Part shown: piece after piece, positions 1 through 64,000 of the stretch | Numbering within the stretch: position 1 is the stretch's first letter | Layout of the letters: each line of letters begins with the position of its first letter | DNA from: Priestia megaterium NBRC 15308 = ATCC 14581 | GTDB taxonomy: Bacteria; Bacillota; Bacilli; Bacillales; Bacillaceae_H | Assembly: GCF_000832985.1 (NCBI RefSeq) | Contig: NZ_CP009920.1 | Coordinates: 3,528,501 to 3,592,500, forward strand | Reading direction: 5' to 3' | DNA length: 64,000 bases | Notes under the pieces: generated by a model | The model's database searches: none | What the model was told of the DNA's origin: nothing | What the model saw: the letters and a program-made list of their open reading frames with translations, nothing else | Position numbers and translations under genes: made by a program

Positions 1-88
1 ATAGCTATTTTTTTTTGAATGCATGTATAATAGAGATAAAAATAAGTTAAACAGGTAAAGAAAACAGGTGTAAGGAGAGGAAGAAAAG

Positions 89-1138
89 CTGAAAAAAGTT
101 ATTTTTATTCTCGTATTAATAGTGGCATTTGTATACGCGGAGGATTATTTACCTCAGCTAGAAAAATATCTAACCGGTCAAAATATTGAGCAAAACCAAA
201 CGGATTCCAAAAGTCAGCCCACACAAGAAGTGGCTTCTTATGAAAAACAAAGTGAAAATATGATGAGGCTCATTGGAGATCATTCAGAACAGTTAATTGG
301 AATGCTTGGAGAGCCGGATCGTATTGATTCTTCTGCATATGGCTATGATTGGTGGATTTACAAAAAGAATCGTCAAACTTATGCGCAGGTAGGAGTAGAA
401 AATAATCAAGTCGTATCTGTATACGTCATTGGCTCAAAAACAAATACAGATCCTTTTGAGATTGGTGAGAAGCGAGAGGAAGTAGAAAAAAGAGTTTCAC
501 TTTCATCGGAACTCACGCTTCAAAAAGACGGAAATGAATACCGATTTCGTCTGAGTGAAGAGGATATGAAAATGCGTCCCATTATTAAATATGGAGATGT
601 ATACGTCCAACTATATTTTGATCAGTTCCTTAATACAATCTCAAGTATTCGAATTATGGACATGGACACGCTATTAAAACAGCGTCCGTACGAAATTGTT
701 TACCGCGGCGAGCTTCCCACAGCTCCGTCATTGACATCGGAGGAGTGGAAAAGTGTCCAAGAAGGAGAAGAACAGCAAATTATCGATATTACAAATGTAA
801 TTCGAGACCGGTTTCAGCTGTCGCCTTTAGCTTGGGACGAAGCCACTGCCGGTGTAGCTTATTTACACAGCAAAGAAATGAGCGACTTAAACTATTTCTC
901 TCACGTTTCACCAGCACAAGGTGATTTAGGCAACCGTCTGCAAAAAGGTGATGTAGTATACCGTATCGCGGGCGAAAATATTGCCTCGAATTATCAGGAT
1001 GGAATCGCTGCGGTTGAAGGGTGGCTTAATAGTGAGGGACATCGTAAGGCTTTACTCAATAAAGAGTTTACGCGTCTTGGTGTAGGTGTATATGAGAAAT
1101 ATTACACGCAAAACTTTATCACTCCGATGAATGAATAG
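89..1138 (+). CDS. CAP (SCP/PR1) domain exported protein, YlbC-like, CTG start
   Basis: Predicted secreted or membrane-anchored 349-residue protein. The N-terminal hydrophobic stretch (about residues 3-16) looks like a signal anchor. A CAP-associated N-terminal domain (about 60-200) is followed by a CAP domain (about 230-340) with HSKEM, YFSHVSP, AGENIA and GHRKALL motifs. The architecture matches B. subtilis YlbC; the role of such proteins is unknown. I start it at CTG (89-91) because AAGGAGAGG lies 8 bases upstream and the reading restores a KKVIFILVLIVAFVYA signal sequence. The next in-frame start, GTG at 122, would cut this hydrophobic segment and has no ribosome binding site. Confidence 0.8.
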   Translation: MKKVIFILVLIVAFVYAEDYLPQLEKYLTGQNIEQNQTDSKSQPTQEVASYEKQSENMMRLIGDHSEQLIGMLGEPDRIDSSAYGYDWWIYKKNRQTYAQVGVENNQVVSVYVIGSKTNTDPFEIGEKREEVEKRVSLSSELTLQKDGNEYRFRLSEEDMKMRPIIKYGDVYVQLYFDQFLNTISSIRIMDMDTLLKQRPYEIVYRGELPTAPSLTSEEWKSVQEGEEQQIIDITNVIRDRFQLSPLAWDEATAGVAYLHSKEMSDLNYFSHVSPAQGDLGNRLQKGDVVYRIAGENIASNYQDGIAAVEGWLNSEGHRKALLNKEFTRLGVGVYEKYYTQNFITPMNE

Positions 1139-1222
1139 TAAGATTAAAACTTCCTTTTGAAAATTGGTCTACTCTTGTCCTCTTTCTCATAAGTTTTAGT
1201 AGAGGTTAGAGGAGGGACGAGA

Positions 1223-1999
1223 ATGAAAGGAAGAATAGTAGGAATATTGCTCGTACTTTTCTTTGCATATACGACTACTGTACATGCAGCTGAAGGGCAG
1301 TGGGAAAAGCTTGATAACTTATCTGATCAAACGCTATCGCTTGTAGAGCAAAAGGAGTATAAAGCAGCCCAACATTTGTTCAGAAACTTTTCGAATGAAT
1401 TTACCAGTCTCAATACAGCTTCTTTGGGCGTATCGGCCGAAGATATACGTATTTTAACTCTTTGTTATGAACAGGTAGAAAGGTCTCTTTTATCTTCTGA
1501 TTCCAGTGATGAAGAACGTCTTCAAAAAGCTACTCAATTTCGATTGTTAGTCGATGCGCTGCACAGCAAGCATCAGCCTATGTGGACTGAGCTCGAAGGC
1601 AGTATGCTAGCAACATTTAAAGAGATGCGAAATGAAGCGGTAAAAGGAGAACAATCGGCTTATGAAGCGCAGCTTAAGCAATTTTTGAAGGAATATGATA
1701 TGATCTTACCGAGCGCGCAGGTAGACGTGTCGTCTCCCTATGTACAGCGTGTGAGCGCGGACGTTCACTTTTTACAAACTGAAGGAACGCTAAGTGAGAT
1801 TAACGATGAGCAGTTTAACCAAATGGAACAAAACTTAAAAGATTTTTTTGAACAAGTAAAAGAAAATCGTACAGACCCGTCTTTTATTTGGGTTACAATT
1901 ACCACCGGAAGTATTATTATTGCTACACTTTTTTATGTAGGAGCGCGAAAATATTTTGCTGACCAGAAAAGAAAGTCAGCTAGAGGGCGTAATGATTGA
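1223..1999 (+). CDS. ypjB: YpjB family sporulation-associated membrane protein
   Basis: 258 residues with a cleavable-looking signal peptide (about 1-22, ending VHA), a largely helical extracytoplasmic region, and one C-terminal transmembrane segment (about 219-240) followed by a short basic tail. This is the architecture of YpjB, annotated as a sporulation protein of unknown biochemical role in Bacillus. An AGAGGAGGGACGAG ribosome binding site precedes the ATG. It opens the segment syntenic with B. subtilis ypjB-ypjD-dapB, although here a yugP-type protease gene and a YitT gene intervene. Confidence 0.8.
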   Translation: MKGRIVGILLVLFFAYTTTVHAAEGQWEKLDNLSDQTLSLVEQKEYKAAQHLFRNFSNEFTSLNTASLGVSAEDIRILTLCYEQVERSLLSSDSSDEERLQKATQFRLLVDALHSKHQPMWTELEGSMLATFKEMRNEAVKGEQSAYEAQLKQFLKEYDMILPSAQVDVSSPYVQRVSADVHFLQTEGTLSEINDEQFNQMEQNLKDFFEQVKENRTDPSFIWVTITTGSIIIATLFYVGARKYFADQKRKSARGRND

Positions 2000-2063
2000 C
2001 GTAAAAGCGCAGAATTGTCTAAAATAAAAGAGTAGTCAAACACATAATGAAAGGTGTGGGTAA

Positions 2064-2741
2064 ATGAGCTTTTTGATTTATTTTCTCATTATTATCCTTG
2101 TGCCAATTTGGGCACAGTTTAAGGTGAGAAGTGCTTACAAAAAATATTCAAAAGTAAGCAACTCATCAGGAATGACAGGCGCAGAAGTAGCAAGGAAAAT
2201 TTTGGATGAAAACAGATTGTACAATGTTCACGTAGAGCCTGTAGGCGGATTTTTATCGGATCACTACGATCCTCGCTCAAAAGTCATTCGTTTATCAGAA
2301 GACAACTACTACGGAACGTCTGTCGCAGGCGCTGCCGTTGCGGCTCACGAAGTGGGACACGCGATTCAAGACAAAGAAAACTATTCGTTTTTACGCCTTC
2401 GTCACTCGCTTGTGCCGGTAGCAAGTTTAGGGTCTAACGTATCATGGATCTTAATTATGATTGGAATTATCGCGCAGGCTAGTGGGTTATTACTACTTGG
2501 AATTATCTTCATGGCAGCAGCTGTCGTATTCCAACTTGTAACACTGCCTGTTGAATTTAACGCTTCAAGCCGAGCGATGACGCAAATCGTCTCAGTCGGA
2601 GCGATTAGAAATGACGAAGAGCGCGAGACGCGTAAAGTGCTTAACGCAGCGGCTTTAACATACGTAGCAGCTGCAGCCGTAGCAGTTCTTGAGTTGGTTC
2701 GTTTAATCATGATTTATACAGGAATGAATAACGACGACTAA
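2064..2741 (+). CDS. yugP: YugP-type membrane zinc metallopeptidase
   Basis: 225-residue membrane protein of the Zn_peptidase_2 family. Transmembrane helix at residues 2-18, HEVGH zinc-binding/catalytic motif at about 95-99, and hydrophobic segments at about 120-165 and 195-218. The conserved DHYDPRSKVIRLS stretch precedes the active site. It is a predicted intramembrane or membrane-surface protease with unknown substrates. The start follows AAAGGTGTGGG. In B. subtilis yugP lies elsewhere, so its presence beside ypjB is a local rearrangement or a paralogue. Confidence 0.85.
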   Translation: MSFLIYFLIIILVPIWAQFKVRSAYKKYSKVSNSSGMTGAEVARKILDENRLYNVHVEPVGGFLSDHYDPRSKVIRLSEDNYYGTSVAGAAVAAHEVGHAIQDKENYSFLRLRHSLVPVASLGSNVSWILIMIGIIAQASGLLLLGIIFMAAAVVFQLVTLPVEFNASSRAMTQIVSVGAIRNDEERETRKVLNAAALTYVAAAAVAVLELVRLIMIYTGMNNDD

Positions 2742-2770
2742 AAAAAATACCGCATTAGCGGTATTTTTTT
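2742..2770. terminator. Bidirectional terminator
   Basis: AAAAAAATACCGC and GCGGTATTTTTTT form a strong stem around an ATTA loop, with A and T runs on either side. It lies between the convergent yugP and ypjC genes and overlaps the ypjC stop codon. Confidence 0.9.
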
Positions 2771-3635
2771 ATCTTTCAAGCGGTTTTTTATTTTCATCAA
2801 GGGTAAATCCTTCGCCTAAGACATCATGAACATCCGTAACTGCAACGAATGCGTGCGGATCTACAGAAGTAATAACTTGCTTTAAACGGAAAATTTCATT
2901 TTTACTAACCACGCAGTATAGCACGTTGGTATCTTGCTTAGAAAAAGAACCTTGTCCTTTTAAAATCGTCACGCCTCGATCCATTTCTTTCATAATTTTA
3001 TCCGATATGGCTTCGTTATGATTTGAAATGATCGTTGCTCCTTTGGCGGCATACGCGCCGTCTTGCATAAAGTCAATAACCCGTGCAGCGACAAAGACTG
3101 CAACAAGTGTGTACATAGCTTCTCGGTAGGATAAATAAATGAGAGACGCACTAATCACAATAAAGTCAAAAAGAAACATCGTTTTCCCCATATTCCACCC
3201 GATATATTTTTGCACAACACGTGCGATGATATCGACTCCTCCTGTTGTTCCTCCAAACCTGAAAATAATGCCAAGACCCACTCCAATAAAAACACCGGCA
3301 AAAAGAGCTGCTAGAGTCATATCATGACGTAGGGGCATATTCACTGGGAAGCGCTGGAATATCCATAAAAATAGGGATAAGCTAACGACTCCGAGCATGG
3401 TATAAATAAATGCTGTTCTCCCTAATAGTTTCCACCCTACAAAAAACAAAGGAATATTTAACACTAAGTTAGAATAAGAGGGATCAATGTTAAATAAGAA
3501 AAATAAAAGCAGGGTAATGCCTGTGAATCCACCTTCAGCTAAATTGTTTTGCATGTTAAAATTAACAAGTCCAAACGCAAATATGGCAGCACCAAGCAGT
3601 ATAAAAATAATATTTTTTAATCTGAGACCTTTCAT
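2769..3635 (-). CDS. ypjC: YitT family membrane protein (YpjC)
   Basis: 288 residues, with five to six hydrophobic segments over the first 190 residues (YitT_membrane/DUF161) and a soluble C-terminal DUF2179 domain (about 205-280) containing the GVTILKGQGSFSKQ motif. The family is widespread in Firmicutes; its transport or sensing role is unproven. It is transcribed opposite to ypjB and ypjD, as in B. subtilis. The ribosome binding site AGGAGGTTTGTAAGT precedes the ATG at 3635. Confidence 0.85.
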   Translation of the reverse strand: MKGLRLKNIIFILLGAAIFAFGLVNFNMQNNLAEGGFTGITLLLFFLFNIDPSYSNLVLNIPLFFVGWKLLGRTAFIYTMLGVVSLSLFLWIFQRFPVNMPLRHDMTLAALFAGVFIGVGLGIIFRFGGTTGGVDIIARVVQKYIGWNMGKTMFLFDFIVISASLIYLSYREAMYTLVAVFVAARVIDFMQDGAYAAKGATIISNHNEAISDKIMKEMDRGVTILKGQGSFSKQDTNVLYCVVSKNEIFRLKQVITSVDPHAFVAVTDVHDVLGEGFTLDENKKPLER

Positions 3636-3947
3636 ACTTACAAACCTCCTATGACCGTTTTTGCACTACCTTATCATAAAGGAATATATTTCATTTCGTA
3701 AATAACTATCGAAAAGATTTTTGAAAATAGTAAAAAGTGATGATGTTTCTTCTAGTGCTATGTATTAGTAGTATCCTCAATTCGTAAAATATAGACAGAT
3801 TTTTGAGAATTAAGGGCAACGTGAGGAATATTGTGAAAGAGCATCTGATAAAGGCTTGGTAAGAAGAAGTAATTACACTAAATAATTTGAAGTAAAGATG
3901 TTATAATAGTAAGCTGAGTGTACTTCTAAAAGAGGTGAAATAAAAAG
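3636..3947. promoter_or_regulatory. Divergent intergenic region with extended -10 promoter
   Basis: A 312-base gap between divergent ypjC and ypjD. An extended -10 element, TGTTATAAT (3899-3907), lies about 40 bases before ypjD and probably drives the ypjD-to-birA run; no good -35 is visible. A weak inverted pair (CCTCA near 3775, TGAGG near 3822) is the only other structure seen. No credible gene was found. Confidence 0.5.
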
Positions 3948-4277
3948 ATGTCAAAAAAAACGATGGAGCAAATGCAACAAGAAGTTGATGCATATATTAG
4001 CCAATTTAAAGAAGGATATTTTAGTCCTCTTGCTATGCTTGCGCGCATGTCGGAAGAAGTGGGCGAATTATCGCGCGAAATTAACCACTATTATGGTGAA
4101 AAGCCGAAGAAAACGACTGAAGCAGAACGTACGGTCGAAGAAGAAATGGGCGACATTTTATTTGTATTAATTTGCTTTGCAAATTCATTAAATATTGATT
4201 TACAAGAAGCGCATGATCGCGTTATGAATAAATTTAATACGCGTGACAAAGATCGCTGGACGAAAAAAGAAGACTAA
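3948..4277 (+). CDS. ypjD: MazG-type nucleotide pyrophosphohydrolase YpjD
   Basis: 109-residue all-alpha NTP pyrophosphohydrolase. The MazG metal-binding pattern is visible as [11 protein letters not shown] (about residues 35-45) and [14 protein letters not shown] (about 64-77), the paired acidic helices that bind Mg2+. Such enzymes hydrolyse nucleoside triphosphates to monophosphates and may remove non-canonical nucleotides; the substrate here is not known. AGAGGTGAAATAAAAAG precedes the ATG. It is the first gene of the run leading to dapB, 13 bases away. Confidence 0.9.
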
Positions 4278-4290
4278 GGAGAGAAAAAGA

Positions 4291-5091
4291 ATGGACAAAA
4301 TTCGAATTGTACTTGCAGGACCAAGAGGTCGTATGGGAAAAGAAGCTGTATTATTAATAGAAGAAACAGAGCATTTTGAATTAGTAGCAGCGGTAGATCG
4401 TATCAATGAAGGAAAATACATAAGTGATATTGAAGGAATGCCAAATGTACAGGCACCAATCTACACGGATATTGAAAAATGTTTTCAAGACGTTAAGGCA
4501 GATGTTTTAGTTGACTTGACAACACCTGAAATTGGGCGCGTTCATACTAAAACAGCCCTAACATATGGAGTAAGACCTGTTGTAGGAACAACTGGCTTTT
4601 CAGAAGAAGATTTAAAAGAATTACAGCAGCTTGCTGAAGAGAAGGAACTTGGCTGTATCATTGCACCTAATTTTGCGATTGGCGCTATTTTAATGATGAA
4701 GTTTTCACAAATGGCAGCTAAGTACTTTGATGATGTTGAAATTATTGAAATGCATCACGATCAAAAGTTAGATGCACCATCAGGAACAGGCTTAAAAACA
4801 GCGGAGCTTATCAGTGAAGTTCGTGAAGCAAAAAAACAGGGTCATCCTGAGGAAAAAGAATTGCTAGAAGGGGCGCGCGGTGCAGATTATGAAGGAATCC
4901 GCCTACATAGCGTACGCCTGCCAGGGCTGATTGCTCACCAAGAAGTGATGTTCGGAGGATTTGAACAAACATTAAAAATCCGTCATGATTCATACAACCG
5001 TGCTTCTTTTATGTCAGGTGTGAAGCTAGCTGTTGACACAGTTATGAACGTAGACACACTTGTATATGGATTAGAAAATATTATTGACTAA
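4291..5091 (+). CDS. dapB: 4-hydroxy-tetrahydrodipicolinate reductase
   Basis: 266-residue NAD(P)H-dependent enzyme of lysine, diaminopimelate and spore dipicolinate synthesis. The Rossmann motif AGPRGRMG occupies about residues 9-16; GTTGF and the catalytic region [13 protein letters not shown] follow in the expected order. I chose ATG 4291 because AAGGAGAGAAAAAG lies just upstream; longer in-frame starts run into ypjD. The downstream neighbour mgsA begins 12 bases later, the same cluster as in B. subtilis. Confidence 0.96.
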
Positions 5092-5103
5092 GGAGCGAGA
5101 AAA

Positions 5104-5502
5104 ATGAAAATCGCCTTAATTGCACATGATAAAAAGAAAAATGATATGGTACAATTCACAACAGCCTATCAAGCGATTTTACAGGAACATTCGCTGTTCG
5201 CAACAGGAACAACAGGAACGCGTATTTCAGAAGCAACAGGTTTGAAGGTTCACCGCTTTCAATCAGGACCGCTTGGAGGAGATCAGGAGATAGGAGCTTT
5301 AATTGCTCAAAATGAAATGGATATGGTTATTTTTTTCCGAGATCCGTTGACAGCTCAGCCTCATGAACCTGACATTTCAGCTCTGATGCGCCTATGTGAC
5401 GTCTATGCGGTTCCTCTTGCAACGAATATGGGAACAGCAGAGATTTTAATTCATGGACTTGAACGAGGCGATTTGCATTGGCGTTCAATTATAAAAAAAT
5501 AG
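5104..5502 (+). CDS. mgsA: Methylglyoxal synthase
   Basis: 132-residue cytoplasmic lyase converting dihydroxyacetone phosphate to methylglyoxal and phosphate, a bypass that relieves sugar-phosphate stress. Family signatures [28 protein letters not shown] and [14 protein letters not shown] are all present, including the Asp-containing GGDQ active-site loop. The length is normal for the family. It sits immediately before the bacillithiol genes, which fits because bacillithiol participates in methylglyoxal detoxification. Confidence 0.96.
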
Positions 5503-5512
5503 GGTGAAGATA

Positions 5513-6223
5513 ATGAAAGAAACAATAGATATCCTTGCCTTTGGTGCTCATGCCGATGATGTAGAAATCGGCATGGGTGGAACCATTGCAAGAATGAGTG
5601 AACAAGGTTTGAAGGTAGTTATTTGCGATTTGACGCAAGCTGAACTTTCTTCAAATGGAACGGTTGAAATTCGAAAACAAGAAGCGTCTAAAGCTGCTGA
5701 TGTCTTAGGTGTTCATGAGCGAATTCATCTGCATTTACCAGACAGAGGTTTGGTTTTAAAGGCAGAGTATATAGCTGAAATAGCATCAGTCATTCGCACG
5801 TATCAACCAAGGATTATATTTGCTCCTTACTTTGAAGATCGTCATCCTGATCATGGAAATTGTGCAAAGCTTGTAGAAGAGGCCATGTTTTCCGCTGGCG
5901 TTAAAAATTATATCGATTATAAAAAGCAAAAAGCTCATCGTGCTGAGTCTCTTTATTTCTATATGATAAATGGATTTCATAAGCCAGATTTTATCGTAGA
6001 TGTATCAAGCACGTTTCAAAAGAAAGTAGCTAGTCTAGAGGCTTATGAAAGTCAATTTATAAAAACAGCAGATACGTTTGATACGCCGCTGGTAAACGGA
6101 TATATTGAAACGGTAGAGAGCAGAGAGCGATTATTTGGCAAAGAAGTCGGGGTAGCATACGGTGAAGGTTTTTTATCTAAAAAACCGATTTTGATGTACG
6201 ACGATTTAGTAGGTGGAAAATAA
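5513..6223 (+). CDS. bshB1: Bacillithiol biosynthesis deacetylase BshB1
   Basis: 236-residue PIG-L/LmbE-type zinc deacetylase that removes acetyl from GlcNAc-malate in bacillithiol synthesis. Metal-binding motif AHADDVEIGMGG (about residues 12-23; the usual AHPDDxE has Ala for Pro here) and HPDHGNCA (about 116-123) are visible. ATG 5513 is preferred over GTG 5504 because AGGGTGA is correctly spaced only for the ATG. Its stop abuts the bshA start, indicating translational coupling. Confidence 0.93.
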   Translation: MKETIDILAFGAHADDVEIGMGGTIARMSEQGLKVVICDLTQAELSSNGTVEIRKQEASKAADVLGVHERIHLHLPDRGLVLKAEYIAEIASVIRTYQPRIIFAPYFEDRHPDHGNCAKLVEEAMFSAGVKNYIDYKKQKAHRAESLYFYMINGFHKPDFIVDVSSTFQKKVASLEAYESQFIKTADTFDTPLVNGYIETVESRERLFGKEVGVAYGEGFLSKKPILMYDDLVGGK

Positions 6224-7351
6224 ATGAAGTTAAAAATTGGTATTACATGTTATGCTTCCGTTGGAGGTTCAGGAGTGGTAGCAACGGAGCTAGGGAAGCT
6301 GCTGGCTGAAAAAGGGCACGAAATTCATTTTATTTCCTCTAGCATGCCTTTTAGATTGACGAAAGTATATCCAAATATTTATTTTCACGAAGTAGATGTA
6401 AATCAGTACTCCGTCTTTAAATACCCTCCGTATGATCTGGCTTTATCCAGTAAAATGGCTGAAGTGGCTAAAAGAGAAAAGCTTGACATTATTCATACGC
6501 ACTATGCAATCCCCCATGCCGTTTGCGGGATTTTAGCTAAACAAATGGTGGAGCACGAAGTGAAAATTGTGACGACTCTTCATGGGACAGACATTACGGT
6601 TCTAGGAGAGGATCCATCGTTAAAAGACTTAATTAAATTTGGAATTGAGAAATCAGATGCAGTGACGGCTGTATCTCAGTCACTTGTTGATCAAACTCAC
6701 CATTTGATTAGTCCAGATAAAGAAATTGAAACGATGTATAATTTTATTGATGAACGAGTTTATCATAAAAAAGAAGTGCAGTATTTAAAAGCGGAGTATG
6801 GCATATTAGAAAATGAAAAAGTCGTTATTCATATTTCAAACTTTCGTCAAGTCAAACGAGTTACAGATATAGTCAAAACATTTGCTATTATTAATAAAAA
6901 GCTTCAGTCTAAGCTGCTGCTTGTAGGAGACGGCCCTGAAATGACGGTTGTGTCTCAATTAGTAAGAGAGCTAAATCTTCAAGATTCTGTATTATTTCTT
7001 GGGAAACAAGAAAATGTAGCAGAATTATATTCGATTAGCGATTTAAAACTGTTATTGTCTGAAAAAGAAAGCTTTGGGCTTGTACTTTTAGAAGCTATGG
7101 CCTGTGGTGTTCCATGCATCGGAACAAATATAGGCGGAATTCCTGAAGTAATTGAACACGAAAAAACAGGATATATTTGCGAAGTGGGAGACGTCGAAGA
7201 CGCAGCGAGCAAAGCAATTCAGCTACTTGAAAATGAACAGCTGCATCACCAAATGAGGGAAGCGTCTCTAAGCGCAGTTAATCATAAATTTCATTCAACA
7301 GAGATTGTGAGTCAATATGAAAAACTTTATTATAAATTGGTACAGGGTTGA
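6224..7351 (+). CDS. bshA: N-acetyl-alpha-D-glucosaminyl L-malate synthase BshA
   Basis: 375-residue GT-B glycosyltransferase (GT4) that joins UDP-GlcNAc to L-malate, the first bacillithiol step. The N-terminal [17 protein letters not shown] loop, HTHYAIPHA, and the C-terminal [16 protein letters not shown] nucleotide-sugar site are conserved. ATG follows the bshB1 stop directly, and cca follows after 15 bases. The bshB1-bshA-cca-birA order is the standard Bacillus arrangement. Confidence 0.95.
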
Positions 7352-7366
7352 AGAATGGAGGAAGTT

Positions 7367-8560
7367 ATGAAAGAACCGTTCATTCATCCGCTTTATGTTA
7401 TTGAAAAACTGGAGACAGCCGGTTACGAAGCGTATTTTGTTGGAGGAGCGGTTAGGGATCTCATTTTAAATCGGACGATTGGAGATATTGATATCGCTAC
7501 GTCAGCTAGGCCTGAACAAGTGATGGAACTCTTTCCTAAGACGATTCATGTAGGAATCGAGCATGGTACGGTTGTCGTTGTCCATGAGGACGAGACCTAT
7601 GAGGTAACCACTTTTCGCTCTGAGGGAGAATATGATGATTTTCGTCGTCCCTCGTCCGTTACGTTTATTTCGTCTCTGATAGAAGATTTGCAGCGTCGCG
7701 ATTTTACAATCAATGCAATGGCTATGAATGCAAAAGGAGAAATCATTGATCCATTTAATGGAAGAGAAGATTTGCGAAACCAGTTAATTCGTACTGTCGG
7801 AAATGCTAAAGAACGCTTTCATGAAGATGCTCTTCGTATGATGAGAGCCGTTCGCTTTGTCAGTCAGCTGGCGTTTTCGCTGTCTGATCAAACTAAAAGA
7901 GCCATTCAACAATACGGTGAACTGCTGAGGCATGTTTCTATTGAACGCATTACAGTGGAATTCGAAAAAATGCTGAGCGGAAAGCGTCCGTCTTTAGCAT
8001 TAGCACTTGTAGCAGATACGGAGCTATATCGCTACTTGCCCCAATTGAATGTAGATCCGCAAAAATTCCGATCTGTTTGTGCACACGATTGGATGATGCT
8101 TCAGCGAGTATCGGAGTCATGGACACTTCTGGTACATCTACTCGACATTCAAGACAAGCAGGCATTTTTTAAAAGCTGGAAATTATCTAATAAGCAAATT
8201 AAAGATATTCAGCTTCAGTCTATTGGTCTTCGAGACGTTTTGGAAAATGGATGGTCAAAACGCATCATGTATACAATTGGAGAGCAGGCCAGCGTAAGCG
8301 TGAATCGTATTTTACAACTTCTTCGAAGCAATGAGCATATGAATGAACATGAGCTTCTTTACATCTATAGCGAGCTGCCTATTCATTCTTTAAAAGATTT
8401 AGATATAAATGGTCAAGATCTTTTAGTGTGGACAGGTAAAAAGGGTGGTCCATGGGTGTCTCAACTGTTAAAAGAAATTGAGGAGAAAGTTCTATACAAT
8501 GAGTTAATGAACACGAAATCTTCAATAAGAAAGTGGGTGCAGTCTTGCAGTCAGATATAA
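7367..8560 (+). CDS. cca: CCA-adding tRNA nucleotidyltransferase
   Basis: 397-residue class II nucleotidyltransferase that builds or repairs the tRNA 3' CCA end. The head domain carries GGAVRDLIL and GDIDIATSA with the catalytic DxD; a neck region has RRDFTINAMAM and EDALRMMRAVRF, followed by a helical tail. I use ATG 7367 because GGAGG lies five bases upstream, whereas ATG 7355 has no ribosome binding site. The 3' end overlaps birA by 16 bases, depending on the birA start. Confidence 0.95.
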   Translation: MKEPFIHPLYVIEKLETAGYEAYFVGGAVRDLILNRTIGDIDIATSARPEQVMELFPKTIHVGIEHGTVVVVHEDETYEVTTFRSEGEYDDFRRPSSVTFISSLIEDLQRRDFTINAMAMNAKGEIIDPFNGREDLRNQLIRTVGNAKERFHEDALRMMRAVRFVSQLAFSLSDQTKRAIQQYGELLRHVSIERITVEFEKMLSGKRPSLALALVADTELYRYLPQLNVDPQKFRSVCAHDWMMLQRVSESWTLLVHLLDIQDKQAFFKSWKLSNKQIKDIQLQSIGLRDVLENGWSKRIMYTIGEQASVSVNRILQLLRSNEHMNEHELLYIYSELPIHSLKDLDINGQDLLVWTGKKGGPWVSQLLKEIEEKVLYNELMNTKSSIRKWVQSCSQI

Positions 8561-9534
8561 GAAGAACGCTGCTTGAAATGTTTACGAACGCAGATGGGGA
8601 CTATGTCTCTGGCCAAAAGATCAGCGATTTATTAGGCTGTTCAAGAACAGCTGTATGGAAGCATATCGAAGAGCTGCGAAAAGAGGGCTATGAACTTGAA
8701 GCTGTTCGTAAAAAGGGCTATCGTATTGTTGGGAAGCCGAACAAAGTAAGCAGCAACGAGCTTTTATTAGGGCTCCAAACAACAAAAATCGGTCAGTATA
8801 TTCATTATGAGGAAAGCGTGCATTCTACTCAAAAGATTGCTCATCGAATTGCTCAAGAAGGAGCCAAAGAAGGAACGGTCGTAGTTGCTGAAGAGCAAAC
8901 GGCAGGGAGAGGAAGACTTGATAGAGCGTGGTATTCCCCAAAATATACTGGTGCCTGGATGAGTATTATACTGCGTCCTTCTATCCCACCGCAGCAGGCT
9001 CCTCAGCTGACTCTACTATCAGCAGTGGCTGTTGTACAGGCCATTCAAGAAGTGACGAACCTTTCTCCAGACATTAAATGGCCTAATGATGTTTTATTAA
9101 ATGGGAAGAAGCTAGTTGGGATTTTAACAGAAATGCAGGCTGATTTTGACCGGATTCATTCGGTCATCATTGGAATCGGCATCAATGTGAATCAGCAGGA
9201 AACGGATTTTAATGAACAAATCAAACACATTGCCACATCTTTACGTATTGAAAAAGGTGAAGAAATTAATCGTGCAGCTTTGATGCAAGCGTTTTTCTTA
9301 AAGTTAGAAACCCTTTACGAAGAATACCTAAAAAATGGCTTTGGTTTAATTAAAGTTCTTTGGGAAACGTATGCAATTAGTATTGGCAAGCGAATTATAG
9401 CGCGCACGATGACAGCCAACATTGAAGGCTTTGCAAAAGGCATAACAGATGAAGGCGTTTTATTGATTGAAGATGATGAAGGAGTTATACACCGAATTCA
9501 TTCTGCAGATATTGAGCTCTCTGCTAAAAAATAG
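8545..9534 (+). CDS. birA: Biotin ligase / biotin operon repressor BirA
   Basis: 329-residue bifunctional protein. Winged-helix DNA-binding domain (about 1-60: GQKISDLLGCSRTAVWKHIEEL), then the ligase core with GRGRLDRAW (biotinoyl-AMP loop) and KWPNDVLLNGKKLVGIL, and a C-terminal SH3-like domain. It biotinylates acyl carriers and represses biotin genes when loaded with biotinoyl-AMP. TTG 8545 gives the usual family start; GTG 8533 is an alternative. Either start overlaps the end of cca. Confidence 0.93.
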   Translation: MQSDIRRTLLEMFTNADGDYVSGQKISDLLGCSRTAVWKHIEELRKEGYELEAVRKKGYRIVGKPNKVSSNELLLGLQTTKIGQYIHYEESVHSTQKIAHRIAQEGAKEGTVVVAEEQTAGRGRLDRAWYSPKYTGAWMSIILRPSIPPQQAPQLTLLSAVAVVQAIQEVTNLSPDIKWPNDVLLNGKKLVGILTEMQADFDRIHSVIIGIGINVNQQETDFNEQIKHIATSLRIEKGEEINRAALMQAFFLKLETLYEEYLKNGFGLIKVLWETYAISIGKRIIARTMTANIEGFAKGITDEGVLLIEDDEGVIHRIHSADIELSAKK

Positions 9535-9564
9535 TAGAAAAATAAAGAAATTTTTATTATAATA

Positions 9565-9620
9565 CGAGTATCAAGGTAGTATCGCAAGAACTTCACTTGA
9601 TACTCGTTTGTTTATTTTTA
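9565..9620 (+). terminator. Terminator after birA
   Basis: CGAGTATCAAG (9565-9575) and CTTGATACTCG (9596-9606) are perfect reverse complements around a 20-base loop, followed by TTTGTTTATTTTT. It probably ends the ypjD-to-birA transcript. A TATAAT at 9558-9563 sits just upstream of the hairpin, so an attenuator of a short transcript is possible. Confidence 0.7.
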
Positions 9621-9639
9621 ATACGACAATAAATCTGCC

Positions 9640-9806
9640 TTGATCCATTAAGGACTAGGACAGAGGGATGACGCATAGGTAAGCACATTAGGTAAAGTGT
9701 GCTTTTTATAGATGAAGTCTGTCAAAGTCCTTCTTCCTTTTATAGGTAGAAGGGCTTTTTGTGTGCAGACGTGCGCTCATCTCCTCTGAGAAGGAGGAGA
9801 AAGTTA
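9640..9806 (+). promoter_or_regulatory. panBCD leader with competing hairpins
   Basis: The gap before panB holds a chain of structures. AAGGACT (9650-9656) can pair with AGTCCTT (9726-9732). That second arm also belongs to a terminator-like hairpin, AAAGTCCTTCT (9724-9734) with AGAAGGGCTTTTT (9748-9760). A separate hairpin AAGCACA/TGTGCTT spans 9681-9704. CTCCT and AGGAG around 9781-9796 may hide the panB ribosome binding site. The mutually exclusive pairings suggest an attenuator. The short 'pan' RNA motif is known upstream of Firmicute panB genes, but I cannot confirm a match. Confidence 0.45.
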
Positions 9807-10640
9807 GTGAAAACAAAATTAGATTTTTTACGTATGAAACAAAACAATGAACCAATTGTGATGCTGACCGCGTACGATTATCCGTCAGCTAAGTACGCTG
9901 AGGAAGCAGGCGTAGACATGATTTTAGTAGGTGATTCTCTAGGAATGGTCGTTTTAGGATATGACTCTACGATTCCTGTAACGGTAGATGACATGATTCA
10001 TCATACAAAAGCGGTTAAAAGAGGAGCTGCTGATACATTTATCGTCACCGACATGCCATTTATGTCCTATCACGTGTCGAAAGAAGACACGATGAGAAAT
10101 GCTGCTCGCATTATGCAGGAAAGCGGAGCTCATGCTTTAAAAGTAGAAGGAGCAAATGATGTTCTCTATACAATTTCAGAATTGACGCAAGCTGGTATTC
10201 CGGTTGTTGCACATCTCGGGTTAACACCTCAGTCTGTCGGTGTTCTGGGCGGTTATAAAGTGCAAGGGAAAGAAGCGAAAGAAGCAAAACAGCTAATCCA
10301 AGACGCGATCAAGTGTGAGCAGGCGGGAGCTATTGCTGTTGTATTAGAGTGTGTTCCTAAACAAGTAGCAAAACAAGTAGCTGAACGCTTAAGCATTCCT
10401 ACAATCGGAATCGGAGCAGGAGCTGACACGGATGGTCAAGTACTTGTATACCACGATATATTAACGTACGGCGTAGAGCGTGTGCCCAAATTTGTTCAGT
10501 CATTTGCGAAAATAAATGAGCCTATTTCACAAGGGCTTTCACAGTATGTAAGTGAAGTGAAAAAAAGAGAGTTTCCGAAAGAAGCACATACTTTTTCAAT
10601 GAAAGAAGAGCAGTTAACGGCACTGTACGGAGGGAAATAA
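9807..10640 (+). CDS. panB: 3-methyl-2-oxobutanoate hydroxymethyltransferase
   Basis: 277-residue TIM-barrel enzyme making ketopantoate from 2-oxoisovalerate and methylene-tetrahydrofolate. Motifs [36 protein letters not shown]-type ALKVEGAND, and GLTPQSV are intact. I place the start at GTG 9807 because AAGGAGGA lies 8 bases upstream and the length then equals the family norm. It opens the compact panB-panC-panD operon for pantothenate. Confidence 0.96.
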
Positions 10641-10641
10641 G

Positions 10642-11499
10642 ATGAAAGTCATTACAACAATTAAAGACATGCAGCAGGAGATGAAAAAAGAAAAGCAGCT
10701 TGGACATTCAATTGGATTTGTCCCGACGATGGGCTATTTGCATGAAGGCCACGCTACTTTGCTTGGAGCAGCTCGCACAGAAAATGAAGTAGTGGTGCTA
10801 AGTATTTTTGTGAACCCGACTCAATTTGGACCAAATGAAGATTTTGATACGTATCCAAGAGATTTTGAACGTGATGAGCGCGTGGCAAAAGAAGCTAACG
10901 TCGACTATCTATTTTATCCTTCAGTAGAGGAAATGTATAAGTCAAGCCGTTCAGTTGCTATAACCGTGACAGATCGTGTAGACGTATTGTGTGGACAGAA
11001 GCGCCCCGGTCATTTCGATGGAGTAGCTACGGTACTAACAAAGCTTTTTCACATTGTAACTCCAGATCGTGCATACTTTGGTAAAAAAGATGCGCAGCAA
11101 GTTGCTGTAGTAGATGGCTTAATTGAAGACTTTAATTTCCCCGTGGAGCTTAGAGCAGTAGACACGGTGAGAGAAGCAGACGGATTAGCTAAAAGTTCTC
11201 GTAACGTATATTTAACAGATAAAGAAAGAGAAGAGGCACCTGTTTTATTTAAGAGTTTACAAACCGCTCTGCAGCTTCTTGAAAGCGGAGAGAAGCATGT
11301 AGAAATCCTTAAAGGGACCATTCGAAAAGAAATTGAGCAACATACGAGCGGTAAAGTGGATTATATCGATGTTTATACGTATCCAGAGCTAAAAACGATT
11401 AAGCAAGCCGCTGGCAAAATCATTATTGCTTTAGCTGTTCAATTCTCTAAAGCCCGTTTAATTGATAATGTAATTGTAGACGTACAGGGGGATAACTAA
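10642..11499 (+). CDS. panC: Pantothenate synthetase
   Basis: 285-residue ATP-dependent ligase joining pantoate and beta-alanine. The nucleotidyltransferase-fold signatures [13 protein letters not shown] (HIGH-like, about residues 27-39), [13 protein letters not shown], and AKSSRNVYL (KMSKS-like) are conserved. One base separates panB from panC, and panD begins immediately after the panC stop, so the three genes are almost certainly co-translated from one mRNA. Confidence 0.96.
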
Positions 11500-11883
11500 A
11501 TGTTTCGCACGATGATGAATGCCAAAATACACAGAGCTCATGTAACTGAAGCCAACTTAAATTATGTTGGGAGCATCACCATTGATGAAGATATCATTGA
11601 CGCAGTGGGAATCGCAGCAAATGAAAAAGTCCAAATTGTAAACAATAATAACGGAGCTCGCTTGGAAACGTACGTGATTCCCGGCGAACGCGGGAGCGGT
11701 GTAGTTTGTTTAAATGGAGCTGCTGCAAGACTCGTGCAGCCTGGAGATATTATCATCATTATCTCTTATGCGCTCGTAGCAAATGAAGAAGTAGCTCACC
11801 ATCATCCAACCGTAGCGATTATGAATGAGCAGAATAAAATCCAACAATTGCTTAAACAAGAACCAGCTGGTACAATTCTATAA
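11500..11883 (+). CDS. panD: Aspartate 1-decarboxylase, pyruvoyl-dependent
   Basis: 127-residue proenzyme that makes beta-alanine from aspartate. The self-cleavage site is Gly24-Ser25 in [10 protein letters not shown], where Ser25 becomes the pyruvoyl cofactor. Catalytic-site features [17 protein letters not shown] and [16 protein letters not shown] match the family. It ends the panBCD operon and is followed at once by a strong terminator. Confidence 0.96.
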
Positions 11884-11886
11884 GAA

Positions 11887-11917
11887 CAGTCCCCCTTTAT
11901 GAGGGGGATTTTTATTT
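11887..11917 (+). terminator. Terminator after panD
   Basis: A TCCCCC/GGGGGA stem with a short loop is followed by TTTTTATTT directly after the panD stop. Confidence 0.9.
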
Positions 11918-11983
11918 GAATACATACGCTAGTAAGTGAACGGTATAAACCTCTATACACACTAAAGTAAAACTTCTATGTAT

Positions 11984-12045
11984 GAAAGCCTCTCTGTTTT
12001 TCACGAGAAGGAGTTGCGCTTTTAAAGCATATAGAGCAGGCTTTC
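11984..12045 (+). promoter_or_regulatory. Structured region upstream of dinG
   Basis: GAAAGCC (11984-11990) pairs with GGCTTTC (12039-12045), enclosing CTCT/GAGA and a GCTTTTAAAGC palindrome. TATACT (12050-12055) follows. It could be a leader RNA, an operator or an orphan terminator. No gene is visible in 11918-12085. Confidence 0.35.
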
Positions 12046-12085
12046 ACTTTATACTATAAAAAGACAGACTTGCGAGGTGTTGACC

Positions 12086-14887
12086 GTGAATAAACGCTTT
12101 GTTGTGGTAGATCTTGAAACGACGGGACATTCTCCAAAACAAGGAGATAAAATGATTCAATTTGCTGCTGTCATAGTAGAAGACGGCAAAATTGTTGAAC
12201 GTTTTTCTAGTTTTTTAAATCCGGGTATGGATATTCCGCCTTTTATTACACAACTAACTAACATTCAAAATGATATGGTGAAAGATGCGCCTTTATTTGA
12301 AGAAATTTCACCTAAAATTATAGAATTGCTAGATGATGCTTATTTTGTTGCACATAATGTGGCATTTGATTTAACTTTTTTACAAGAAGAACTCTATCAG
12401 TGCGGAAGGGAGACGCTTTATAATTCAACGGTAGATACCGTCGAACTGGCCCGGATTCTGCTGCCTACAGTTGATGGGTACAAACTTAGCCAATTAGCTG
12501 AGTATTTACATATTGAACATGAAAACCCTCATCAAGCAGATAGTGATGCAGAAGTAACGGCACGTATTTTACTATTACTAATTGAAAAATTAAAGAAGCT
12601 ACCTCTAACAACTTTAAAGCAGCTGTATGCGCTAAGCTTGCACTTTAAAAGTGAAATTGGAGAACTGATTCAACAAGTTATAGATGATAAAAGTTATGCC
12701 GAGGATGATTCTTATGAATTTATACATGGCATTGCGCTAAATAAATATCAGCCGCATTCAGCTAATGAAAAGCAGCACTCTCATACTTACGAAATATTTG
12801 AAGCTGAAAAGCAAAAGCTGTTCCATCAGGCTCTGCCATTGTTTGAAGAACGAAAAGGGCAGTGGGAGATGATGAACTTTGTACAAGAGTGCTTTGCAGG
12901 TAATGAGCATGCTTTAATTGAAGCCGGGACCGGTATTGGTAAAACCTACGCTTATTTAGTTCCTGCTGTGTTTTATGCTTCTGTTCATCATCAACCAGTC
13001 ATTATCTCAACTAACACGGTAACGCTTCAGCAGCAAATCATCGAAAAAGATGTACCTATTCTAGAAAAGATTGTTCCGTTTCCTGTTACAGCAGCTGTTT
13101 TAAAAGGAAGAGAACACTACATTAGTATAAGAAAGTTTATTCAGCTCTTAAAAGAGCGCAATAATAATTACGATGCAATCCTCACAAAAGCGAAGCTGCT
13201 TATTTGGCTGACGGAAACGGAAACGGGCGACAGCGATGAAATAAACCTGCCTTCTGGCGGCAAACTTTTTTGGGAACAGCTAAATGAAAGCAATCCGTCT
13301 CCAAGTGATTTTAAGCATCCTTGGAAACTTTATTCTTTTTATGAACGAGCGCAGAACAGGGCGCAAAATGCCCATATAGTAGTGACAAATCATCGCTTGC
13401 TGTTGATGGATGTGATGAGTAATCATGAGCTGCTGCCTGAGTATGAACAGATTATTATTGACGAGGCTCATCACTTAGAAGACATTGCCGGAGAAGAGCT
13501 GGGAGAGCGCTTAGATTATTTTGCGGTTCATGCGCTATTAAACCGAATCGGAACCATTCAAGACAAAGGGCTGTTAAAAAAAATTCATCATACGTTTGTA
13601 AAATATAGCATCGAGCTTAACACTGAATTTCTTCAAAGGCTGTTTGTGCAGCTTCATTCTGAGTGCGATGACTTATTTCGTTTGATTCATTCTTTTGTCC
13701 AAAAAAGAATCGGCAATCAGCAGGGTGAGATTGGAAGAAGCAGCTATCGATATAAAGTGGAAAAAGAGCATGGGCATTACTGGACGGCTATTCAAGAAGC
13801 AGCGTCGCGCATTCGTTTTTTAATTCACGATCTTTTTACATGGAATGATGGGGCAAGACATTCTTTTGACGAACTATATGACAAAGTCACAAAAAATGAA
13901 CAGTCGTCTCTTCATGAATTTCAAACGGCTGTTAAAGGATTTGAACACATATCTCAGCAAATAGAAAAGCTTTTGTTCAAACAGCAGAGTCATCACGTAA
14001 CGTGGTTTGAGATTGAACCAAAAGGAGCAGCGAATGCTACGTATATCTATAGTCAGCCTACTTCCATTGCCGATACGCTGGCTGATGAATTTTTCGCCAA
14101 GAAACAAAGCGTTATTTTAACATCGGCTACATTGACGGTGAATGGAACATTTGATTATTTAATTCAAGAGCTAGGGTTATATGACTTTCAGCCTGCTCAA
14201 CTCATTCTCCCTTCTGAGTTTGATTATGAGAAGCAAGCTAGAGTCTATATTCCTCAAGATATGCCTGCTGTTAACGAAGTATCATTATATGAGTATAGCG
14301 CTATGATGGCAGAAAGTATTCTTGACGTAGCTAAAGTAACAAATGGTCGTATGCTGGTGCTTTTTACTTCATATGACATGTTGAAAGCTACGTATGGTTA
14401 TTTAAAAGAGTTAAACGATCTTGAAGAGTTTGTACTGCTCGGTCAAGGAGTCACAACTAGAAATCGTAATAGACTGCTAAAGGACTTCAGCCAGTTTGAG
14501 CATTCCATTCTATTAGGTACAAATAGCCTGTGGGAAGGAATTGATCTGCCAGGAGATTTATTATCATGTCTCGTAATTGTCAGACTTCCTTTTTCATCTC
14601 CAAATCAACCTCTGCTGACAGCTAAATTTGAGCAGATGAAAAAAGAAGGAAAAAGCCCTTTTATGAATTATTCACTTCCTCAGGCCGTTATCCGTTTTAA
14701 ACAAGGATTTGGACGGTTGATTCGTTCGAAAAGTGACCGAGGAGCTATATTTATTTTTGATAATCGTATTACGCGAACAGCATATGGGTATCATTTCCTT
14801 CACTCACTTCCAAAAGTCCAGGTTGTTCAAAAAACGTTTTCGGATGTCTTACTGGACTACAAAGAATGGTGGAATGAAAAGACTTGA
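12086..14887 (+). CDS. dinG: DinG-family protein with 3'-5' exonuclease domain
   Basis: 933 residues. The N-terminal DEDD exonuclease (about 1-165) shows VVVDLETTGHSP, VAHNVAFDLTFL and HQADSDAEVTARIL. A helicase-like core follows, with EAGTGIGKTYAYL (Walker A), IIIDEAHHLED (DEAH) and QGFGRLIRSKSDRGA (motif VI). The Fe-S cysteines of Gram-negative DinG are missing (GREHYISIRKF replaces the Cys-bearing loop), as in the staphylococcal DinG known to act as a nuclease. GTG 12086 is chosen on spacing from GCGAGGTG. Confidence 0.92.
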   Translation: MNKRFVVVDLETTGHSPKQGDKMIQFAAVIVEDGKIVERFSSFLNPGMDIPPFITQLTNIQNDMVKDAPLFEEISPKIIELLDDAYFVAHNVAFDLTFLQEELYQCGRETLYNSTVDTVELARILLPTVDGYKLSQLAEYLHIEHENPHQADSDAEVTARILLLLIEKLKKLPLTTLKQLYALSLHFKSEIGELIQQVIDDKSYAEDDSYEFIHGIALNKYQPHSANEKQHSHTYEIFEAEKQKLFHQALPLFEERKGQWEMMNFVQECFAGNEHALIEAGTGIGKTYAYLVPAVFYASVHHQPVIISTNTVTLQQQIIEKDVPILEKIVPFPVTAAVLKGREHYISIRKFIQLLKERNNNYDAILTKAKLLIWLTETETGDSDEINLPSGGKLFWEQLNESNPSPSDFKHPWKLYSFYERAQNRAQNAHIVVTNHRLLLMDVMSNHELLPEYEQIIIDEAHHLEDIAGEELGERLDYFAVHALLNRIGTIQDKGLLKKIHHTFVKYSIELNTEFLQRLFVQLHSECDDLFRLIHSFVQKRIGNQQGEIGRSSYRYKVEKEHGHYWTAIQEAASRIRFLIHDLFTWNDGARHSFDELYDKVTKNEQSSLHEFQTAVKGFEHISQQIEKLLFKQQSHHVTWFEIEPKGAANATYIYSQPTSIADTLADEFFAKKQSVILTSATLTVNGTFDYLIQELGLYDFQPAQLILPSEFDYEKQARVYIPQDMPAVNEVSLYEYSAMMAESILDVAKVTNGRMLVLFTSYDMLKATYGYLKELNDLEEFVLLGQGVTTRNRNRLLKDFSQFEHSILLGTNSLWEGIDLPGDLLSCLVIVRLPFSSPNQPLLTAKFEQMKKEGKSPFMNYSLPQAVIRFKQGFGRLIRSKSDRGAIFIFDNRITRTAYGYHFLHSLPKVQVVQKTFSDVLLDYKEWWNEKT

Positions 14888-14909
14888 GCATACGCTTAAG
14901 TCTTTTTTT
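14879..14909 (+). terminator. Terminator after dinG
   Basis: GACTTGAGC and GCTTAAGTC around ATAC, followed by seven T, overlapping the dinG stop codon. Confidence 0.88.
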
Positions 14910-14975
14910 ATGCATACTGTTTCTTCACTTGAGAGACGATAGTAATATACTATGATAAGCAAATGAGGACAGTGT

Positions 14976-15773
14976 ATGATTAAAATATTAATAAGTGCCG
15001 TACTGTTTTTTAGTTTTATGAACTGTTCGGTTTCAGCAGCCGTCATTAAAAACGTAGATTTTGGTTTACAAGTTGATGAAGTAGTGATCACCTTTTTACC
15101 TCTTTCAGCTGGAGAAGCGAGTCTGATTCAAGACGGAAGCGGTGAGACTATTTTGATAAATACTGGGAATGCATCTTCCTATCCCGAGCTAAAGAAGTGG
15201 TTGAAGCGATATAAAGTGAAAAAAATCAACCAATTAGTGATTACGAAACAGCAAAAGTACTATGATTCAAATGTTCAGCGAGCTGTGAATGATTATCATA
15301 TAGAGCGTATTATTGTCCCCGCTCAGTACCAGGCGGAATTTCAAACAGAGAAGTGGAAAGAAAATGATTTATTTCAGTTAACAAATAATATACACGTTGA
15401 TGTCTTGCATGCATCGAAGCAAAAAATAGCGGCTATGGATCTATTATTTACGATCGGAGAACATCGGATTCTATATGCAATGAGCAGCTCAGATGAAGTA
15501 GAAGAAAAGTTTTTACGCATTCCTCTTACCCATGTAGATGTATTGAAAATTCCTGATTTTGGAGAGGGAACGTTTTTTTCGAATGCATTTTTGAAGCAAT
15601 TAGATACACAGCTTGCGGTTGCGTTTACGAAACCAGGCCGTTCCTATTCCCCTCGACTGCTTTCAAATTTAACAGCTGAATGGATTGAGTTATATGATGT
15701 AAGAGAGGGGAGCGCTTACTCTATTAAAATGTCGCTAAAATCCTATGATGTGATGAAATTTTCTGCAAAATAA
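14976..15773 (+). CDS. Secreted ComEC/MBL-fold-like protein lacking the metal motif
   Basis: 265 residues with a signal peptide (about 1-21, SVSAA cleavage region). The body resembles the beta-lactamase-fold domain of ComEC: FLPLSAGEASLIQDGSGETILINTG corresponds in outline to its GDA-ILI-DTG strands. The position where the HxHxDH zinc ligands would lie reads TKQQKYYDSNVQ, so all metal-binding histidines and aspartates are absent. It is therefore likely a catalytically dead, exported member. It lies between dinG and ypmA, and I know no established function for it. Confidence 0.65.
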   Translation: MIKILISAVLFFSFMNCSVSAAVIKNVDFGLQVDEVVITFLPLSAGEASLIQDGSGETILINTGNASSYPELKKWLKRYKVKKINQLVITKQQKYYDSNVQRAVNDYHIERIIVPAQYQAEFQTEKWKENDLFQLTNNIHVDVLHASKQKIAAMDLLFTIGEHRILYAMSSSDEVEEKFLRIPLTHVDVLKIPDFGEGTFFSNAFLKQLDTQLAVAFTKPGRSYSPRLLSNLTAEWIELYDVREGSAYSIKMSLKSYDVMKFSAK

Positions 15774-15882
15774 ACAAATTTCCTTTTGCAAAAAGAGGTA
15801 AATTCCTTATAATATTATATATGTTTACTTATTTATTCGGTTTTTACGCAAAACGTACAGACGGGATTGATGAGTGAAAAAG

Positions 15883-15926
15883 ATGACGATGGTTTTTGAT
15901 ACCTGTTATAATACGGATATCGTCAT
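15883..15926 (+). promoter_or_regulatory. Extended -10 promoter inside a hairpin, upstream of ypmA
   Basis: TGTTATAAT (15904-15912) is an extended -10 element. It lies in the loop of an inverted repeat, ATGACGAT (15883-15890) with ATCGTCAT (15919-15926), followed by TTTTT. The hairpin may terminate incoming transcripts while the promoter restarts transcription into ypmA-ypmB. Confidence 0.5.
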
Positions 15927-15961
15927 TTTTGCGTCGTGATAGACGAGCTAGGAGGTTTACA

Positions 15962-16132
15962 ATGGAAAGTAGGATTGAAGTATTATCAACTGTCCGCGTG
16001 GAAAATTCCTCGGATTTATATAAAATTGTTGATAGTTTGAATCGCACGTTGAAAAAGCAAGATTTGATGTTCGGATTAGCGTTAGATGAAGAAGATCAAA
16101 GCAAAGCTGTATTTACAATTTATCGTACATAA
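15962..16132 (+). CDS. ypmA: YpmA family small protein
   Basis: 56-residue conserved protein (DUF4264 type) preceded by TAGGAGGTTTACA. It begins MESRIEVLSTVRV and ends FTIYRT; predicted mixed alpha/beta, no signal or membrane segment. Function unknown. The ypmA-ypmB-aspB order is the same as in B. subtilis and ypmB starts 11 bases later. Confidence 0.85.
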   Translation: MESRIEVLSTVRVENSSDLYKIVDSLNRTLKKQDLMFGLALDEEDQSKAVFTIYRT

Positions 16133-16143
16133 GTAGGGATTTT

Positions 16144-16632
16144 ATGAAAAAGTTAATTATTGTAGCGGTAGCTGCTGTGCTTTTAATTATCGGAGGCATT
16201 TCTTTTAGCATTTATCACTCGTCCGTTAAGGATGTTCAGTCTGCTGAGGAAAAAGCAGCATCCCAAGCAAAAAAAGAATTTAATTTGAAATCTGTCACAA
16301 GCACCCAGCCATATTTCGGCAATCATGCATTTTATGTAGTAGAAGGTACAAACCGAAGCAATCAAAAGGTAATTGCTTGGATGCCTAAAAGCAAAAAACA
16401 AACAGCTGTTTTAAAGAAAGCAAGCAGCGGGATCACAAAAGAGAAAGCCATTTCCATTGTGAAAAATGATAAAAACCCGCAGGAAATTAAGTCGGTGCGC
16501 CTAGGCATTGAAAATAAAAAGCCGCTGTGGGAAGTAACATATGTGGATAAAGATAAGAAACATTTAACATACTATTATCTTGATTTCTCTAGCGGTGAAT
16601 TTATAAAACGATACAGCTTATCTCAATCATAA
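16144..16632 (+). CDS. ypmB: YpmB, membrane-anchored PepSY-like protein
   Basis: 162 residues with an N-terminal signal anchor (about 4-24) and an extracytoplasmic region containing tandem DUF5590/PepSY-like folds (ITKEKAISIVKND, LWEVTYVDKDK, YYYLDFSSGEF). PepSY domains often inhibit or regulate cell-surface peptidases, but the YpmB partner is not established. It follows ypmA by 11 bases and precedes aspB. Confidence 0.85.
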   Translation: MKKLIIVAVAAVLLIIGGISFSIYHSSVKDVQSAEEKAASQAKKEFNLKSVTSTQPYFGNHAFYVVEGTNRSNQKVIAWMPKSKKQTAVLKKASSGITKEKAISIVKNDKNPQEIKSVRLGIENKKPLWEVTYVDKDKKHLTYYYLDFSSGEFIKRYSLSQS

Positions 16633-16639
16633 ATCGTTT

Positions 16640-16661
16640 ATACCATATGAAATACCATATG
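16640..16661 (+). repeat. Two ATACCATATG direct repeats upstream of aspB
   Basis: ATACCATATG occurs at 16640-16649 and 16652-16661, one 12-base step apart, just before the AT-rich TCATAATATAAGAT stretch that could hold a -10. The spacing of about one helical turn suggests a binding site for a dimeric regulator. Confidence 0.4.
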
Positions 16662-16712
16662 TGTCATAATATAAGATTTCAGCGCTTTATGAAAATGAAG
16701 CCAATTTTTTAT

Positions 16713-16740
16713 CTATAATCAGCCCGCGGGCTGATTATAG
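16713..16740 (+). promoter_or_regulatory. Perfect 28-base palindrome upstream of aspB
   Basis: CTATAATCAGCCCG is followed directly by its exact reverse complement, with no loop. It lies 25 bases before the aspB start and has no T run after it, so it is more likely an operator or an RNA hairpin near the ribosome binding site than a terminator. Confidence 0.55.
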
Positions 16741-16765
16741 CTTTAGTTCATAGGGGGAGATTTTA

Positions 16766-17950
16766 GTGAAGTTAGCAAAACGTGTATCAGCATTAACGCC
16801 ATCATCAACATTAGCGATTACAGCAAAAGCGAAAGAATTGAAAGCGGCTGGTCATGATGTGATTGGACTTGGAGCAGGGGAACCTGATTTTAATACGCCG
16901 CAGCACATTTTAGAAGCGGCTGTTACAGCAATGAATGATGGTCAGACAAAATATACGCCAGCAGGCGGCCTTGCACCATTAAAAGAAGCGGTAATTGAAA
17001 AATTCAAACGCGACCAAGGCCTGACGTATTCACCTTCTGAAATTATTGTTTGTACAGGTGCTAAGCACGCACTGTATACGTTATTTCAAGTTCTGTTAGA
17101 CGAAGGTGACGAAGTGATTATCCCAACTCCTTACTGGGTGAGTTATCCTGAGCAAGTAAAGTTAGCAGAAGGTACACCAGTATTCGTTGAAGGTTCTGAA
17201 AATAACGAATTTAAAATCACACCTGAACAATTAGAAGCGGCTATTACTGCTAAAACCAAAGCTGTTATTATCAATTCACCAAGCAACCCAACAGGTATGA
17301 TTTACACAAGAGAAGAGCTTCAAGCTTTAGGAGAAGTTTGCTTGAAGCACGATATTTTTATCGTATCAGATGAAATTTATGAAAAGCTTGTATATGGTCA
17401 AAATGAACATGTATCGATTGCACAGCTTTCACCAGCGTTAAAAGAAAAAACAATTATCATTAACGGTGTTTCTAAGTCACATTCCATGACGGGCTGGCGT
17501 ATTGGATATGCAGCTGGTGATGCTACAGTTATTAAAGCGATGACAAACCTAGCGAGTCACAGCACGTCAAATCCAACATCTATTGCTCAATATGCAACAA
17601 TTGCTGCTTATAACGGCACTCAGGAGCCGGTGGAAATGATGCGACAAGCTTTTGAAGAGCGTCTAAACGTAATTCATGAAAAGTTGATTAACATTCCAGG
17701 GTTCTCATGCTTAAAACCACAGGGTGCTTTCTACTTATTCCCTAATGCAATTGAAGCTGCAAAGTTAACTGGTTTTGATACAGTTGATGCATGGGTAGAA
17801 GCTATTTTAGAAGAAGAGAAGGTAGCGCTAGTGCCTGGATCAGGATTCGGTTCACCAGAAAACGTACGTCTTTCTTATGCTACATCACTAGATTTGCTAG
17901 AAAAGGCATTGGAACGAATTCAATCATTCATGACTCGTCACATGAAATAA
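16766..17950 (+). CDS. aspB: Aspartate aminotransferase
   Basis: 394-residue class I PLP-dependent aminotransferase interconverting aspartate and oxaloacetate with glutamate/2-oxoglutarate. GLGAGEPDFNTP, the GAKHALYTLFQ cofactor-binding region, NSPSNPTG, and the PLP lysine in NGVSKSHSMTGWRIGYAAG are present. GGGGGAGATTTTA precedes the GTG start. asnS, which uses aspartate, is next downstream, as in B. subtilis. Confidence 0.95.
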   Translation: MKLAKRVSALTPSSTLAITAKAKELKAAGHDVIGLGAGEPDFNTPQHILEAAVTAMNDGQTKYTPAGGLAPLKEAVIEKFKRDQGLTYSPSEIIVCTGAKHALYTLFQVLLDEGDEVIIPTPYWVSYPEQVKLAEGTPVFVEGSENNEFKITPEQLEAAITAKTKAVIINSPSNPTGMIYTREELQALGEVCLKHDIFIVSDEIYEKLVYGQNEHVSIAQLSPALKEKTIIINGVSKSHSMTGWRIGYAAGDATVIKAMTNLASHSTSNPTSIAQYATIAAYNGTQEPVEMMRQAFEERLNVIHEKLINIPGFSCLKPQGAFYLFPNAIEAAKLTGFDTVDAWVEAILEEEKVALVPGSGFGSPENVRLSYATSLDLLEKALERIQSFMTRHMK

Positions 17951-17972
17951 AAAAATAACAATAGGTAGAAAC

Positions 17973-18019
17973 AAAAGAGTCTTTTAGCACAAATCACACG
18001 TGTTAGAAGGCTCTTTTTG
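17973..18019 (+). terminator. Terminator between aspB and asnS
   Basis: AAAAGAG...CTTTTAGCAC and GTGTTAGAAGGCTCTTTTT form a long interrupted stem ending in a T run. Confidence 0.75.
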
Positions 18020-18107
18020 TTTGTTACTTGTTATTATGTTTGTCGAAATGTATAATAGGATGGCATACATAATTACGAAATGTAAGTTTTTTGGAGGGAT
18101 ATTAATC

Positions 18108-19400
18108 GTGAAAATTACGATTTCAGAAGCAAGCAAGCATGTAGGAAAAGAAGTAACAATTGGTGCTTGGTTAGCGAATAAACGTTCAAGTGGTAAAATT
18201 GCCTTTTTACAGCTGCGCGATGGATCAGGATTTATGCAAGGGGTAGTTGTAAAAGCTGAAGTAGAAGAAGAAACTTTTAAATTAGCTAAATCTATGACGC
18301 AAGAATCATCACTATATGTAACAGGTATAGTACGTGAAGATGAGCGCTCACCGTTTGGCTATGAATTAACAGTTACAAGCCTTGAAGTTATTCATGAAGC
18401 TGTTGATTATCCAATTACGCCAAAAGAACATGGAACAGAGTTCTTAATGGATAACCGTCATTTATGGCTGCGTTCTAAACGTCAACATGCTGTTATGAAG
18501 GTTCGTAACGAAATTATTCGTGCAACGTATGAATTCTTTAACGAAAACGGGTTTACAAAAGTAGATCCGCCAATCCTAACAGGAAGTGCTCCTGAAGGAA
18601 CAACAGAATTATTCCACACGAAATATTTTGACGAAGATGCATATCTTTCTCAAAGTGGACAGCTTTATATGGAAGCAGCGGCAATGGCGCTTGGAAAAGT
18701 ATTTTCATTCGGTCCAACGTTCCGTGCTGAAAAATCTAAAACACGCCGTCATTTAATTGAGTTTTGGATGATTGAACCAGAGATGGCTTTCTACCAATTC
18801 GAAGATAACTTGAAAGTACAGGAAGAGTATGTGTCTCATGTCGTACAGTCTGTTTTAACAAACTGTAAGTTAGAGTTAAATGTACTAGGCCGTGATACAT
18901 CTAAGTTAGAACAAATTAAAGCGCCATTCCCTCGTATTTCGTACGATGACGCTCTTAAATTCTTACATGAAAAAGGATTTACAGACATTCAGTGGGGAGA
19001 TGACTTTGGAGCACCGCATGAAACGGCTATCGCAGAAAGCTATGACAAGCCGGTATTCATTACACACTATCCAACGTCATTAAAACCATTTTATATGCAG
19101 CCAGATCCAACAAATGAAGACGTAGTATTATGCGCAGACTTAATCGCACCAGAAGGCTACGGAGAAATCATTGGAGGCTCTGAACGTATTCATGATCAAG
19201 AGCTTTTAGCTCAGCGTGTAGAAGAGCACAAATTAGATACTGAAACGTATAAGTGGTATTTAGAGCTTCGTAAGTATGGCTCAGTTCCACATTCAGGATT
19301 TGGTTTAGGCCTTGAGCGTACGGTAGCATGGATTAGCGGCGTAGAACACGTTCGTGAAACGATTCCATTCCCACGCTTATTAAACCGTCTATACCCGTAA
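18108..19400 (+). CDS. asnS: Asparaginyl-tRNA synthetase
   Basis: 430-residue class IIb synthetase. The N-terminal OB-fold anticodon-binding domain (about 1-105) precedes the catalytic domain with motif 2 ([21 protein letters not shown] region) and motif 3 ([12 protein letters not shown]). GTG 18108 is chosen because TTGGAGGGA lies at the right distance and the N-terminus [13 protein letters not shown] fits the family; the upstream in-frame codons overlap the aspB terminator. No T-box leader was recognised. Confidence 0.95.
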
Positions 19401-19407
19401 GGAAGTG

Positions 19408-19446
19408 AAAAAAGTATTCTGACTCTTGTAGTCAGGATACTTTTTT
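19408..19446 (+). terminator. Terminator after asnS
   Basis: AAAAAGTATTCTGACT and AGTCAGGATACTTTTTT form a strong stem with a short loop. Confidence 0.9.
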
Positions 19447-19736
19447 AGCTTTTTTTATGAATCATAAAAAGAAAAGAAAAACGAGGCTTTTACTTATATC
19501 ATAAGAAAACAAAGGCAAACATAGAAAAGAGCCTAACTTAAAAGGGAGTTGCAATTCTCGAAAAAATAAGTTAGTGTAATATTCTTGGAAGGAAGTCATC
19601 GTTCATATATATTTTATATGTGCAGAGCAATGGTACGGTTTCAGCGGAAAGTTTTACATAGAAGCTTTTTTAGCTTCGAATAATTATTACTTTGACTATA
19701 AACTTCATGATATACTAACTACTGAGGTGTTCGGAT
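19447..19736. other. Non-coding gap between asnS and dnaD
   Basis: No gene seen. It contains an inverted repeat CTAACTTA (19533-19540) / TAAGTTAG (19567-19574) and a small hairpin GAAGC-GCTTC (19661-19677). TTGACT followed by TATACT occurs just before dnaD, but the spacer is only about 13 bases, so this is a doubtful promoter. Confidence 0.4.
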
Positions 19737-20444
19737 ATGAAAAAAGAAACGTTAATTGAATGGTTTGAACAAGGCACAGTTTCAATTCCGAAGCTGCTGT
19801 TTAATCACTATAGCGATTTGGGAATGAACGAAACGGAATTCATGACGTTAATGCATATTTATGTTTCCATTGAAGGCGGTGAAGGTTTCCCGACACCTAA
19901 CGAATTGGCGGCAAAAATGAGTATTTCAAGTGCTGTCTGTATGGATACGCTGCGAGCATTAATTCAGCGCGGCTTTTTATCTATTGAGCAAGATCAACAG
20001 CAAAACGCCCTTATTTGTGAACGTTATTCATTAAAACCGCTTTGGGAAAAGCTTATTCATCATATGATGCAAGAAACAAGAGAAGTAGAAAAAAGTGAAG
20101 AAGAACAAGAAGAGCTTAATTTATATACAATGTTTGAAAAAGAGTTCGGCAGAGCATTGTCTCCGTTTGAATGCGAAACGCTAGCGATGTGGATTGATCA
20201 AGATCATCATGATCCTATTATTATTAAAGCGGCACTAAGAGAGTCGGTGATGTCTGGAAAATTAAACTTCCGGTATATTGATCGGATTTTATTTGAATGG
20301 AAGAAAAATGGTATTCAGACCATTGATCAAGCCCGCAAGCATAGCCAAAAATTTCGTCAAAATCAACAGCCCAAAAAACTATCTTCTGTTAACCCTTCTC
20401 AGTCTACATCAGCCATTCCTTTTTTTAACTGGCTAGAGCAATGA
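19737..20444 (+). CDS. dnaD: DNA replication initiation protein DnaD
   Basis: 235-residue primosomal protein that acts with DnaB and DnaI to load the replicative helicase. It has an N-terminal winged helix (about 1-100) and a C-terminal DnaB_2-type domain beginning FEKEFGRALSPFECETLAMWID (about 128-195), then a flexible Gln-rich tail. The dnaD-nth-ypoC-ponA-recU order matches B. subtilis. Confidence 0.93.
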   Translation: MKKETLIEWFEQGTVSIPKLLFNHYSDLGMNETEFMTLMHIYVSIEGGEGFPTPNELAAKMSISSAVCMDTLRALIQRGFLSIEQDQQQNALICERYSLKPLWEKLIHHMMQETREVEKSEEEQEELNLYTMFEKEFGRALSPFECETLAMWIDQDHHDPIIIKAALRESVMSGKLNFRYIDRILFEWKKNGIQTIDQARKHSQKFRQNQQPKKLSSVNPSQSTSAIPFFNWLEQ

Positions 20445-20450
20445 CAGGAT

Positions 20451-20499
20451 AAAAAGCTGTTTCAAGATCCAAGTAATTGAATCTTGAAGCAGCTTTTTT
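20451..20499 (+). terminator. Terminator after dnaD
   Basis: AAAAAGCTGTTTCAAGAT and ATCTTGAAGCAGCTTTTTT form a long stem with a 12-base loop. Confidence 0.9.
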
Positions 20500-20584
20500 A
20501 AAAGAATATGGACAAAAGTAGCATTTGACAGGAACCCTATTGTAAAATAGGAGGGAACTACCTGTAAGGAGAAGGAGAACTAGT

Positions 20585-21256
20585 ATGTTAACGTTAAAAC
20601 AAATCAGACAGTGCCTAGATGCTATGGCGGAAATGTTTCCTGACGCCCACTGTGAGTTAAATCATCGGAATCCCTTTGATTTAGTCATTGCTGTGGCGCT
20701 ATCTGCTCAGTGCACAGATGCTCTAGTCAACCGCGTAACAGCGGATTTATTCAAAAAATATCAAACGCCCGAAGACTATTTAGCCGTTTCGTTAGAAGAG
20801 CTGCAGCAAGATATTAGATCAATCGGCTTATATAGAAACAAAGCTAAAAATATTCAAAAGCTCTGCCGTATGCTCATTGATGAGTATGGAGGAGAAGTTC
20901 CAACAGATCGTGATGAGCTGACCAATCTTCCAGGAGTAGGGCGTAAGACGGCTAATGTTGTTGTATCCGTAGCTTTTGGAGTACCGTCAATAGCAGTAGA
21001 TACGCATGTAGAACGTGTAAGTAAACGCCTTGGGATTTGCAGGTGGAAAGATTCTGTTTTGGAAGTAGAAAAAACGCTAATGAGAAAAGTTCCGAAAGAT
21101 GAATGGTCAGTTACGCATCATCGACTTATCTTTTTTGGACGCTATCACTGTAAGGCACAGTCTCCTCAATGTCATGTCTGCCCGGTTCTTGATCTTTGCC
21201 GAGAAGGAAAGAAACGAATGAAAGGAAAAGAGAAGAAGATAGATGTTACCGATTGA
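20585..21256 (+). CDS. nth: Endonuclease III (DNA glycosylase/AP lyase)
   Basis: 223-residue base-excision repair enzyme for oxidised pyrimidines. Helix-hairpin-helix LPGVGRKTANVV with the catalytic Lys, the catalytic Asp in AVDTHVERVS, and a [4Fe-4S] loop C-x6-C-x2-C-x5-C (CKAQSPQCHVCPVLDLC) near residues 187-203. The ATG follows AAGGAGAAGGAGAACTAGT. The last 14 bases overlap ypoC. Confidence 0.95.
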   Translation: MLTLKQIRQCLDAMAEMFPDAHCELNHRNPFDLVIAVALSAQCTDALVNRVTADLFKKYQTPEDYLAVSLEELQQDIRSIGLYRNKAKNIQKLCRMLIDEYGGEVPTDRDELTNLPGVGRKTANVVVSVAFGVPSIAVDTHVERVSKRLGICRWKDSVLEVEKTLMRKVPKDEWSVTHHRLIFFGRYHCKAQSPQCHVCPVLDLCREGKKRMKGKEKKIDVTD

Positions 21257-21734
21257 AGTGCCGTCACATTTCATATGCGAACCATTCTATTCAAAAGAAG
21301 ATCGGATTCTTGAAGTGGGTGGAAAAAATTATTTTGCTTATGATATTTTATACGATGTACATAAAGAAACGAAAACACCCTGGAGGGATGTTCAAAAGAA
21401 TATACGGCCATTTTTTGAAAAGTGGGAAACTCAAAGGGAAGAACTGCATACGCTTTTTTCTCTGCGAAAAGCAAAAGAAGCAGCCCCTTGTATGAAACAA
21501 GCTGCTGCTATGTATATTAGTTTACTGTTTTGGATTAACGGACAGCCCGTTCGGCGTTTAAATCGGCTGCAAGAAGATATAGCGGACCTAACCTATAAGC
21601 CTATTAACTGTGCTGAGAGACTTGTGTTTTTGCTGCAGCGAGTTTCTTCTTATCAAGCGTATATTCAGCTGACAGAGTTATTTAATGAGCTGCGTAAGCA
21701 GTATGCAAAAATGCTTATTCTTCACAAGAAATAA
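21243..21734 (+). CDS. ypoC: YpoC family protein
   Basis: 163-residue soluble protein of unknown function, predicted mainly helical. The conserved EDRILEVGGKNYFAYDILYD region is near the N-terminus. It overlaps the end of nth by 14 bases, which suggests translational coupling, and converges with ponA. The same nth-ypoC-ponA arrangement is found in B. subtilis; no catalytic motif was recognised. Confidence 0.85.
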   Translation: MLPIEVPSHFICEPFYSKEDRILEVGGKNYFAYDILYDVHKETKTPWRDVQKNIRPFFEKWETQREELHTLFSLRKAKEAAPCMKQAAAMYISLLFWINGQPVRRLNRLQEDIADLTYKPINCAERLVFLLQRVSSYQAYIQLTELFNELRKQYAKMLILHKK

Positions 21735-21760
21735 AGCCCCTACACGTGTAGGGGCTTTTT
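21733..21760. terminator. Bidirectional terminator between ypoC and ponA
   Basis: AAAGCCCCTACAC and GTGTAGGGGCTTT form a perfect stem with T runs in both directions between convergent genes. Confidence 0.92.
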
Positions 21761-21769
21761 ACTGCTACG

Positions 21770-24604
21770 TTAATTTTCAGTTGTTGGCTCTTGCTGCGGT
21801 GTAGCAGATGTTGACGGCGTCGATGGTGTAGCAGGGGTTGTTGGTGGTGTCTGACTTCCTGAGTCACTTCCACCGTTGTCTGCTGGAGGAGTTGTTGTGC
21901 CTCCGTTATTACTGTTGTTGCCGCTGTTACCATCGTTAGCATTGCCGCTATCATTATTGTTATTATCGGTATTGCCGCTATTGTTACCGCCGTTATTGCT
22001 GCCATTATTGTTGTTTTGGTTATCATCCGGCTGAGTAGATGAATCGTCACCTTGATCAGAGCCGTTGTTTTGATCAGGGTTGCTATTGTCTTCATTTTGA
22101 TTATCGTCCGTTGTTCCGTCATCTTCAGGCTTAGTAGAATCATCTTCGGTAGCTTGATCTGATGAATCAGGGACTTTTACAGAAGAACTAGCGCTTTCGC
22201 CCGTATTTGTTGTTACGGTGAAACTATACGTTGCGCCTGGTGCTGGGTTGGAAATTGTTTTTCCACCGGCTCCTGCGCCAGATGCGAGTTGTTCAGAACC
22301 GTTAGGAGATGACATTGTGACTGTAAAGGTCGTATCACTGGCTGCGTTTGAAGCTGACCAGTTAACTGAAATTGCTCCTCCGCTATACGAAGCAGTAATT
22401 TTTGGCTTCACATCTTTATTGTCTTTATTGTCTTTTTTCTCTTTTTTGTCCTCTTTTTTCTCTTCTTTCTTTTCTTCTTTTTCTTTCTTCACAAACGTTT
22501 GAGATACTTTTGTCGGTGCAGTACCGCGTACAAAGTATTCTTTAGTAATTAAGCTCGAAGGAGTAGAGCCGCTTGGGCGTTTTAAGTCTTTGCCCGTTGG
22601 TTTTTCCACGGAACGTTCAACTACGCTGTCCGGCTGCTTGAAACTTCCTTTAGGTTTGCCTTCAGAAATATGAGTAATAACATGCTTAAAGATATTTTTT
22701 GCCATGCCTGTTTCATTAGGACTTAAAATATAGCCATCTTTAGCAGTTTCATAGCCTGTCCATACAGAAATCGTATAGTTTGGCGTAAACCCATTAAACC
22801 AAACGTCTTTTTCACCAGCGTCTGGAATGTTGTATCGTTGTTTTTCTGCAGCACTAAAGTTCGAAGTTCCCGTTTTACCCGCAATTTCTAATCCTGGTGT
22901 ACGAACAGCACGAGCTGTACCATATGATTCGTTTACAACAGATTTCATCATGTCCGTCATCATAAATGCCGTGTAATCTTGCATTGCGCGTTTTGATTTT
23001 GGTGTTAAATCAATTTCTGTTCCATCTGGGAATTTTACCTTTGTCACTGTATGAGGTGCATTGTACATACCTTCATTTGCAAAAGCGCTATAGGCTCCAG
23101 CCATTTGCAGCGGTGTAACACCTGTACGGAATCCTCCGATAGAATAAGATTCAGAATAAGCTTCGCCGTCTTCTTCGTCTAATTTTAGCCCAAGGCCCGT
23201 AGCGAACTCTTTTGCTTTGTCCGCACCGGTTGCTTGAAACGCTTTTAAAGCAGGGATATTCAGTGAACGTCCTAATGCTTCACGCGCTGAAACCCAGCCT
23301 TTATAGTTTCGTCCGAAGTTTCGGATTGGCGTGCCGTTTGAATAATGATATTCTTCATCTTTTAGCGGTTGTCCAGTGGACCACTTTAAGTTCTCAATCG
23401 CTGGACCGTAATCTAAGATCGGCTTAATGGTTGAGCCGGGCTGGCGTCTCATATTTGTTGCAAAGTTTAAGCCGCCTGATACACGATTACGTCCGCCTCC
23501 AATTGCTTGAATACCGCCTGTTTCATTATCTACAACGACAAGACCTGCTTGGAATTTATCGTTCGGGAAGTTGACTACTTTGTTATTCATCACATCATCC
23601 ACATAGTCCTGAGCATTAGTGTCAAGCGTTGTATAAATTTCTAAGCCCGCAGAAAATGGATCCGCGTCTGTTTTCTTTTTTACTTCTTCGATTACTTGAT
23701 CAATAAATACATCGTACTTAGATGTTGATTCAGTTTGTTTAGCTAAGTGAGCCTGTACATCTACTTGTTTTGCTTTGTCGGCCTCGGCTTGTGTAATGAA
23801 GCCGTTTTTAGCCATTAAGTTTAATACTGTGTTACGGCGTTTAGTAGCATTCTCTGGGTTTGTAACTGGGTTATAAGTAGTTGGCGCTTTTGGTAAGCCT
23901 GCCAACATAGCAGCTTCATCAAGAGTTAAATCTTTTACGCTTTTAACTCCGTAAAATTTCTCAGCTGCTCGTTCAATACCGTATACTTCACCTGATGCGA
24001 AATATATTTTGTTTAAATACATTTCAAGAATTTGTTGCTTGGAATATTTACGCTCAAGCTGGTAAGCTAACCACATTTCTTGTACTTTACGTTTAACCGT
24101 CTTCTTTGGTGATAAGAACGAATTCTTTACCACTTGCTGAGTAATCGTGCTACCGCCCTCAGCACCGAAGCCGTTTTTAAAGTTCGCCATTAATGCTCCG
24201 CCAATTCGGTAAAAGTCGACGCCGTGATGTTTATAAAAACGAACGTCTTCCGTAGCGATAAATGCGTTTTTGACGACTTGAGGGATTTCATCGTATTGCA
24301 CATATGTACGTTTTTGAGCTCCAATTTCTTTTACAACTGTCTTTCCATCGTTTGCATATACTTTAGATGAAAAAGAGTTTTTTAATACCGAGTCATCAAC
24401 TTTTGGAGCATCGCTTATCATAGCAAAAAAAGTTCCCACTCCGGCAATGAGCCCGATGATTCCTATTAGTAAAACTGCGGCAACAATTTTACGAAATAGG
24501 CCTCCTTTTTTCTTCTTTTTCGGTTTTCCTTGAGATTTACCTTCTGGTTTGTTGTCATTCATAGCTCTTCGTCGTTCTTCACGAGAGCGATAATTATCTG
24601 ACAT
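21770..24604 (-). CDS. ponA: Class A penicillin-binding protein 1A/1B with FN3 and Asn/Asp-rich tail
   Basis: 944-residue bifunctional peptidoglycan synthase. A basic cytoplasmic leader precedes one transmembrane helix (about 37-62). The GT51 transglycosylase has EDVRFYKHHGVD and GGSTITQQVVKN. The transpeptidase has the active-site STIKP (SxxK) and KTGTS. An FN3-like domain (about 735-805) follows a Lys/Glu-rich linker, then a long low-complexity Asn/Asp/Gly/Ser tail ending in Thr/Pro/Ser. It pairs with recU, 63 bases upstream in the same direction... recU is actually downstream in coordinates and transcribed first, as in the B. subtilis recU-ponA operon. Confidence 0.93.
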   Translation of the reverse strand: MSDNYRSREERRRAMNDNKPEGKSQGKPKKKKKGGLFRKIVAAVLLIGIIGLIAGVGTFFAMISDAPKVDDSVLKNSFSSKVYANDGKTVVKEIGAQKRTYVQYDEIPQVVKNAFIATEDVRFYKHHGVDFYRIGGALMANFKNGFGAEGGSTITQQVVKNSFLSPKKTVKRKVQEMWLAYQLERKYSKQQILEMYLNKIYFASGEVYGIERAAEKFYGVKSVKDLTLDEAAMLAGLPKAPTTYNPVTNPENATKRRNTVLNLMAKNGFITQAEADKAKQVDVQAHLAKQTESTSKYDVFIDQVIEEVKKKTDADPFSAGLEIYTTLDTNAQDYVDDVMNNKVVNFPNDKFQAGLVVVDNETGGIQAIGGGRNRVSGGLNFATNMRRQPGSTIKPILDYGPAIENLKWSTGQPLKDEEYHYSNGTPIRNFGRNYKGWVSAREALGRSLNIPALKAFQATGADKAKEFATGLGLKLDEEDGEAYSESYSIGGFRTGVTPLQMAGAYSAFANEGMYNAPHTVTKVKFPDGTEIDLTPKSKRAMQDYTAFMMTDMMKSVVNESYGTARAVRTPGLEIAGKTGTSNFSAAEKQRYNIPDAGEKDVWFNGFTPNYTISVWTGYETAKDGYILSPNETGMAKNIFKHVITHISEGKPKGSFKQPDSVVERSVEKPTGKDLKRPSGSTPSSLITKEYFVRGTAPTKVSQTFVKKEKEEKKEEKKEDKKEKKDNKDNKDVKPKITASYSGGAISVNWSASNAASDTTFTVTMSSPNGSEQLASGAGAGGKTISNPAPGATYSFTVTTNTGESASSSVKVPDSSDQATEDDSTKPEDDGTTDDNQNEDNSNPDQNNGSDQGDDSSTQPDDNQNNNNGSNNGGNNSGNTDNNNNDSGNANDGNSGNNSNNGGTTTPPADNGGSDSGSQTPPTTPATPSTPSTSATPQQEPTTEN

Positions 24605-24667
24605 AAAAACTCCTACCTTTCAACGCATTGTAAGAGAATGATTTCCGTAAACATATATATCATACTC

Positions 24668-25267
24668 TTAAAAGTATAATTTATCTATAGTTTTTATGTA
24701 ATCGATTCTCGGATGGTAACCAAGTTCGATGAAATGTCCTTTTTTTTCAATATCTGCCTTAGGGATTGATTTTCGTCCATCTTTTTTCATGGCATCCCAA
24801 TAAGGAAAAAGGAACTGTGCTTCGAACAAGTATATTTCTTGTAAAGTAGAGAACATTAATATAACGAAACAAATCCCGTTTTGTTTCACAATTTGCTTCA
24901 TATGTTCAATTTGATGTTCATGAAAATTACGCAGCGGAAATGAGGTTTTATTTCTCGTTTCTTTTGCTTCAAAGTCAAGGTGTTTTCCTTTATAGACTCC
25001 ATTATAGTCTGTAGTAGAAGCCTGTTTAAAATAAGCTTCCTTAATAACAGCGGCACTTCTCTTCGGATAGTCTACTTTTACAATTTGAACAGGGGTTGGT
25101 TTTTTGTGAACAATGGCTATTCCTTTTGAAACATAGTATTCGTTTGTTTCGTTTAAATCGTCCTCCAGCGTCATACCACGATTGCTATAGCTAGCTTCTA
25201 GCTTTTTAGGGGAAGGACTGCTGGTATTCAATGGCTTATAGGCCTTTCCGTTAGGATAGCGAATCAT
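24668..25267 (-). CDS. recU: Holliday junction resolvase RecU
   Basis: 199-residue endonuclease that cleaves Holliday junctions with Ruv[19 protein letters not shown] and the catalytic [19 protein letters not shown] region with its acidic residues are closely conserved with B. subtilis RecU. I start at ATG 25267 (MIRYPNGK) since GGAGTGATGG lies at the right spacing; an extra MMV could be added upstream. It is the first gene of the recU-ponA pair. Confidence 0.95.
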
Positions 25268-25340
25268 AACCATCACTCCTTTAGTGTAAATCTATTAAAC
25301 AAACAAATTCTATTATACCAAATCCTACAAATAAAAATAG

Positions 25341-26336
25341 ATGAAAGAAGATGAAGAGATGTCACTCAATAGTTCGGAACAAGCGCTGTTGACGGCGATT
25401 AAAAAAACCACAGACAAGCTGAATATTGATAATATATCAAGAACCCAGGCTTATGCAACTTTTTATCATAGATATCCTGAAGTAAAGTGGGCATTTCTCG
25501 CAAGTATGGTGTCACGAAACGCAGGATGGAATATGTGTGATTTGCAAGGGAAAAACATGAAAAAAGCGTTATCAAAGCAAACGCGCGATTTATTATTTTT
25601 GACGTATGAAAGAGCAAATTGGCTTATTTTTAAAGATGTCTTCCCGCAATTACTATTGTATGCTGTTTCGCGTAAAAAACATGTCTCTTACGTTCATTTA
25701 CTTCCCTATTTAAATGTTTCATCTTTTATCGAAGAGCAGTGGAGACAATTTATGCAGAGACCTTGTGAACTGCAGCTTATTCATGCGTTAATTGTGAATG
25801 AGCAGCATGTTATTCAACAGCCCGTTATTGAACAGCCTTTTTATCAAGATAGAGTGTTTAAAACTACGCTGTTTTTTTTTCAAGATATATTCCACTTTAG
25901 TTCCGTCCTTTTTCCTACTACAAAAGGGGAGCTATACGGTTGTTCTGTTCATGATTTTACAAAAGTAAATAATCGGATTGATTTGGGAAAGAAATTAGCG
26001 GCTTTATTATTTCATGAAAAGTATTATCCCTTGTTTTATGAATTTTCTTTGAAAACAAAGCATACGGGTTCGAGATACGATTATGAGCAGTATTTTGTGA
26101 ATGAAATCAGTTGCTGTACACCTGCTCTTCGAAAGGTGTATCCGGCTATTAGACATCATGAAAGGAAGAGAGAAAAGTGGTTTTTAACGAAAAAAGAGGA
26201 GCAAAAGCTTATGAAAAAGCCGTCTTTTCCAAAGAAAGTTCATTTTACAAAGTGGTATCTTCAAAAGCAAAAGCAGCTGTATATATTAATGAAAGTAGCG
26301 CAAGTATTTAATGTAAATAAAAACGGTCACAAGTGA
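25341..26336 (+). CDS. yppC: YppC, DUF2515 family protein
   Basis: 331-residue soluble protein of the DUF2515 family, function unknown. Conserved features include NISRTQAYATFYHRYPEVKWAFLAS, VSRNAGWNMCDLQG and a basic C-terminal tail. It is divergent from recU, as in B. subtilis. The ATG at 25359 may be the true start. The stop codon lies inside the terminator stem that follows. Confidence 0.8.
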   Translation: MKEDEEMSLNSSEQALLTAIKKTTDKLNIDNISRTQAYATFYHRYPEVKWAFLASMVSRNAGWNMCDLQGKNMKKALSKQTRDLLFLTYERANWLIFKDVFPQLLLYAVSRKKHVSYVHLLPYLNVSSFIEEQWRQFMQRPCELQLIHALIVNEQHVIQQPVIEQPFYQDRVFKTTLFFFQDIFHFSSVLFPTTKGELYGCSVHDFTKVNNRIDLGKKLAALLFHEKYYPLFYEFSLKTKHTGSRYDYEQYFVNEISCCTPALRKVYPAIRHHERKREKWFLTKKEEQKLMKKPSFPKKVHFTKWYLQKQKQLYILMKVAQVFNVNKNGHK

Positions 26337-26345
26337 CCGTTTTGT
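26321..26345. terminator. Bidirectional terminator overlapping the yppC stop
   Basis: AAACGGTCAC and GTGACCGTTTT form a stem with an AA loop; the yppC TGA is within the right arm. The opposite strand serves the convergent sspM-like gene. Confidence 0.85.
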
Positions 26346-26347
26346 TC

Positions 26348-26449
26348 TTAAGTAGAAGGCTGGTTAGGACCGTTTAACTTTTTAGGATCACCGTAGGTTT
26401 TTGTTTCAGGCTTATTTTTAGGCTGTGATTTTTGCTGTTTGTTGGCCAT
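26348..26449 (-). CDS. sspM: SspM-like minor small acid-soluble spore protein
   Basis: 33-residue Lys/Gln/Pro-rich peptide, MANKQQKSQPKNKP..., ending LNGPNQPST. That C-terminus resembles the LGGPNRPST end of B. subtilis SspM, a minor forespore-specific protein. AGGAGGTGCCTAGAT precedes the ATG. SspM is encoded in this neighbourhood in B. subtilis, which supports the call. Too short for firm assignment by reading alone. Confidence 0.65.
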   Translation of the reverse strand: MANKQQKSQPKNKPETKTYGDPKKLNGPNQPST

Positions 26450-26676
26450 ATCTAGGCACCTCCTATCATGTTGTAATAAACGTTCAGCAGCGGAATGTAT
26501 CTGCTTAGCTGAAATGTCTATACTAGTGTTTTCAATATGTTCACTTTCGATTCACCATAAACGAAAATGTCGAAAACATCTTTCTTTGACGAATAGAAAC
26601 TAGTTTTGTCATGTGTGAAGGGACAATGAAGAAAAGAGAGAATACGTTATGCAAAGGAAAATTTGGAGGGATGGCG

Positions 26677-26931
26677 ATGAAACAAAGTATGGTTAAAACA
26701 AGCGAAATGATGACTTTATTAGATAGCTTACTAGAGCAAGTAGATTTAGTGGATAAAACGATGTCTACATCTATAAATGAAGCATTTACACATTGTGAAG
26801 AAACATATATGGAACAAGTTCATCGCATTGACCAATCACTGCAAGAAATTGAAGTAGCTGTGTATGAAAGCATGCCTTCCGAAACAGAATGGAATAGAAG
26901 CCGAAGAGAAATGGTTCTTCATACAGTATAA
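26677..26931 (+). CDS. yppD: YppD-like small helical protein
   Basis: 84 residues, acidic and predicted helical with heptad-like spacing (MMTLLDSLLEQVDLVDK, QVHRIDQSLQEIEVAV). Position between yppC and yppE suggests YppD, whose function is unknown. ATG 26677 is used because GGAGGG lies six bases upstream. Assignment rests on synteny and size, not on a recognised motif. Confidence 0.6.
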   Translation: MKQSMVKTSEMMTLLDSLLEQVDLVDKTMSTSINEAFTHCEETYMEQVHRIDQSLQEIEVAVYESMPSETEWNRSRREMVLHTV

Positions 26932-26976
26932 AGACTGTTTATGTTACAATAGTCATCGTAGAGGTGACGAATAACG

Positions 26977-27327
26977 ATGAATGAAGATGTGAAAAAAAGT
27001 ACGGAGATCATGTTTCAATATAATGAAGTAGCTGTAGAACGATTAGCGTCTATTCAACAGGAAGAAAATTATGAAGTGAAATTTTTTGAAGAAGTAAAGC
27101 CTTATGGAGATATTTTCTTCAAAGAACTTGATGAATGGGCTAGTCTCGTAACGGAATGGCTGAAGAAAGAGCGACCAAAATATATTCATGTTAATCAAAT
27201 AGAGACGTTAAAAGAAAATTTACAAAACGTTGTACTACAGTCGTTTTATCCCGAGACGCGAGAAAAGCGATTTAAAAAGATGTATCACTCAAATAAGTAT
27301 GTGCTCGAGTCGATATTGAATAATTAA
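26977..27327 (+). CDS. yppE: YppE, DUF1798 family protein
   Basis: 116-residue four-helix protein of the DUF1798 family. Motifs FFEEVKPYGDIFFKELDEW and SFYPETREKRFKKMYHSNKYVLESIL are characteristic. Function is unknown. The ribosome binding site is GTAGAGGTGACGAATA. It follows yppD by 45 bases and converges with a small unknown gene across repeat copy A. Confidence 0.82.
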   Translation: MNEDVKKSTEIMFQYNEVAVERLASIQQEENYEVKFFEEVKPYGDIFFKELDEWASLVTEWLKKERPKYIHVNQIETLKENLQNVVLQSFYPETREKRFKKMYHSNKYVLESILNN

Positions 27328-27370
27328 TCCCGGCCTTCCGTTGAGACTTATAAGGTGGGGATTTTCTATG

Positions 27371-27597
27371 TATGAGATTGTGACAAAAGTATTTTACACG
27401 AAATGAAAAACGAACTATCGATCAAAACTTTTGATTCGTAGTTCGTTTTTTTTGATGAGAAGCATAGGTTTCATTTGTTTTGTTCCTTCTAGCAGTTGAT
27501 TGGAGATCAACTGCGGTGTCATAAGCGGTTCAGCTCATGTATCCCATTTGTTCGTCTCAAGATTGGCTTCATTTTGTTATGTCCCAGCCTCTTTTTA
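27371..27597 (+). repeat. MITE-like dispersed repeat, copy A
   Basis: Begins GAGATTGTGACAAAAGTATT and ends TGTTATGTCCCAGCCTCTTT, matching the ends of copies B, C and D. It carries a terminator-like hairpin (AACGAACTA / TAGTTCG with eight T, about 27405-27452) and a second hairpin GCAGTTGAT-ATCAACTGC. It lies between convergent yppE and a small gene and stops about six bases from that gene's stop codon. Confidence 0.75.
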
Positions 27598-27602
27598 TCA
27601 TA

Positions 27603-27773
27603 TCAATCAAAGTCTTTTTGAGATTGGATAGAAACAGCTGGGTGATCTTGTGAAGCGACTGTATCGATATGATAATCAACTTTTTCAGTATGTTTAGAAG
27701 CAACGGCGTTATTTGTTTTAGTTGCTGCACTTTGGCCTTGCTTTTTATGATCAAAATGTTTTCCACGACTCAT
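27603..27773 (-). CDS. Small hydrophilic protein of unknown function (56 aa)
   Basis: MSRGKHFDHKKQGQS..., a 56-residue, polar, probably disordered protein preceded by AGGAGGTCTATCTC at ideal distance from ATG 27773. It is rich in Lys, His, Gln, Ser and Thr, like many small spore or stress proteins, but I recognise no family. Its stop codon is next to the terminal repeat of copy A. Confidence 0.6.
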   Translation of the reverse strand: MSRGKHFDHKKQGQSAATKTNNAVASKHTEKVDYHIDTVASQDHPAVSIQSQKDFD

Positions 27774-27860
27774 GAGATAGACCTCCTTTATTGAATACTA
27801 CGTTAAAGCTTTTATAGTATAAACAAGTCAAAAAAGAAGTATGTGTCCACTTTATAGGAA

Positions 27861-27888
27861 ACAAAGAAACCACCGATTTCTCGGTGGT
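27861..27888 (-). terminator. Terminator after yppF
   Basis: ACCACCGA-TTTC-TCGGTGGT, read on the minus strand, is followed by TTCTTTGTTT just past the yppF stop. Confidence 0.75.
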
Positions 27889-27898
27889 AGTAAAAAAA

Positions 27899-28094
27899 TT
27901 AATCATCTTGTGCACTAAAATCGGGCTTAGTAGCTCCAATTTGTTCGAGTTCACGTACAGCGGCTTTGTAATTCATAGGAGTTAAAAAAACCTTTTAAAT
28001 ACTGCTGCTGAGCAAAATCGAGTAATTCATTACTTGACTGCGGCTCATACTGTTTCACCGCAATAAAAGCTTCTTGAAGTTCGTTCACATACAT
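27899..28094 (-). pseudogene. yppF: yppF with single-base frameshift in a 7-T run
   Basis: From ATG 28094 (ribosome binding site GGAGGGAATTTAC) the frame reads MYVNELQEAFIAVKQYEP...YLKGF. It leaves the family sequence at a run of seven T (plus-strand A at 27984-27990) and soon stops. Removing one T restores ...YLKGFLTPMNYKAAVREL... to GATKPDFSAQDD and stop at 27899, a 64-residue YppF-like protein. The cause may be a real frameshift, transcriptional slippage in the T run, or a base-calling error. Confidence 0.75.
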
Positions 28095-28323
28095 GTAAAT
28101 TCCCTCCTAATCCCCATTTGTGCCACTACGTATCGTAGTATCACTTGTTCTTATCGTACCATATATTTAAATAATCTCGTTTTTTTGAAAAATTTAAACT
28201 TTCGACAGAAACCTACATATTTTTGAATGTGTTTTCCAAAAGTACAAGTAGACGAACGTCACCTCTTATTTCTGCATACATACTATATATTATGTAATAT
28301 TAAAAAGGAGGTATTGATTTTGC

Positions 28324-28737
28324 ATGTATACAAGTAAGCATTATCCGTATTATGAGCAACATCAACCAGAACGTTTTGATTTAAGTCAGGTACATCCATT
28401 TCCGCAGTATCATCAGCAGCCATGGACGGAAGCTTATATGCCGCAACATCCGTACGCTCAGCAACAAATGCCTTTTGGGCCTCAGCAAATTCCCTACATG
28501 AACGGAATGTACCAGCAGCCCATGTACAATAATGCAGGTGCGCCTTTTAATCCATACCCTAAAGCTCAGCAACAAAAGCCTCAGCCTTCTCAATTTCAGT
28601 CATTAATGTCTCAGTTTAAATCGAGTGATGGCAATTACGATATGAACAAGATGATGAATACTGCGGGGCAGATGATGGGAGCCATGAACCAATTAACATC
28701 CCTAGTTAAAGGGTTTTCCGGGATTTTCAAAGTATAA
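28324..28737 (+). CDS. yppG: YppG-like spore coat protein
   Basis: 137 residues, Gln/Pro/Tyr/Met-rich first half (many PQ, YPQ and QQP units) and a C-terminal helix NYDMNKMMNTAGQMMGAMNQLTSLVKGF (given here only in outline, about 98-125). This matches YppG, a coat-associated protein. AAAGGAGGTATTG precedes the ATG. Expression is probably sporulation-specific, by family knowledge. Confidence 0.8.
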   Translation: MYTSKHYPYYEQHQPERFDLSQVHPFPQYHQQPWTEAYMPQHPYAQQQMPFGPQQIPYMNGMYQQPMYNNAGAPFNPYPKAQQQKPQPSQFQSLMSQFKSSDGNYDMNKMMNTAGQMMGAMNQLTSLVKGFSGIFKV

Positions 28738-28762
28738 GGACTAGAAGGTGTTTTCTAGTCCC
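28738..28762. terminator. Hairpin after yppG
   Basis: GGACTAGAA and TTCTAGTCC form a stem directly after the yppG stop. The T tract is weak, so termination strength is uncertain. Confidence 0.5.
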
Positions 28763-28768
28763 TGCTTA

Positions 28769-28915
28769 TTATTTTTTCTTTTGATTTTTCAAATAGGTTT
28801 CTCCAAGAAGTGTAAATACTTCATTGTAAGTTAATCCAGACTGAGCATTTAAACGTTTGACTTCTTCGACATCTGTTGTTGATGAAGTTGAAATTTGATG
28901 CTTGCTTTTTTTCAT
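28769..28915 (-). CDS. Small protein of unknown function (48 aa)
   Basis: MKKSKHQISTSSTTDVEEV..., ending LLGETYLKNQKKK; preceded by GAAGGAGAGGTTTT. DVEEVKRLNAQSGLTYNEV vaguely resembles segments of small acid-soluble spore proteins, but I would not assign it. It converges with yppG. Confidence 0.65.
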   Translation of the reverse strand: MKKSKHQISTSSTTDVEEVKRLNAQSGLTYNEVFTLLGETYLKNQKKK

Positions 28916-28992
28916 AAAACCTCTCCTTCTCTATGTAAAATGAATAACATCCCATCTTAGTATATTTCCAAATGTGCCCTACTATAAGTGGA

Positions 28993-29033
28993 AAAAAACG
29001 CCGAAGACACTCATGGTTCTTCGGCTTTTTTTT
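28993..29033. terminator. Terminator downstream of the CotG-like gene
   Basis: GCCGAAGA and TCTTCGGC around a 10-base loop, with A and T runs on both sides. On the minus strand it follows the Arg/Ser-repeat gene. Confidence 0.85.
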
Positions 29034-29059
29034 GCAATAAAGATGAGTGTTTAGAGAAA

Positions 29060-29530
29060 TTAAGAGCGGCGTGAACGACGAGTAGAACGACGTGAACGAC
29101 GAGTAGAACGACGTGAACGACGAGTAGAACGACGTGAACGACGAGTAGAACGACGTGAACGACGAGTAGAACGACGAGAACGGCGAGTAGAACGACGAGA
29201 ACGGCGAGTAGAACGACGAGAGCGGCGAGAAGAACGACGAGAGCGGCGAGAAGAACGACGAGAGCGGCGAGAAGAACGACGAGAGCGGCGAGAAGAACGA
29301 CGAGAGCGGCGAGAAGAACGACGAGAGCGGCGAGAAGAACGACGAGAGCGGCGAGAAGAACGACGAGAGCGGCGAGTAGAACGACGAGTAGAACGACGAG
29401 AAGAACGACGAGTAGAACGACGAGAGCGGCGAGAAGAACGACGAGAGCGGCGAGAAGAACGACGAGAGCGGCGAGTAGAACGACGAGTAGAACGACGAGA
29501 AGAACGACGAGTAGAACGACGAGAGCGGCC
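29060..29530 (-). repeat. 21-base tandem repeats encoding Arg/Ser heptads
   Basis: About 20 tandem units of 21 bases, such as GACGAGTAGAACGACGTGAAC and GAGAGCGGCGAGAAGAACGAC. Units fall into homogeneous blocks: ACGTGAACG variants near the gene's 3' end and AGCGGCGAGA variants in the middle, a sign of recent local duplication. Confidence 0.9.
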
Positions 29531-29659
29531 AGTGCTACGAGAAGAGCGACGCGGCTTTGTTAGTGGACCGGCAGTTGGCTCTTGAAACATAAAAGATTTC
29601 AGTTCTGTACATTCCAGGGCTTCAGCAGCCTCTTTAATTTTTTCAGGTGTAATATGCAA
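29060..29659 (-). CDS. CotG-like Arg/Ser-repeat spore coat protein
   Basis: 199 residues. The first 36 (MHITPEKIKEAAEALE...) are ordinary; the rest is almost only Arg, Ser and Thr in heptads of type RRSRRST or RRSSRRS. It is divergent from a CotH-family kinase gene, exactly as cotG and cotH are in B. subtilis, where CotH phosphorylates serines of CotG and CotB. I infer it is the CotG equivalent and a CotH substrate. The start is TTG 29659, 8 bases after AAGGAGG. Direct sequence similarity to CotG is only compositional. Confidence 0.75.
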   Translation of the reverse strand: MHITPEKIKEAAEALECTELKSFMFQEPTAGPLTKPRRSSRSTGRSRRSTRRSSRRSTRRSTRRSRRSSRRSRRSSRRSRRSTRRSSRRSTRRSTRRSRRSSRRSRRSSRRSRRSSRRSRRSSRRSRRSSRRSRRSSRRSRRSSRRSRRSTRRSRRSTRRSRRSTRRSRRSTRRSRRSTRRSRRSTRRSRRSTRRSRRS

Positions 29660-29830
29660 TACAAAAACCTCCTTGTCAATTGGACTAGGTCTTGCATTAA
29701 TAGAATACGCACTGATGCTTGTCCTTGATATGAGTCAAAAGTGGAGTTTGCGCAAATAGTTGATGCGGTGGGGTATCATGGAGAATTTACCCTTCATATA
29801 CTTTAATAATTGAAGAAAGGTGGTCGAATA

Positions 29831-30916
29831 ATGAAGCAAAAAGAAATCCCTCAATACGCTCTGTTTGTGAATGTAAAAGATTTAAAGGAAATGCAAAGAG
29901 ATATTTGGTCAGAAGAAGCGATTCAGGCAACGATGAAGTTTAACAAAAAACGCTACGATATTGATTTGCTGCTAAGAGGCTCCCACATTCGGAAGATGAA
30001 AAAAAAGTCATATTATATTGAATTTTATTCTCCAAAAATATTTCAGCGAGCCAAAGAAATACACCTAAACGCTGAATACAAAGATCCATCGCTTATGCGC
30101 AACAAATTGTCCCTCGATTTTTTCTCTTCTCTGGACGTTTTATCTCCGCATTCTCAGTTTGTCACCCTTAAGATTAATGGGAAAAATGAAGGAATATATC
30201 TTCAGCTCGAATCGGTAGACGAACTATTTTTGAAAAAAAGAAATTTAGCGGATGGATCCATATTTTATGCAGTGGACGGAGATGCGAATTTTTCTTTAAT
30301 GAGCGATTTGGATAAAAGGCCGAAAACAACTTTGTTATCTGGATATGAAGATAAAGCAGTAAGAGAAGGGGATGAGGAAAAATTAGAAAAGTTTATATTT
30401 AATCTTAATACGTGGACAAATACGGAATTCGAACAGAATATTGAGAAGTACCTGAACGTCGACCGCTACTTATCTTGGTTAGTCGGTATTATTTGTATGC
30501 AGAATTACGACGGTTTTGTCCATAACTATGCTCTCTATCTAAATCATGAAAGCGGGCGCTTTGAACTGATCCCATGGGATTATGATGCAACATGGGGAAG
30601 GGATGTAAATGGAAAAGTAATGGAAGGAGACTATGTCCGCGCACAAGGATTTAATACGCTTACAGCTCGCTTACTGGCCGTGAACAGCATTAAAAAGCAA
30701 TATATTCAAAAAATGAACAATGTTCTAAATAATCAATTTACAATAGAATACATGAAACCAATCATTTATCAACTGCATGAGTATATTGCTCCTTATGTAT
30801 TAAAAGATCCTTACGTAAAAGATAACTTGGAACAATTTTACAAAGAACCGGAATTTATGCTGTCTTTTATAAAAGAACGAACAGCGTATATTGAAAATAA
30901 CCTTTTGACTCTTTAA
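29831..30916 (+). CDS. cotH: CotH-family spore coat protein kinase
   Basis: 361-residue atypical kinase of the CotH_kin family. RYDIDLLLRGSHIRKMKKKSY begins the N-lobe; NAEYKDPSLMRNKLSLDFF and the catalytic/metal-binding NYDGFVHNYALYLN and IPWDYDATWGRD motifs are intact. In B. subtilis CotH phosphorylates CotB and CotG and controls outer-coat assembly. ATG 29831 is preceded by GAAAGGTGGT. Neighbours are a CotG-like substrate (divergent) and a CotB homologue (downstream). Confidence 0.92.
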   Translation: MKQKEIPQYALFVNVKDLKEMQRDIWSEEAIQATMKFNKKRYDIDLLLRGSHIRKMKKKSYYIEFYSPKIFQRAKEIHLNAEYKDPSLMRNKLSLDFFSSLDVLSPHSQFVTLKINGKNEGIYLQLESVDELFLKKRNLADGSIFYAVDGDANFSLMSDLDKRPKTTLLSGYEDKAVREGDEEKLEKFIFNLNTWTNTEFEQNIEKYLNVDRYLSWLVGIICMQNYDGFVHNYALYLNHESGRFELIPWDYDATWGRDVNGKVMEGDYVRAQGFNTLTARLLAVNSIKKQYIQKMNNVLNNQFTIEYMKPIIYQLHEYIAPYVLKDPYVKDNLEQFYKEPEFMLSFIKERTAYIENNLLTL

Positions 30917-30930
30917 AAAGAGATAGATTT

Positions 30931-30975
30931 ATAGGCAATTTATAGGCAACAGTGGATTTTGTTAATAATAGGCAA
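30931..30975 (+). promoter_or_regulatory. Three ATAGGCAA boxes upstream of cotB, GerE-like
   Basis: ATAGGCAA occurs at 30931-30938, 30942-30949 and 30968-30975. The TAGGC core fits the TRGGY core of the GerE consensus, and B. subtilis cotB is GerE-activated. Flanks match only in part. The AT-rich TACGTATATATACAG stretch near 31000-31015 could hold a SigK -10. Confidence 0.4.
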
Positions 30976-31058
30976 ATGCAGGAAATCAATAGCTGTACAT
31001 GATACGTATATATACAGTATGAATGACCAATAAGGATAACTAATAAGGAGGAAAAACA

Positions 31059-32222
31059 ATGAGTAACTATTACTATGGCCAAGAACAAGGGCAAAATCAA
31101 AATCCGCGCCAAAAATCAAGCGAAAAATCAAGCCAAAAACGCAGCCGAAATATACAAATGCCTGATAAAGGCTATTCTTCTCACTTCAAACCCCTAAAAG
31201 GAAGAGTGGTGACCGTTTATCGTGGAGGACCTGAATCTAAAACAGGTTATTTAGTTGACGTGCAATCAGATTATTTAATCTTAGCAGTGGAAAGCAACAA
31301 TAACAATAATAACAATAATGGTGAAAATAACAACCAAAACAACCAAAACAACCAAAATAACCAAAATAATAATCAACAAGAATATACACTTGTATATTAT
31401 CACTTAGCCCATGTAAAAAGTATCACTGAAGATACTATGTCAAATTCGGCACAAACGTTTACTGGAATTAGCGCAGAATTAGAATTATATCGAGGAAAAA
31501 CTTTTGCTACAACTTTATCATTGATGAAAACTAAATATGTGCAGGTTAACCAAGGTGGACCTGAGAAAAAAGCAGGTCAGCTTCTTGATGTCTTAGGTTC
31601 ATTTGAATCTGCTTATATAGTATTACTCACAGAGGACGACGGTGTCATCTATATTAATACTGAACACGTTAAGAGTGTGAGTGAATATCAAAACAACAAT
31701 GGAAATCAAACTAGTCAATCTGCAAATGAACTCTTAGTGAGCCAAGAACCAGAATATATGAAATCCAAAAGTTTTAACGATCTTTTTGCCCACCTTTCTC
31801 ATAAATGGGTATCAATCAATAATGGAGGACCTGAAGCTGTAGAGGGCGTGTTAGTACAAAGCCGAAATGGTACATTTACACTTGTGCAGAATAATCAAGT
31901 ATTACGCTTACAGCCAAGACACGTTAAAACCATTTGTGTAGGAGCAAAAGGGGCTTTTAAGCAAAACGATAACAATCAAAATAATGAAGAAACAGAAGAA
32001 AATGGAGAGACTGAAGCTGCGAAGTCTACAGAAGAACGCACAGGCGGACGTACGGGAAGCCGCACAGGTGGACGTACAGGACGCCGCACGGGTGGACGCA
32101 CAGACGATCGTTCTCGAGGACGCCGCACAGGTGATCGCTCGGGAGGACGCCGTACGGGTTCACGCTCTTCAGCACCGGCCGAGAAAGTTATTAAAACGAA
32201 AAATTATCGTTGGAAAGCATGA
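31059..32222 (+). CDS. cotB: Spore coat protein CotB
   Basis: 387 residues. Three Sm-like modules each begin with a GGPE turn (VYRGGPESKTG about 48-58, VNQGGPEKKAG about 163-173, INNGGPEAVEG about 250-260) and end with HVKSI/V/T, as in B. subtilis CotB. Poly-Asn interrupts module 1 (about 85-108). The C-terminus (about 330-378) is Arg/Gly/Thr-rich with repeated GGRTG and GSRTG units in place of the Ser/Lys-rich tail of B. subtilis, which CotH phosphorylates. AAGGAGGAAAAACA precedes the ATG. Confidence 0.9.
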   Translation: MSNYYYGQEQGQNQNPRQKSSEKSSQKRSRNIQMPDKGYSSHFKPLKGRVVTVYRGGPESKTGYLVDVQSDYLILAVESNNNNNNNNGENNNQNNQNNQNNQNNNQQEYTLVYYHLAHVKSITEDTMSNSAQTFTGISAELELYRGKTFATTLSLMKTKYVQVNQGGPEKKAGQLLDVLGSFESAYIVLLTEDDGVIYINTEHVKSVSEYQNNNGNQTSQSANELLVSQEPEYMKSKSFNDLFAHLSHKWVSINNGGPEAVEGVLVQSRNGTFTLVQNNQVLRLQPRHVKTICVGAKGAFKQNDNNQNNEETEENGETEAAKSTEERTGGRTGSRTGGRTGRRTGGRTDDRSRGRRTGDRSGGRRTGSRSSAPAEKVIKTKNYRWKA

Positions 32223-32236
32223 TGAAATGGAACATA

Positions 32237-32260
32237 AAAGGTGCTTATAAAGCACCTTTT
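32237..32260 (+). terminator. Terminator after cotB
   Basis: AAAAGGTGCTT and AAGCACCTTTT around ATA, within 40 bases of the next gene, so read-through is possible. Confidence 0.8.
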
Positions 32261-32291
32261 CTATCATATAGGAAAAAGGAGGAGAATGAGA

Positions 32292-32954
32292 ATGAGTATG
32301 AATCATTATATCAATAAAATTGTAGAGTTAGATATTTCAGGTAAAACGACATTTGTTGGCAGACTTATTGATCTTGGATTAGATATTATGGTTTTGTATA
32401 ATGGACATGATTATTTGTATATTCCTCTTTTACACATGCATCGTTTGCGGGAAGTATCAGAAGAAGACTATACGGTTTTACGTGAAATAGAAGAGAACTT
32501 AATAGAAGAAAGTCAGCGGATTTCTTATCGTAATATTTTACAGCAGGCAAAAGGGAAATTTATTGAAATTTATGTAACGGGAGGAAAATCATTGCATGGC
32601 TATATTACAAGCGTGCTGAATGATTATCTTGTGTTTTATTCTCCAGTGTATAAAAATGTCTTTGTTTCTCTGCATCATTTGAAATGGCTTACCCCTTACA
32701 GTAATGAGTTAACCCCTTATTCTTTAAGTGACAAAGAGCTCCCAGTAAGACCTGCCTCTGCACCTTTTGTCAGAAACTTTGAAGAGCAGCTTAAAAAATA
32801 TGAAAATCAACTGGTTGTATTAGATTTAGGGGATCAATCAGAAAAAATTGGCGTACTTAAAGAAGTTTCTAATAATATTGTTGAACTAATTACGGCAAAT
32901 GGAGAAAGTATGTATTGGAAGTTAGCTCACGTAAAATCTGTACACTTGCCTTAG
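32292..32954 (+). CDS. CotB-related coat protein without acceptor tail
   Basis: 220 residues that resolve into three Sm-like modules with CotB-like endings: HMHRLR (about 48-53), HHLKWL (about 127-132) and AHVKSV (about 211-216). It has no low-complexity tail, unlike the cotB product next to it. It is likely a paralogue (DUF2642-like) and a structural coat protein. ATG 32292 is preferred, seven bases after AAGGAGGAG. Confidence 0.7.
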   Translation: MSMNHYINKIVELDISGKTTFVGRLIDLGLDIMVLYNGHDYLYIPLLHMHRLREVSEEDYTVLREIEENLIEESQRISYRNILQQAKGKFIEIYVTGGKSLHGYITSVLNDYLVFYSPVYKNVFVSLHHLKWLTPYSNELTPYSLSDKELPVRPASAPFVRNFEEQLKKYENQLVVLDLGDQSEKIGVLKEVSNNIVELITANGESMYWKLAHVKSVHLP

Positions 32955-32986
32955 AAAAAGAGACCTCGCTTTCGTCTCTTTTTTTA
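32955..32986 (+). terminator. Terminator after the CotB-related gene
   Basis: AAAAAGAGAC and GTCTCTTTTTTT with a nine-base loop. Confidence 0.88.
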
Positions 32987-33052
32987 TGTGCTTATCAGGA
33001 CAAGTATATTGAATAAACAAATGAGACGATTTAAATTTTTTAGAAAATTATG

Positions 33053-33081
33053 TTGACAATACAGAAAATCTTTATTAAAGT
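33053..33081 (+). promoter_or_regulatory. SigA promoter of the metIC operon
   Basis: TTGACA (33053-33058), 17-base spacer, TAAAGT (33076-33081), about 40 bases before the S-box RNA. Confidence 0.7.
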
Positions 33082-33118
33082 TATTAACAACAAACGTTAA
33101 TCACCAACAATTATATAG

Positions 33119-33290
33119 AACTCTTATCCAGAGTGGCGGAGGGACTGGCCCTGCGATGCCCGGCAACCATCAAATGAAACATTCATTTGAACGGTGCTAA
33201 TTCCTGTGGAACATCAGTATTGTTCTAACAGATGAGAGAAATCGTGTATAAACGAACACTCTTCCATCTGTGAAGAGTGTTTTTTATTTT
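33119..33290 (+). ncRNA. SAM-I (S-box) riboswitch with terminator
   Basis: Classic S-box: CTCTTATCCAGAGTGGCGGA, GGGACTGGCCCTGCGATGCC CGGCAACC, GGTGCTAATTCCTG and the closing GATGAGAG (33231-33238). An intrinsic terminator AACACTCTTC / GAAGAGTGTTTTTT spans 33255-33290. When SAM is bound, transcription should stop before metI; when SAM is low the methionine genes are expressed. Confidence 0.96.
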
Positions 33291-33309
33291 GAGTTAAGGA
33301 GAGAAATAG

Positions 33310-34455
33310 ATGAAAATTGAAACATTATTAGTTCGTTCAGGAGTAGGCCGTGACCCTTCAACAGGTTCTATTACAACACCCATTTACCAAGCATCAACAT
33401 TTGCTCATCCTGCTTTAGGGCAAAGTACAGGATTTGACTATGCACGTACGGCAAATCCTACTCGTACAGCATTGGAAGAAGCAATTGCTGCTTTGGAAAA
33501 AGGAGAAGTAGGAGTAGCATTCGCTTCAGGAATGGCGGGTGTAATGGCAGTTTTAGCACTATTTAAAAACGGAGATCATTTAATTGTATCAGAGGATTTA
33601 TACGGAGGAACGTACCGAGTACTAAATGAAATTTTTTCAGAGCAAGGAATTACTGTTTCGTACGTCAACACAGCCCATCTCGAACAAGTAAAAGATGCGC
33701 TTCGTCCCAATACGAAAGCTTTATTTATTGAAACACCTACGAATCCAATGATGCACGTGACTGATTTGCCAGAAGCAATTGCGTTAGCTAAACAGCATGA
33801 TTTGCTTACTATCGTTGACAATACCTTCATGTCCCCTTATTATCAGCGTCCTTTAGAGCTTGGAGCAGATATTGTGATACATAGTGCAAGCAAATACATT
33901 GGGGGTCATAATGATGTAGTTGCTGGTCTTGTAGTGGCTCGATGTAGTAGCTTAGGAGAGAAAATTCGTTTTTATCAAAATGCAGCTGGGGCAATCTTAG
34001 GTCCACAGGATAGCTGGCTGTTATTACGCGGTGTTAAAACGCTAGCGCTTCGTATGGAAAAGCATAATGAAAATGCACTGAAAATTGCAAATTGGCTTAC
34101 TGCTCATGATCTCGTGGAAAAAGTGTATTACCCTGGTCTTGAAACACATCCAGGCTATGAAATCATGAAGAAACAAGCAACTGGATTTGGAGGCATGATT
34201 TCTTTTGCTGTCTCACACCCTGACATCGTTTCAGTACTTTTAGAAAATGTCAAAGTTATTACATTTGCAGAAAGCTTAGGGGGCGTGGAAAGTTTAATGA
34301 CATTCCCAGCTCGTCAAACACATGCTGATATTCCGGAAGAAATTCGAAATCGTGTCGGAGTAACAAACTGTTTACTGCGATTATCAGTTGGAATTGAGCA
34401 CGCAGATGATTTAATTAAAGATTTGAAGGAGGCATTTGATGCATACCAACAATAA
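33310..34455 (+). CDS. metI: Cystathionine gamma-synthase / O-acetylhomoserine thiolyase MetI
   Basis: 381-residue PLP enzyme of the Cys/Met metabolism family. TTPIYQASTF, YARTANPTRTALE, the VASGM-type AFASGMAGVMAV, and the PLP lysine in SASKYIGGHNDVVAG are visible. It lies just behind the S-box and overlaps metC by 17 bases, the B. subtilis metI-metC arrangement. ATG follows AAGGAGAGAAATAG. Confidence 0.93.
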   Translation: MKIETLLVRSGVGRDPSTGSITTPIYQASTFAHPALGQSTGFDYARTANPTRTALEEAIAALEKGEVGVAFASGMAGVMAVLALFKNGDHLIVSEDLYGGTYRVLNEIFSEQGITVSYVNTAHLEQVKDALRPNTKALFIETPTNPMMHVTDLPEAIALAKQHDLLTIVDNTFMSPYYQRPLELGADIVIHSASKYIGGHNDVVAGLVVARCSSLGEKIRFYQNAAGAILGPQDSWLLLRGVKTLALRMEKHNENALKIANWLTAHDLVEKVYYPGLETHPGYEIMKKQATGFGGMISFAVSHPDIVSVLLENVKVITFAESLGGVESLMTFPARQTHADIPEEIRNRVGVTNCLLRLSVGIEHADDLIKDLKEAFDAYQQ

Positions 34456-35620
34456 TAAATATAGATTTGGTACGAACTTAATTCATGCAAATACAGGAAT
34501 TGACGGTCATTTTGGAGCGGTTAACGTACCTATTTATCAGGTATCTACATTTAACCAAGAAGATGAGACGAACAACGGCCGCTATGACTATTCTCGTTCA
34601 GGAAATCCAACTCGTGAGGCTTTAGAAAACAGCATTGCTCAGCTAGAAAATGGATACGCTGGTTTTGCTTTTTCATCAGGTATGGCTGCTATCTCATCGG
34701 TGTTATCTATTTTTGAATCAGGGGATGAAATTTTAGTTTCACATGATACGTACGGCGGGACATATCGTGTATTAACACGGTTATTTTCAAAGTTTGGTAT
34801 CAAAACAACTTTTGTTGATACAACGAAGGTTGAGAAAGTAGAAGAAGCTATCACAAAAGATACGAAGGCTATTTATATCGAAAGCCCTTCAAATCCATTT
34901 TTACAGGTAACGGATATTAAAGCAGTAGCAAGTTTGGCGAAGGAGCGCAACCTCCTTACAATTGTGGATAACACGTTTTTAACACCTTATCTACAGCAGC
35001 CGATTGACCTTGGCGTAAATATTGTGATTCATAGTGCTACAAAATATATCAGCGGTCACAGTGACGTCATTGGCGGTCTAGTTGTGGTAAGCGATGAAAA
35101 GCTAGCAGAAGAAGTAAAGTTTGTACAAAATGCTTTTGGTGCTATCTTAGGACCGCAGGATTGTTTTTTACTGCTTCGAGGAATTAAGACATTAAAAGTT
35201 CGTTTAGATCAGCAGTTAAAAACAGCGCTGCAGTTTGCAAAGTGGCTTGAAGAACAATCTCTAGTGAGCCGTGTATACTACCCGGGTTTAAAAAGTCATC
35301 CAGACCACAAACTGATTTCAGAACAAGCAAATGGATATGGAGCTATGATTTCTTTCCAAGTACAGGATGAAAAAGTAGCGCGACATATTTTACAAGGAGT
35401 CAAATTGGCTTCAATTGGTGTTAGTCTAGGTGCAGTTGAGTCCATTCTAACGCATCCTGCAACAATGTCTCATGCGAGTATCCCAAAAGAAGTGCGTGAA
35501 GAAAAAGGAATTACTGATTCACTTCTTCGCCTTTCAGTAGGGTTAGAGGAATTCGAGGATTTGAAGCAAGACTTTAACGCTGTTTTTCAAAGCTTAGAAG
35601 AAAAGGCGTTAATTAAATAA
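34439..35620 (+). CDS. metC: Cystathionine beta-lyase MetC
   Basis: 393-residue PLP enzyme converting cystathionine to homocysteine. VPIYQVSTFNQ, RYDYSRSGNPTREALE and the PLP lysine in SATKYISGHSDVIGG are conserved. ATG 34439 lies inside the end of metI, with GAAGGAGGC as ribosome binding site; a TTG one codon earlier is less likely. The stop codon abuts repeat copy B. Confidence 0.93.
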   Translation: MHTNNNKYRFGTNLIHANTGIDGHFGAVNVPIYQVSTFNQEDETNNGRYDYSRSGNPTREALENSIAQLENGYAGFAFSSGMAAISSVLSIFESGDEILVSHDTYGGTYRVLTRLFSKFGIKTTFVDTTKVEKVEEAITKDTKAIYIESPSNPFLQVTDIKAVASLAKERNLLTIVDNTFLTPYLQQPIDLGVNIVIHSATKYISGHSDVIGGLVVVSDEKLAEEVKFVQNAFGAILGPQDCFLLLRGIKTLKVRLDQQLKTALQFAKWLEEQSLVSRVYYPGLKSHPDHKLISEQANGYGAMISFQVQDEKVARHILQGVKLASIGVSLGAVESILTHPATMSHASIPKEVREEKGITDSLLRLSVGLEEFEDLKQDFNAVFQSLEEKALIK

Positions 35621-35960
35621 AGAAAAGAGACTGGGACAAAAGTATTCTAGTTAAAGTTAAACAAGAACTATTAATCAAAATTACTGATTAATAGTTCTTG
35701 TTTTTTGTTGTCACGGTGAACGTAGGTTTCATCTATTTCGTTGCTTCTAGCGGTTGATTGGAGGGCAAGGCGAAGACTCCTGCGGGAAAAGCGGAAGGGG
35801 TGAGACCCCGCAGGAGCACAAGCGACGAGGAGGCTCATCGGCCGCCCGCGGAAAGCGAAGTCTTGCACGGAAATCAACCGCGGTGTCACAAGCCGTTCAG
35901 CTCCTTTATCCCATTTGTTCGTCTTTACACTGGGTTGATATCCGTTATATACAGCTATCT
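35621..35960 (+). repeat. MITE-like dispersed repeat, copy B with GC-rich core
   Basis: Starts AAAAGAGACTGGGACAAAAG right after metC. It contains the terminator hairpin (ACAAGAACTATTAAT / ATTAATAGTTCTTG) and the CGGTTGATT...AATCAACCG stem. That stem holds an extra GC-rich module (35761-35870) with CTCCTGCGGG / CCCGCAGGAG. The far end (GTTATATACAGC) is a decayed version of the terminal repeat in copy A. Confidence 0.8.
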
Positions 35961-36211
35961 AAAAGGTTTGTGTATAGGGACGTAAGCGCAACTTTTTCAT
36001 CAGAGGAAAGACTGCTGTTTAGAATTCTTTTTATGCCAAGATGATATTTTACATACGGTGTTTGCCGGACGCGTGGATGAGTCATTTCATCTTTTAAATC
36101 CTTCATAATGGCTTCGTGAAGCTGATCTTCACTTGTCATGGCTTGTTTAGAAGCGAACGAACGGTTCAACCATAGGGTTTGATAAGCTGCTAGTAAATGT
36201 TCAGAAGTCAT
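35945..36211 (-). CDS. Hypothetical protein (88 aa)
   Basis: 88 residues, soluble, preceded by AAAGGAGCTCTTTGCACA at good distance from ATG 36211. No family recognised. SEDQLHEAIMKDLKDEMTHP and YHLGIKRILNSSLSSDEK look helical. The last codons and stop lie in the decayed terminal repeat of copy B, so the original C-terminus may have been altered by the insertion. Confidence 0.6.
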   Translation of the reverse strand: MTSEHLLAAYQTLWLNRSFASKQAMTSEDQLHEAIMKDLKDEMTHPRVRQTPYVKYHLGIKRILNSSLSSDEKVALTSLYTNLLDSCI

Positions 36212-36273
36212 TGTGCAAAGAGCTCCTTTAAATTAGTTTCTTCATTATAATAATCTATAGTTTACCATAAGTA

Positions 36274-36933
36274 TTAATACGTGTACGTAACTTTTACAGA
36301 AGCAGATACAGTCAAGGACTGAGCTTGAATAGGGGGAGAGGCTGCTAATAACTTAGGCGAGGAGCCAGATGACTGATAGACGGGGCCTTCTTCGATTAAA
36401 ATGGGGATTTGGTTAATAGGGAGCTGCAGCGTGTTGGCAATGGTAAAGGCCTTTTCTTTAGCGTTAAGCAAAGCTTTACTTATCGCTTCTTGTTCATATT
36501 TATCATCATTTGTAACGTGGAATTGAAGATCTTGCGCTACGTTGGCTCCGCTTGAAAAAGTAGCGTTATAGACATCGCCAGCTTGTTTTACATCTTGTAC
36601 TCTTACTCTAAATAAGTGCTGTACTTCGTATCCTGTAAGAGTCGATTTTCCATCACTGTAATCATATTTAGGGTTTATGGTAAACGAAGCTGTTTCAATT
36701 TGCTGGTCATTGATTCCAAGTTTTTTTATCTCTTGCAGCAAAGTATTTGAAACAGCTGAATTTTCTTTTAAGGCTTCTTGAACGTCTCGGTTTTCCGTGT
36801 GGGTTCCAATCGTCATGGAAATTTCATTGGGAACTGCTGAAACACTTCCTTCCCCAATTACTTTAATTTCTCTATTTTGTGTATCTACGCGCAGTTGCTG
36901 TGTAGGTTCATAAGGGAAATAAGAATGTTGCAT
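36274..36933 (-). CDS. SIMPL domain (DUF541) protein
   Basis: 219 residues. The SIMPL fold is visible from IKVIGEGSVSAVPNEISMTIGTHTE (about 23-47), through LGINDQQIETASFTINPKYDY, to the C-terminal LTVSASVKVTYTY. Most family members are exported; this one lacks an evident signal peptide. Family roles are vague (oxidative stress links in some bacteria). AGGAGGTTTTTGGT precedes the ATG at 36933. Confidence 0.82.
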   Translation of the reverse strand: MQHSYFPYEPTQQLRVDTQNREIKVIGEGSVSAVPNEISMTIGTHTENRDVQEALKENSAVSNTLLQEIKKLGINDQQIETASFTINPKYDYSDGKSTLTGYEVQHLFRVRVQDVKQAGDVYNATFSSGANVAQDLQFHVTNDDKYEQEAISKALLNAKEKAFTIANTLQLPINQIPILIEEGPVYQSSGSSPKLLAASPPIQAQSLTVSASVKVTYTY

Positions 36934-36993
36934 ACCAAAAACCTCCTTTATTGATCTTTAGTATATATATGATAAGAAAAGGAGATTAAAAAC

Positions 36994-37159
36994 AAAAAGA
37001 GATTGAGACATAACTAAATCAACCGCTAGAAGCACCTACATACATGAAACCTACATCCACCATACCAATAAAAAAATCCGAACGAATTTGATTCTTCATC
37101 AAGAATCAAATTCGTTCGGATCTTCCTTCAACTAACATACTTTTCTTCAGCTTCTTTTT
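36994..37159 (-). repeat. MITE-like dispersed repeat, copy C
   Basis: Starts AAAAAGAGATTGAGACATAAC and contains AATCAACCGCTAGAAGC and ATGAAACCTAC, the reverse complement of copy B segments. A strong hairpin (AATCCGAACGAATTTGATTC / GAATCAAATTCGTTCGGAT) precedes the far end next to the putP stop codon. The mid-section present in A and B is missing. Confidence 0.75.
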
Positions 37160-37161
37160 GT

Positions 37162-38640
37162 TTATTTCGATTCTTTTATTAAGATTTCTTTCATTTCAAT
37201 GAATTGATTTTGAACATCGTTTGACGGTTTCTTTGTTAGTAAACTTACAATAATAACAGCTAATAAGCTTAAAAAGAACCCAGGAATCATTTCGTAAAGG
37301 GCATCCTTCAATGGAGTATTTACCCAAATTAATACTGTAGCAGCACCTACAATCATCCCTGCAAGTGCTCCCCATCGAGTCATACGCTTCCAGTAAAGAC
37401 TTAGTAAAATAGCAGGACCAAAAGCTGAACCAAATCCAGCCCAAGCATATCCAACCAGCCCTAAAATCGTATCACTAGGTTTTAAAGAAAGCAAAATGCC
37501 AATAATTGCAACACCTAAAACCGCAGCTCTTCCAACCGTCACAAGCTCTTTGTCAGAGGCCTTGCGTCGGAAAAATGTTTTATAAAAGTCTTCTGTAACA
37601 GAGCTTGCCGTTACAAGCAGCTGAGAAGAAATGGTACTCATAATTGCCGCTAGTAAAGCTGCATATAAGAATCCAGTAATTAATGGATTGAAGAGTATAT
37701 CCGCAAATTTAATAAAAATAGTTTCAGGATCTGCTAGTTTCATACCTGTTTTTTCTACATATGCAATCCCAACAAGTCCTGTCAGCATAGCACCAATAAT
37801 AGAAATAATCATCCAGCTCATTCCAATACGACGTGCGGGTTTTAACTCCTTAACAGAAGAGATAGCCATAAAGCGAACGATAATATGAGGCTGCCCGAAA
37901 TAGCCAAGTCCCCAGGCTAAGAAAGATATAATACCTAAAACGGTCGTACCTTTAAAAATGTCAAGATATGCTGGATTAATGTCCTGTACAATATCTATTG
38001 TTGTGTTAACGCCTCCAACATTGGTGAAAGCTACAATAGGTACTAAAACTAAGGCAAGAAACATAATAACACCTTGAACAAAATCTGTTAAACTAACAGC
38101 TAAAAATCCGCCGAAAAGGGTGTAGGCAATAACAACAGATGCTGTTACAAATAAGCCAATTTGATAATTCACACCAAATGCCGATTCGAACAATCGTCCG
38201 CCTGATACCATACCAGCTGAAGTGTAAAGAGTGAAGAAAATAAAGATAACAATCGCTGATACTGTTCGAAGAATCTTGGCATGGTCGCCAAAGCGGTTTT
38301 CAAAAAAGTCTGGAATTGTAATGGAGTCATTCGCTACTTCCGTATAAGTGCGAAGACGCGGAGCGAGGATTAAATAATTTAAATAAGCACCAATAGATAA
38401 ACCTACTGCAAGCCATAAACTTGAAAGACCTGTCACATACATGGATCCTGGAAGCCCCATTAACATCCATCCACTCATATCTGAAGCGCCAGCTGAAAGC
38501 GCAGTAACGGCCGGACCTAGTCCGCGTCCGCCTAGCATGTAACCCGATACGTCTTGAGTTGTTTTTGTGTAGGCATACCATCCTATTCCAAGCATTCCTA
38601 CAAAATAAATGCCCAGTGAAATATAAACACCAATATCCAC
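37162..38640 (-). CDS. putP: Sodium/proline symporter (PutP/OpuE type)
   Basis: 492-residue sodium:solute symporter with about 13 transmembrane helices. YMLGGRGLGPAVTALSAGASDMSGW and the WGLGYFGQPHIIVRFMA signature identify the proline branch. PutP (catabolic) and OpuE (osmoprotective) cannot be separated by reading; the length equals OpuE, but the upstream perfect cre site suggests catabolite control. GTG 38640 is chosen because AGGGGAG lies five bases before it. Confidence 0.9.
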   Translation of the reverse strand: MDIGVYISLGIYFVGMLGIGWYAYTKTTQDVSGYMLGGRGLGPAVTALSAGASDMSGWMLMGLPGSMYVTGLSSLWLAVGLSIGAYLNYLILAPRLRTYTEVANDSITIPDFFENRFGDHAKILRTVSAIVIFIFFTLYTSAGMVSGGRLFESAFGVNYQIGLFVTASVVIAYTLFGGFLAVSLTDFVQGVIMFLALVLVPIVAFTNVGGVNTTIDIVQDINPAYLDIFKGTTVLGIISFLAWGLGYFGQPHIIVRFMAISSVKELKPARRIGMSWMIISIIGAMLTGLVGIAYVEKTGMKLADPETIFIKFADILFNPLITGFLYAALLAAIMSTISSQLLVTASSVTEDFYKTFFRRKASDKELVTVGRAAVLGVAIIGILLSLKPSDTILGLVGYAWAGFGSAFGPAILLSLYWKRMTRWGALAGMIVGAATVLIWVNTPLKDALYEMIPGFFLSLLAVIIVSLLTKKPSNDVQNQFIEMKEILIKESK

Positions 38641-38651
38641 CAAATCTCCCC

Positions 38652-38670
38652 TTTATGCATTTTTTATGCA
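38652..38670. promoter_or_regulatory. TTTATGCA repeat pair next to the putP start
   Basis: TTTATGCA at 38652-38659 and 38663-38670, 11 bases apart, directly upstream of the putP ribosome binding site. An identical pair lies 200 bases further upstream. Confidence 0.45.
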
Positions 38671-38800
38671 CGAAACGAGCACTGCTCGCCATGCAAACAT
38701 CTTATGGTTTCTAAAACTAACAAACTTTTCCCTTACTATCAACCCACAAAACCGTAAATTACCTAAGTCTAAAATCCCCTAAACCTTTATATTATAGAGA

Positions 38801-38814
38801 TGAAAACGTTTTCA
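38801..38814. promoter_or_regulatory. Perfect CcpA cre site
   Basis: TGAAAACGTTTTCA is fully palindromic and fits TGWNANCGNTNWCA at every position. It lies about 160 bases upstream of putP, so carbon catabolite control of putP is likely. Confidence 0.8.
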
Positions 38815-38858
38815 AAATAAAGTAAAATAAAAATATTCAGAAATTTACAAGCGCATTT

Positions 38859-38878
38859 TTTATGCAATATTTTATGCA
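38859..38878. promoter_or_regulatory. Distal TTTATGCA repeat pair
   Basis: TTTATGCA at 38859-38866 and 38871-38878, 12 bases apart, matching the pair at 38652-38670. The two pairs flank the cre site and the presumed putP promoter, an arrangement that would allow looping by one regulator. Confidence 0.45.
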
Positions 38879-38890
38879 ATAGGTAAAATG

Positions 38891-38918
38891 AAAAGAGCAT
38901 TTTATAAAATGCTCTTTT
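38891..38918 (-). terminator. Terminator after the YhcN-type gene
   Basis: AAAAGAGCATTTTA and TAAAATGCTCTTTT form a perfect stem just past the gene's stop. Confidence 0.85.
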
Positions 38919-38932
38919 GACATTCATGTATA

Positions 38933-39478
38933 TTAGCGTGAGTTCGGGAATACGCGGCGAACAACTTCTGAAAACTCGTCAAACAGTCCAGAGACTGGTT
39001 TGCCGGTTTGAAGCTTGTCTACATATCCGTTCATACGGTTTACAAAGTCAGGGTTTGTTGATACAAACACTCGATGAACACTGCCGTCAGCTTTTCTCAC
39101 TTCATGTGCGATCTTATGCTCCATATCTTTTGTGAGATTACCTTCTTTGTTATCGTCTAATACAGCTGCTACGTAAGCTGTATGATCGGTTACGATTACG
39201 TTAGCATCTTTAACGTTTTTTAACGCTACGATACGATCAGCAGCCACATCGGCTACTCTCATTCCGCCCGACTGGTTATATTGTTCTTTTTCGTTACGCT
39301 GTACATCTTGCGTATCGTTTACGTCATTCATTTTCGTTTTATTGTTTCCATTTTCATATGTGACGTTGCGGACTGTATCATCATCAATGACGCCATCTTT
39401 ACCTTGATCTGCTGTGCTGCAGCCGAATAAAGAAAGGGTGGTCATGCAGCCTACAACAAACAAAAACGATTTCTTCAT
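38933..39478 (-). CDS. YhcN/YlaJ family sporulation lipoprotein
   Basis: 181-residue lipoprotein with lipobox LSLFGC (Cys20). The YhcN/YlaJ domain is recognisable from MRVADVAADRIVALKNVKDANVIVTDHTAYVAAVL to KADGSVHRVFVSTNPDFVNRM (about 72-155). Family members are found in the inner membrane of forespores and affect germination or outgrowth; precise function is unknown. AAGGAGTGATACTATC precedes the ATG. Confidence 0.88.
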   Translation of the reverse strand: MKKSFLFVVGCMTTLSLFGCSTADQGKDGVIDDDTVRNVTYENGNNKTKMNDVNDTQDVQRNEKEQYNQSGGMRVADVAADRIVALKNVKDANVIVTDHTAYVAAVLDDNKEGNLTKDMEHKIAHEVRKADGSVHRVFVSTNPDFVNRMNGYVDKLQTGKPVSGLFDEFSEVVRRVFPNSR

Positions 39479-39589
39479 GATAGTATCACTCCTTATAAGT
39501 TTTAACCTTTCTTATAATTTGTTAAAAACGTGTGAAGCATACATGAAAAATATAAAAAAGCCTATACTATCGAAAAAGGAGGAATATGT

Positions 39590-39757
39590 ATGAGTGGAAT
39601 TCAACAAAGCATATTTGTGCTTCATACAAAAGAAGAAAACCATGAAGAAACAACAACGTTTGCCCTAACTTCAGAAGAAGCTAAGTTATTATTTGAGACC
39701 CTGCAAAATAAACGAAAAGAAATTATCGATGCCCATATTGATAACATGTTGACGTAA
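39590..39757 (+). CDS. Small acidic protein of unknown function (55 aa)
   Basis: MSGIQQSIFVLHTKEENHE... to AHIDNMLT, 55 residues, preceded by AAAGGAGGAATATGT. Predicted beta strand then two helices; no family recognised. It is divergent from the YhcN-type lipoprotein gene, and its ribosome binding site and codon use look genuine. Confidence 0.65.
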   Translation: MSGIQQSIFVLHTKEENHEETTTFALTSEEAKLLFETLQNKRKEIIDAHIDNMLT

Positions 39758-39812
39758 GGAAGATCAATATTTTGCAAAACGGCTGAGCCATATGCTAAGA
39801 ATGGCCCAATAT

Positions 39813-39841
39813 TTGCATTCTACATATAGGTATAGTATAAT
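39813..39841 (+). promoter_or_regulatory. SigA-type promoter upstream of csp
   Basis: TTGCAT (39813-39818), exactly 17 bases, TATAAT (39836-39841). It would give a leader of nearly 200 bases before the cold-shock gene. Confidence 0.65.
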
Positions 39842-39930
39842 GTAAACGCAACCAAATTTAATAAATGTAATGAATACTACGCTTGACCATACACTCGAAT
39901 TAGATTTAGTGAAAATTCACTTGTTATAAA

Positions 39931-39958
39931 GGAGATCTACTTCGCGTAGGTCTCTTTT
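39931..39958 (+). terminator. Hairpin in the csp leader, terminator-like
   Basis: GGAGATCTAC and GTAGGTCTC around TTCGC, then TTTT. If transcription starts at the 39.8 kb promoter this is an attenuator or cold-responsive structure inside the leader; otherwise it ends the previous transcript. Confidence 0.6.
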
Positions 39959-40042
39959 ATAATATGTGAATTTTTTATTTACGGTATAAATGTAAATATA
40001 GATTAACATATTAAAATTTTTACATTTTCGGAGGTTTTTTAC

Positions 40043-40246
40043 ATGGCTACTACAGGTACAGTAAAATGGTTTAACAGTGAAAAGGGCTTCGGTTTTATCG
40101 AAGTACCAGGCGAAAATGACGTATTCGTTCATTTTTCAGCTATCCAATCTGAAGGCTTCAAAACATTAGAAGAAGGCCAAAAAGTTGAATTTGAAATCGT
40201 TGAAGGTCAACGTGGACCTCAAGCGGAGAATGTTGTAAAATTATAA
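40043..40246 (+). CDS. Cold-shock protein, CspB/CspD type
   Basis: 67-residue single cold-shock domain with RNP1 KGFGFIE and RNP2 VFVHF nucleic-acid-binding motifs. It binds single-stranded RNA/DNA and acts as an RNA chaperone. CGGAGGTTTTTTAC precedes the ATG. The long AU-rich leader is typical of csp genes. I cannot tell csp paralogues apart by reading. Confidence 0.93.
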
Positions 40247-40262
40247 TTCAACGCTACATATG

Positions 40263-40288
40263 AAAGCTGCCGATAGGCAGCTTTTTTT
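40263..40288 (+). terminator. Terminator after csp
   Basis: AAAGCTGCC-GATA-GGCAGCTTTTTTT. Confidence 0.92.
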
Positions 40289-40350
40289 ATACAAATTTGT
40301 TTTATTTGTATGATTAAGAAAATAGATTAAAGTAGGGGAGAAGGGAAGGC

Positions 40351-40527
40351 ATGAGTTCATTTCATTGCTGTGCCACATGTGAACATTTTCGAAGCATTAA
40401 ATTGGATAAGGGAATGAAGTATCGATGCAAAAGACTAGGCTATGAAACCCGTCCTTCTTATCAGTTTACATGCTGGGAGCCAAAAGAAGTAGTTAAAAAG
40501 CTAATGGAAAAACGAAATCAAAAATGA
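40351..40527 (+). CDS. Small Cys-containing protein of unknown function (58 aa)
   Basis: MSSFHCCATCEHFRSIKLD...YRCKRLG...FTCWEPKEV, 58 residues. Cysteines at 6, 7, 10, 26 and 41 could bind zinc (CCxxC plus two later Cys). GGGGAGAAGGGAAGGC lies before the ATG. No family assigned with confidence. Its TGA stop codon falls in the terminal repeat of copy D. Confidence 0.65.
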   Translation: MSSFHCCATCEHFRSIKLDKGMKYRCKRLGYETRPSYQFTCWEPKEVVKKLMEKRNQK

Positions 40528-40751
40528 GGATTGGACATAACGCAATCAATTCAATCTACAGACGAACAAATGAGATAAATGAGCTAGTAGGGATCGTTTT
40601 TTACACAACAGCTAGAAGCAGTTACATACATAAAACCTATGTTCACTCTACCAATGAAAAAATCCGAACGAGTTTGATTCTCCACCAAGAATCTCGATTC
40701 ATCGTTCGGATTTTCCTTCAACTAAAATACGTTTGTCCCAGTCTCTTTTAA
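40524..40751 (-). repeat. MITE-like dispersed repeat, copy D
   Basis: Starts TGAGGATTGGACATAACG, contains AGACGAACAAATGAGATAAATGAGC, AGCTAGAAGCAG, ATAAAACCTATGTTCAC and the hairpin AATCCGAACGAG...TCGTTCGGATT, and ends TTTGTCCCAGTCTCTTTTAA. It exactly fills the gap between two convergent genes, touching both stop codons. Confidence 0.8.
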
Positions 40752-41063
40752 TTATTCCTCGTTATTTGTACCTTCCTCTGAAGGTAAGTGCTTCCCGCAA
40801 AACTCTTTTACAGCTTCTTCTTCCTCTTCTTCAAGGTCGAAGTCTAATACTTTATTTGTTGAAACTTCGTAAAAATGAGTTTGGGCAATAGAAGTGTTAT
40901 CTTCGCCTTTAATATATACTAAGCGTAGTGCTAGGTCGTTGCCCGTATATAATTCATCATCTTCTTCTACCTCAATGTATAAATGAAATTCATAGCGTTC
41001 ACCTAGAAGGAGACCAAATGGATCCTGCAATTGTTCAGCTGTATATTCTTTAATTGTAAACAT
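40752..41063 (-). CDS. Acidic conserved hypothetical protein (103 aa)
   Basis: 103 residues: MFTIKEYTAEQLQDPFGLLLGERYEFHL begins a compact beta-rich domain; EVEEDDELY and a Glu-rich segment near 83-92 make it very acidic. It resembles small Bacillus proteins filed as DUF6509, but I hold that loosely. ATG 41063 follows AAGGACGTACAT. The stop codon abuts repeat copy D. Confidence 0.7.
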   Translation of the reverse strand: MFTIKEYTAEQLQDPFGLLLGERYEFHLYIEVEEDDELYTGNDLALRLVYIKGEDNTSIAQTHFYEVSTNKVLDFDLEEEEEEAVKEFCGKHLPSEEGTNNEE

Positions 41064-41213
41064 ATGTACGTCCTTTCCATATATCAGTAAAATGCTTGCA
41101 TCATCTATTATAGTTTTTCTTTGCAAAGAAAGAAAGTGCAGGCGTAATTCATGCACGAATTTATTCCTTGATCATTCTATTTAGCGAATCGATGGCGCAA
41201 GGACTTCGATGAT

Positions 41214-42725
41214 TTACTTAAAGGCGGAAGAAACGCGCGTATGTTTTTGCTTATACATGGCAGCATCTGCTTTTTGAATTAATGTATCTAGGTTGGCGTC
41301 GTCTGAAGGCGCACATATAATAAATCCGTAACTCGCAGACAGTGCATATGCCTTATTAAATTCTTTCTTTTTATTTTCTAGCTGTTCATTAATATTTTGC
41401 CACAGCTTTTGTACGTATTCTTCCGTTTGTTCAGGAGCCATTAATAAAAACTCATCGCCTCCGTACCGAAAGAGCGTATCATCTTTGCTAATATAACCAC
41501 TAATTGATTCTGCAATTGTTTTAATAACCCAGTCGCCTTCTCTATGACCGTATTGATCATTTACTAGTTTTAAAGAATTAATATCGATAAAACATAATAG
41601 AAAAGGTGTATCATTGGTTTTAGCTCTCAGCAGTTCCAGCTGCAGTTTTTCCATTCCGCTTCTTCGATTTAAAATTCCCGTTAGCATATCAGTTGAAGCG
41701 TGCAAGCTCAATTCATGCTCTACTGCTTTTAAATCGGTTATATCGGTAATACCTGCGAGTATGCAGCTTTCGCTTTGATACTCTAGTAATTCATAATTGA
41801 TCATAACCCACTTAGAATCTCCATGTTCACGTGCTTCTAGGATGTAGTTTTTTACATATTTCTCTTGTTGAAGACGTTTTAAAATATCCTCTCGATCTTC
41901 ATCGGTAGGATAGATTATAAACCCGTCTATTTGATCAAGATCTTGAGAAGCAAGATTGTAAAAATGAATAGCTTTATTGTTAATGAGCAGCACTTTGTGG
42001 TCGGATAATCTCGTTAATAGTAAAGGATAGGGATTAATTTTGAACAGCGTAAAAAAATTACGTTCGCTTTCTTTTAGCTGTAAATGATTCATATATTCTT
42101 TGTGACGGTATGTATAAAGAATGTATGAAATAAGTAAAGCGATAGCAACTGCTGCAGTTGTATTGATCTGCTTTGAAATAAGAGAAAAAGAATCTGGTAC
42201 ATATCGTGATAAGCCGTATAGTAAAAAAAGATGGTTAGGAATAAAAATGATGCACAGATGTTTTAATTTCATAGGACATAAAACAGCTGTGGAAATCAAA
42301 AGCATCATATACACGTCTACGCGACCTGTGAAAAGCTGACTGTTAATAGTAGAAAGGGCTGCAGCAAATACGTAATAAAATATATAGCCATATACAATGG
42401 TGCTTAAGTAGTTAGCAAACCGTTCTTTTCTCTTACTAACATAATAGAAAAATAAATAAAGAGAGGAGATAGCAAAACTAGTGAAATGAATACCAATTAG
42501 TGTATGTCTAAACTGAGATGTCCCCGCATGTTGAAGTAAAGAAAACCCTATATAAATATAAATAGGATAGGAAACTACAAGAGCAAGTGAAACTAGCTTG
42601 ACTCTCTGTTGAAGCATCTCTGCATTCGTTTTATCGAACATTTTATCTTTATTAACTTCTCTTCCGGAAGGAAAACGATATTTCTTCAGAAAGGAGAAAG
42701 GTAAAAGCGAAAGAAGAAATGACAT
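41214..42725 (-). CDS. Membrane diguanylate cyclase with PAS domain
   Basis: 503 residues. Six to seven transmembrane helices (about 35-215) are followed by a PAS-like sensor (about 220-340, ending ITDITDLKAVEHELS) and a GGDEF domain (about 345-500) with an intact RYGGDEF active site. The I-site position reads SKDD instead of RxxD, so product inhibition is probably absent. It should make c-di-GMP in response to an unknown signal. ATG 42725 is favoured by GGAG nine bases upstream; an ATG at 42764 lacks one. Confidence 0.88.
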   Translation of the reverse strand: MSFLLSLLPFSFLKKYRFPSGREVNKDKMFDKTNAEMLQQRVKLVSLALVVSYPIYIYIGFSLLQHAGTSQFRHTLIGIHFTSFAISSLYLFFYYVSKRKERFANYLSTIVYGYIFYYVFAAALSTINSQLFTGRVDVYMMLLISTAVLCPMKLKHLCIIFIPNHLFLLYGLSRYVPDSFSLISKQINTTAAVAIALLISYILYTYRHKEYMNHLQLKESERNFFTLFKINPYPLLLTRLSDHKVLLINNKAIHFYNLASQDLDQIDGFIIYPTDEDREDILKRLQQEKYVKNYILEAREHGDSKWVMINYELLEYQSESCILAGITDITDLKAVEHELSLHASTDMLTGILNRRSGMEKLQLELLRAKTNDTPFLLCFIDINSLKLVNDQYGHREGDWVIKTIAESISGYISKDDTLFRYGGDEFLLMAPEQTEEYVQKLWQNINEQLENKKKEFNKAYALSASYGFIICAPSDDANLDTLIQKADAAMYKQKHTRVSSAFK

Positions 42726-42846
42726 GACCATCATCTCCATATCTTTTTTTAGGTATTTTAGCATGTTTATATAAGAAAAGACATGAATTTTTTAGATGAG
42801 AATGTCTGCTTTTTGATCAAGAAAAAGCATAAAGATTTACATGATT

Positions 42847-42875
42847 AAAGGTGAGGCCAAAGAGCCTCACCTTTT
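42847..42875. terminator. Bidirectional terminator
   Basis: AAAGGTGAGGC-CAAAGA-GCCTCACCTTTTT at the end of the zinc-ribbon gene. Confidence 0.85.
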
Positions 42876-43126
42876 TATTGAAGTTTATTGGATTCAGCAT
42901 GCCGTACAAACATGGTCTCATCTTCTACTAAGCCGCAAGCTCCGCACTGAATACGTTTCTGCGGTCCGTTATAAGCAGCGTGAAAGGCATCGAGCGTATC
43001 GTTTGTGTATTCTTCTACGACGTCTCCGCTTCTTGGGTCCATTTTTACAGGTTTTGCATTTTGTTCAATGATATTAAAGCGCGTTCGATTTGTTTTGCAG
43101 CTAGGGCAAAGATAAGGGCTTCCCAT
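42875..43126 (-). CDS. Zinc-ribbon-like small protein (83 aa)
   Basis: 83 residues with two Cys pairs, [14 protein letters not shown] (about 5-18) and [12 protein letters not shown] (about 59-70), spaced as a zinc ribbon. The region between ([22 protein letters not shown]) is acidic. Function unknown. ATG 43126 is nine bases after AAGGAG; the ATG at 43135 is too close to it. It is divergent from mrfA, sharing a 110-base promoter region. Confidence 0.72.
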
Positions 43127-43209
43127 TTTTAACATCTCCTTGAAAAATTTACTGTATTAATACCATGTCCGAATCCCCCAAAAACATACAAAAACTTATG
43201 GTTTTCTAT

Positions 43210-43223
43210 CGAACGTTCATTCG
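43210..43223. promoter_or_regulatory. LexA-like box in the mrfA promoter
   Basis: CGAACGTTCATTCG differs from CGAAC-N4-GTTCG at one position of the outer arms. It lies between a possible TTTTCT -35 (43202-43207) and TAAAAT -10 (43225-43230), separated by 17 bases, where a repressor would block transcription. Confidence 0.45.
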
Positions 43224-43247
43224 TTAAAATAGAAGCAGGTGATGAAA

Positions 43248-45518
43248 ATGAGAATACGAAAAAACTTACAAGAAGTAATGGATATCTTACAAACGAATCC
43301 GTCATATCAGAAAAATATTGTTCATTGGCATACAATCGAAGAGAAAGAAGCTAAAACTGCGCCATTTCCGGCTTCTTTGCATACGAAACTGCGGCAAGCA
43401 CTTGAGAACCGAGGAATTGGTTCGCTTTATACGCATCAAAAAACAGCGTTTGATTTGGCGACATCTAAGAAGAATGTTGTGGCTGTGACGCCGACAGCAT
43501 CGGGGAAAACATTGTGCTACAACTTGCCGGTACTCCAAAGTATTATGGAGAATGATCAGGCTAGAGCTCTTTATTTGTTTCCAACAAAAGCGCTTGCCCA
43601 AGATCAAAAAAGTGAATTAAATGAAATCATTGAAGAAATGGAAGTACCAATCAATAGCTACACGTATGATGGAGATACTCCGGCAAATATCCGTCAAAAG
43701 GTAAGAAAAGCAGGTCATATTGTTATTACGAATCCAGATATGCTTCATTCAGCTATTTTACCTCATCATACTAAATGGGTATCACTGTTTGAAAACCTGA
43801 AGTACATTGTGATTGATGAACTTCATACGTACCGCGGTGTTTTTGGAAGCCACGTAGCCAACGTTATACGCAGGTTAAAGCGAATTTGCCGCTACTATGG
43901 AAGCAATCCTATCTTTATTTGTACATCAGCGACCATCGCTAACCCAAAAGAACTCGCTGAACATTTAACGGGAGCTCATGTTATGTTAGTAGATAACAAC
44001 GGAGCGCCTAGCGGCCGCAAGCATTTTATTTTTTATAACCCGCCTATTGTTAATAAACCGTTAAACATTAGAAGAAGTGCTACGCTTGAAGTGCGAAATA
44101 TTGCAGGAGAGTTTTTGAAAAATAAAATTCAAACGATTGTATTTGCACGAAGCCGAGTACGAGTGGAAATTATTTTAACGTATCTGCAGGAGCTCGTAAA
44201 AAACCAGCTTCAAAATAAGTCTATTCAAGGGTACCGCGGAGGATATTTGCCGAAGCAGCGACGCGAAATAGAAAGAGGACTTCGAGAGGGAAGTATTTAC
44301 GGGGTAGTCAGTACGAATGCTTTAGAGCTAGGAGTAGATATCGGGCAGCTGCAGGTGTGTGTGATGACAGGTTATCCAGGCACGGTTGCAAGCGCTTGGC
44401 AGCAAGCAGGACGAGCAGGGAGACGTCACGGAGAAGCCGTCATTGTGATGGTCGCAAGTTCAAGTCCGCTTGATCAGTATATGATTCAGCATCCGGACTA
44501 CTTTTTTAGCAGAAACCCAGAAACAGCTCGAATTAATCCTGATAATCTTGTTATTTTAGTCGATCATTTAAAATGTGCGTCCTATGAGCTGCCGTTTAAG
44601 CAGGGAGAAACATTTGAGGGGGTAGAAATTGAAGACGTGCTGGAGTTTTTGCAAGAAGAGCGAGTGATTCATTTTAGCGGAGACAAATGGTACTGGATGA
44701 ACGATTCGTTCCCAGCTCATAATATCAGTCTGCGTTCTGCATCCCAAGAAAATGTTGTCATTATTGATCAATCGGACGTTGCAAATGTGAAAGTAATTGG
44801 AGAAATGGATCGGTTTAGTGCCATGACGCTTCTTCATGATGAGGCGATTTACTTGCATCAAGGCATTCAGTATCAAGTAGAATACTTGGACTGGGATGAG
44901 AAAAAAGCGTATGTTCGTGAAGTCGATGTAGACTATTTCACCGATGCAAACTTAGCAGTTAACTTAAAGGTGCTAGAAGCTGATAAAGAACGGATGGAGA
45001 GAACATATTCAATTGGTTATGGCGATGTAATGGTCAGCGCTATGGCTACGATATTTAAAAAAATAAAGTTTGAGACGCATGAAAACATAGGGTCAGGTCC
45101 CATTTCACTTCCAGAAGAAGAGCTTCATACAAATGCCGTGTGGCTAAGCTTTGAAAAAGAACAGTTTTACGAATCTGAAGAACGATTGGAACAAGCGCTC
45201 ATTTCCGTGGCAAATGCCCTTCAGTCAATTGCACCGCTTATGGTGATGTGCGATCCGTCTGATTTACATGTAGTGCCCCAGGTAAAAGCGGTGCACAACG
45301 AACAGCCGACTATCTTCTTATATGATCGATACCCGGGAGGCATTGGGCTAAGTGACAAAGTGTACGAACAAATGAATGATGTGCTAAGTCAAACCAATCA
45401 ATTAATTGTAAATTGTTCTTGCGAAAGCGGCTGTCCGTCTTGTATCGGTATGGAAGCACAGGGAGAACACGCAAAAAGCGATGCGCTCGTGCTGCTACAA
45501 CAACTGCAAAGTAGGTGA
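43248..45518 (+). CDS. mrfA: Mitomycin repair helicase MrfA (YprA)
   Basis: 756-residue superfamily 2 helicase. Walker A TPTASGKTLCYN, the DExH box YIVIDELHTYRG, ICTSATIANP, and motif VI QQAGRAGRRHGEA are present, and a C-terminal four-cysteine zinc module reads CSCESGCPSCIG. B. subtilis MrfA works with MrfB in nucleotide-excision repair of mitomycin lesions independent of UvrABC. ATG 43248 follows AGGTGA; ATG 43242 is possible. mrfB starts four bases after the stop. Confidence 0.93.
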   Translation: MRIRKNLQEVMDILQTNPSYQKNIVHWHTIEEKEAKTAPFPASLHTKLRQALENRGIGSLYTHQKTAFDLATSKKNVVAVTPTASGKTLCYNLPVLQSIMENDQARALYLFPTKALAQDQKSELNEIIEEMEVPINSYTYDGDTPANIRQKVRKAGHIVITNPDMLHSAILPHHTKWVSLFENLKYIVIDELHTYRGVFGSHVANVIRRLKRICRYYGSNPIFICTSATIANPKELAEHLTGAHVMLVDNNGAPSGRKHFIFYNPPIVNKPLNIRRSATLEVRNIAGEFLKNKIQTIVFARSRVRVEIILTYLQELVKNQLQNKSIQGYRGGYLPKQRREIERGLREGSIYGVVSTNALELGVDIGQLQVCVMTGYPGTVASAWQQAGRAGRRHGEAVIVMVASSSPLDQYMIQHPDYFFSRNPETARINPDNLVILVDHLKCASYELPFKQGETFEGVEIEDVLEFLQEERVIHFSGDKWYWMNDSFPAHNISLRSASQENVVIIDQSDVANVKVIGEMDRFSAMTLLHDEAIYLHQGIQYQVEYLDWDEKKAYVREVDVDYFTDANLAVNLKVLEADKERMERTYSIGYGDVMVSAMATIFKKIKFETHENIGSGPISLPEEELHTNAVWLSFEKEQFYESEERLEQALISVANALQSIAPLMVMCDPSDLHVVPQVKAVHNEQPTIFLYDRYPGGIGLSDKVYEQMNDVLSQTNQLIVNCSCESGCPSCIGMEAQGEHAKSDALVLLQQLQSR

Positions 45519-45522
45519 ACTC

Positions 45523-46773
45523 TTGTCTTTTAAAAATAAATTAAACCGTATGAAAAAGCATCTTCACGTTACAGAAGCAAAGCCGCCGGTTGAAAGTAAC
45601 CCGCAGCAACCTAAAAGCGCGTCTATTCCCTATGAGCAGGAATGGAAGGGAAATCATGCTGTTCCTTACTTTGCGGAAGACAGCTACTGTATGATAAGAG
45701 AGGTGGTTTACCCGCTCGACTACAAGCATGGACATTATGAATTTAATGAGCTGAAAAAAGTAGTGGAAGTATGGAATGGGTCTACAGTTGCTCATCCGCT
45801 TTCATCAAAAGGCCGCACATATTCAGATTTATTTTTCTTTGATACGGAAACGACGGGGCTTAGTACAGGTACGGGAACAACTATCTTTTTGCTAGGATAT
45901 GCAAGGGTGCTAAAAGATTCCGTCGTTTTTCGTCAACATATATTAACAGAGCCAAGCGGAGAAGTAGCATTTTACGAAAGTTTCTTAAAAGAAGTAGACT
46001 ATACGACGCTTGTGACTTATAATGGGAAATCTTTCGATTGGCCTCATGTGAAGACTCGTCATACACTATTGAGAGATCATTTGCCCAAACTGCCTAAGTT
46101 CGGTCACTTTGATTTACTGCATGCATCAAGAAGGCTGTGGAAACACAAAATGAATTCGGTTAAGCTTGCGAATGTCGAAAAAGAAATACTTGGAATTGAA
46201 CGAGTTGATGATATTCCAGGTTTCTTAGCTCCCATGATTTATTTTGATTTTATTGAAACGAAAAATCCAAGAGGCTTATTCGACATTATGAAACATAATG
46301 AACATGATATTTTATCACTTATCACCTTATACATTCATTTATCAAAACATCTCCTTACTAGTGAGGAGTTTACAGAAAAAGAAACATATGAAGTAGCAAG
46401 GTGGTATGAGCAGTTAGGGGAGAATAAGCACGCTTTCTCTCTTTATCAGGGCGTAGCGGAAAAAGAAAAAGAAGAGCATGAAAAAGCTCAGCTAGCGATG
46501 GCTTATCATTATAAAAAAGAGAAGAGCTGGAAAGAGGCAGTGGACATGTTTGAACCCTTGGTTCAAACATGTGAAGGTGACGTCGCTATAGAAGCATTGG
46601 TTGAGCTAGCTAAAATTTGTGAGCATCGTCTCAAAGATGTGCATCAAGCACTTCTATATACTGAGCTCGCCTTGGAAAAGTGGAATCAACTCAGAGAAAT
46701 GACTAAAAAAACGTCGAAGGAAGCGCTTGAAAAAAGACTTCTTAGACTAAAAAATAAATCAGCTAAAGCATAG
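45523..46773 (+). CDS. mrfB: Mitomycin repair exonuclease MrfB (YprB)
   Basis: 416 residues. The DEDD exonuclease has FFDTETTGLSTGTGTT (about 105-120), LVTYNGKSFDWPHV and HNEHDILSLITLY; a TPR-like helical C-terminus (about 300-400) follows. It partners MrfA in lesion removal. The start is TTG 45523, five bases after AGGTG, giving MSFKNKLNRMKKHL. The stop codon sits in the loop of the terminator. Confidence 0.92.
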   Translation: MSFKNKLNRMKKHLHVTEAKPPVESNPQQPKSASIPYEQEWKGNHAVPYFAEDSYCMIREVVYPLDYKHGHYEFNELKKVVEVWNGSTVAHPLSSKGRTYSDLFFFDTETTGLSTGTGTTIFLLGYARVLKDSVVFRQHILTEPSGEVAFYESFLKEVDYTTLVTYNGKSFDWPHVKTRHTLLRDHLPKLPKFGHFDLLHASRRLWKHKMNSVKLANVEKEILGIERVDDIPGFLAPMIYFDFIETKNPRGLFDIMKHNEHDILSLITLYIHLSKHLLTSEEFTEKETYEVARWYEQLGENKHAFSLYQGVAEKEKEEHEKAQLAMAYHYKKEKSWKEAVDMFEPLVQTCEGDVAIEALVELAKICEHRLKDVHQALLYTELALEKWNQLREMTKKTSKEALEKRLLRLKNKSAKA

Positions 46774-46793
46774 ACTTCAGCTGATTTATTTTA
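46751..46793 (+). terminator. Terminator overlapping the mrfB stop
   Basis: AAAATAAATCAGCT and AGCTGATTTATTTT form a perfect 14-base-pair stem around the stop codon. Confidence 0.85.
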
Positions 46794-46932
46794 AAATATT
46801 CAGAATTATTATTCTTTCGTTTTTGTGGATGTTTTATATTGTTCTATTTTTCAGTCATTGATAAAATTAGTCAATGTAAGACTTATTCTTACAGCTTAAA
46901 AACAGAACTTTGGTGAGATGGAGAGAGGCCTC

Positions 46933-47028
46933 ATGAAAAATGTGATTTTAGTATCATTTTTCGCATTAATTTGTTTAACAGTAATTGTCTTAAGCAGTTT
47001 GAAAAATTCGTATAACTCCTTTATGTAG
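46933..47028 (+). CDS. Possible 31-residue membrane peptide
   Basis: MKNVILVSFFALICLTVIVL... ends NSYNSFM. One transmembrane helix, GGAGAGAGGCCTC before the ATG. No homologue recognised. It lies in the 346-base gap between mrfB and cotD, where sporulation promoters would be expected. It may be a chance frame. Confidence 0.4.
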   Translation: MKNVILVSFFALICLTVIVLSSLKNSYNSFM

Positions 47029-47119
47029 GCCAAAAATAGGTGTTTGTCTTAGTACATGTACACTACCCTTCACATATTGTAATAGTGTAATAACTAAACA
47101 GTGAAAGGGGAAAAAGGAT

Positions 47120-47629
47120 ATGTATCCAAGACCAACAAAATGTATGCCACCAATTGTGCATCCAACAAAATGTTGCACGCAGTTTACTTCTCAGGAGGTA
47201 GTTGTACCTCACATTCATCCAAGTCATAATACATTGGTGAATCATACAAATGTGAAGCACGTACATTACTTCCCGCAAACGCAATCTGTTGTAAATGAAA
47301 CTTCAAATCAACAGTTTTTTGGCGGTGCGCAGCAATATCCAACTCAAGTAGGGGGAGCAGGCTATCCAGGTCAAATGGGAGGCTACCCAGGTCAAGTAGC
47401 AGGTGCTGGTTACCCAGGTCAAGGAGGTTACCCAGGTCAAGTAGCAGGTGCTAGTTATCCAGGTCAAGGAGGCTACCCAGGTCAAGTAGGGGGAGCTGGT
47501 TATCCAGGTCAAGGAGGCTACCCAGGTCAAGTAGCAGGTGCTAGTTATCCGGGACACAAAGGTTGCGGCCAAGGAAGCTGTCATACAAAAGGCGCGCATC
47601 AAGGACCTAATTCAGGGTATTTTAGATAA
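47120..47629 (+). CDS. cotD: Spore coat protein CotD with GYPGQ-repeat extension
   Basis: 169 residues. The first 75 match CotD: PPIVHPTKCC, VVPHIHPSHNTLVNHTNVKHVHYFPQ, with His and Cys pairs. A C-terminal extension (about 76-150) has eight YPGQ units and one YPGH in alternating GGYPGQ and GAGYPGQ/GASYPGQ frames; B. subtilis CotD (about 75 residues) lacks it. It is an inner-coat structural protein. GAAAGGGGAAAAAGGAT precedes the ATG. Confidence 0.88.
   Translation: MYPRPTKCMPPIVHPTKCCTQFTSQEVVVPHIHPSHNTLVNHTNVKHVHYFPQTQSVVNETSNQQFFGGAQQYPTQVGGAGYPGQMGGYPGQVAGAGYPGQGGYPGQVAGASYPGQGGYPGQVGGAGYPGQGGYPGQVAGASYPGHKGCGQGSCHTKGAHQGPNSGYFR
47349..47560 (+). repeat. Tandem repeats in the cotD tail
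   Basis: Direct repeats of about 27-45 bases built on TACCCAGGTCAAGTAGCAGG and TATCCAGGTCAAGGAGGC units. Neighbouring copies are nearly identical at the DNA level, which points to recent expansion. Confidence 0.85.
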
Positions 47630-47637
47630 TGTACGTT

Positions 47638-47673
47638 AATAGGAGCTGATTACATCAGTTCCTATTCTATTTT
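47638..47673 (+). terminator. Terminator after cotD
   Basis: AATAGGAGCTGAT and ATCAGTTCCTATT with a short loop, then CTATTTT. Confidence 0.8.
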
Positions 47674-47692
47674 GTTACAAAGGAGTTATATA

Positions 47693-48244
47693 ATGAAGGT
47701 GCTGACGGTTACTGGTTATAAGCCATTCGAACTTGGGATTTTTAATGAAAAACATCAAGGCATTACATACATAAAAAAAGCGCTCTATAAAAAATTACAG
47801 GAATTAGTAGAAGATGGATTAGAATGGGTATTGATTAGTGGCCAGCTAGGAGTAGAGATTTGGGCAGCGGAAGTGGTATTTGATCTCCAGCTGGATTATC
47901 CCGAGCTTCAGTTAGCTGTTTTAACACCATTTTTGGAGCAAGAAGAAAAATGGAATGAAGCCAATAAAGAATTGTATGAATTCGTCTTAAGTCAAGCAGA
48001 TTATGTAGATAGCATCACAAAAAAGAAATATGAAAGTCCAGCACAGTTTCGGTTAAAAAATCAGTTTTTAGTAGAAAAAAGTGAAGGTATTTGTTTAGTT
48101 TACGACGAAGAGCACGAAGGAAGTCCTAAATATATGTTAGAAACGGCTAAAAAACGTGCTGAACGAGAAGAATACCCTATTATAATGGTGACGTCTCACG
48201 ACTTACAGGATATCGTGGATGAAGAAAAATTTTCGTCTTTTTAA
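47693..48244 (+). CDS. ypsA: YpsA, SLOG-fold protein (DUF1273)
   Basis: 183-residue Rossmann-like SLOG/DprA-related protein. [13 protein letters not shown] and [18 protein letters not shown] contain the Gly-rich nucleotide-ligand loop. YpsA affects cell division and FtsZ in Firmicutes. ATG 47693 follows AAGGAGTTATATA. gpsB, another division gene, is next, as in B. subtilis and Staphylococcus. Confidence 0.92.
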
Positions 48245-48348
48245 CGCCATTTGGTGAAACATTTTAAAAGATAAATTGACATTTGAAGCTATTTTTGAAA
48301 AAATGAATTATAATAAAGATAAGGTTTATCGTATTCGAGGTGATAGAG

Positions 48349-48681
48349 ATGTTAGCTGATAAAATTCGTTTAACGGCCAAAGAAATTTTAGAAAAAGAAT
48401 TTAAAACAGGCATGAGAGGCTATAATCAAGAAGAAGTAGATAAGTATCTAGATTCTGTTATTAAAGATTATGAAGCATTTCATGAAGAAATTGAAGCATT
48501 ACAAACTGAAAATTTACGCTTAAAAAAGCAAGTAGAAGAGTTATCTAAAAAGCCGCAACAACCTTCGTTTACCCCGCCGCCGGCTCAACAGCAGCAGCAA
48601 GCGGGTACGACAAACTTTGATATTTTAAAACGTTTGTCGAACTTAGAAAAACATGTGTTTGGAAGTAAATTATACGAATAA
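48349..48681 (+). CDS. gpsB: Cell division coordinator GpsB
   Basis: 110 residues. A DivIVA-type N-terminal coiled coil ([28 protein letters not shown], in outline residues 8-36) binds penicillin-binding proteins, and a C-terminal trimerisation helix ([16 protein letters not shown]) follows a Pro/Gln linker. It shuttles PBP1 (the ponA product, also in this window) between elongation and division. ATG 48349 follows GAGGTGAT. Confidence 0.94.
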
Positions 48682-48686
48682 CCTAA

Positions 48687-48716
48687 AAATAGGAGTTGCA
48701 TTCAACTCCTATTTTT
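48687..48716 (+). terminator. Terminator after gpsB, overlapping the rnpB promoter
   Basis: AATAGGAGTTG-CATT-CAACTCCTATTTTTATT. Confidence 0.85.
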
Positions 48717-48724
48717 ATTATACT
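48696..48724 (+). promoter_or_regulatory. rnpB promoter
   Basis: TTGCAT (48696-48701), 17 bases, TATACT (48719-48724). The -35 is in the loop and right arm of the gpsB terminator hairpin. Confidence 0.75.
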
Positions 48725-48735
48725 AAGGAAAGTCG

Positions 48736-49143
48736 TTATCAATAACGTTCGGGTAATTGCTGCATCACATATGAGGATGTAGAGGAAAGTCCATGCTCGC
48801 ACAGACTGCGATGTCTGTAGTGTTCGTGCCTAGCGAAGTCATAAGCTAGGGTAGCTGTTAAAAGCTAACGGCGGGGAAAAAGCCTAAGTCTTTTTAAGAT
48901 ATGGCTTGACTACTCTGAAAGTGCCACAGTGACGAAGTCTTATCAGAAATGGTAAGAGTGGAACGAGGTAAACCCCTCGAGCGAGAAACCCAAATAATGG
49001 TAGGGGAACTTTCTGGAAGGAACTGAACGGAAGGAAGGACAAAATGGTTACATTTTGTAGATAGATAATTGCCACCGGAGTACGAGGTAGCTAGCCGCTT
49101 GCAGTACAATGGTACAAAACATGGCTTACAGAACGTTATTGAA
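48736..49143 (+). ncRNA. rnpB: RNase P RNA, bacterial class B
   Basis: The catalytic subunit of RNase P, maturing tRNA 5' ends. Helix P1 is TCAATAACGTTC (48739-48750) with GAACGTTATTGA (49131-49142). Universal elements GAGGAAAGTCCATGCTCGCA, GTGCCACAGTGACGAAGTC, GGTAAACCCCTCGAGCGAGA and ACAAAACATGGCTTACAGAA are in the B. subtilis order. Location after gpsB is conserved. Confidence 0.97.
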
Positions 49144-49188
49144 AAGCAATCGACACTTGTTGTTATACACTATACTTTAATCCAACCC

Positions 49189-49257
49189 AGCTCTTCGTAT
49201 AATGGAAGAGCTTTTTTTATGTCAAAATGACAGCTTATCATAAGCTGTCATTTTTTT
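49189..49257 (+). terminator. Two tandem terminators after rnpB
   Basis: AGCTCTTC / GAAGAGCT with seven T (49189-49218) and ATGACAGCTTA / TAAGCTGTCAT with seven T (49225-49257). Confidence 0.9.
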
Positions 49258-49265
49258 GTACAATC

Positions 49266-49294
49266 AGACTGAGCTTGTTGTCAGCCTCAGGTCT
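49266..49294 (+). promoter_or_regulatory. Inverted repeat upstream of liaI, candidate LiaR operator
   Basis: AGACTGAG (49266-49273) and CTCAGGTCT (49286-49294), reverse complements with one bulged base, about 90 bases before liaI. LiaR autoregulates this promoter in B. subtilis; the match to its true site is untested. Confidence 0.4.
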
Positions 49295-49380
49295 TAGGAG
49301 AAAATAAAGCTCTAGCTCGTTTTGAAAAAACGTCATAATCCTTAAACTAAGTATATAGATAAGCGAAAGGAGGAGACAAA

Positions 49381-49725
49381 ATGCAAAAAGTTGGTTTGTT
49401 TTTGATTGGAGCGGTAGCTGCTATCGTTCTTTTTGCAAATGCCGGTCCGATGGTAGGGCTTGCACTTGGCTTGGTTATTTTGTACGTAGCATTTAAAGGG
49501 TTTGTTAAAGCAGAGACCCCCTTTAAAAAATGGCTCTGGGGGTTTATTGGTGTTGTCGTACTCTTAACAACCGTTTCAAACCTTCCGGCCCTTGCAGGTA
49601 TCATCGCAGCAGTCGTACTTTATATTGTATATAAAAAGTGGAACAGCAGCAGCTCTATAAAAACGGAAAAAGAAGATCCGTTTAAGCACTTTGAACGTCA
49701 GTGGGCTGACTTAAATCAAAAATAA
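49381..49725 (+). CDS. liaI: LiaI-like membrane protein
   Basis: 114 residues with three hydrophobic segments (about 4-19, 24-38, 52-80) and a charged tail. In B. subtilis LiaI anchors LiaH at the membrane under cell-envelope stress. GAAAGGAGGAGACAAA precedes the ATG. It is followed by liaH and the LiaFSR regulators, which supports the name despite weak primary sequence conservation in the family. Confidence 0.82.
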   Translation: MQKVGLFLIGAVAAIVLFANAGPMVGLALGLVILYVAFKGFVKAETPFKKWLWGFIGVVVLLTTVSNLPALAGIIAAVVLYIVYKKWNSSSSIKTEKEDPFKHFERQWADLNQK

Positions 49726-49761
49726 TAAAATTTCACTTTATTATCTAAGGAGATGAACAAA

Positions 49762-50388
49762 ATGAGAAACTTATTTACTCGAATGAAAGAAACGATTTCT
49801 GCAGACCTTCATCAATTACTTGATCACAAAGAACAAAAAAATCCAATTGCTGCACTAAACCACTATTTGCGTCAATGCGAGCAGGAGACCGAAAAGGTAA
49901 GGCAGCTTGTTGAGCGACAGCACACGTTAAAAGAACAGTTTAATCGCGAATATCATCTGGCCCTTGATATGATGAAAAAGCGCCATGAGCAAGCACAAGT
50001 AGCACAAGCAGCTGAAGAAGCGGAATTACATGAATTTATTTTAAAAGAACATGCTCACTACGAAGAGAGAGCAAAGCGCGTAAAAGAATCTTATGAAGAT
50101 GCATCCAAGCAGTTAGAAGAGCTTGAACAAAAGTATGAAGAAATGAAGCATAAGGTAAAAGATATGCATATTCGCCGTATGGAACTAATGGGGCGCGAAA
50201 ATATTGCTCGTGCGCATCATCGTATGAATTCAGTAATGAAAACAGAAGCATCTTATACGTCTTACAGCCAGTTTGACGAAATGGAAACCTATATTGACCA
50301 GCTTGAAAATCAAATTAATACAAATTACTATAGACAAACGGTAGACAGCAAGATTGCTGAATTAGAAAAAAGAGTAAAATCATCGTAA
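49762..50388 (+). CDS. liaH: LiaH, PspA/IM30 family phage-shock protein
   Basis: 208-residue coiled-coil protein: MRNLFTRMKETISADLHQLLDHKEQKNPIAALNHYLRQCE is the PspA-family N-terminus (quoted in outline), followed by long heptad-rich helices (about 60-140). It forms membrane-protective rings. ATG 49762 is used, since AAGGAG directly touches the earlier ATG at 49753. Confidence 0.93.
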   Translation: MRNLFTRMKETISADLHQLLDHKEQKNPIAALNHYLRQCEQETEKVRQLVERQHTLKEQFNREYHLALDMMKKRHEQAQVAQAAEEAELHEFILKEHAHYEERAKRVKESYEDASKQLEELEQKYEEMKHKVKDMHIRRMELMGRENIARAHHRMNSVMKTEASYTSYSQFDEMETYIDQLENQINTNYYRQTVDSKIAELEKRVKSS

Positions 50389-50523
50389 AAAATCAGTGTT
50401 TCTGCATAAAACATGGTATTCTAAAAAAGGCGTAGGTTTCTGCGTCTTTTTAAGGTGAGAGAATAGATACCTGCAGCATCCAAAGAACGCTATGTCATCT
50501 ACGAGGAGAAGGGAGAGAGAGCT

Positions 50524-51252
50524 GTGCAAAGCGTAAACAAAACAGAATTTCTTATGTTCATTTTTATTTGCAGTTTATTTGTCCTGTTTATTGAAATTAT
50601 GTTTTTTCACAGCGGCTTGATCTTTTCTGTATTAATTGCCGGTGCGTTCATGTATATTGGGCGAAAAAAAATGAGAAGAAAACTAGGGCGCATTTTATTT
50701 TGGATTGGCGTTATTGGGCTTGTGTTGAATATATTTAATACAGTTGCCTTTAAGTTTTTAATTATTGCTCTTTTTCTGTATTTTTTACTTAGATTTATTC
50801 AATCAAGAAAGCATCCGGTTGAATTCAGACCAACTGACGAATTTACCCAGCAGCCAAACCAAAGTTTGGTGCAGGTCCGGCCGGTTTTGACGAATAAACT
50901 TCTTGGTAGTCAAAGAACCGAAGACTCCGTATACGAATGGGATGATATTAATATTCAAAGCGTATGGGGAGACATTGTGGTTGATTTAAGCAATACCGTT
51001 CTGCCAAAAGGCGATGCGGTTATTTTTATTCGTCAAGTGTTTGGAAATATTAAAGTGCTCATTCCTTACGAAACGGAAGTATCTGTGAATCATTCTAAAC
51101 TAGCAGGAAACGTAACGGTTTTTGGACATCAGCGCGGCTTTTCGTTCAATGAAAATTTGTCTATCAAAACAGAGGGATTTGATCAATCTGCTCATAGGGT
51201 GAAGATTGTTACAACTGTTGTGATTGGAGATTTAGAGGTGCAAAGGATATGA
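50524..51252 (+). CDS. liaF: LiaF, inhibitor of LiaRS
   Basis: 242 residues. Four hydrophobic segments in the first 90 residues and a C-terminal LiaF domain (about 130-240: DINIQSVWGDIVVDLSNTVLPKG). It holds LiaS inactive without stress. The start is GTG 50524 after GGGAGAGAGCT. Its stop overlaps liaS by four bases (ATGA). Confidence 0.92.
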   Translation: MQSVNKTEFLMFIFICSLFVLFIEIMFFHSGLIFSVLIAGAFMYIGRKKMRRKLGRILFWIGVIGLVLNIFNTVAFKFLIIALFLYFLLRFIQSRKHPVEFRPTDEFTQQPNQSLVQVRPVLTNKLLGSQRTEDSVYEWDDINIQSVWGDIVVDLSNTVLPKGDAVIFIRQVFGNIKVLIPYETEVSVNHSKLAGNVTVFGHQRGFSFNENLSIKTEGFDQSAHRVKIVTTVVIGDLEVQRI

Positions 51253-52295
51253 GTATTCTTCAACGGCAGTTATTATGGGGGATTTTCCTAAGTTTTTTTG
51301 TATTTGTATCCGTGCTCCTTACCGTGTTTTTTGCATATCCTGTTTTTCAACTTAGCGACTTATGGAAAACAAGCGTATTGGGGATGCCTTTTGTGCTGTT
51401 TTCCTTCAGTTTGAGCCTTACGATTGGAAGCGTGATTGGAGGAATCATGGGGTTTATGTGGAGACAGCAGTGGACATATGTTGAAAACCGATTATATGAA
51501 ATAGAAAATGGCCACCGGCATATGTCGGCAAATGAACCGCTTATTCAAGAAACGTCTCGAATTATAAGCCGTTTAAATAAAGTAGATTATAAAATGATTC
51601 TTCAAGCACAGCAATCTCAAAAGATGGCAACGGAAAAAGTGGAAAATCAGCAAAAGCAAGTGCAAGAAATTGTTTCTCAGGAACGAAATCGGCTTGCTAG
51701 AGAACTGCATGACTCCGTTAGTCAGCAGCTATTTGCCGCTTCGATGCTTATGTCTGCTATTACGGAGTCCAATCTTACGCTACAAGACTCTGAAGCTAAG
51801 CAATTAAAGATGGTTGAAAAAATGATTAACCAATCACAGCTTGAAATGAGGGCTTTGCTTCTTCATCTTCGTCCTGCAGCATTAAAAGGAAAATCGCTGC
51901 AGGCTGGAATGAAAGAACTGATGAATGAGCTTGCTCAAAAAGTACCGCTTGAATTAAATTGGAAAATAGAAGCATTTGAACTTGATAAAGGCATTGAAGA
52001 CCACTTGTTTAGAATTTTGCAAGAATCCGTATCAAATACGCTGCGTCATGCCAATGCAACAGCTTTAGATGTGCTGCTGATTAAACGTGATTTTTCCATT
52101 ATTTTACGTATTGTTGATAACGGAGTTGGTTTTGATGTAGAAAAGGAAAAAGTCGGATCGTACGGACTGCAAAATATGTACGAACGCGCAATTGAAATTG
52201 GGGGCCTATTAAAAATTATTAGCTTGCCCGACAAGGGAACAAAGCTAGAAGTAAAAGTACCGTTAGTAGAAAGAGAGGAGAAGCAAAATGATTAA
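51249..52295 (+). CDS. liaS: Sensor histidine kinase LiaS
   Basis: 348-residue NarL-class histidine kinase. Two transmembrane helices (about 8-30 and 45-72) with a very short outer loop make an intramembrane-sensing kinase. A HAMP-like region is followed by HisKA_3 (RLARELHDSVSQQLFA, phospho-His) and an ATPase with DNGVGFDVEK and GSYGLQNM. It overlaps liaF and liaR, so translation is coupled. Confidence 0.95.
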   Translation: MSILQRQLLWGIFLSFFVFVSVLLTVFFAYPVFQLSDLWKTSVLGMPFVLFSFSLSLTIGSVIGGIMGFMWRQQWTYVENRLYEIENGHRHMSANEPLIQETSRIISRLNKVDYKMILQAQQSQKMATEKVENQQKQVQEIVSQERNRLARELHDSVSQQLFAASMLMSAITESNLTLQDSEAKQLKMVEKMINQSQLEMRALLLHLRPAALKGKSLQAGMKELMNELAQKVPLELNWKIEAFELDKGIEDHLFRILQESVSNTLRHANATALDVLLIKRDFSIILRIVDNGVGFDVEKEKVGSYGLQNMYERAIEIGGLLKIISLPDKGTKLEVKVPLVEREEKQND

Positions 52296-52914
52296 TGTAC
52301 TGTTAGTGGATGACCATGAAATGGTTCGTATTGGCGTAGGAGCGTATTTGTCGGCTCAAGCAGACATTCATGTAATAGCTGAAGCAGCAAACGGCCAACA
52401 GGCCGTTGAATTAGGGCTTCAGCTGCGCCCGGATATTATTTTAATGGATTTAGTCATGGAAGAAATGGACGGGATTGAAGCAACAAAACAACTGATTAAG
52501 CAGTGGCCAGAAGCGAAAGTGATCATTGTCACTAGCTTTCTAGATGATGAAAAAGTATATCCCGCTCTAGAGGCAGGGGCAACAAGCTACTTATTAAAAA
52601 CGTCTAAAGCAGGAGAAATTGCAGCTGCTATTCGCCGTACATATGAGGGGCAATCTGTATTAGAGCCCGAAGTAACCGGTAAAATGATGTCTAAAATGAG
52701 AAAACCGTCTTTACCTCATGAAGAACTGACAGCTCGTGAAATGGAAATTTTACTGCTAATGACACAAGGCAAAACAAATCAAGAGATTGCAGACGAATTA
52801 TTTATTGCGCTAAAGACGGTAAAAACACATGTGAGCAATTTATTAAGTAAGCTGGATGTACAAGACCGGACTCAAGCCGTCATCTACGCCTTTAAACACA
52901 AATTAGCGCAGTGA
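52288..52914 (+). CDS. liaR: Response regulator LiaR
   Basis: 208 residues. Receiver domain with LLVDDHEMVR, phospho-acceptor Asp in PDIILMDLVMEEMDG (about 54) and a NarL/LuxR helix-turn-helix (LTAREMEILLLMTQGKTNQE to KTHVSNLLSKL, about 145-195). It activates the lia promoter upon cell-wall antibiotic stress. Confidence 0.95.
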   Translation: MINVLLVDDHEMVRIGVGAYLSAQADIHVIAEAANGQQAVELGLQLRPDIILMDLVMEEMDGIEATKQLIKQWPEAKVIIVTSFLDDEKVYPALEAGATSYLLKTSKAGEIAAAIRRTYEGQSVLEPEVTGKMMSKMRKPSLPHEELTAREMEILLLMTQGKTNQEIADELFIALKTVKTHVSNLLSKLDVQDRTQAVIYAFKHKLAQ

Positions 52915-52915
52915 G

Positions 52916-52949
52916 AATCGTTATTCAAAAGAGAATAACGATTTTTTTT
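52916..52949 (+). terminator. Terminator after liaR
   Basis: AATCGTTATTC-AAAAGA-GAATAACGATTTTTTTT. Confidence 0.92.
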
Positions 52950-52996
52950 GTGAAAAACCTATTTTTTTGCATGTATTCATTATAAAATAGCGATAT

Positions 52997-53018
52997 GCGT
53001 AAAGGCAAACGCTTACGT
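52997..53018 (+). promoter_or_regulatory. Cre-like operator before the alpha-glucosidase gene
   Basis: GGCAAACGCTTACG fits the central part of the cre consensus with about three peripheral mismatches, and CGTAA/TTACG (52998-53002, 53013-53017) gives dyad symmetry. A TATAAA lies just upstream. Confidence 0.4.
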
Positions 53019-53046
53019 AAAAGCACTATTTTGAGGGGTTGAGCAC

Positions 53047-54714
53047 ATGGAAAAGAAATGGTGGAAAGAAGCTGTTGCGTATCAAATCTACCCGCGAAGC
53101 TTCATGGATTCAAACGGTGACGGAATTGGTGACATTCAAGGGGTTATTTCAAAATTAGACTATTTATCTGATCTTGGAATTGATGTCATTTGGATTTGCC
53201 CGATTTATCAGTCTCCTAACGACGATAATGGCTACGATATCAGTGATTATAAAGATATTATGAAAGATTTCGGAACAATGGAAGACTTTGATGAGCTGCT
53301 AGATGAAGTTCACCATCGCGGAATGAAGCTGATTATGGATTTAGTTATTAATCATACTTCAGATGAACACCCTTGGTTTTTAGAATCCAGGTCTTCTAAA
53401 GAGAATCCATATCGTGATTATTATATTTGGCACGAAGGTAAAGATGGAAAAGAGCCAAACAACTGGGAATCTATTTTTAGCGGATCAGCTTGGGAGTTCG
53501 ACGAGAAGACAAAAGAATATTACATGCACGTATTTTCTAAAAAACAGCCCGATTTAAACTGGGAAAATGAAAAAGTACGTCATGAGCTTTATGAAATGGT
53601 TAACTGGTGGTTAGATAAAGGAATTGATGGTTTTCGTGTAGATGCTATTTCGCATATTAAGAAAGTGGCCGGCTTCCCAGATCTACCGAACCCTGAAAAA
53701 CTAGATTATGTGCCATCGTTTGAAGGGCATATGAATCGACCGGGAATTCAAGAACATTTAAAAGAGCTAAAAGAAAATACGTTTGCCAAATATGATATTA
53801 TGACGGTTGGAGAGGCAAATGGTGTAACATCGGACAGCGCAGATGAGTGGGTAGCTGAAGATGGCGGAAACTTCAATATGATTTTTCAGTTCGAGCATAT
53901 GGGACTGTGGGATAAAGGAGAAGAAAAACCGCTTGATTTAATCGAGTTAAAAACGATTTTAACTAATTGGCAAAATGGTTTAGAAAAAATCAACGGCTGG
54001 AACGCTTTATATTTAGAAAATCATGACCAAATTCGTTCTGTAAATAAATTCGGCAGCGTAGCTTACCGAGTGGAAAGTGCAAAGTGCTTAGCTGCACTAT
54101 ACTTTTTAATGAAAGGAACACCGTTTATTTATCAAGGACAAGAACTTGGAATGACCAATGTTAAGTTTGATTCTATTGACGATTATGATGATGTTGGTAT
54201 GATTAACTACTACCGTATTCAGCGTGAAAAAGGCGATACACATGACGAGATTATGAAAGTAATTTGGGAAACAGGCCGCGATAATTCAAGAACGCCAATG
54301 CAGTGGAATACAGAAAGAAATGCAGGATTTTCTACTGGTACCCCTTGGATGAAGGTGAATCCAAATTACGTAGATATTAACGTAGAAGAGCAGAAAAGTG
54401 ATGAAAATTCGGTACTGAATTTTTACAAACAGCTCATTAAAATTAGAAAACAGCATGATGTGCTGGTGTATGGAACTTATAAGCTATTGGCAGAAGAAGA
54501 TTCCGCTATTTACGCGTATACGCGAACATTAGAAGGTAAAACCGCTGTTATTATTTGTAATATGTCACCGAAAAATCAAACGTTCGAGTTTCCTTCAGAG
54601 AGCTCGTTTTCAAACAGAGAAGTGCTGATTCATAATTATCCGTTGGATAAAAATGAAACGCTTGAAAAATGTACGCTGCACCCATATGAAACACGTGTAT
54701 ACTTACTTTCATAA
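53047..54714 (+). CDS. GH13 alpha-glucosidase (oligo-1,6-glucosidase/MalL-like)
   Basis: 555-residue cytoplasmic GH13 enzyme. YQIYPRSFMDSNGDGIGD, LVINHTSDEHPWF, QPDLNWEN, nucleophile Asp in GFRVDAISH (about 199), acid/base Glu in VGEANG (about 256), and LENHDQIRS (about 324-332) are intact. The residue after the nucleophile is Ala; Val there is linked to alpha-1,6 specificity in this subfamily, so alpha-1,4 or mixed specificity is likely. GAGGGGTTGAGCAC precedes ATG. No transporter or regulator adjoins it. Confidence 0.88.
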   Translation: MEKKWWKEAVAYQIYPRSFMDSNGDGIGDIQGVISKLDYLSDLGIDVIWICPIYQSPNDDNGYDISDYKDIMKDFGTMEDFDELLDEVHHRGMKLIMDLVINHTSDEHPWFLESRSSKENPYRDYYIWHEGKDGKEPNNWESIFSGSAWEFDEKTKEYYMHVFSKKQPDLNWENEKVRHELYEMVNWWLDKGIDGFRVDAISHIKKVAGFPDLPNPEKLDYVPSFEGHMNRPGIQEHLKELKENTFAKYDIMTVGEANGVTSDSADEWVAEDGGNFNMIFQFEHMGLWDKGEEKPLDLIELKTILTNWQNGLEKINGWNALYLENHDQIRSVNKFGSVAYRVESAKCLAALYFLMKGTPFIYQGQELGMTNVKFDSIDDYDDVGMINYYRIQREKGDTHDEIMKVIWETGRDNSRTPMQWNTERNAGFSTGTPWMKVNPNYVDINVEEQKSDENSVLNFYKQLIKIRKQHDVLVYGTYKLLAEEDSAIYAYTRTLEGKTAVIICNMSPKNQTFEFPSESSFSNREVLIHNYPLDKNETLEKCTLHPYETRVYLLS

Positions 54715-54791
54715 ACAAGTTGAGCAACCGATTGCGCAATTTTTAAAGTGAAAAGCTTTTAAAAACACATTTATAGGCGACATAGGTGAAG

Positions 54792-54825
54792 AAACTGCTG
54801 GCTCTGTCAAGAGCGAGCAGTTTTT
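54792..54825 (+). terminator. Terminator after the alpha-glucosidase
   Basis: AAACTGCTGGCTCT and AGAGCGAGCAGTTTTT with a GTCA loop. Confidence 0.88.
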
Positions 54826-54924
54826 GCATTTTAATAAAAAGACGGAGAAAGCTTTGACTACGGCGCATGTATATGGTACTTTTACACTTAGTGTAGATAA
54901 TTAGAAACAAAATGAGGTTGAAAA

Positions 54925-56070
54925 ATGGCGAAATATAAAATTATTGCAACAGCAGCAATGGGAATTGAAGCACTGGTCGCTAAAGAAGTGCGTGCTTTAG
55001 GATATGAATGTGAAGTAGATAATGGCAAGGTTATCTTTGAAGGAGACGAGCTCGCAATTGCTCGCTGCAATTTATGGCTTCGTACAGCAGATCGAATTAA
55101 AGTGCAGGTTGGACAGTTCAAAGCTCGTACGTTTGATGAGCTTTTTGAACAAACAAAAGCATTAAATTGGGGAGATTATTTGCCCGTAGATGCACAGTTT
55201 CCTGTATCGGGAAAATCAGTTAAATCTAAATTGTTCAGCGTATCAGATTGTCAAAGCATTGTGAAAAAAGCAATTGTTGACAGCATGAAAAAACATTATA
55301 ACAAAACAACAGGATGGCTCGAAGAAACAGGGTCAACGTTTAAAATTGAAGTAGCGCTATTAAAAGATGTTGCTACATTAACAATTGACGCAAGCGGTGC
55401 AGGGCTTCATAAGCGCGGTTACCGCGTGGGGCAAGGGGAAGCTCCTTTAAAAGAAACGCTGGCAGCGGCTCTAATTATGCTAACGCCGTGGAATGCGGAT
55501 CGTCCGTTTGTCGATGTTTTTTGCGGTTCAGGTACAATTGCTATCGAAGCAGCGCTTATCGGTCAAAATATTGCACCAGGATTTAACCGTGACTTCTTAT
55601 CAGAAGAATGGCCATGGATGTCAGCAAGTATTTGGGACAAAGCGCGCGAAGAAGCAGAAGACTTAGCGAACTACGACCAAGTGCTAGATATTGCTGGTCA
55701 TGATATTGACCATCGTATGGTAAAAGTAGCGGAGCAAAATGCATTTGAAGCTGGACTTGGAGATTTAATTCAATTTAAGCAAATGCAAGTGCGCGATTTT
55801 ACGACGCCGAAAGAATATGGAATCATTATTGGTAACCCTCCGTACGGCGAACGTTTAAGCGATCGTCCTTCTGTTGAAAAAATGTACGCTGAAATGGGCG
55901 AAGCGTTTTCTAAGCTTGATACGTGGTCGATTTATATGCTTACATCTCATGAACAATTTGAACAATACTACGGTAAAAAAGCAACGAAAAAACGCAAATT
56001 GTTTAACGGGTTTATTAAAACAGACTACTATCAATATTGGGGACCTCGTCCTCCACGCAACGATCAATAA
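54925..56070 (+). CDS. rlmL: 23S rRNA guanine-N2 methyltransferase, RlmL/YpsC type
   Basis: 381 residues. N-terminal THUMP domain (about 45-160), then a Rossmann methyltransferase with FVDVFCGSGTIAIEAA (SAM site) and the N-6/N-2 motif GNPPYGERL. It methylates G2445-type sites in 23S rRNA. B. subtilis ypsC lies downstream of rnpB; here the lia operon and glucosidase intervene. Confidence 0.92.
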   Translation: MAKYKIIATAAMGIEALVAKEVRALGYECEVDNGKVIFEGDELAIARCNLWLRTADRIKVQVGQFKARTFDELFEQTKALNWGDYLPVDAQFPVSGKSVKSKLFSVSDCQSIVKKAIVDSMKKHYNKTTGWLEETGSTFKIEVALLKDVATLTIDASGAGLHKRGYRVGQGEAPLKETLAAALIMLTPWNADRPFVDVFCGSGTIAIEAALIGQNIAPGFNRDFLSEEWPWMSASIWDKAREEAEDLANYDQVLDIAGHDIDHRMVKVAEQNAFEAGLGDLIQFKQMQVRDFTTPKEYGIIIGNPPYGERLSDRPSVEKMYAEMGEAFSKLDTWSIYMLTSHEQFEQYYGKKATKKRKLFNGFIKTDYYQYWGPRPPRNDQ

Positions 56071-56076
56071 ATACAA

Positions 56077-56111
56077 AAGCCAAGCGGTGTAAAAACCAGC
56101 TTGGCTTTTGT
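56077..56111. terminator. Bidirectional terminator after rlmL
   Basis: AAAAGCCAAGC and GCTTGGCTTTTG around a 13-base loop, between convergent genes. Confidence 0.85.
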
Positions 56112-56114
56112 ACG

Positions 56115-56243
56115 TTATTTTCTTTTAAAACCTCGATAAGCTAGCATTCCAAACATGCCTATACCGAGCACGACAATTAATAAAATAAACCAAAATGTAG
56201 CATTAAGCAGGTATTTATATAGTCCGTCATAATAATCATGCAT
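56115..56243 (-). CDS. Small single-span membrane protein (42 aa)
   Basis: MHDYYDGLYKYLLNATFWF..., one transmembrane helix (about 16-36) and a basic end, RGFKRK. GGGGTGAGTAT precedes the ATG. No family recognised. Confidence 0.6.
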   Translation of the reverse strand: MHDYYDGLYKYLLNATFWFILLIVVLGIGMFGMLAYRGFKRK

Positions 56244-56401
56244 ATACTCACCCCATTATGTTTTTTATAGTATGGGCGAGTAGCAGGGCAATATATGTAT
56301 TCATTTCTTTTCAATAGCAGGCCTAAAACGAGAAATGATTAGCTTATTTCTAACATATTTATGAAAGGGAAATCTCATACTAAAACCTAAGAGGCGATAA
56401 A

Positions 56402-56896
56402 ATGAGAAAGAATCGATCAGCAGGGATTTTTGGGGGGCTGATGCTTCTTTCATGGTTAACCATCCCTTTTATAGGACGACAGCATATTAAGCGCTATTTA
56501 TCATCTACTATGTTTATTTCCTTTTTAATCATGGTTGAAAGCTATATTGCTGAAAAAAAGAAGTGGTGGATATTCCCTAATCCTCCTCATCCATATCTAA
56601 CAGGTGAAGCTGCTTTACTTTTAGGTCCATTTTTAGCAGGTTCTTTATGGATTAAAAAGTTCACATATGGCCATTTTGGAAGGTATATGTTATTAAATGC
56701 AATCGTAGATACATTTTTTGTTTATCCTTTTCAACGAGCTATGAGCCGTGCAAAGCTTTTTAGGGTAGGCACATTTAAAAAGTACCATTTGCTAGGTACC
56801 TTTCTGTTGAAAGCTGCTTTAATGTACGTTTACCAACATCTAGTAGTAGAGAAACTGAAACCTCAGCGTGCTTTAAAAAATAATCCTATAGAATAA
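56402..56896 (+). CDS. Hypothetical membrane protein (164 aa)
   Basis: 164 residues with hydrophobic segments near 9-24, 34-48, 70-86 and 130-148, and basic loops. The WWIFPNPPHPYLTGEAALLLGPF stretch is distinctive. I recognise no functional family. Start ATG follows AAGAGGCGATAAA. It is a single gene flanked by a convergent ABC operon. Confidence 0.7.
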   Translation: MRKNRSAGIFGGLMLLSWLTIPFIGRQHIKRYLSSTMFISFLIMVESYIAEKKKWWIFPNPPHPYLTGEAALLLGPFLAGSLWIKKFTYGHFGRYMLLNAIVDTFFVYPFQRAMSRAKLFRVGTFKKYHLLGTFLLKAALMYVYQHLVVEKLKPQRALKNNPIE

Positions 56897-56930
56897 TGGG
56901 ACAGGCAGGGAACCGTGATTTTCTTGCCTG

Positions 56931-57743
56931 CTATTTTAATGCCCCAGATGTCATTCCTGAAATGAAATGCTTTTGCAAAAACACGTACGCAATCAATAAT
57001 GGGATAGAAGAAAGAACGACTGCTGAAAACAGCATAGGGTAATTAGTCAGAAATTCCCCTTGAAAGTCCAATAGTGCAATAGGCAGCGTTTTTACTTCTT
57101 TAGATTTTAACAATAGCAAAGGGAATAACAGATCATTCCACACAATCACAAACGAAAAAATTCCTACTGTAGCCATTGATGGTATTGAGAGTCGAAGAGC
57201 GATTTTTGAATATATTTTCCACTCTGACGCTCCGTCCATGCGAGCAGCTTCGAATAGTTCCCTTGGCAAAGTTTTCATAAAACCCGTGATAATAAACACA
57301 CCGATGGGAAGCAAAAAACTTATAGAGACGATAATGACGCCTGTTAGCGTATTGACGAGTCCAAGCTTATTCATCAGCAAAAAGACAGGAATCATATTGA
57401 CTTGAGTAGGGACAATCATTCCGCAAACAAAAAAGCCGTATACAATCCAGCCAAGCTTTTGAGGTAGTTGAATAATAGCATAAGCAATCATGCTTGAAAA
57501 CCATAGAATAAAAAACGTGCTAAAGACGGTAACAATCACGCTGTTTTTAATATAGCCAAAGATGGGTTCATTGACGAGCAGCTGTTTATAATTTTCAATA
57601 TTCCAGCCTGCTGGTAATCCGATTGGGTTGCTGTAAAGTTCAGGCGTTGTTTTAAAGGTTGTTAATAAAACCAAGCTTAAGGGCAACAGAATGATCAAAC
57701 CGTATATCCCTAAAATCAGTTGTCTGAATGGGTTTTGTTTCAT
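56931..57743 (-). CDS. CUT1 sugar ABC transporter permease (MalG type)
   Basis: 270-residue inner-membrane permease with six transmembrane helices and the EAA loop EAARMDGASEWKIYSKIALRL that docks on the ATPase. It is last in the four-gene operon. AAAAGGAGATTCTTTT precedes the ATG. The substrate is unknown because there is no adjacent sugar enzyme. Confidence 0.9.
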   Translation of the reverse strand: MKQNPFRQLILGIYGLIILLPLSLVLLTTFKTTPELYSNPIGLPAGWNIENYKQLLVNEPIFGYIKNSVIVTVFSTFFILWFSSMIAYAIIQLPQKLGWIVYGFFVCGMIVPTQVNMIPVFLLMNKLGLVNTLTGVIIVSISFLLPIGVFIITGFMKTLPRELFEAARMDGASEWKIYSKIALRLSIPSMATVGIFSFVIVWNDLLFPLLLLKSKEVKTLPIALLDFQGEFLTNYPMLFSAVVLSSIPLLIAYVFLQKHFISGMTSGALK

Positions 57744-57757
57744 AAAAGAATCTCCTT

Positions 57758-58711
57758 TTACATTTTGGTCAAGCGAAGTACGCGAAATTGAAGAAACGTT
57801 AAAAGAGCAATTACAATCATAAATACAACTGAAATGGCAGAGGCATAGCCGAAACGAAAATTAATAAAAGCTTCGTGATAAAGAAGTGTCGAAAGAATTT
57901 CAGTTGAGTTGGAGGGACCTCCATTTGTCATTGCAATGATTAAATCAAATGCTTTAAAACTTTGTATGGTCGTATAAGCTACAACCATTGTCGTAGCTGG
58001 AGCTAAAAGAGGCCACGTAATGCGCTTGAATTTTTGCCATCGTGTTGCTCCATCAATACTAGCAGCTTCATATAACTCACTGGGAATAGCTTGAATTCCA
58101 GCTACAAAAATAATAAGCATTTGACCAGTATGTGCCCAAAATTGTACAAAAGCCAAGCTGTAAATTGCGATATGTCCATTTCCAATCCAAGACTGGGTCC
58201 AATGCTCAAGGCCTATTTTACTTAAAAACAGGTTAACTCCTCCAATGTTGGGGTCATACATAAAGTTCCACGTGAAGGCAATCGATACGGACGAAATAAT
58301 CGTCGGTACAAAAAAGAGTGAGCGATAAAATGTATTCCATGCAGAATTTTTATAAAGTAAAAGTGCAAATCCCAAGCTCAATAAAGTTTGAAAGATCAGC
58401 ACGCCAATTGTGAATTTTAAGTTGTTTGTAAGAGACTGTGTAAAAATAGCATCGTTTGTTAAAATTTCTTTGAAGTTTTGAAACCCTACAAATGAGAACT
58501 GAGAAGACAATCCATTCCAATCAGTTGTGCTTAAAAATAAAGCAGAAAGCGTTGGCAATGCAAAGAAAACAGTATATATGATAAAGCCGGGAAGTAAAAA
58601 CAACCATAGATGTCGGCTTTTAGAGATACTTTTAAATGAAAAGAGAGGAAAAGAGAACGAAGGGGTTCTCTTTTCTTCTTCTTGAATAGACGTATTAGTT
58701 TTTAGCGACAC
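57758..58711 (-). CDS. CUT1 sugar ABC transporter permease (MalF type)
   Basis: 317 residues with six transmembrane helices and an EAA loop EAASIDGATRWQKFKRITWPLL. The start is GTG 58711, lying inside the end of the binding-protein gene (17-base overlap), with AAGGAGAGG as ribosome binding site. It pairs with the MalG-type permease next downstream. Confidence 0.9.
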   Translation of the reverse strand: MSLKTNTSIQEEEKRTPSFSFPLFSFKSISKSRHLWLFLLPGFIIYTVFFALPTLSALFLSTTDWNGLSSQFSFVGFQNFKEILTNDAIFTQSLTNNLKFTIGVLIFQTLLSLGFALLLYKNSAWNTFYRSLFFVPTIISSVSIAFTWNFMYDPNIGGVNLFLSKIGLEHWTQSWIGNGHIAIYSLAFVQFWAHTGQMLIIFVAGIQAIPSELYEAASIDGATRWQKFKRITWPLLAPATTMVVAYTTIQSFKAFDLIIAMTNGGPSNSTEILSTLLYHEAFINFRFGYASAISVVFMIVIALLTFLQFRVLRLTKM

Positions 58712-59942
58712 GTTCTACCTCTCCTTGTGCTTTTTCAGCAGCTTTTTTCGCTGACATACCGGATAGTACGTCCTGTACAGATGTTTCAACAGCTTTTGAT
58801 ACGCGCTCATTTAAAATTGTAAATCGAGGTTGGAAGACCGTTTTTTTGCCTTTCCATTTTGCGCTTTCTTTGAGTTCAGGTGAATTATATTTCACGTCTT
58901 TGACCGTTAATAACTGGCCAGTAGCATTCGCATACTCAGAAGAAATCTTTGGATCTGCAAGGAAAGTTAAAAATTTCTTAGCAGCTTCTTTGTGTTTTGA
59001 TTTTTCAGCAACACCTAATAAGAATGTCGTGGTATGAACACCTTCGTATTTTGCTTTATCTTGATCCACTGTAATCGGTGCAAGCAAACCTTGATCAATC
59101 TTCGGATTTTGCTGTTTGACTGTAGCCATCATATAAGAACCTTGAGCAAGCATTGCGCCTTTTTCCTGAGCAAAAAGTGCTGCAGCACTTTCTTTTTTCG
59201 TACCAAGAGCATCTTTTTGGAAGTAACCTTTGTCATTTAATTCTTTAATTTGGGATAGGGTTTTGATAAACCATTCATCAGTTAGCTTGCGCTTGCCCGT
59301 TTCTACTTCGTGAAGGGCGTTGTTTGTAGGTTCGTTATTCATAATCATTGGATTAATAAATTGAGAAGGACTTACGTCTCCTGAAAATAAAATCGGCGTG
59401 TATCCATTTTTCTTTAATGTTTCAGATGTTTTTAAAAAGCTATTCCAATCTTTAGGAACATCTAAATTTAATTTTTCAAAAATGCCTTTGTTATAGACAG
59501 GGATGTTATAGACTAGCTGATAAGGAAGAGCATATTGCGTATTATCCGCTTTCCCCGCTTGGATTAGCTTTTCGTCAAATTTGCTGAGTAAGTTTTGGTC
59601 GTCCAACTTTGCAAAACCGTTTGCTTTGCGAATCGTTTCAAATTGACTTCCTGGAAAACTAGCAAATACATCGATACCTTCTCCAGATAGTAGAGATCCT
59701 TGAATTTGTGATTGATAGGAATCAGAAGGAAAGACGGTCATTTCTACATGAATATTTGGATTTTTCTTTTCAAATTGCTCAATGATAGAATCAAAAGCTT
59801 TCGAATCTTCTCCTCGCCAATGCGTAAAGTTAATGGTTACTTTTTTAGAAGAGTCGCTGCTGTCGCCGCTTGTTGAACTGTTTTTGCCGCAGCCTGCGAT
59901 GATCACGGTGAGCATTGCTAACAGAATTAATAATTTTTTCAT
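58695..59942 (-). CDS. Extracellular sugar-binding lipoprotein
   Basis: 415-residue family 1 solute-binding protein. Lipobox VIIAGC (Cys18), Ser/Asp linker, then VTINFTHWRGEDSKAFDSII and YALPYQLVYNIPVYNKGIF typical of oligosaccharide binders. ATG 59942 follows GGGGGAACTAAA. The sugar cannot be told by reading. Confidence 0.9.
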   Translation of the reverse strand: MKKLLILLAMLTVIIAGCGKNSSTSGDSSDSSKKVTINFTHWRGEDSKAFDSIIEQFEKKNPNIHVEMTVFPSDSYQSQIQGSLLSGEGIDVFASFPGSQFETIRKANGFAKLDDQNLLSKFDEKLIQAGKADNTQYALPYQLVYNIPVYNKGIFEKLNLDVPKDWNSFLKTSETLKKNGYTPILFSGDVSPSQFINPMIMNNEPTNNALHEVETGKRKLTDEWFIKTLSQIKELNDKGYFQKDALGTKKESAAALFAQEKGAMLAQGSYMMATVKQQNPKIDQGLLAPITVDQDKAKYEGVHTTTFLLGVAEKSKHKEAAKKFLTFLADPKISSEYANATGQLLTVKDVKYNSPELKESAKWKGKKTVFQPRFTILNERVSKAVETSVQDVLSGMSAKKAAEKAQGEVERVAKN

Positions 59943-59978
59943 TTTAGTTCCCCCACTTATAGAATTCATTTTAGATAG

Positions 59979-61070
59979 TTATTGGTCAATTTTGATACGG
60001 TTGGTAGATGCCTGGTCAAAGAAATGAGCATGATTCATTTGAAAATGAAATGGAAAGTGCTGATAAACTTGAATATGTTCATCCCCAGGGATTTTAGCCA
60101 CAAAGAGCTGGTCTCCTAAACTACTGTATAGCATATACTCTGCTCCTAATAACTCAGACACATCTACCGGTAATGAAATATGAGGAGCATCAGAAGAGGC
60201 CCGCGTAATATGCTCAGGTCGAATTCCTATAGTAACGAACTGATTGTTGTAGCCTTTTTCATGTAACGAATGCATTTGATTTTCTGTCAGTTGAAACTCA
60301 TGTTCACTGATGTGCAGTTTGTTGTTCACTACTTTTCCTGTGAAAAAGTTCATTCCCGGTGATCCTATAAAACTAGCTACAAACGTATTCTCTGGAGCAT
60401 TATATATTTGCATAGGTGAACCTATTTGCTGAATTTTTCCATCTTTCATAACTACAATTCTGCTTGCCATCGTCATCGCTTCTGTTTGATCGTGGGTTAC
60501 ATAAATAATGGTCGTCTGCAACCTCTGATGAAGCTTACTAATTTCAGCTCGCATTTGTACGCGAAGCTTGGCATCAAGGTTAGATAAAGGCTCATCCATT
60601 AAAAAAATTTGGGCATTCCGTACAATGGCTCTTCCTAAAGCCACCCGCTGACGCTGCCCTCCTGATAACGCTTTTGGCTTGCGTTTTAAATAGGGTTCTA
60701 AGTCCAAAATACGAGCCGCTTCTCGAACGCGCTCATCAATTTCTTGTTTTGGGACTTTGCAGAGCTGCAAGCCAAATGCCATGTTGTCGTAAACTGTTAA
60801 ATGAGGGTAAAGCGCGTAGTTTTGAAACACCATTGCAATATCTCGGTCCTTAGAAGGTAAATCGTTTGCACGATCTCCATTAATAAGCAATTCTCCTTCT
60901 GTTATCGATTCAAGGCCGGCGATCATTCGAAGGGTAGTGGATTTGCCGCACCCTGAAGGGCCTACAAATACAATAAATTCTTTGTCTTGAATATGAAGAT
61001 TGAAATTATCAACTGCAAGACTATCTTTTCGGTATTTTTTATACACATGCTGTAACTGCAGTTCTGCCAT
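59979..61070 (-). CDS. CUT1 ABC transporter ATPase (UgpC/MsmX type)
   Basis: 363 residues. Walker A GPSGCGKST, Q-loop VFQNYALYP, LSGGQRQRVALGRAIV signature, Walker B IFLMDEPLSNLDA, H-loop VTHDQTEAMT; the C-terminal OB-fold regulatory region (about 240-363) follows. It is the first gene of the operon, which is unusual since many Bacillus sugar systems share one MsmX ATPase encoded elsewhere. AAAGGAGAAAAA precedes the ATG. Confidence 0.92.
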   Translation of the reverse strand: MAELQLQHVYKKYRKDSLAVDNFNLHIQDKEFIVFVGPSGCGKSTTLRMIAGLESITEGELLINGDRANDLPSKDRDIAMVFQNYALYPHLTVYDNMAFGLQLCKVPKQEIDERVREAARILDLEPYLKRKPKALSGGQRQRVALGRAIVRNAQIFLMDEPLSNLDAKLRVQMRAEISKLHQRLQTTIIYVTHDQTEAMTMASRIVVMKDGKIQQIGSPMQIYNAPENTFVASFIGSPGMNFFTGKVVNNKLHISEHEFQLTENQMHSLHEKGYNNQFVTIGIRPEHITRASSDAPHISLPVDVSELLGAEYMLYSSLGDQLFVAKIPGDEHIQVYQHFPFHFQMNHAHFFDQASTNRIKIDQ

Positions 61071-61086
61071 TTTTTCTCCTTTCAGC

Positions 61087-61178
61087 AGGCTTTTAAAAAA
61101 ATAAAAGCCTCTAATTGCACAGACGGTTTGTACGTGTATCTGGCAATTAGAGGCTATCGGTTGACCGGTAAGCCTGTA
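61087..61178 (-). promoter_or_regulatory. Four-segment attenuator-like leader of the sugar ABC operon
   Basis: Read on the minus strand, four complementary segments occur in order. Segment 1 AGGCT (61171-61175), then 2 AGCCTCTAATTGC (61143-61155), 3 GCAATTAGAGGCT (61106-61118), and 4 TAAAAGCCT (61087-61095). Pairing 2:3 gives a 13-base-pair stem followed by TTTATTTTTTT, a terminator. Pairing 1:2 (enclosing CGGT-CA-ACCG) and 3:4 (AGGCTTTTA / TAAAAGCCT) excludes it. Possible promoter: TTACAG-17-TACATA just upstream. Confidence 0.6.
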
Positions 61179-61402
61179 TTATGTAGTTTTGAGTGATTGA
61201 ATCTGTAAGTAATTTTAAAATATATTATTCCTATATGTCAAGTGAGAATTAAGATATTTTAATAAGTTCGATTATTTTCTTAAATGAAAGAAGCCACTTA
61301 TTAAGCTAGAGATGCTGGTTTTGAGAATAAAACAAACAGCTGGTGTGTAGAATGATAGTATTCACTTTTATAGTAAGCACTACAGAGAGAGGATGTTTAT
61401 AA
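61179..61402. other. Divergent intergenic region
   Basis: About 220 bases between the sugar operon leader and a small gene. AT-rich, with a weak promoter for the minus-strand operon near 61180-61215; nothing else recognised. Confidence 0.35.
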
Positions 61403-61582
61403 ATGGATAGAAACACGGAGTTCACTATGATTCGTCAAGCGTTGGAAAACAGCTATCATTTAATGCAGCAGGGAATAGAAGTAAGCGGAGAAACGCTTAC
61501 TCAGCTGGAACAAGCAAAAGCCGAGTATGAAGCGGCCTTTTTATTGTCTCAGTCCACGGACTCAAAATTCCGCTGTAATTAA
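61403..61582 (+). CDS. Small helical protein of unknown function (59 aa)
   Basis: MDRNTEFTMIRQALENSYHLMQ... to DSKFRCN, 59 residues, two predicted helices with a Gln/Glu-rich middle. GAGAGAGGATGTTTATAA precedes the ATG. Size and helical hairpin recall Spo0E-like or SinI-like small regulators, but the Spo0E SQELD motif is absent. No assignment. Confidence 0.6.
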   Translation: MDRNTEFTMIRQALENSYHLMQQGIEVSGETLTQLEQAKAEYEAAFLLSQSTDSKFRCN

Positions 61583-61632
61583 TTTTTAATAGTACTTATT
61601 CCGTTTGTGCTCTATACACTCAGCTTTTATAC

Positions 61633-61667
61633 AAAAAGGTTCTGTCCTTACAGGCAGAACTTTTTTA
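61633..61667 (+). terminator. Terminator after the 59-residue gene
   Basis: AAAAAGGTTCTG and CAGAACTTTTTT around a 10-base loop. Confidence 0.85.
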
Positions 61668-61805
61668 TGTTCAGCTCTTTTTATTGACATTTTAGATAAA
61701 GTAGTCAATAATTAAGTTTTGCTTACATGAGAAATTTACTAGATAAAAAGAAGTGAAGCTAATTTTTATTGATAGATATTTACATAAATAAAGGAGTCAG
61801 TATCG

Positions 61806-63743
61806 ATGATGAGAGAGCGGTTGCCTTTTACAATTGAGCGGGATGAAAACTTTTTTGACAAATTAAATGAATGGATAGGTGATGTTTTTTATGAACATCT
61901 TCCAGACGCGGGGTTAGAACTTCGGGATGAACAAATTTTTATGGCTTTTCAAATCGAACGAGCTTTTAAAGAAAAAAATGTAATATTTGCAGAAGCAGGT
62001 GTAGGAACAGGGAAAACTATTGTGTATTTACTGTACGCTATTTGTTATGCAAGGTATATTGGCAAGCCAGCTATTATTGCCTGTGCGGATGAAACATTAA
62101 TTGAACAGTTAGTAAAAGCCGAAGGAGACATTGCAAAGCTCTCTGGTATTTTAGATATTAACATGGATGTTCGCCTAGCAAAATCTCAAGATCAGTATCT
62201 GTGTTTAAAGAAATTAGATGCTGTGACAGCACGAACAGATAATGAAAACATTGAAGAAATTTACGATACGCTTCCTGATTTTGTTCATGATCATAGCGGT
62301 ATGCAGTCGTTCTATCACTACGGAGACCGTAAAGAATATCCTCATTTAACGGATGAGGAATGGAATCAAATTAACTGGGATACGTTTCAAGACTGTTCTT
62401 CCTGTGAGCAGCGTCATAGATGCGGCTTAACGCTTTCACGTGAGCACTATAGAAAAGCACATGACTTAATTATTTGCTCTCACGATTTTTACATGGAGCA
62501 CATTTGGACATATGAAGCCCGCAAGCGTGAAGGACAGCTTCCCCTTCTTCCTGAAAGCAGCTGTGTTGTATTTGATGAAGGTCACCTGCTGGAATTTGCT
62601 GCACAAAAGGCTTTAACATATCGCATTCAAGAAGATACGTTAGAAAACTTGTTAACGCGTCTATTAGAAAATGACGTGCGAGAAGAATTTGCTGTGAAGA
62701 TCGAGCACGCTATCGATGTATATGCAATGTTCTTTGACCGTTTAAGTGAAGCAAGTACAGAAATCGTTGGTTCTAGCCGTAAAGAAGTAGCCCGCACAAA
62801 CGGATTACAAAGTGTAGGAAAAGAACTTTTATCGCTGCTTGAGCATATCGGAAACGAGCTTGTGTTTGAGAGTGAGACCTATACAGTAGACGAGTATACG
62901 CTGCGAATTGTAGATGAGTACCTAGATCAAATTGATTATTCGCTGCGCTTATTTATGGACAACGAAAATGCCATCTACTGGGTAGAAGAAAATAACTGGC
63001 AGCTGACGTTGGTTATTATGCCGCAAGCAGTAAAAGACGTCTTAAAAGAACGAGTATTTGCGAAGAAAATACCATATATTTTCACTTCTGCGACTCTTTC
63101 AGATAACCAATCGTTCGATTATTTAGCATATAGCTTAGGAATTGCAAAGCCGCTTTCTTTTTCTGTTGAATCGCCATTTGATTATGATGAGCAAATGAAA
63201 ATTGCGGTAAAAAATGTTTCGGATGATCAAGAAGAAGCGTTTGCTGAAAAATTCGCCTTTGCTGTTGCGCAGCTCGAAAAAACGAACGGACGAGCACTTT
63301 TACTGTTTAACAGCAAAGAAGAACTAGAGATGTTCAAAGAAGTTTCCAAAGAGTTAAATCAGTACACATTTTTATTTGAAGGCGATCAAGAAATCAGTAA
63401 ATTAGTATCTCAGTTCCAAAGGGAAGAAGAAACGATTTTATGCGCTGTTCATTTGTGGGAAGGATTGGATATTCCTGGACCTTCGCTATCTAATGTAATT
63501 ATTTGGTCTCTGCCGTATCCACCAAATGATCCGGTCTTTGAAGCAAAGCGCAATCAAGTAGTCGATCCATTCTGGGATGCAGATATGCCGTATATGCTTC
63601 TTCGCTTAAAGCAAGGAGTTGGAAGGCTGATTCGCTCTCATAACGATAAGGGTCTAATCACGATCTTTATGCCAAAAAGCACAGATTCAAAAGTGCGTTC
63701 AATCATTGAACAAAATGTCCCAACGAAAATAGAAAACGTATAA
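61806..63743 (+). CDS. ypvA: XPD/DinG-like Fe-S helicase YpvA
   Basis: 645-residue superfamily 2 helicase. Walker A EAGVGTGKTIVYLL, the DEGH box VVFDEGHLLEF, and motif VI QGVGRLIRSHNDKG are present. Four cysteines, one in QYLCLKKL and three in DCSSCEQRHRCGL, fit the Fe-S cluster of the XPD/DinG family. It is a second DinG-like protein in the window and, unlike the first, keeps the cluster but has no exonuclease domain. AAAGGAGTCAGTATCG precedes the ATG. Confidence 0.92.
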   Translation: MMRERLPFTIERDENFFDKLNEWIGDVFYEHLPDAGLELRDEQIFMAFQIERAFKEKNVIFAEAGVGTGKTIVYLLYAICYARYIGKPAIIACADETLIEQLVKAEGDIAKLSGILDINMDVRLAKSQDQYLCLKKLDAVTARTDNENIEEIYDTLPDFVHDHSGMQSFYHYGDRKEYPHLTDEEWNQINWDTFQDCSSCEQRHRCGLTLSREHYRKAHDLIICSHDFYMEHIWTYEARKREGQLPLLPESSCVVFDEGHLLEFAAQKALTYRIQEDTLENLLTRLLENDVREEFAVKIEHAIDVYAMFFDRLSEASTEIVGSSRKEVARTNGLQSVGKELLSLLEHIGNELVFESETYTVDEYTLRIVDEYLDQIDYSLRLFMDNENAIYWVEENNWQLTLVIMPQAVKDVLKERVFAKKIPYIFTSATLSDNQSFDYLAYSLGIAKPLSFSVESPFDYDEQMKIAVKNVSDDQEEAFAEKFAFAVAQLEKTNGRALLLFNSKEELEMFKEVSKELNQYTFLFEGDQEISKLVSQFQREEETILCAVHLWEGLDIPGPSLSNVIIWSLPYPPNDPVFEAKRNQVVDPFWDADMPYMLLRLKQGVGRLIRSHNDKGLITIFMPKSTDSKVRSIIEQNVPTKIENV

Positions 63744-63771
63744 AAAAGCGCGGTTGTAGCCGCGCTTTTTT
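63742..63771 (+). terminator. Terminator after ypvA
   Basis: AAAAAAGCGCGG and CCGCGCTTTTTT around TTGTAG. Confidence 0.93.
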
Positions 63772-63867
63772 ATACGTATAATAGATTGAATATTCAGTTA
63801 TATACATGCCGTTACTATTATGATAAAATAATTTATGGTGAAATAAGGAAAGTAAGGAGGAAAAACA

Positions 63868-64000
63868 ATGAGAGAAGACATACAGAAAATTGAGAAACAG
63901 TTTTATGAATACATGAATAAAATCAAAAGTTATCAAGAGGCAATCGGAGTGATGTACTGGGATTTGAGGACGGGTGCTCCAAAAAAAGGGGCGGATCAGC
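63868..64000 (+). CDS. ypwA: M32 family metallocarboxypeptidase YpwA, 5' part
   Basis: Only the first 44 residues are in the window. MREDIQKIEKQFYEYMNKIK and VMYWDLRTGAPKKGADQ match the N-terminus of YpwA, a thermostable zinc carboxypeptidase. AAGGAGGAAAAACA precedes the ATG. The HEXXH active site lies beyond the end. Location after ypvA is the B. subtilis order. Confidence 0.88.
   Translation, partial: MREDIQKIEKQFYEYMNKIKSYQEAIGVMYWDLRTGAPKKGADQ

Follow-up and report, generated by a model that had tools for sequence, protein, structure and literature searches.

The RNA controls familiar from the sulfur pathway of Priestia, which the NCBI taxonomy places in the class Bacilli, and of related bacteria are SAM riboswitches and T-boxes. 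Attenuation by a hairpin and an overlapping terminator is also known, and in the bgl operon of E. coli an antitermination element of this sort is found on either side of the regulator gene. The element described here is absent from Rfam 15. Candidate attenuators of bacilli were reported by Naville and Gautheret in 2010 (PMC2965389), including an 'ABC-leader' before an alkanesulfonate transporter, a sulfonate-linked element, and 'fabH-leaders'. They were presented without a mechanism, a riboswitch or a protein factor being allowed for, and the accessible part of that article gives no wider family, link to YezD, or factor. It is likely that our element coincides in part with these attenuators. 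According to the accessible part of a B. methanolicus study, PyrR sites were labelled before sulfonate and methionine operons, behind SAM riboswitches, and also accompany T-boxes and a yybP-ykoY leader, which suggests that an old model picked up terminators. The PyrR label was considered for the present element and dropped, as Rfam 15 makes no such call. We conclude that the leader examined below is probably a protein-dependent transcription attenuator of a sulfur-acquisition regulon, with YezD as the most likely factor.

The leader lies on the minus strand of the window, i.e., the whole stretch of 64,000 nt that was analysed. An earlier note on this DNA had described four AGGCT/AGCCT segments, and all of them are present and exact between 61175 and 61087. 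A sigma-A promoter is predicted at 61212–61241 (−35 box TTGACA at 61241–61236, −10 box TAAAAT at 61217–61212, spacing 18, 11 of 12 consensus positions). According to this match, transcription is predicted to start near 61205; the promoter is 5′ of segment 1, and the predicted start thus precedes that segment rather than falling downstream of segment 2, a position the note had regarded as incompatible with a switch. Segment 1 (AGGCT, 61171–61175) and segment 2 (AGCCT, 61151–61155) contribute to the antiterminator hairpin 1:2, the core of the element, at 61153–61173, with AG/CU extending the pairing to 61175/61151. Segment 2 is both the 3′ arm of this hairpin and the base of the 5′ arm of the intrinsic terminator 2:3 (61106–61155), which ends in segment 3 (AGGCT, 61106–61110). 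The terminator stem has 13 perfect pairs, with further pairs above a bulge, and is followed by the T tract TTTATTTTTTT at 61095–61105. Then come segment 4 (AAAAGCCT, 61087–61094), which is specific to this operon and, once read-through has occurred, could pair with segment 3 (or 1), the ribosome-binding site AAAGGAG (61076–61082), and the ATG at 61070 with which the ATPase gene starts. The leader folds at −37.7 kcal/mol vs −18.8 (sd 3.0) for shuffled sequences (z −6.3), with none of the 200 shuffles being equally stable. The inner hairpin of the note does exist, but it is CGG-UCAA-CCG instead of CGGU-CA-ACCG, because a 2-nt loop is infeasible.

Taken alone, the terminator reaches −25.6 kcal/mol vs −8.6 for hairpin 1:2. 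This difference of about 17 kcal/mol in favour of the terminator would suit a terminator that acts constitutively, the hairpin before it being incidental and the promoter setting expression, a reading we regard as highly improbable given the behaviour of the element family described below. In prefix folds hairpin 1:2 appears first (−9.2 kcal/mol) and persists through the completed upper terminator stem; once transcription has added the final AGGCU of segment 3, the terminator displaces it (−28.8 kcal/mol). Were 1:2 held, a five-base gap would separate the terminator stem from the T tract. The exclusive pairings and prefix folds thus support the terminator/antiterminator switch that the note had placed before a CUT1 ABC operon. 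Its proposal that 3:4 pairing (−10.2 kcal/mol) forms half of the switch has to be abandoned, since segment 4 is made only after the T tract and the pair is therefore unable to decide termination. Among 148 distinct copies of the element, a segment-4-like complement is found in 8 vs 3.1 expected by shuffling, and the 5 perfect ones among these 8 all belong to leaders of the window operon. Segment 4 was consequently rejected as a family feature; with its perfect form restricted to the leaders of one operon, it is not the family's antiterminator. The 3:4 pairing may shape the read-through message beside the ribosome-binding site.

The genome of the window contains the core CGGTCAACC 17 times and its reversed control 11 times. 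Three of the 17 sites are leaders with an overlapping terminator, preceding the window operon, the ssuB-ssuA sulfonate operon, and yezD, the last with a sulfate-binding gene further downstream. A degenerate pattern matches 75 times, in 48 of the 299 order genomes, compared with 15 matches for its reversed counterpart, and the terminator overlaps the hairpin in 58 of the 72 distinct contexts. Reading frames of 150 aa or more enclose 11 of the 14 sites without a terminator and 6 of the 58 with one. Two of the 14 (L130 and L131) are probably real copies, because a sulfate-binding gene lies downstream and the model described next matches them at 33–34 bits. From the 58 contexts, L093 (a chance site by eye, left out of the model search), L096, L116, and near-duplicates were removed, which left 39 sequences; awkward alignment then excluded L006, L094, one L097 copy, L113, and L118. 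The covariance model R1 was built from the resulting seed of 34. As for L096, its copy-like match (298–377) stands before a pyruvate-dehydrogenase-type operon as judged by eye, outside the sulfur theme.

The short calibration of R1 makes its E-values rough. Of the 299 order genomes, 118 have a match at E ≤ 0.01, 91 have one at E ≤ 1e-4, and 78 have one at E ≤ 1e-6 (hereafter a strong copy), the latter spanning 24 of the 47 families of the order. At E ≤ 1e-4 the element is also present in 70 of 235 class genomes, again about 30% of the sampled genomes, and in 59 class genomes outside the order. The window's own genome has eight copies; the copy in the window scores 42 bits (E 2e-7 for its genome), although as a seed member it matches by construction. 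Tandem copies less than 130 nt apart are found in seven loci (L118, L177, L188, L195, L203, L213, and L226). One strong copy (L010:749–804, minus strand, genome G004) follows a promoter-like sequence by eye and has no evident gene downstream; it may be an orphan copy, a small RNA, or a rearranged end.

The family consensus is GCY-GA-UYRG-(4–5 nt)-CYRA-A-RGC, and its final RGC doubles as the terminator base, i.e., the last three to five bases of the hairpin are the base of the intrinsic terminator. In the seed, 96.1% of hairpin cells are paired vs 78.9% in shuffles, and 79 cells are changed on both sides vs 20.9. Pairing falls to 26–53% when the partner is shifted by one to three columns, although this control is lenient on any structure that was derived from the consensus. 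For the full terminator, the alternative pairing, the value is 95.4% vs 77.7% in shuffles. The partner of alignment column 22 is column 6 in the hairpin (34 of 34 sequences) and column 71 in the terminator (33 of 34), so that the two pairings of this base exclude each other. Another 97 rows, 92 of them distinct (the seed copies L216:536–589 and L226:2845–2895 recur among the 97), show 97.6% pairing vs 73.6% and 354 both-side changes vs 103 in shuffles, in an alignment that was fitted to R1 and is biased towards the model's structure. Most covariation measures exceed all 500 shuffles, the exception being the number of pairs with a change on both sides, which is reached by 33, 34, and 27 of the 500. 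The inner stems vary (UCGG/CCGA, UUGG/CCAA, UCAG/CUGA, UUAG/CUAA, and others), the internal loop has GA in 91 of the 97 rows with an opposite A in all 97, and the apical loop is free in sequence and length, with 4 nt in 66 rows and 5 nt in 30.

Both the hairpin and the terminator pairings therefore covary among homologous leaders, whereas the note had held that their failure to do so would speak against its proposal. Whether operated by a protein or otherwise, the attenuator itself is well supported. A terminator that is merely constitutive does not agree with an inner hairpin stem that covaries on its own account, with a terminator overlap kept in 33 of 34 seed copies, with recurrence across two dozen families in which sulfur genes are commonest downstream, or with closely spaced tandem copies.

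Compared with this consensus, the window leader is a variant copy at the conserved internal loop: it has UA/U where the family has GA/A, as well as a C·A mismatch replacing U-A. In G002, another Priestia genome, the leader of the homologous operon has 20 of the 21 hairpin bases in common with the window and a UA/A internal loop, while its terminator loop has diverged. The loop variant is thus kept between species and has not simply decayed. The variant hairpin may be bound more weakly or differently.

Downstream genes were read from copies at 163 places, among the matches listed, and 118 of 182 candidate downstream ORFs were hand-picked for a tally, so as to exclude same-genus duplicates and doubtful small ORFs. 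The tally covers first or second genes, gives raw counts not scaled to a random-gene background, and allows one protein to match several families. According to NCBIfam and Pfam, the 118 proteins include 18 sulfate-binding proteins, 16 ABC ATPases, 13 TauE/SafE proteins, 9 DUF2292 proteins, 8 NMT1-type binding proteins, 7 luciferase-like monooxygenases, 6 FMN reductases, and 3 each of Rrf2 regulators, sodium:sulfate symporters, and NIL domains. The commonest genes 3′ of the element in this tally concern sulfur acquisition, and a sugar, which the note had suggested as the likely signal, does not match such neighbours. In the window's own genome, the targets are the window operon, ssuBA, yezD, an FbpA-like gene, a sulfate-binding gene, an MFS transporter, a TauE protein, and a weakly SsuE-like reductase (under the family cut-off) with a family-3 binding protein further on.

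Several loci deserve a description of their own. L108, in the same genome, reads element, yezD, element, FbpA-like gene, element, sulfate-binding gene. At L089, L104, and L106, a fabH-like gene (ketoacyl-ACP synthase III, by eye) follows yezD/FbpA-like genes or the element, and these genes may correspond to the 'fabH-leaders' described in the accessible part of PMC2965389. The interval between element and yezD in the own genome (L060:1610–1681) holds a cysteine-rich short frame, MYLSSAHYTSTYRCCSLCLFNCN, which is near-identical in three other Priestia and is possibly a cysteine-sensing leader peptide. Two GlpP-family genes (PF04309; L064 and L065) are also present in this genome; by eye, one lies by glpF-glpK-like genes and the other immediately precedes an ABC operon that includes a glycerophosphodiesterase-like gene. 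The window leader as a GlpP target, suspected from the UgpC score of the ATPase, was set aside because the other own-genome copies precede mostly sulfur genes; none of the eight R1 copies falls in the two GlpP regions examined.

An element that precedes unrelated genes of one pathway, yezD itself among them in several genomes, behaves much like a riboswitch, and its strong structural conservation with a near-invariant internal loop points the same way. The 21-nt hairpin, perhaps together with part of the terminator loop, might accordingly bind a sulfur metabolite, with YezD being a mere member of the regulon. We consider this unlikely, as the hairpin is very small for an aptamer and its unconstrained apical loop is hard to reconcile with one; the distribution and position of yezD, given below, would also be left unexplained.

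The window operon consists of a CUT1 ABC transporter ATPase of the MalK/UgpC/MsmX type (59979–61070; NF008653, 489.7 bits vs a cut-off of 432), a solute-binding lipoprotein (58695–59969; PF01547) with relatives linked to sulfoquinovose/sulfonate genes, and two permeases (57758–58711 and 56931–57743; both PF00528), all on the minus strand. Relatives of the binding protein with 64–66% identity are found in Bacillus taeanensis and Priestia koreensis loci. The neighbours of the former are a sulfoquinovose isomerase that scores 785 bits against a cut-off of 700 and a diphosphate-dependent phosphofructokinase, and that of the latter is an SsuD-like gene whose first 60 residues match alkanesulfonate monooxygenase. 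With such neighbours of its relatives, the window operon fits the sulfur theme, and we infer that its importer probably carries sulfoquinovose or a related sulfonated sugar. In B. taeanensis, the isomerase and phosphofructokinase stand next to a CUT1 transporter (L043:8055–10627), a possible sulfoglycolysis operon. B. megaterium and B. aryabhattai are named, in the accessible part of PMC9594981, as organisms whose sulfoquinovose pathway has been investigated. The reading predicts that an apparent sugar importer of Priestia serves sulfur scavenging from sulfosugars, and it would explain how scattered sulfonate and sulfate importers could open together.

YezD is a DUF2292 protein of about 54 residues that is annotated without function, and in the own genome its gene (G000:C6:4267151–4267258) is far from the window operon. 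It is encoded in 78 of 78 strong-copy genomes vs 57 of the 221 other genomes of the order. At laxer thresholds the values are 82 of 84 (E ≤ 1e-5), 87 of 91 (1e-4), 87 of 98 (1e-3), and 89 of 118 (1e-2), and the weakest matches (1e-3 to 1e-2) have YezD in 2 of 20 genomes, as chance matches would give. Outside the order, YezD is present in 59 of 59 element genomes (E ≤ 1e-4). YezD without a detected copy is seen in the above 57 order genomes (at E ≤ 1e-6) and in 28 class-sample genomes. When labels are shuffled within families, 58.6 genomes with YezD are expected (sd 2.4), with a maximum of 69 in 20,000 shuffles, compared with the observed 78. Two genes of the regulon that served as controls, those for FbpA (59 of 78 vs 48.3) and the sulfate-binding protein Sbp (36 of 78 vs 22.8), are also above every within-family shuffle; among the three protein families compared across genomes, YezD alone has no exception in strong-copy genomes. 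All 42 strong-copy genomes without Sbp encode YezD, and a strong copy is found in none of the eight genomes with Sbp but without YezD; two genomes of this kind (G011 and G106) have weak R1 matches, among the matches listed. Since yezD is often inside regulated operons, the co-occurrence could, at least partly, reflect a shared regulon.

Ten yezD loci were given to a re-examination with filters off, one of which came from an already positive genome. Of the other nine, all from class genomes at first scored as motif-negative, seven have a copy near yezD (six at 28–31 bits and one at 19.8), and in two no copy near yezD is found. As for position, 35 of the 59 class genomes have yezD upstream of the element and on its strand, at 12–136 nt in 34 and at 1629 nt in one; in the remaining genomes it is 3′ in 4, on the other strand in 1, and far away or on another contig in 19. 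In the eight genomes of family f46 that encode YezD, yezD is divergent from a copy, among the matches listed. Two copies flank yezD at L171, at L176, and at L108 of the own genome. Of 20 class-sample loci, 10 have a SAM riboswitch 5′ of yezD on its strand; 19 other loci, each scanned with 300 nt or more of 5′ sequence, add 2, which makes 12 of 39 in total.

An element that recurs over the genome, in the presence of a YezD gene that is distant in the own genome and never missing from strong-copy genomes of the order, suggests a trans-acting factor. The eight own-genome copies and the 78 of 78 genomes with YezD thus argue against control in cis by RNA alone, which the earlier note had found plausible in view of the lack of a regulator gene next to the operon. 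For a metabolite-binding hairpin, it would be unexplained why YezD is found in all strong-copy genomes while 42 of the 78 lack Sbp, the most frequent target besides YezD, and why yezD stands directly 5′ of the element. The factor might also be another protein (CymR-CysK, a small basic protein like FbpA, or some other), YezD then having a different sulfur job; FbpA-like genes share operons with the element, and some copies precede Rrf2-type regulators (3 of 118). This seems still less probable to us than a riboswitch, as CymR is a DNA-binding protein and, of YezD, FbpA, and Sbp, only the first is without exception. FbpA itself was rejected as the factor, being absent from 19 of the 78 strong-copy genomes.

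With YezD as the preferred factor, the switch would work as follows. The small hairpin would emerge first from RNA polymerase. By default, the terminator would grow down and take the last three to five bases of the hairpin, and transcription would stop. When sulfur is short, the factor, most likely YezD, would bind the hairpin around its GA/A internal loop and hold it; the bases beside the T tract would then stay unpaired, the terminator would fail, and the operon would be read. In a good number of genomes a SAM riboswitch or a copy of the element precedes yezD itself; low SAM would then give more YezD, which in turn would open other leaders in trans. We infer RNA binding by YezD, its positive sign, and the signal from these arrangements; the sign follows by argument only, in that low SAM would raise YezD and the targets are sulfur importers, which suggests that YezD should act positively. 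The window copy, however, departs from the GA/A consensus exactly where recognition would be expected, and this counts against the YezD reading.

Regarding the protein itself, a comparison of YezD with the PDB gives four weak matches (E 0.39–1.3), all to Alba, a nucleic-acid binder. An Alba-like fold was nevertheless dropped as a candidate, as a profile search, with designed repeat proteins on top, did not reproduce the resemblance. According to the accessible part of PMC6385201, yezD deletion leaves starvation survival of B. subtilis unaffected, an outcome that does not bear on the role proposed here. In the accessible parts of the open-licence literature, no paper was found that links DUF2292 to RNA or proposes RNA binding. 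We lean, by a modest degree, towards YezD/DUF2292 being the first of new, remarkably small RNA-binding antiterminators in a riboswitch-to-antiterminator relay across Bacilli. Should YezD prove to be the factor, about 54 residues would make up an antiterminator that SAM riboswitches drive in a good number of genomes; the reading offers a directly testable function for DUF2292.

In a scan of the element with Rfam 15, no family reaches its cut-off, in agreement with the note's statement that it is no known riboswitch or PTS-type RAT site. The stretch 60900–61420 gives only three sub-threshold matches up to E 10, and in 57 distinct other loci, some without a copy, no match overlaps a located copy. 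The T-box and SAM riboswitch models have no match over the element in the window and the other loci scanned. Elsewhere in the window, Rfam reports a SAM riboswitch (33121–33238), a pan motif (9573–9667), and a class B RNase P (48745–49133).

Among described systems, the S-box (SAM-I, RF00162) resembles the element in attenuating sulfur genes in the same bacteria, but its structure is different and Rfam finds no S-box at the element. The PyrR attenuators of pyr genes (RF00515) share the combination of a hairpin and an overlapping terminator; however, RF00515 scores 17.5 bits vs a cut-off of 54 at the strong copy in L104 and gives no hit at E 10 or below in the stretch scanned in the window. The RAT of BglG/LicT/SacY is likewise a hairpin of small size; its internal loop is asymmetric, and its 3′ arm is partly shared with the 5′ arm of the intrinsic terminator. 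As in bgl, the present element flanks a putative regulator gene on both sides in some operons. In contrast to RAT, it has a different sequence and internal loop, a putative factor that is a DUF2292 protein of about 54 aa, and sulfur genes in place of PTS sugars, and the Rfam bglG element (RF03530) gives only a partial match of 12.7 bits vs 80 (E 9.5, L104). We regard the leader as a case of RAT-like antitermination in which the RNA element is new and the protein probably so.
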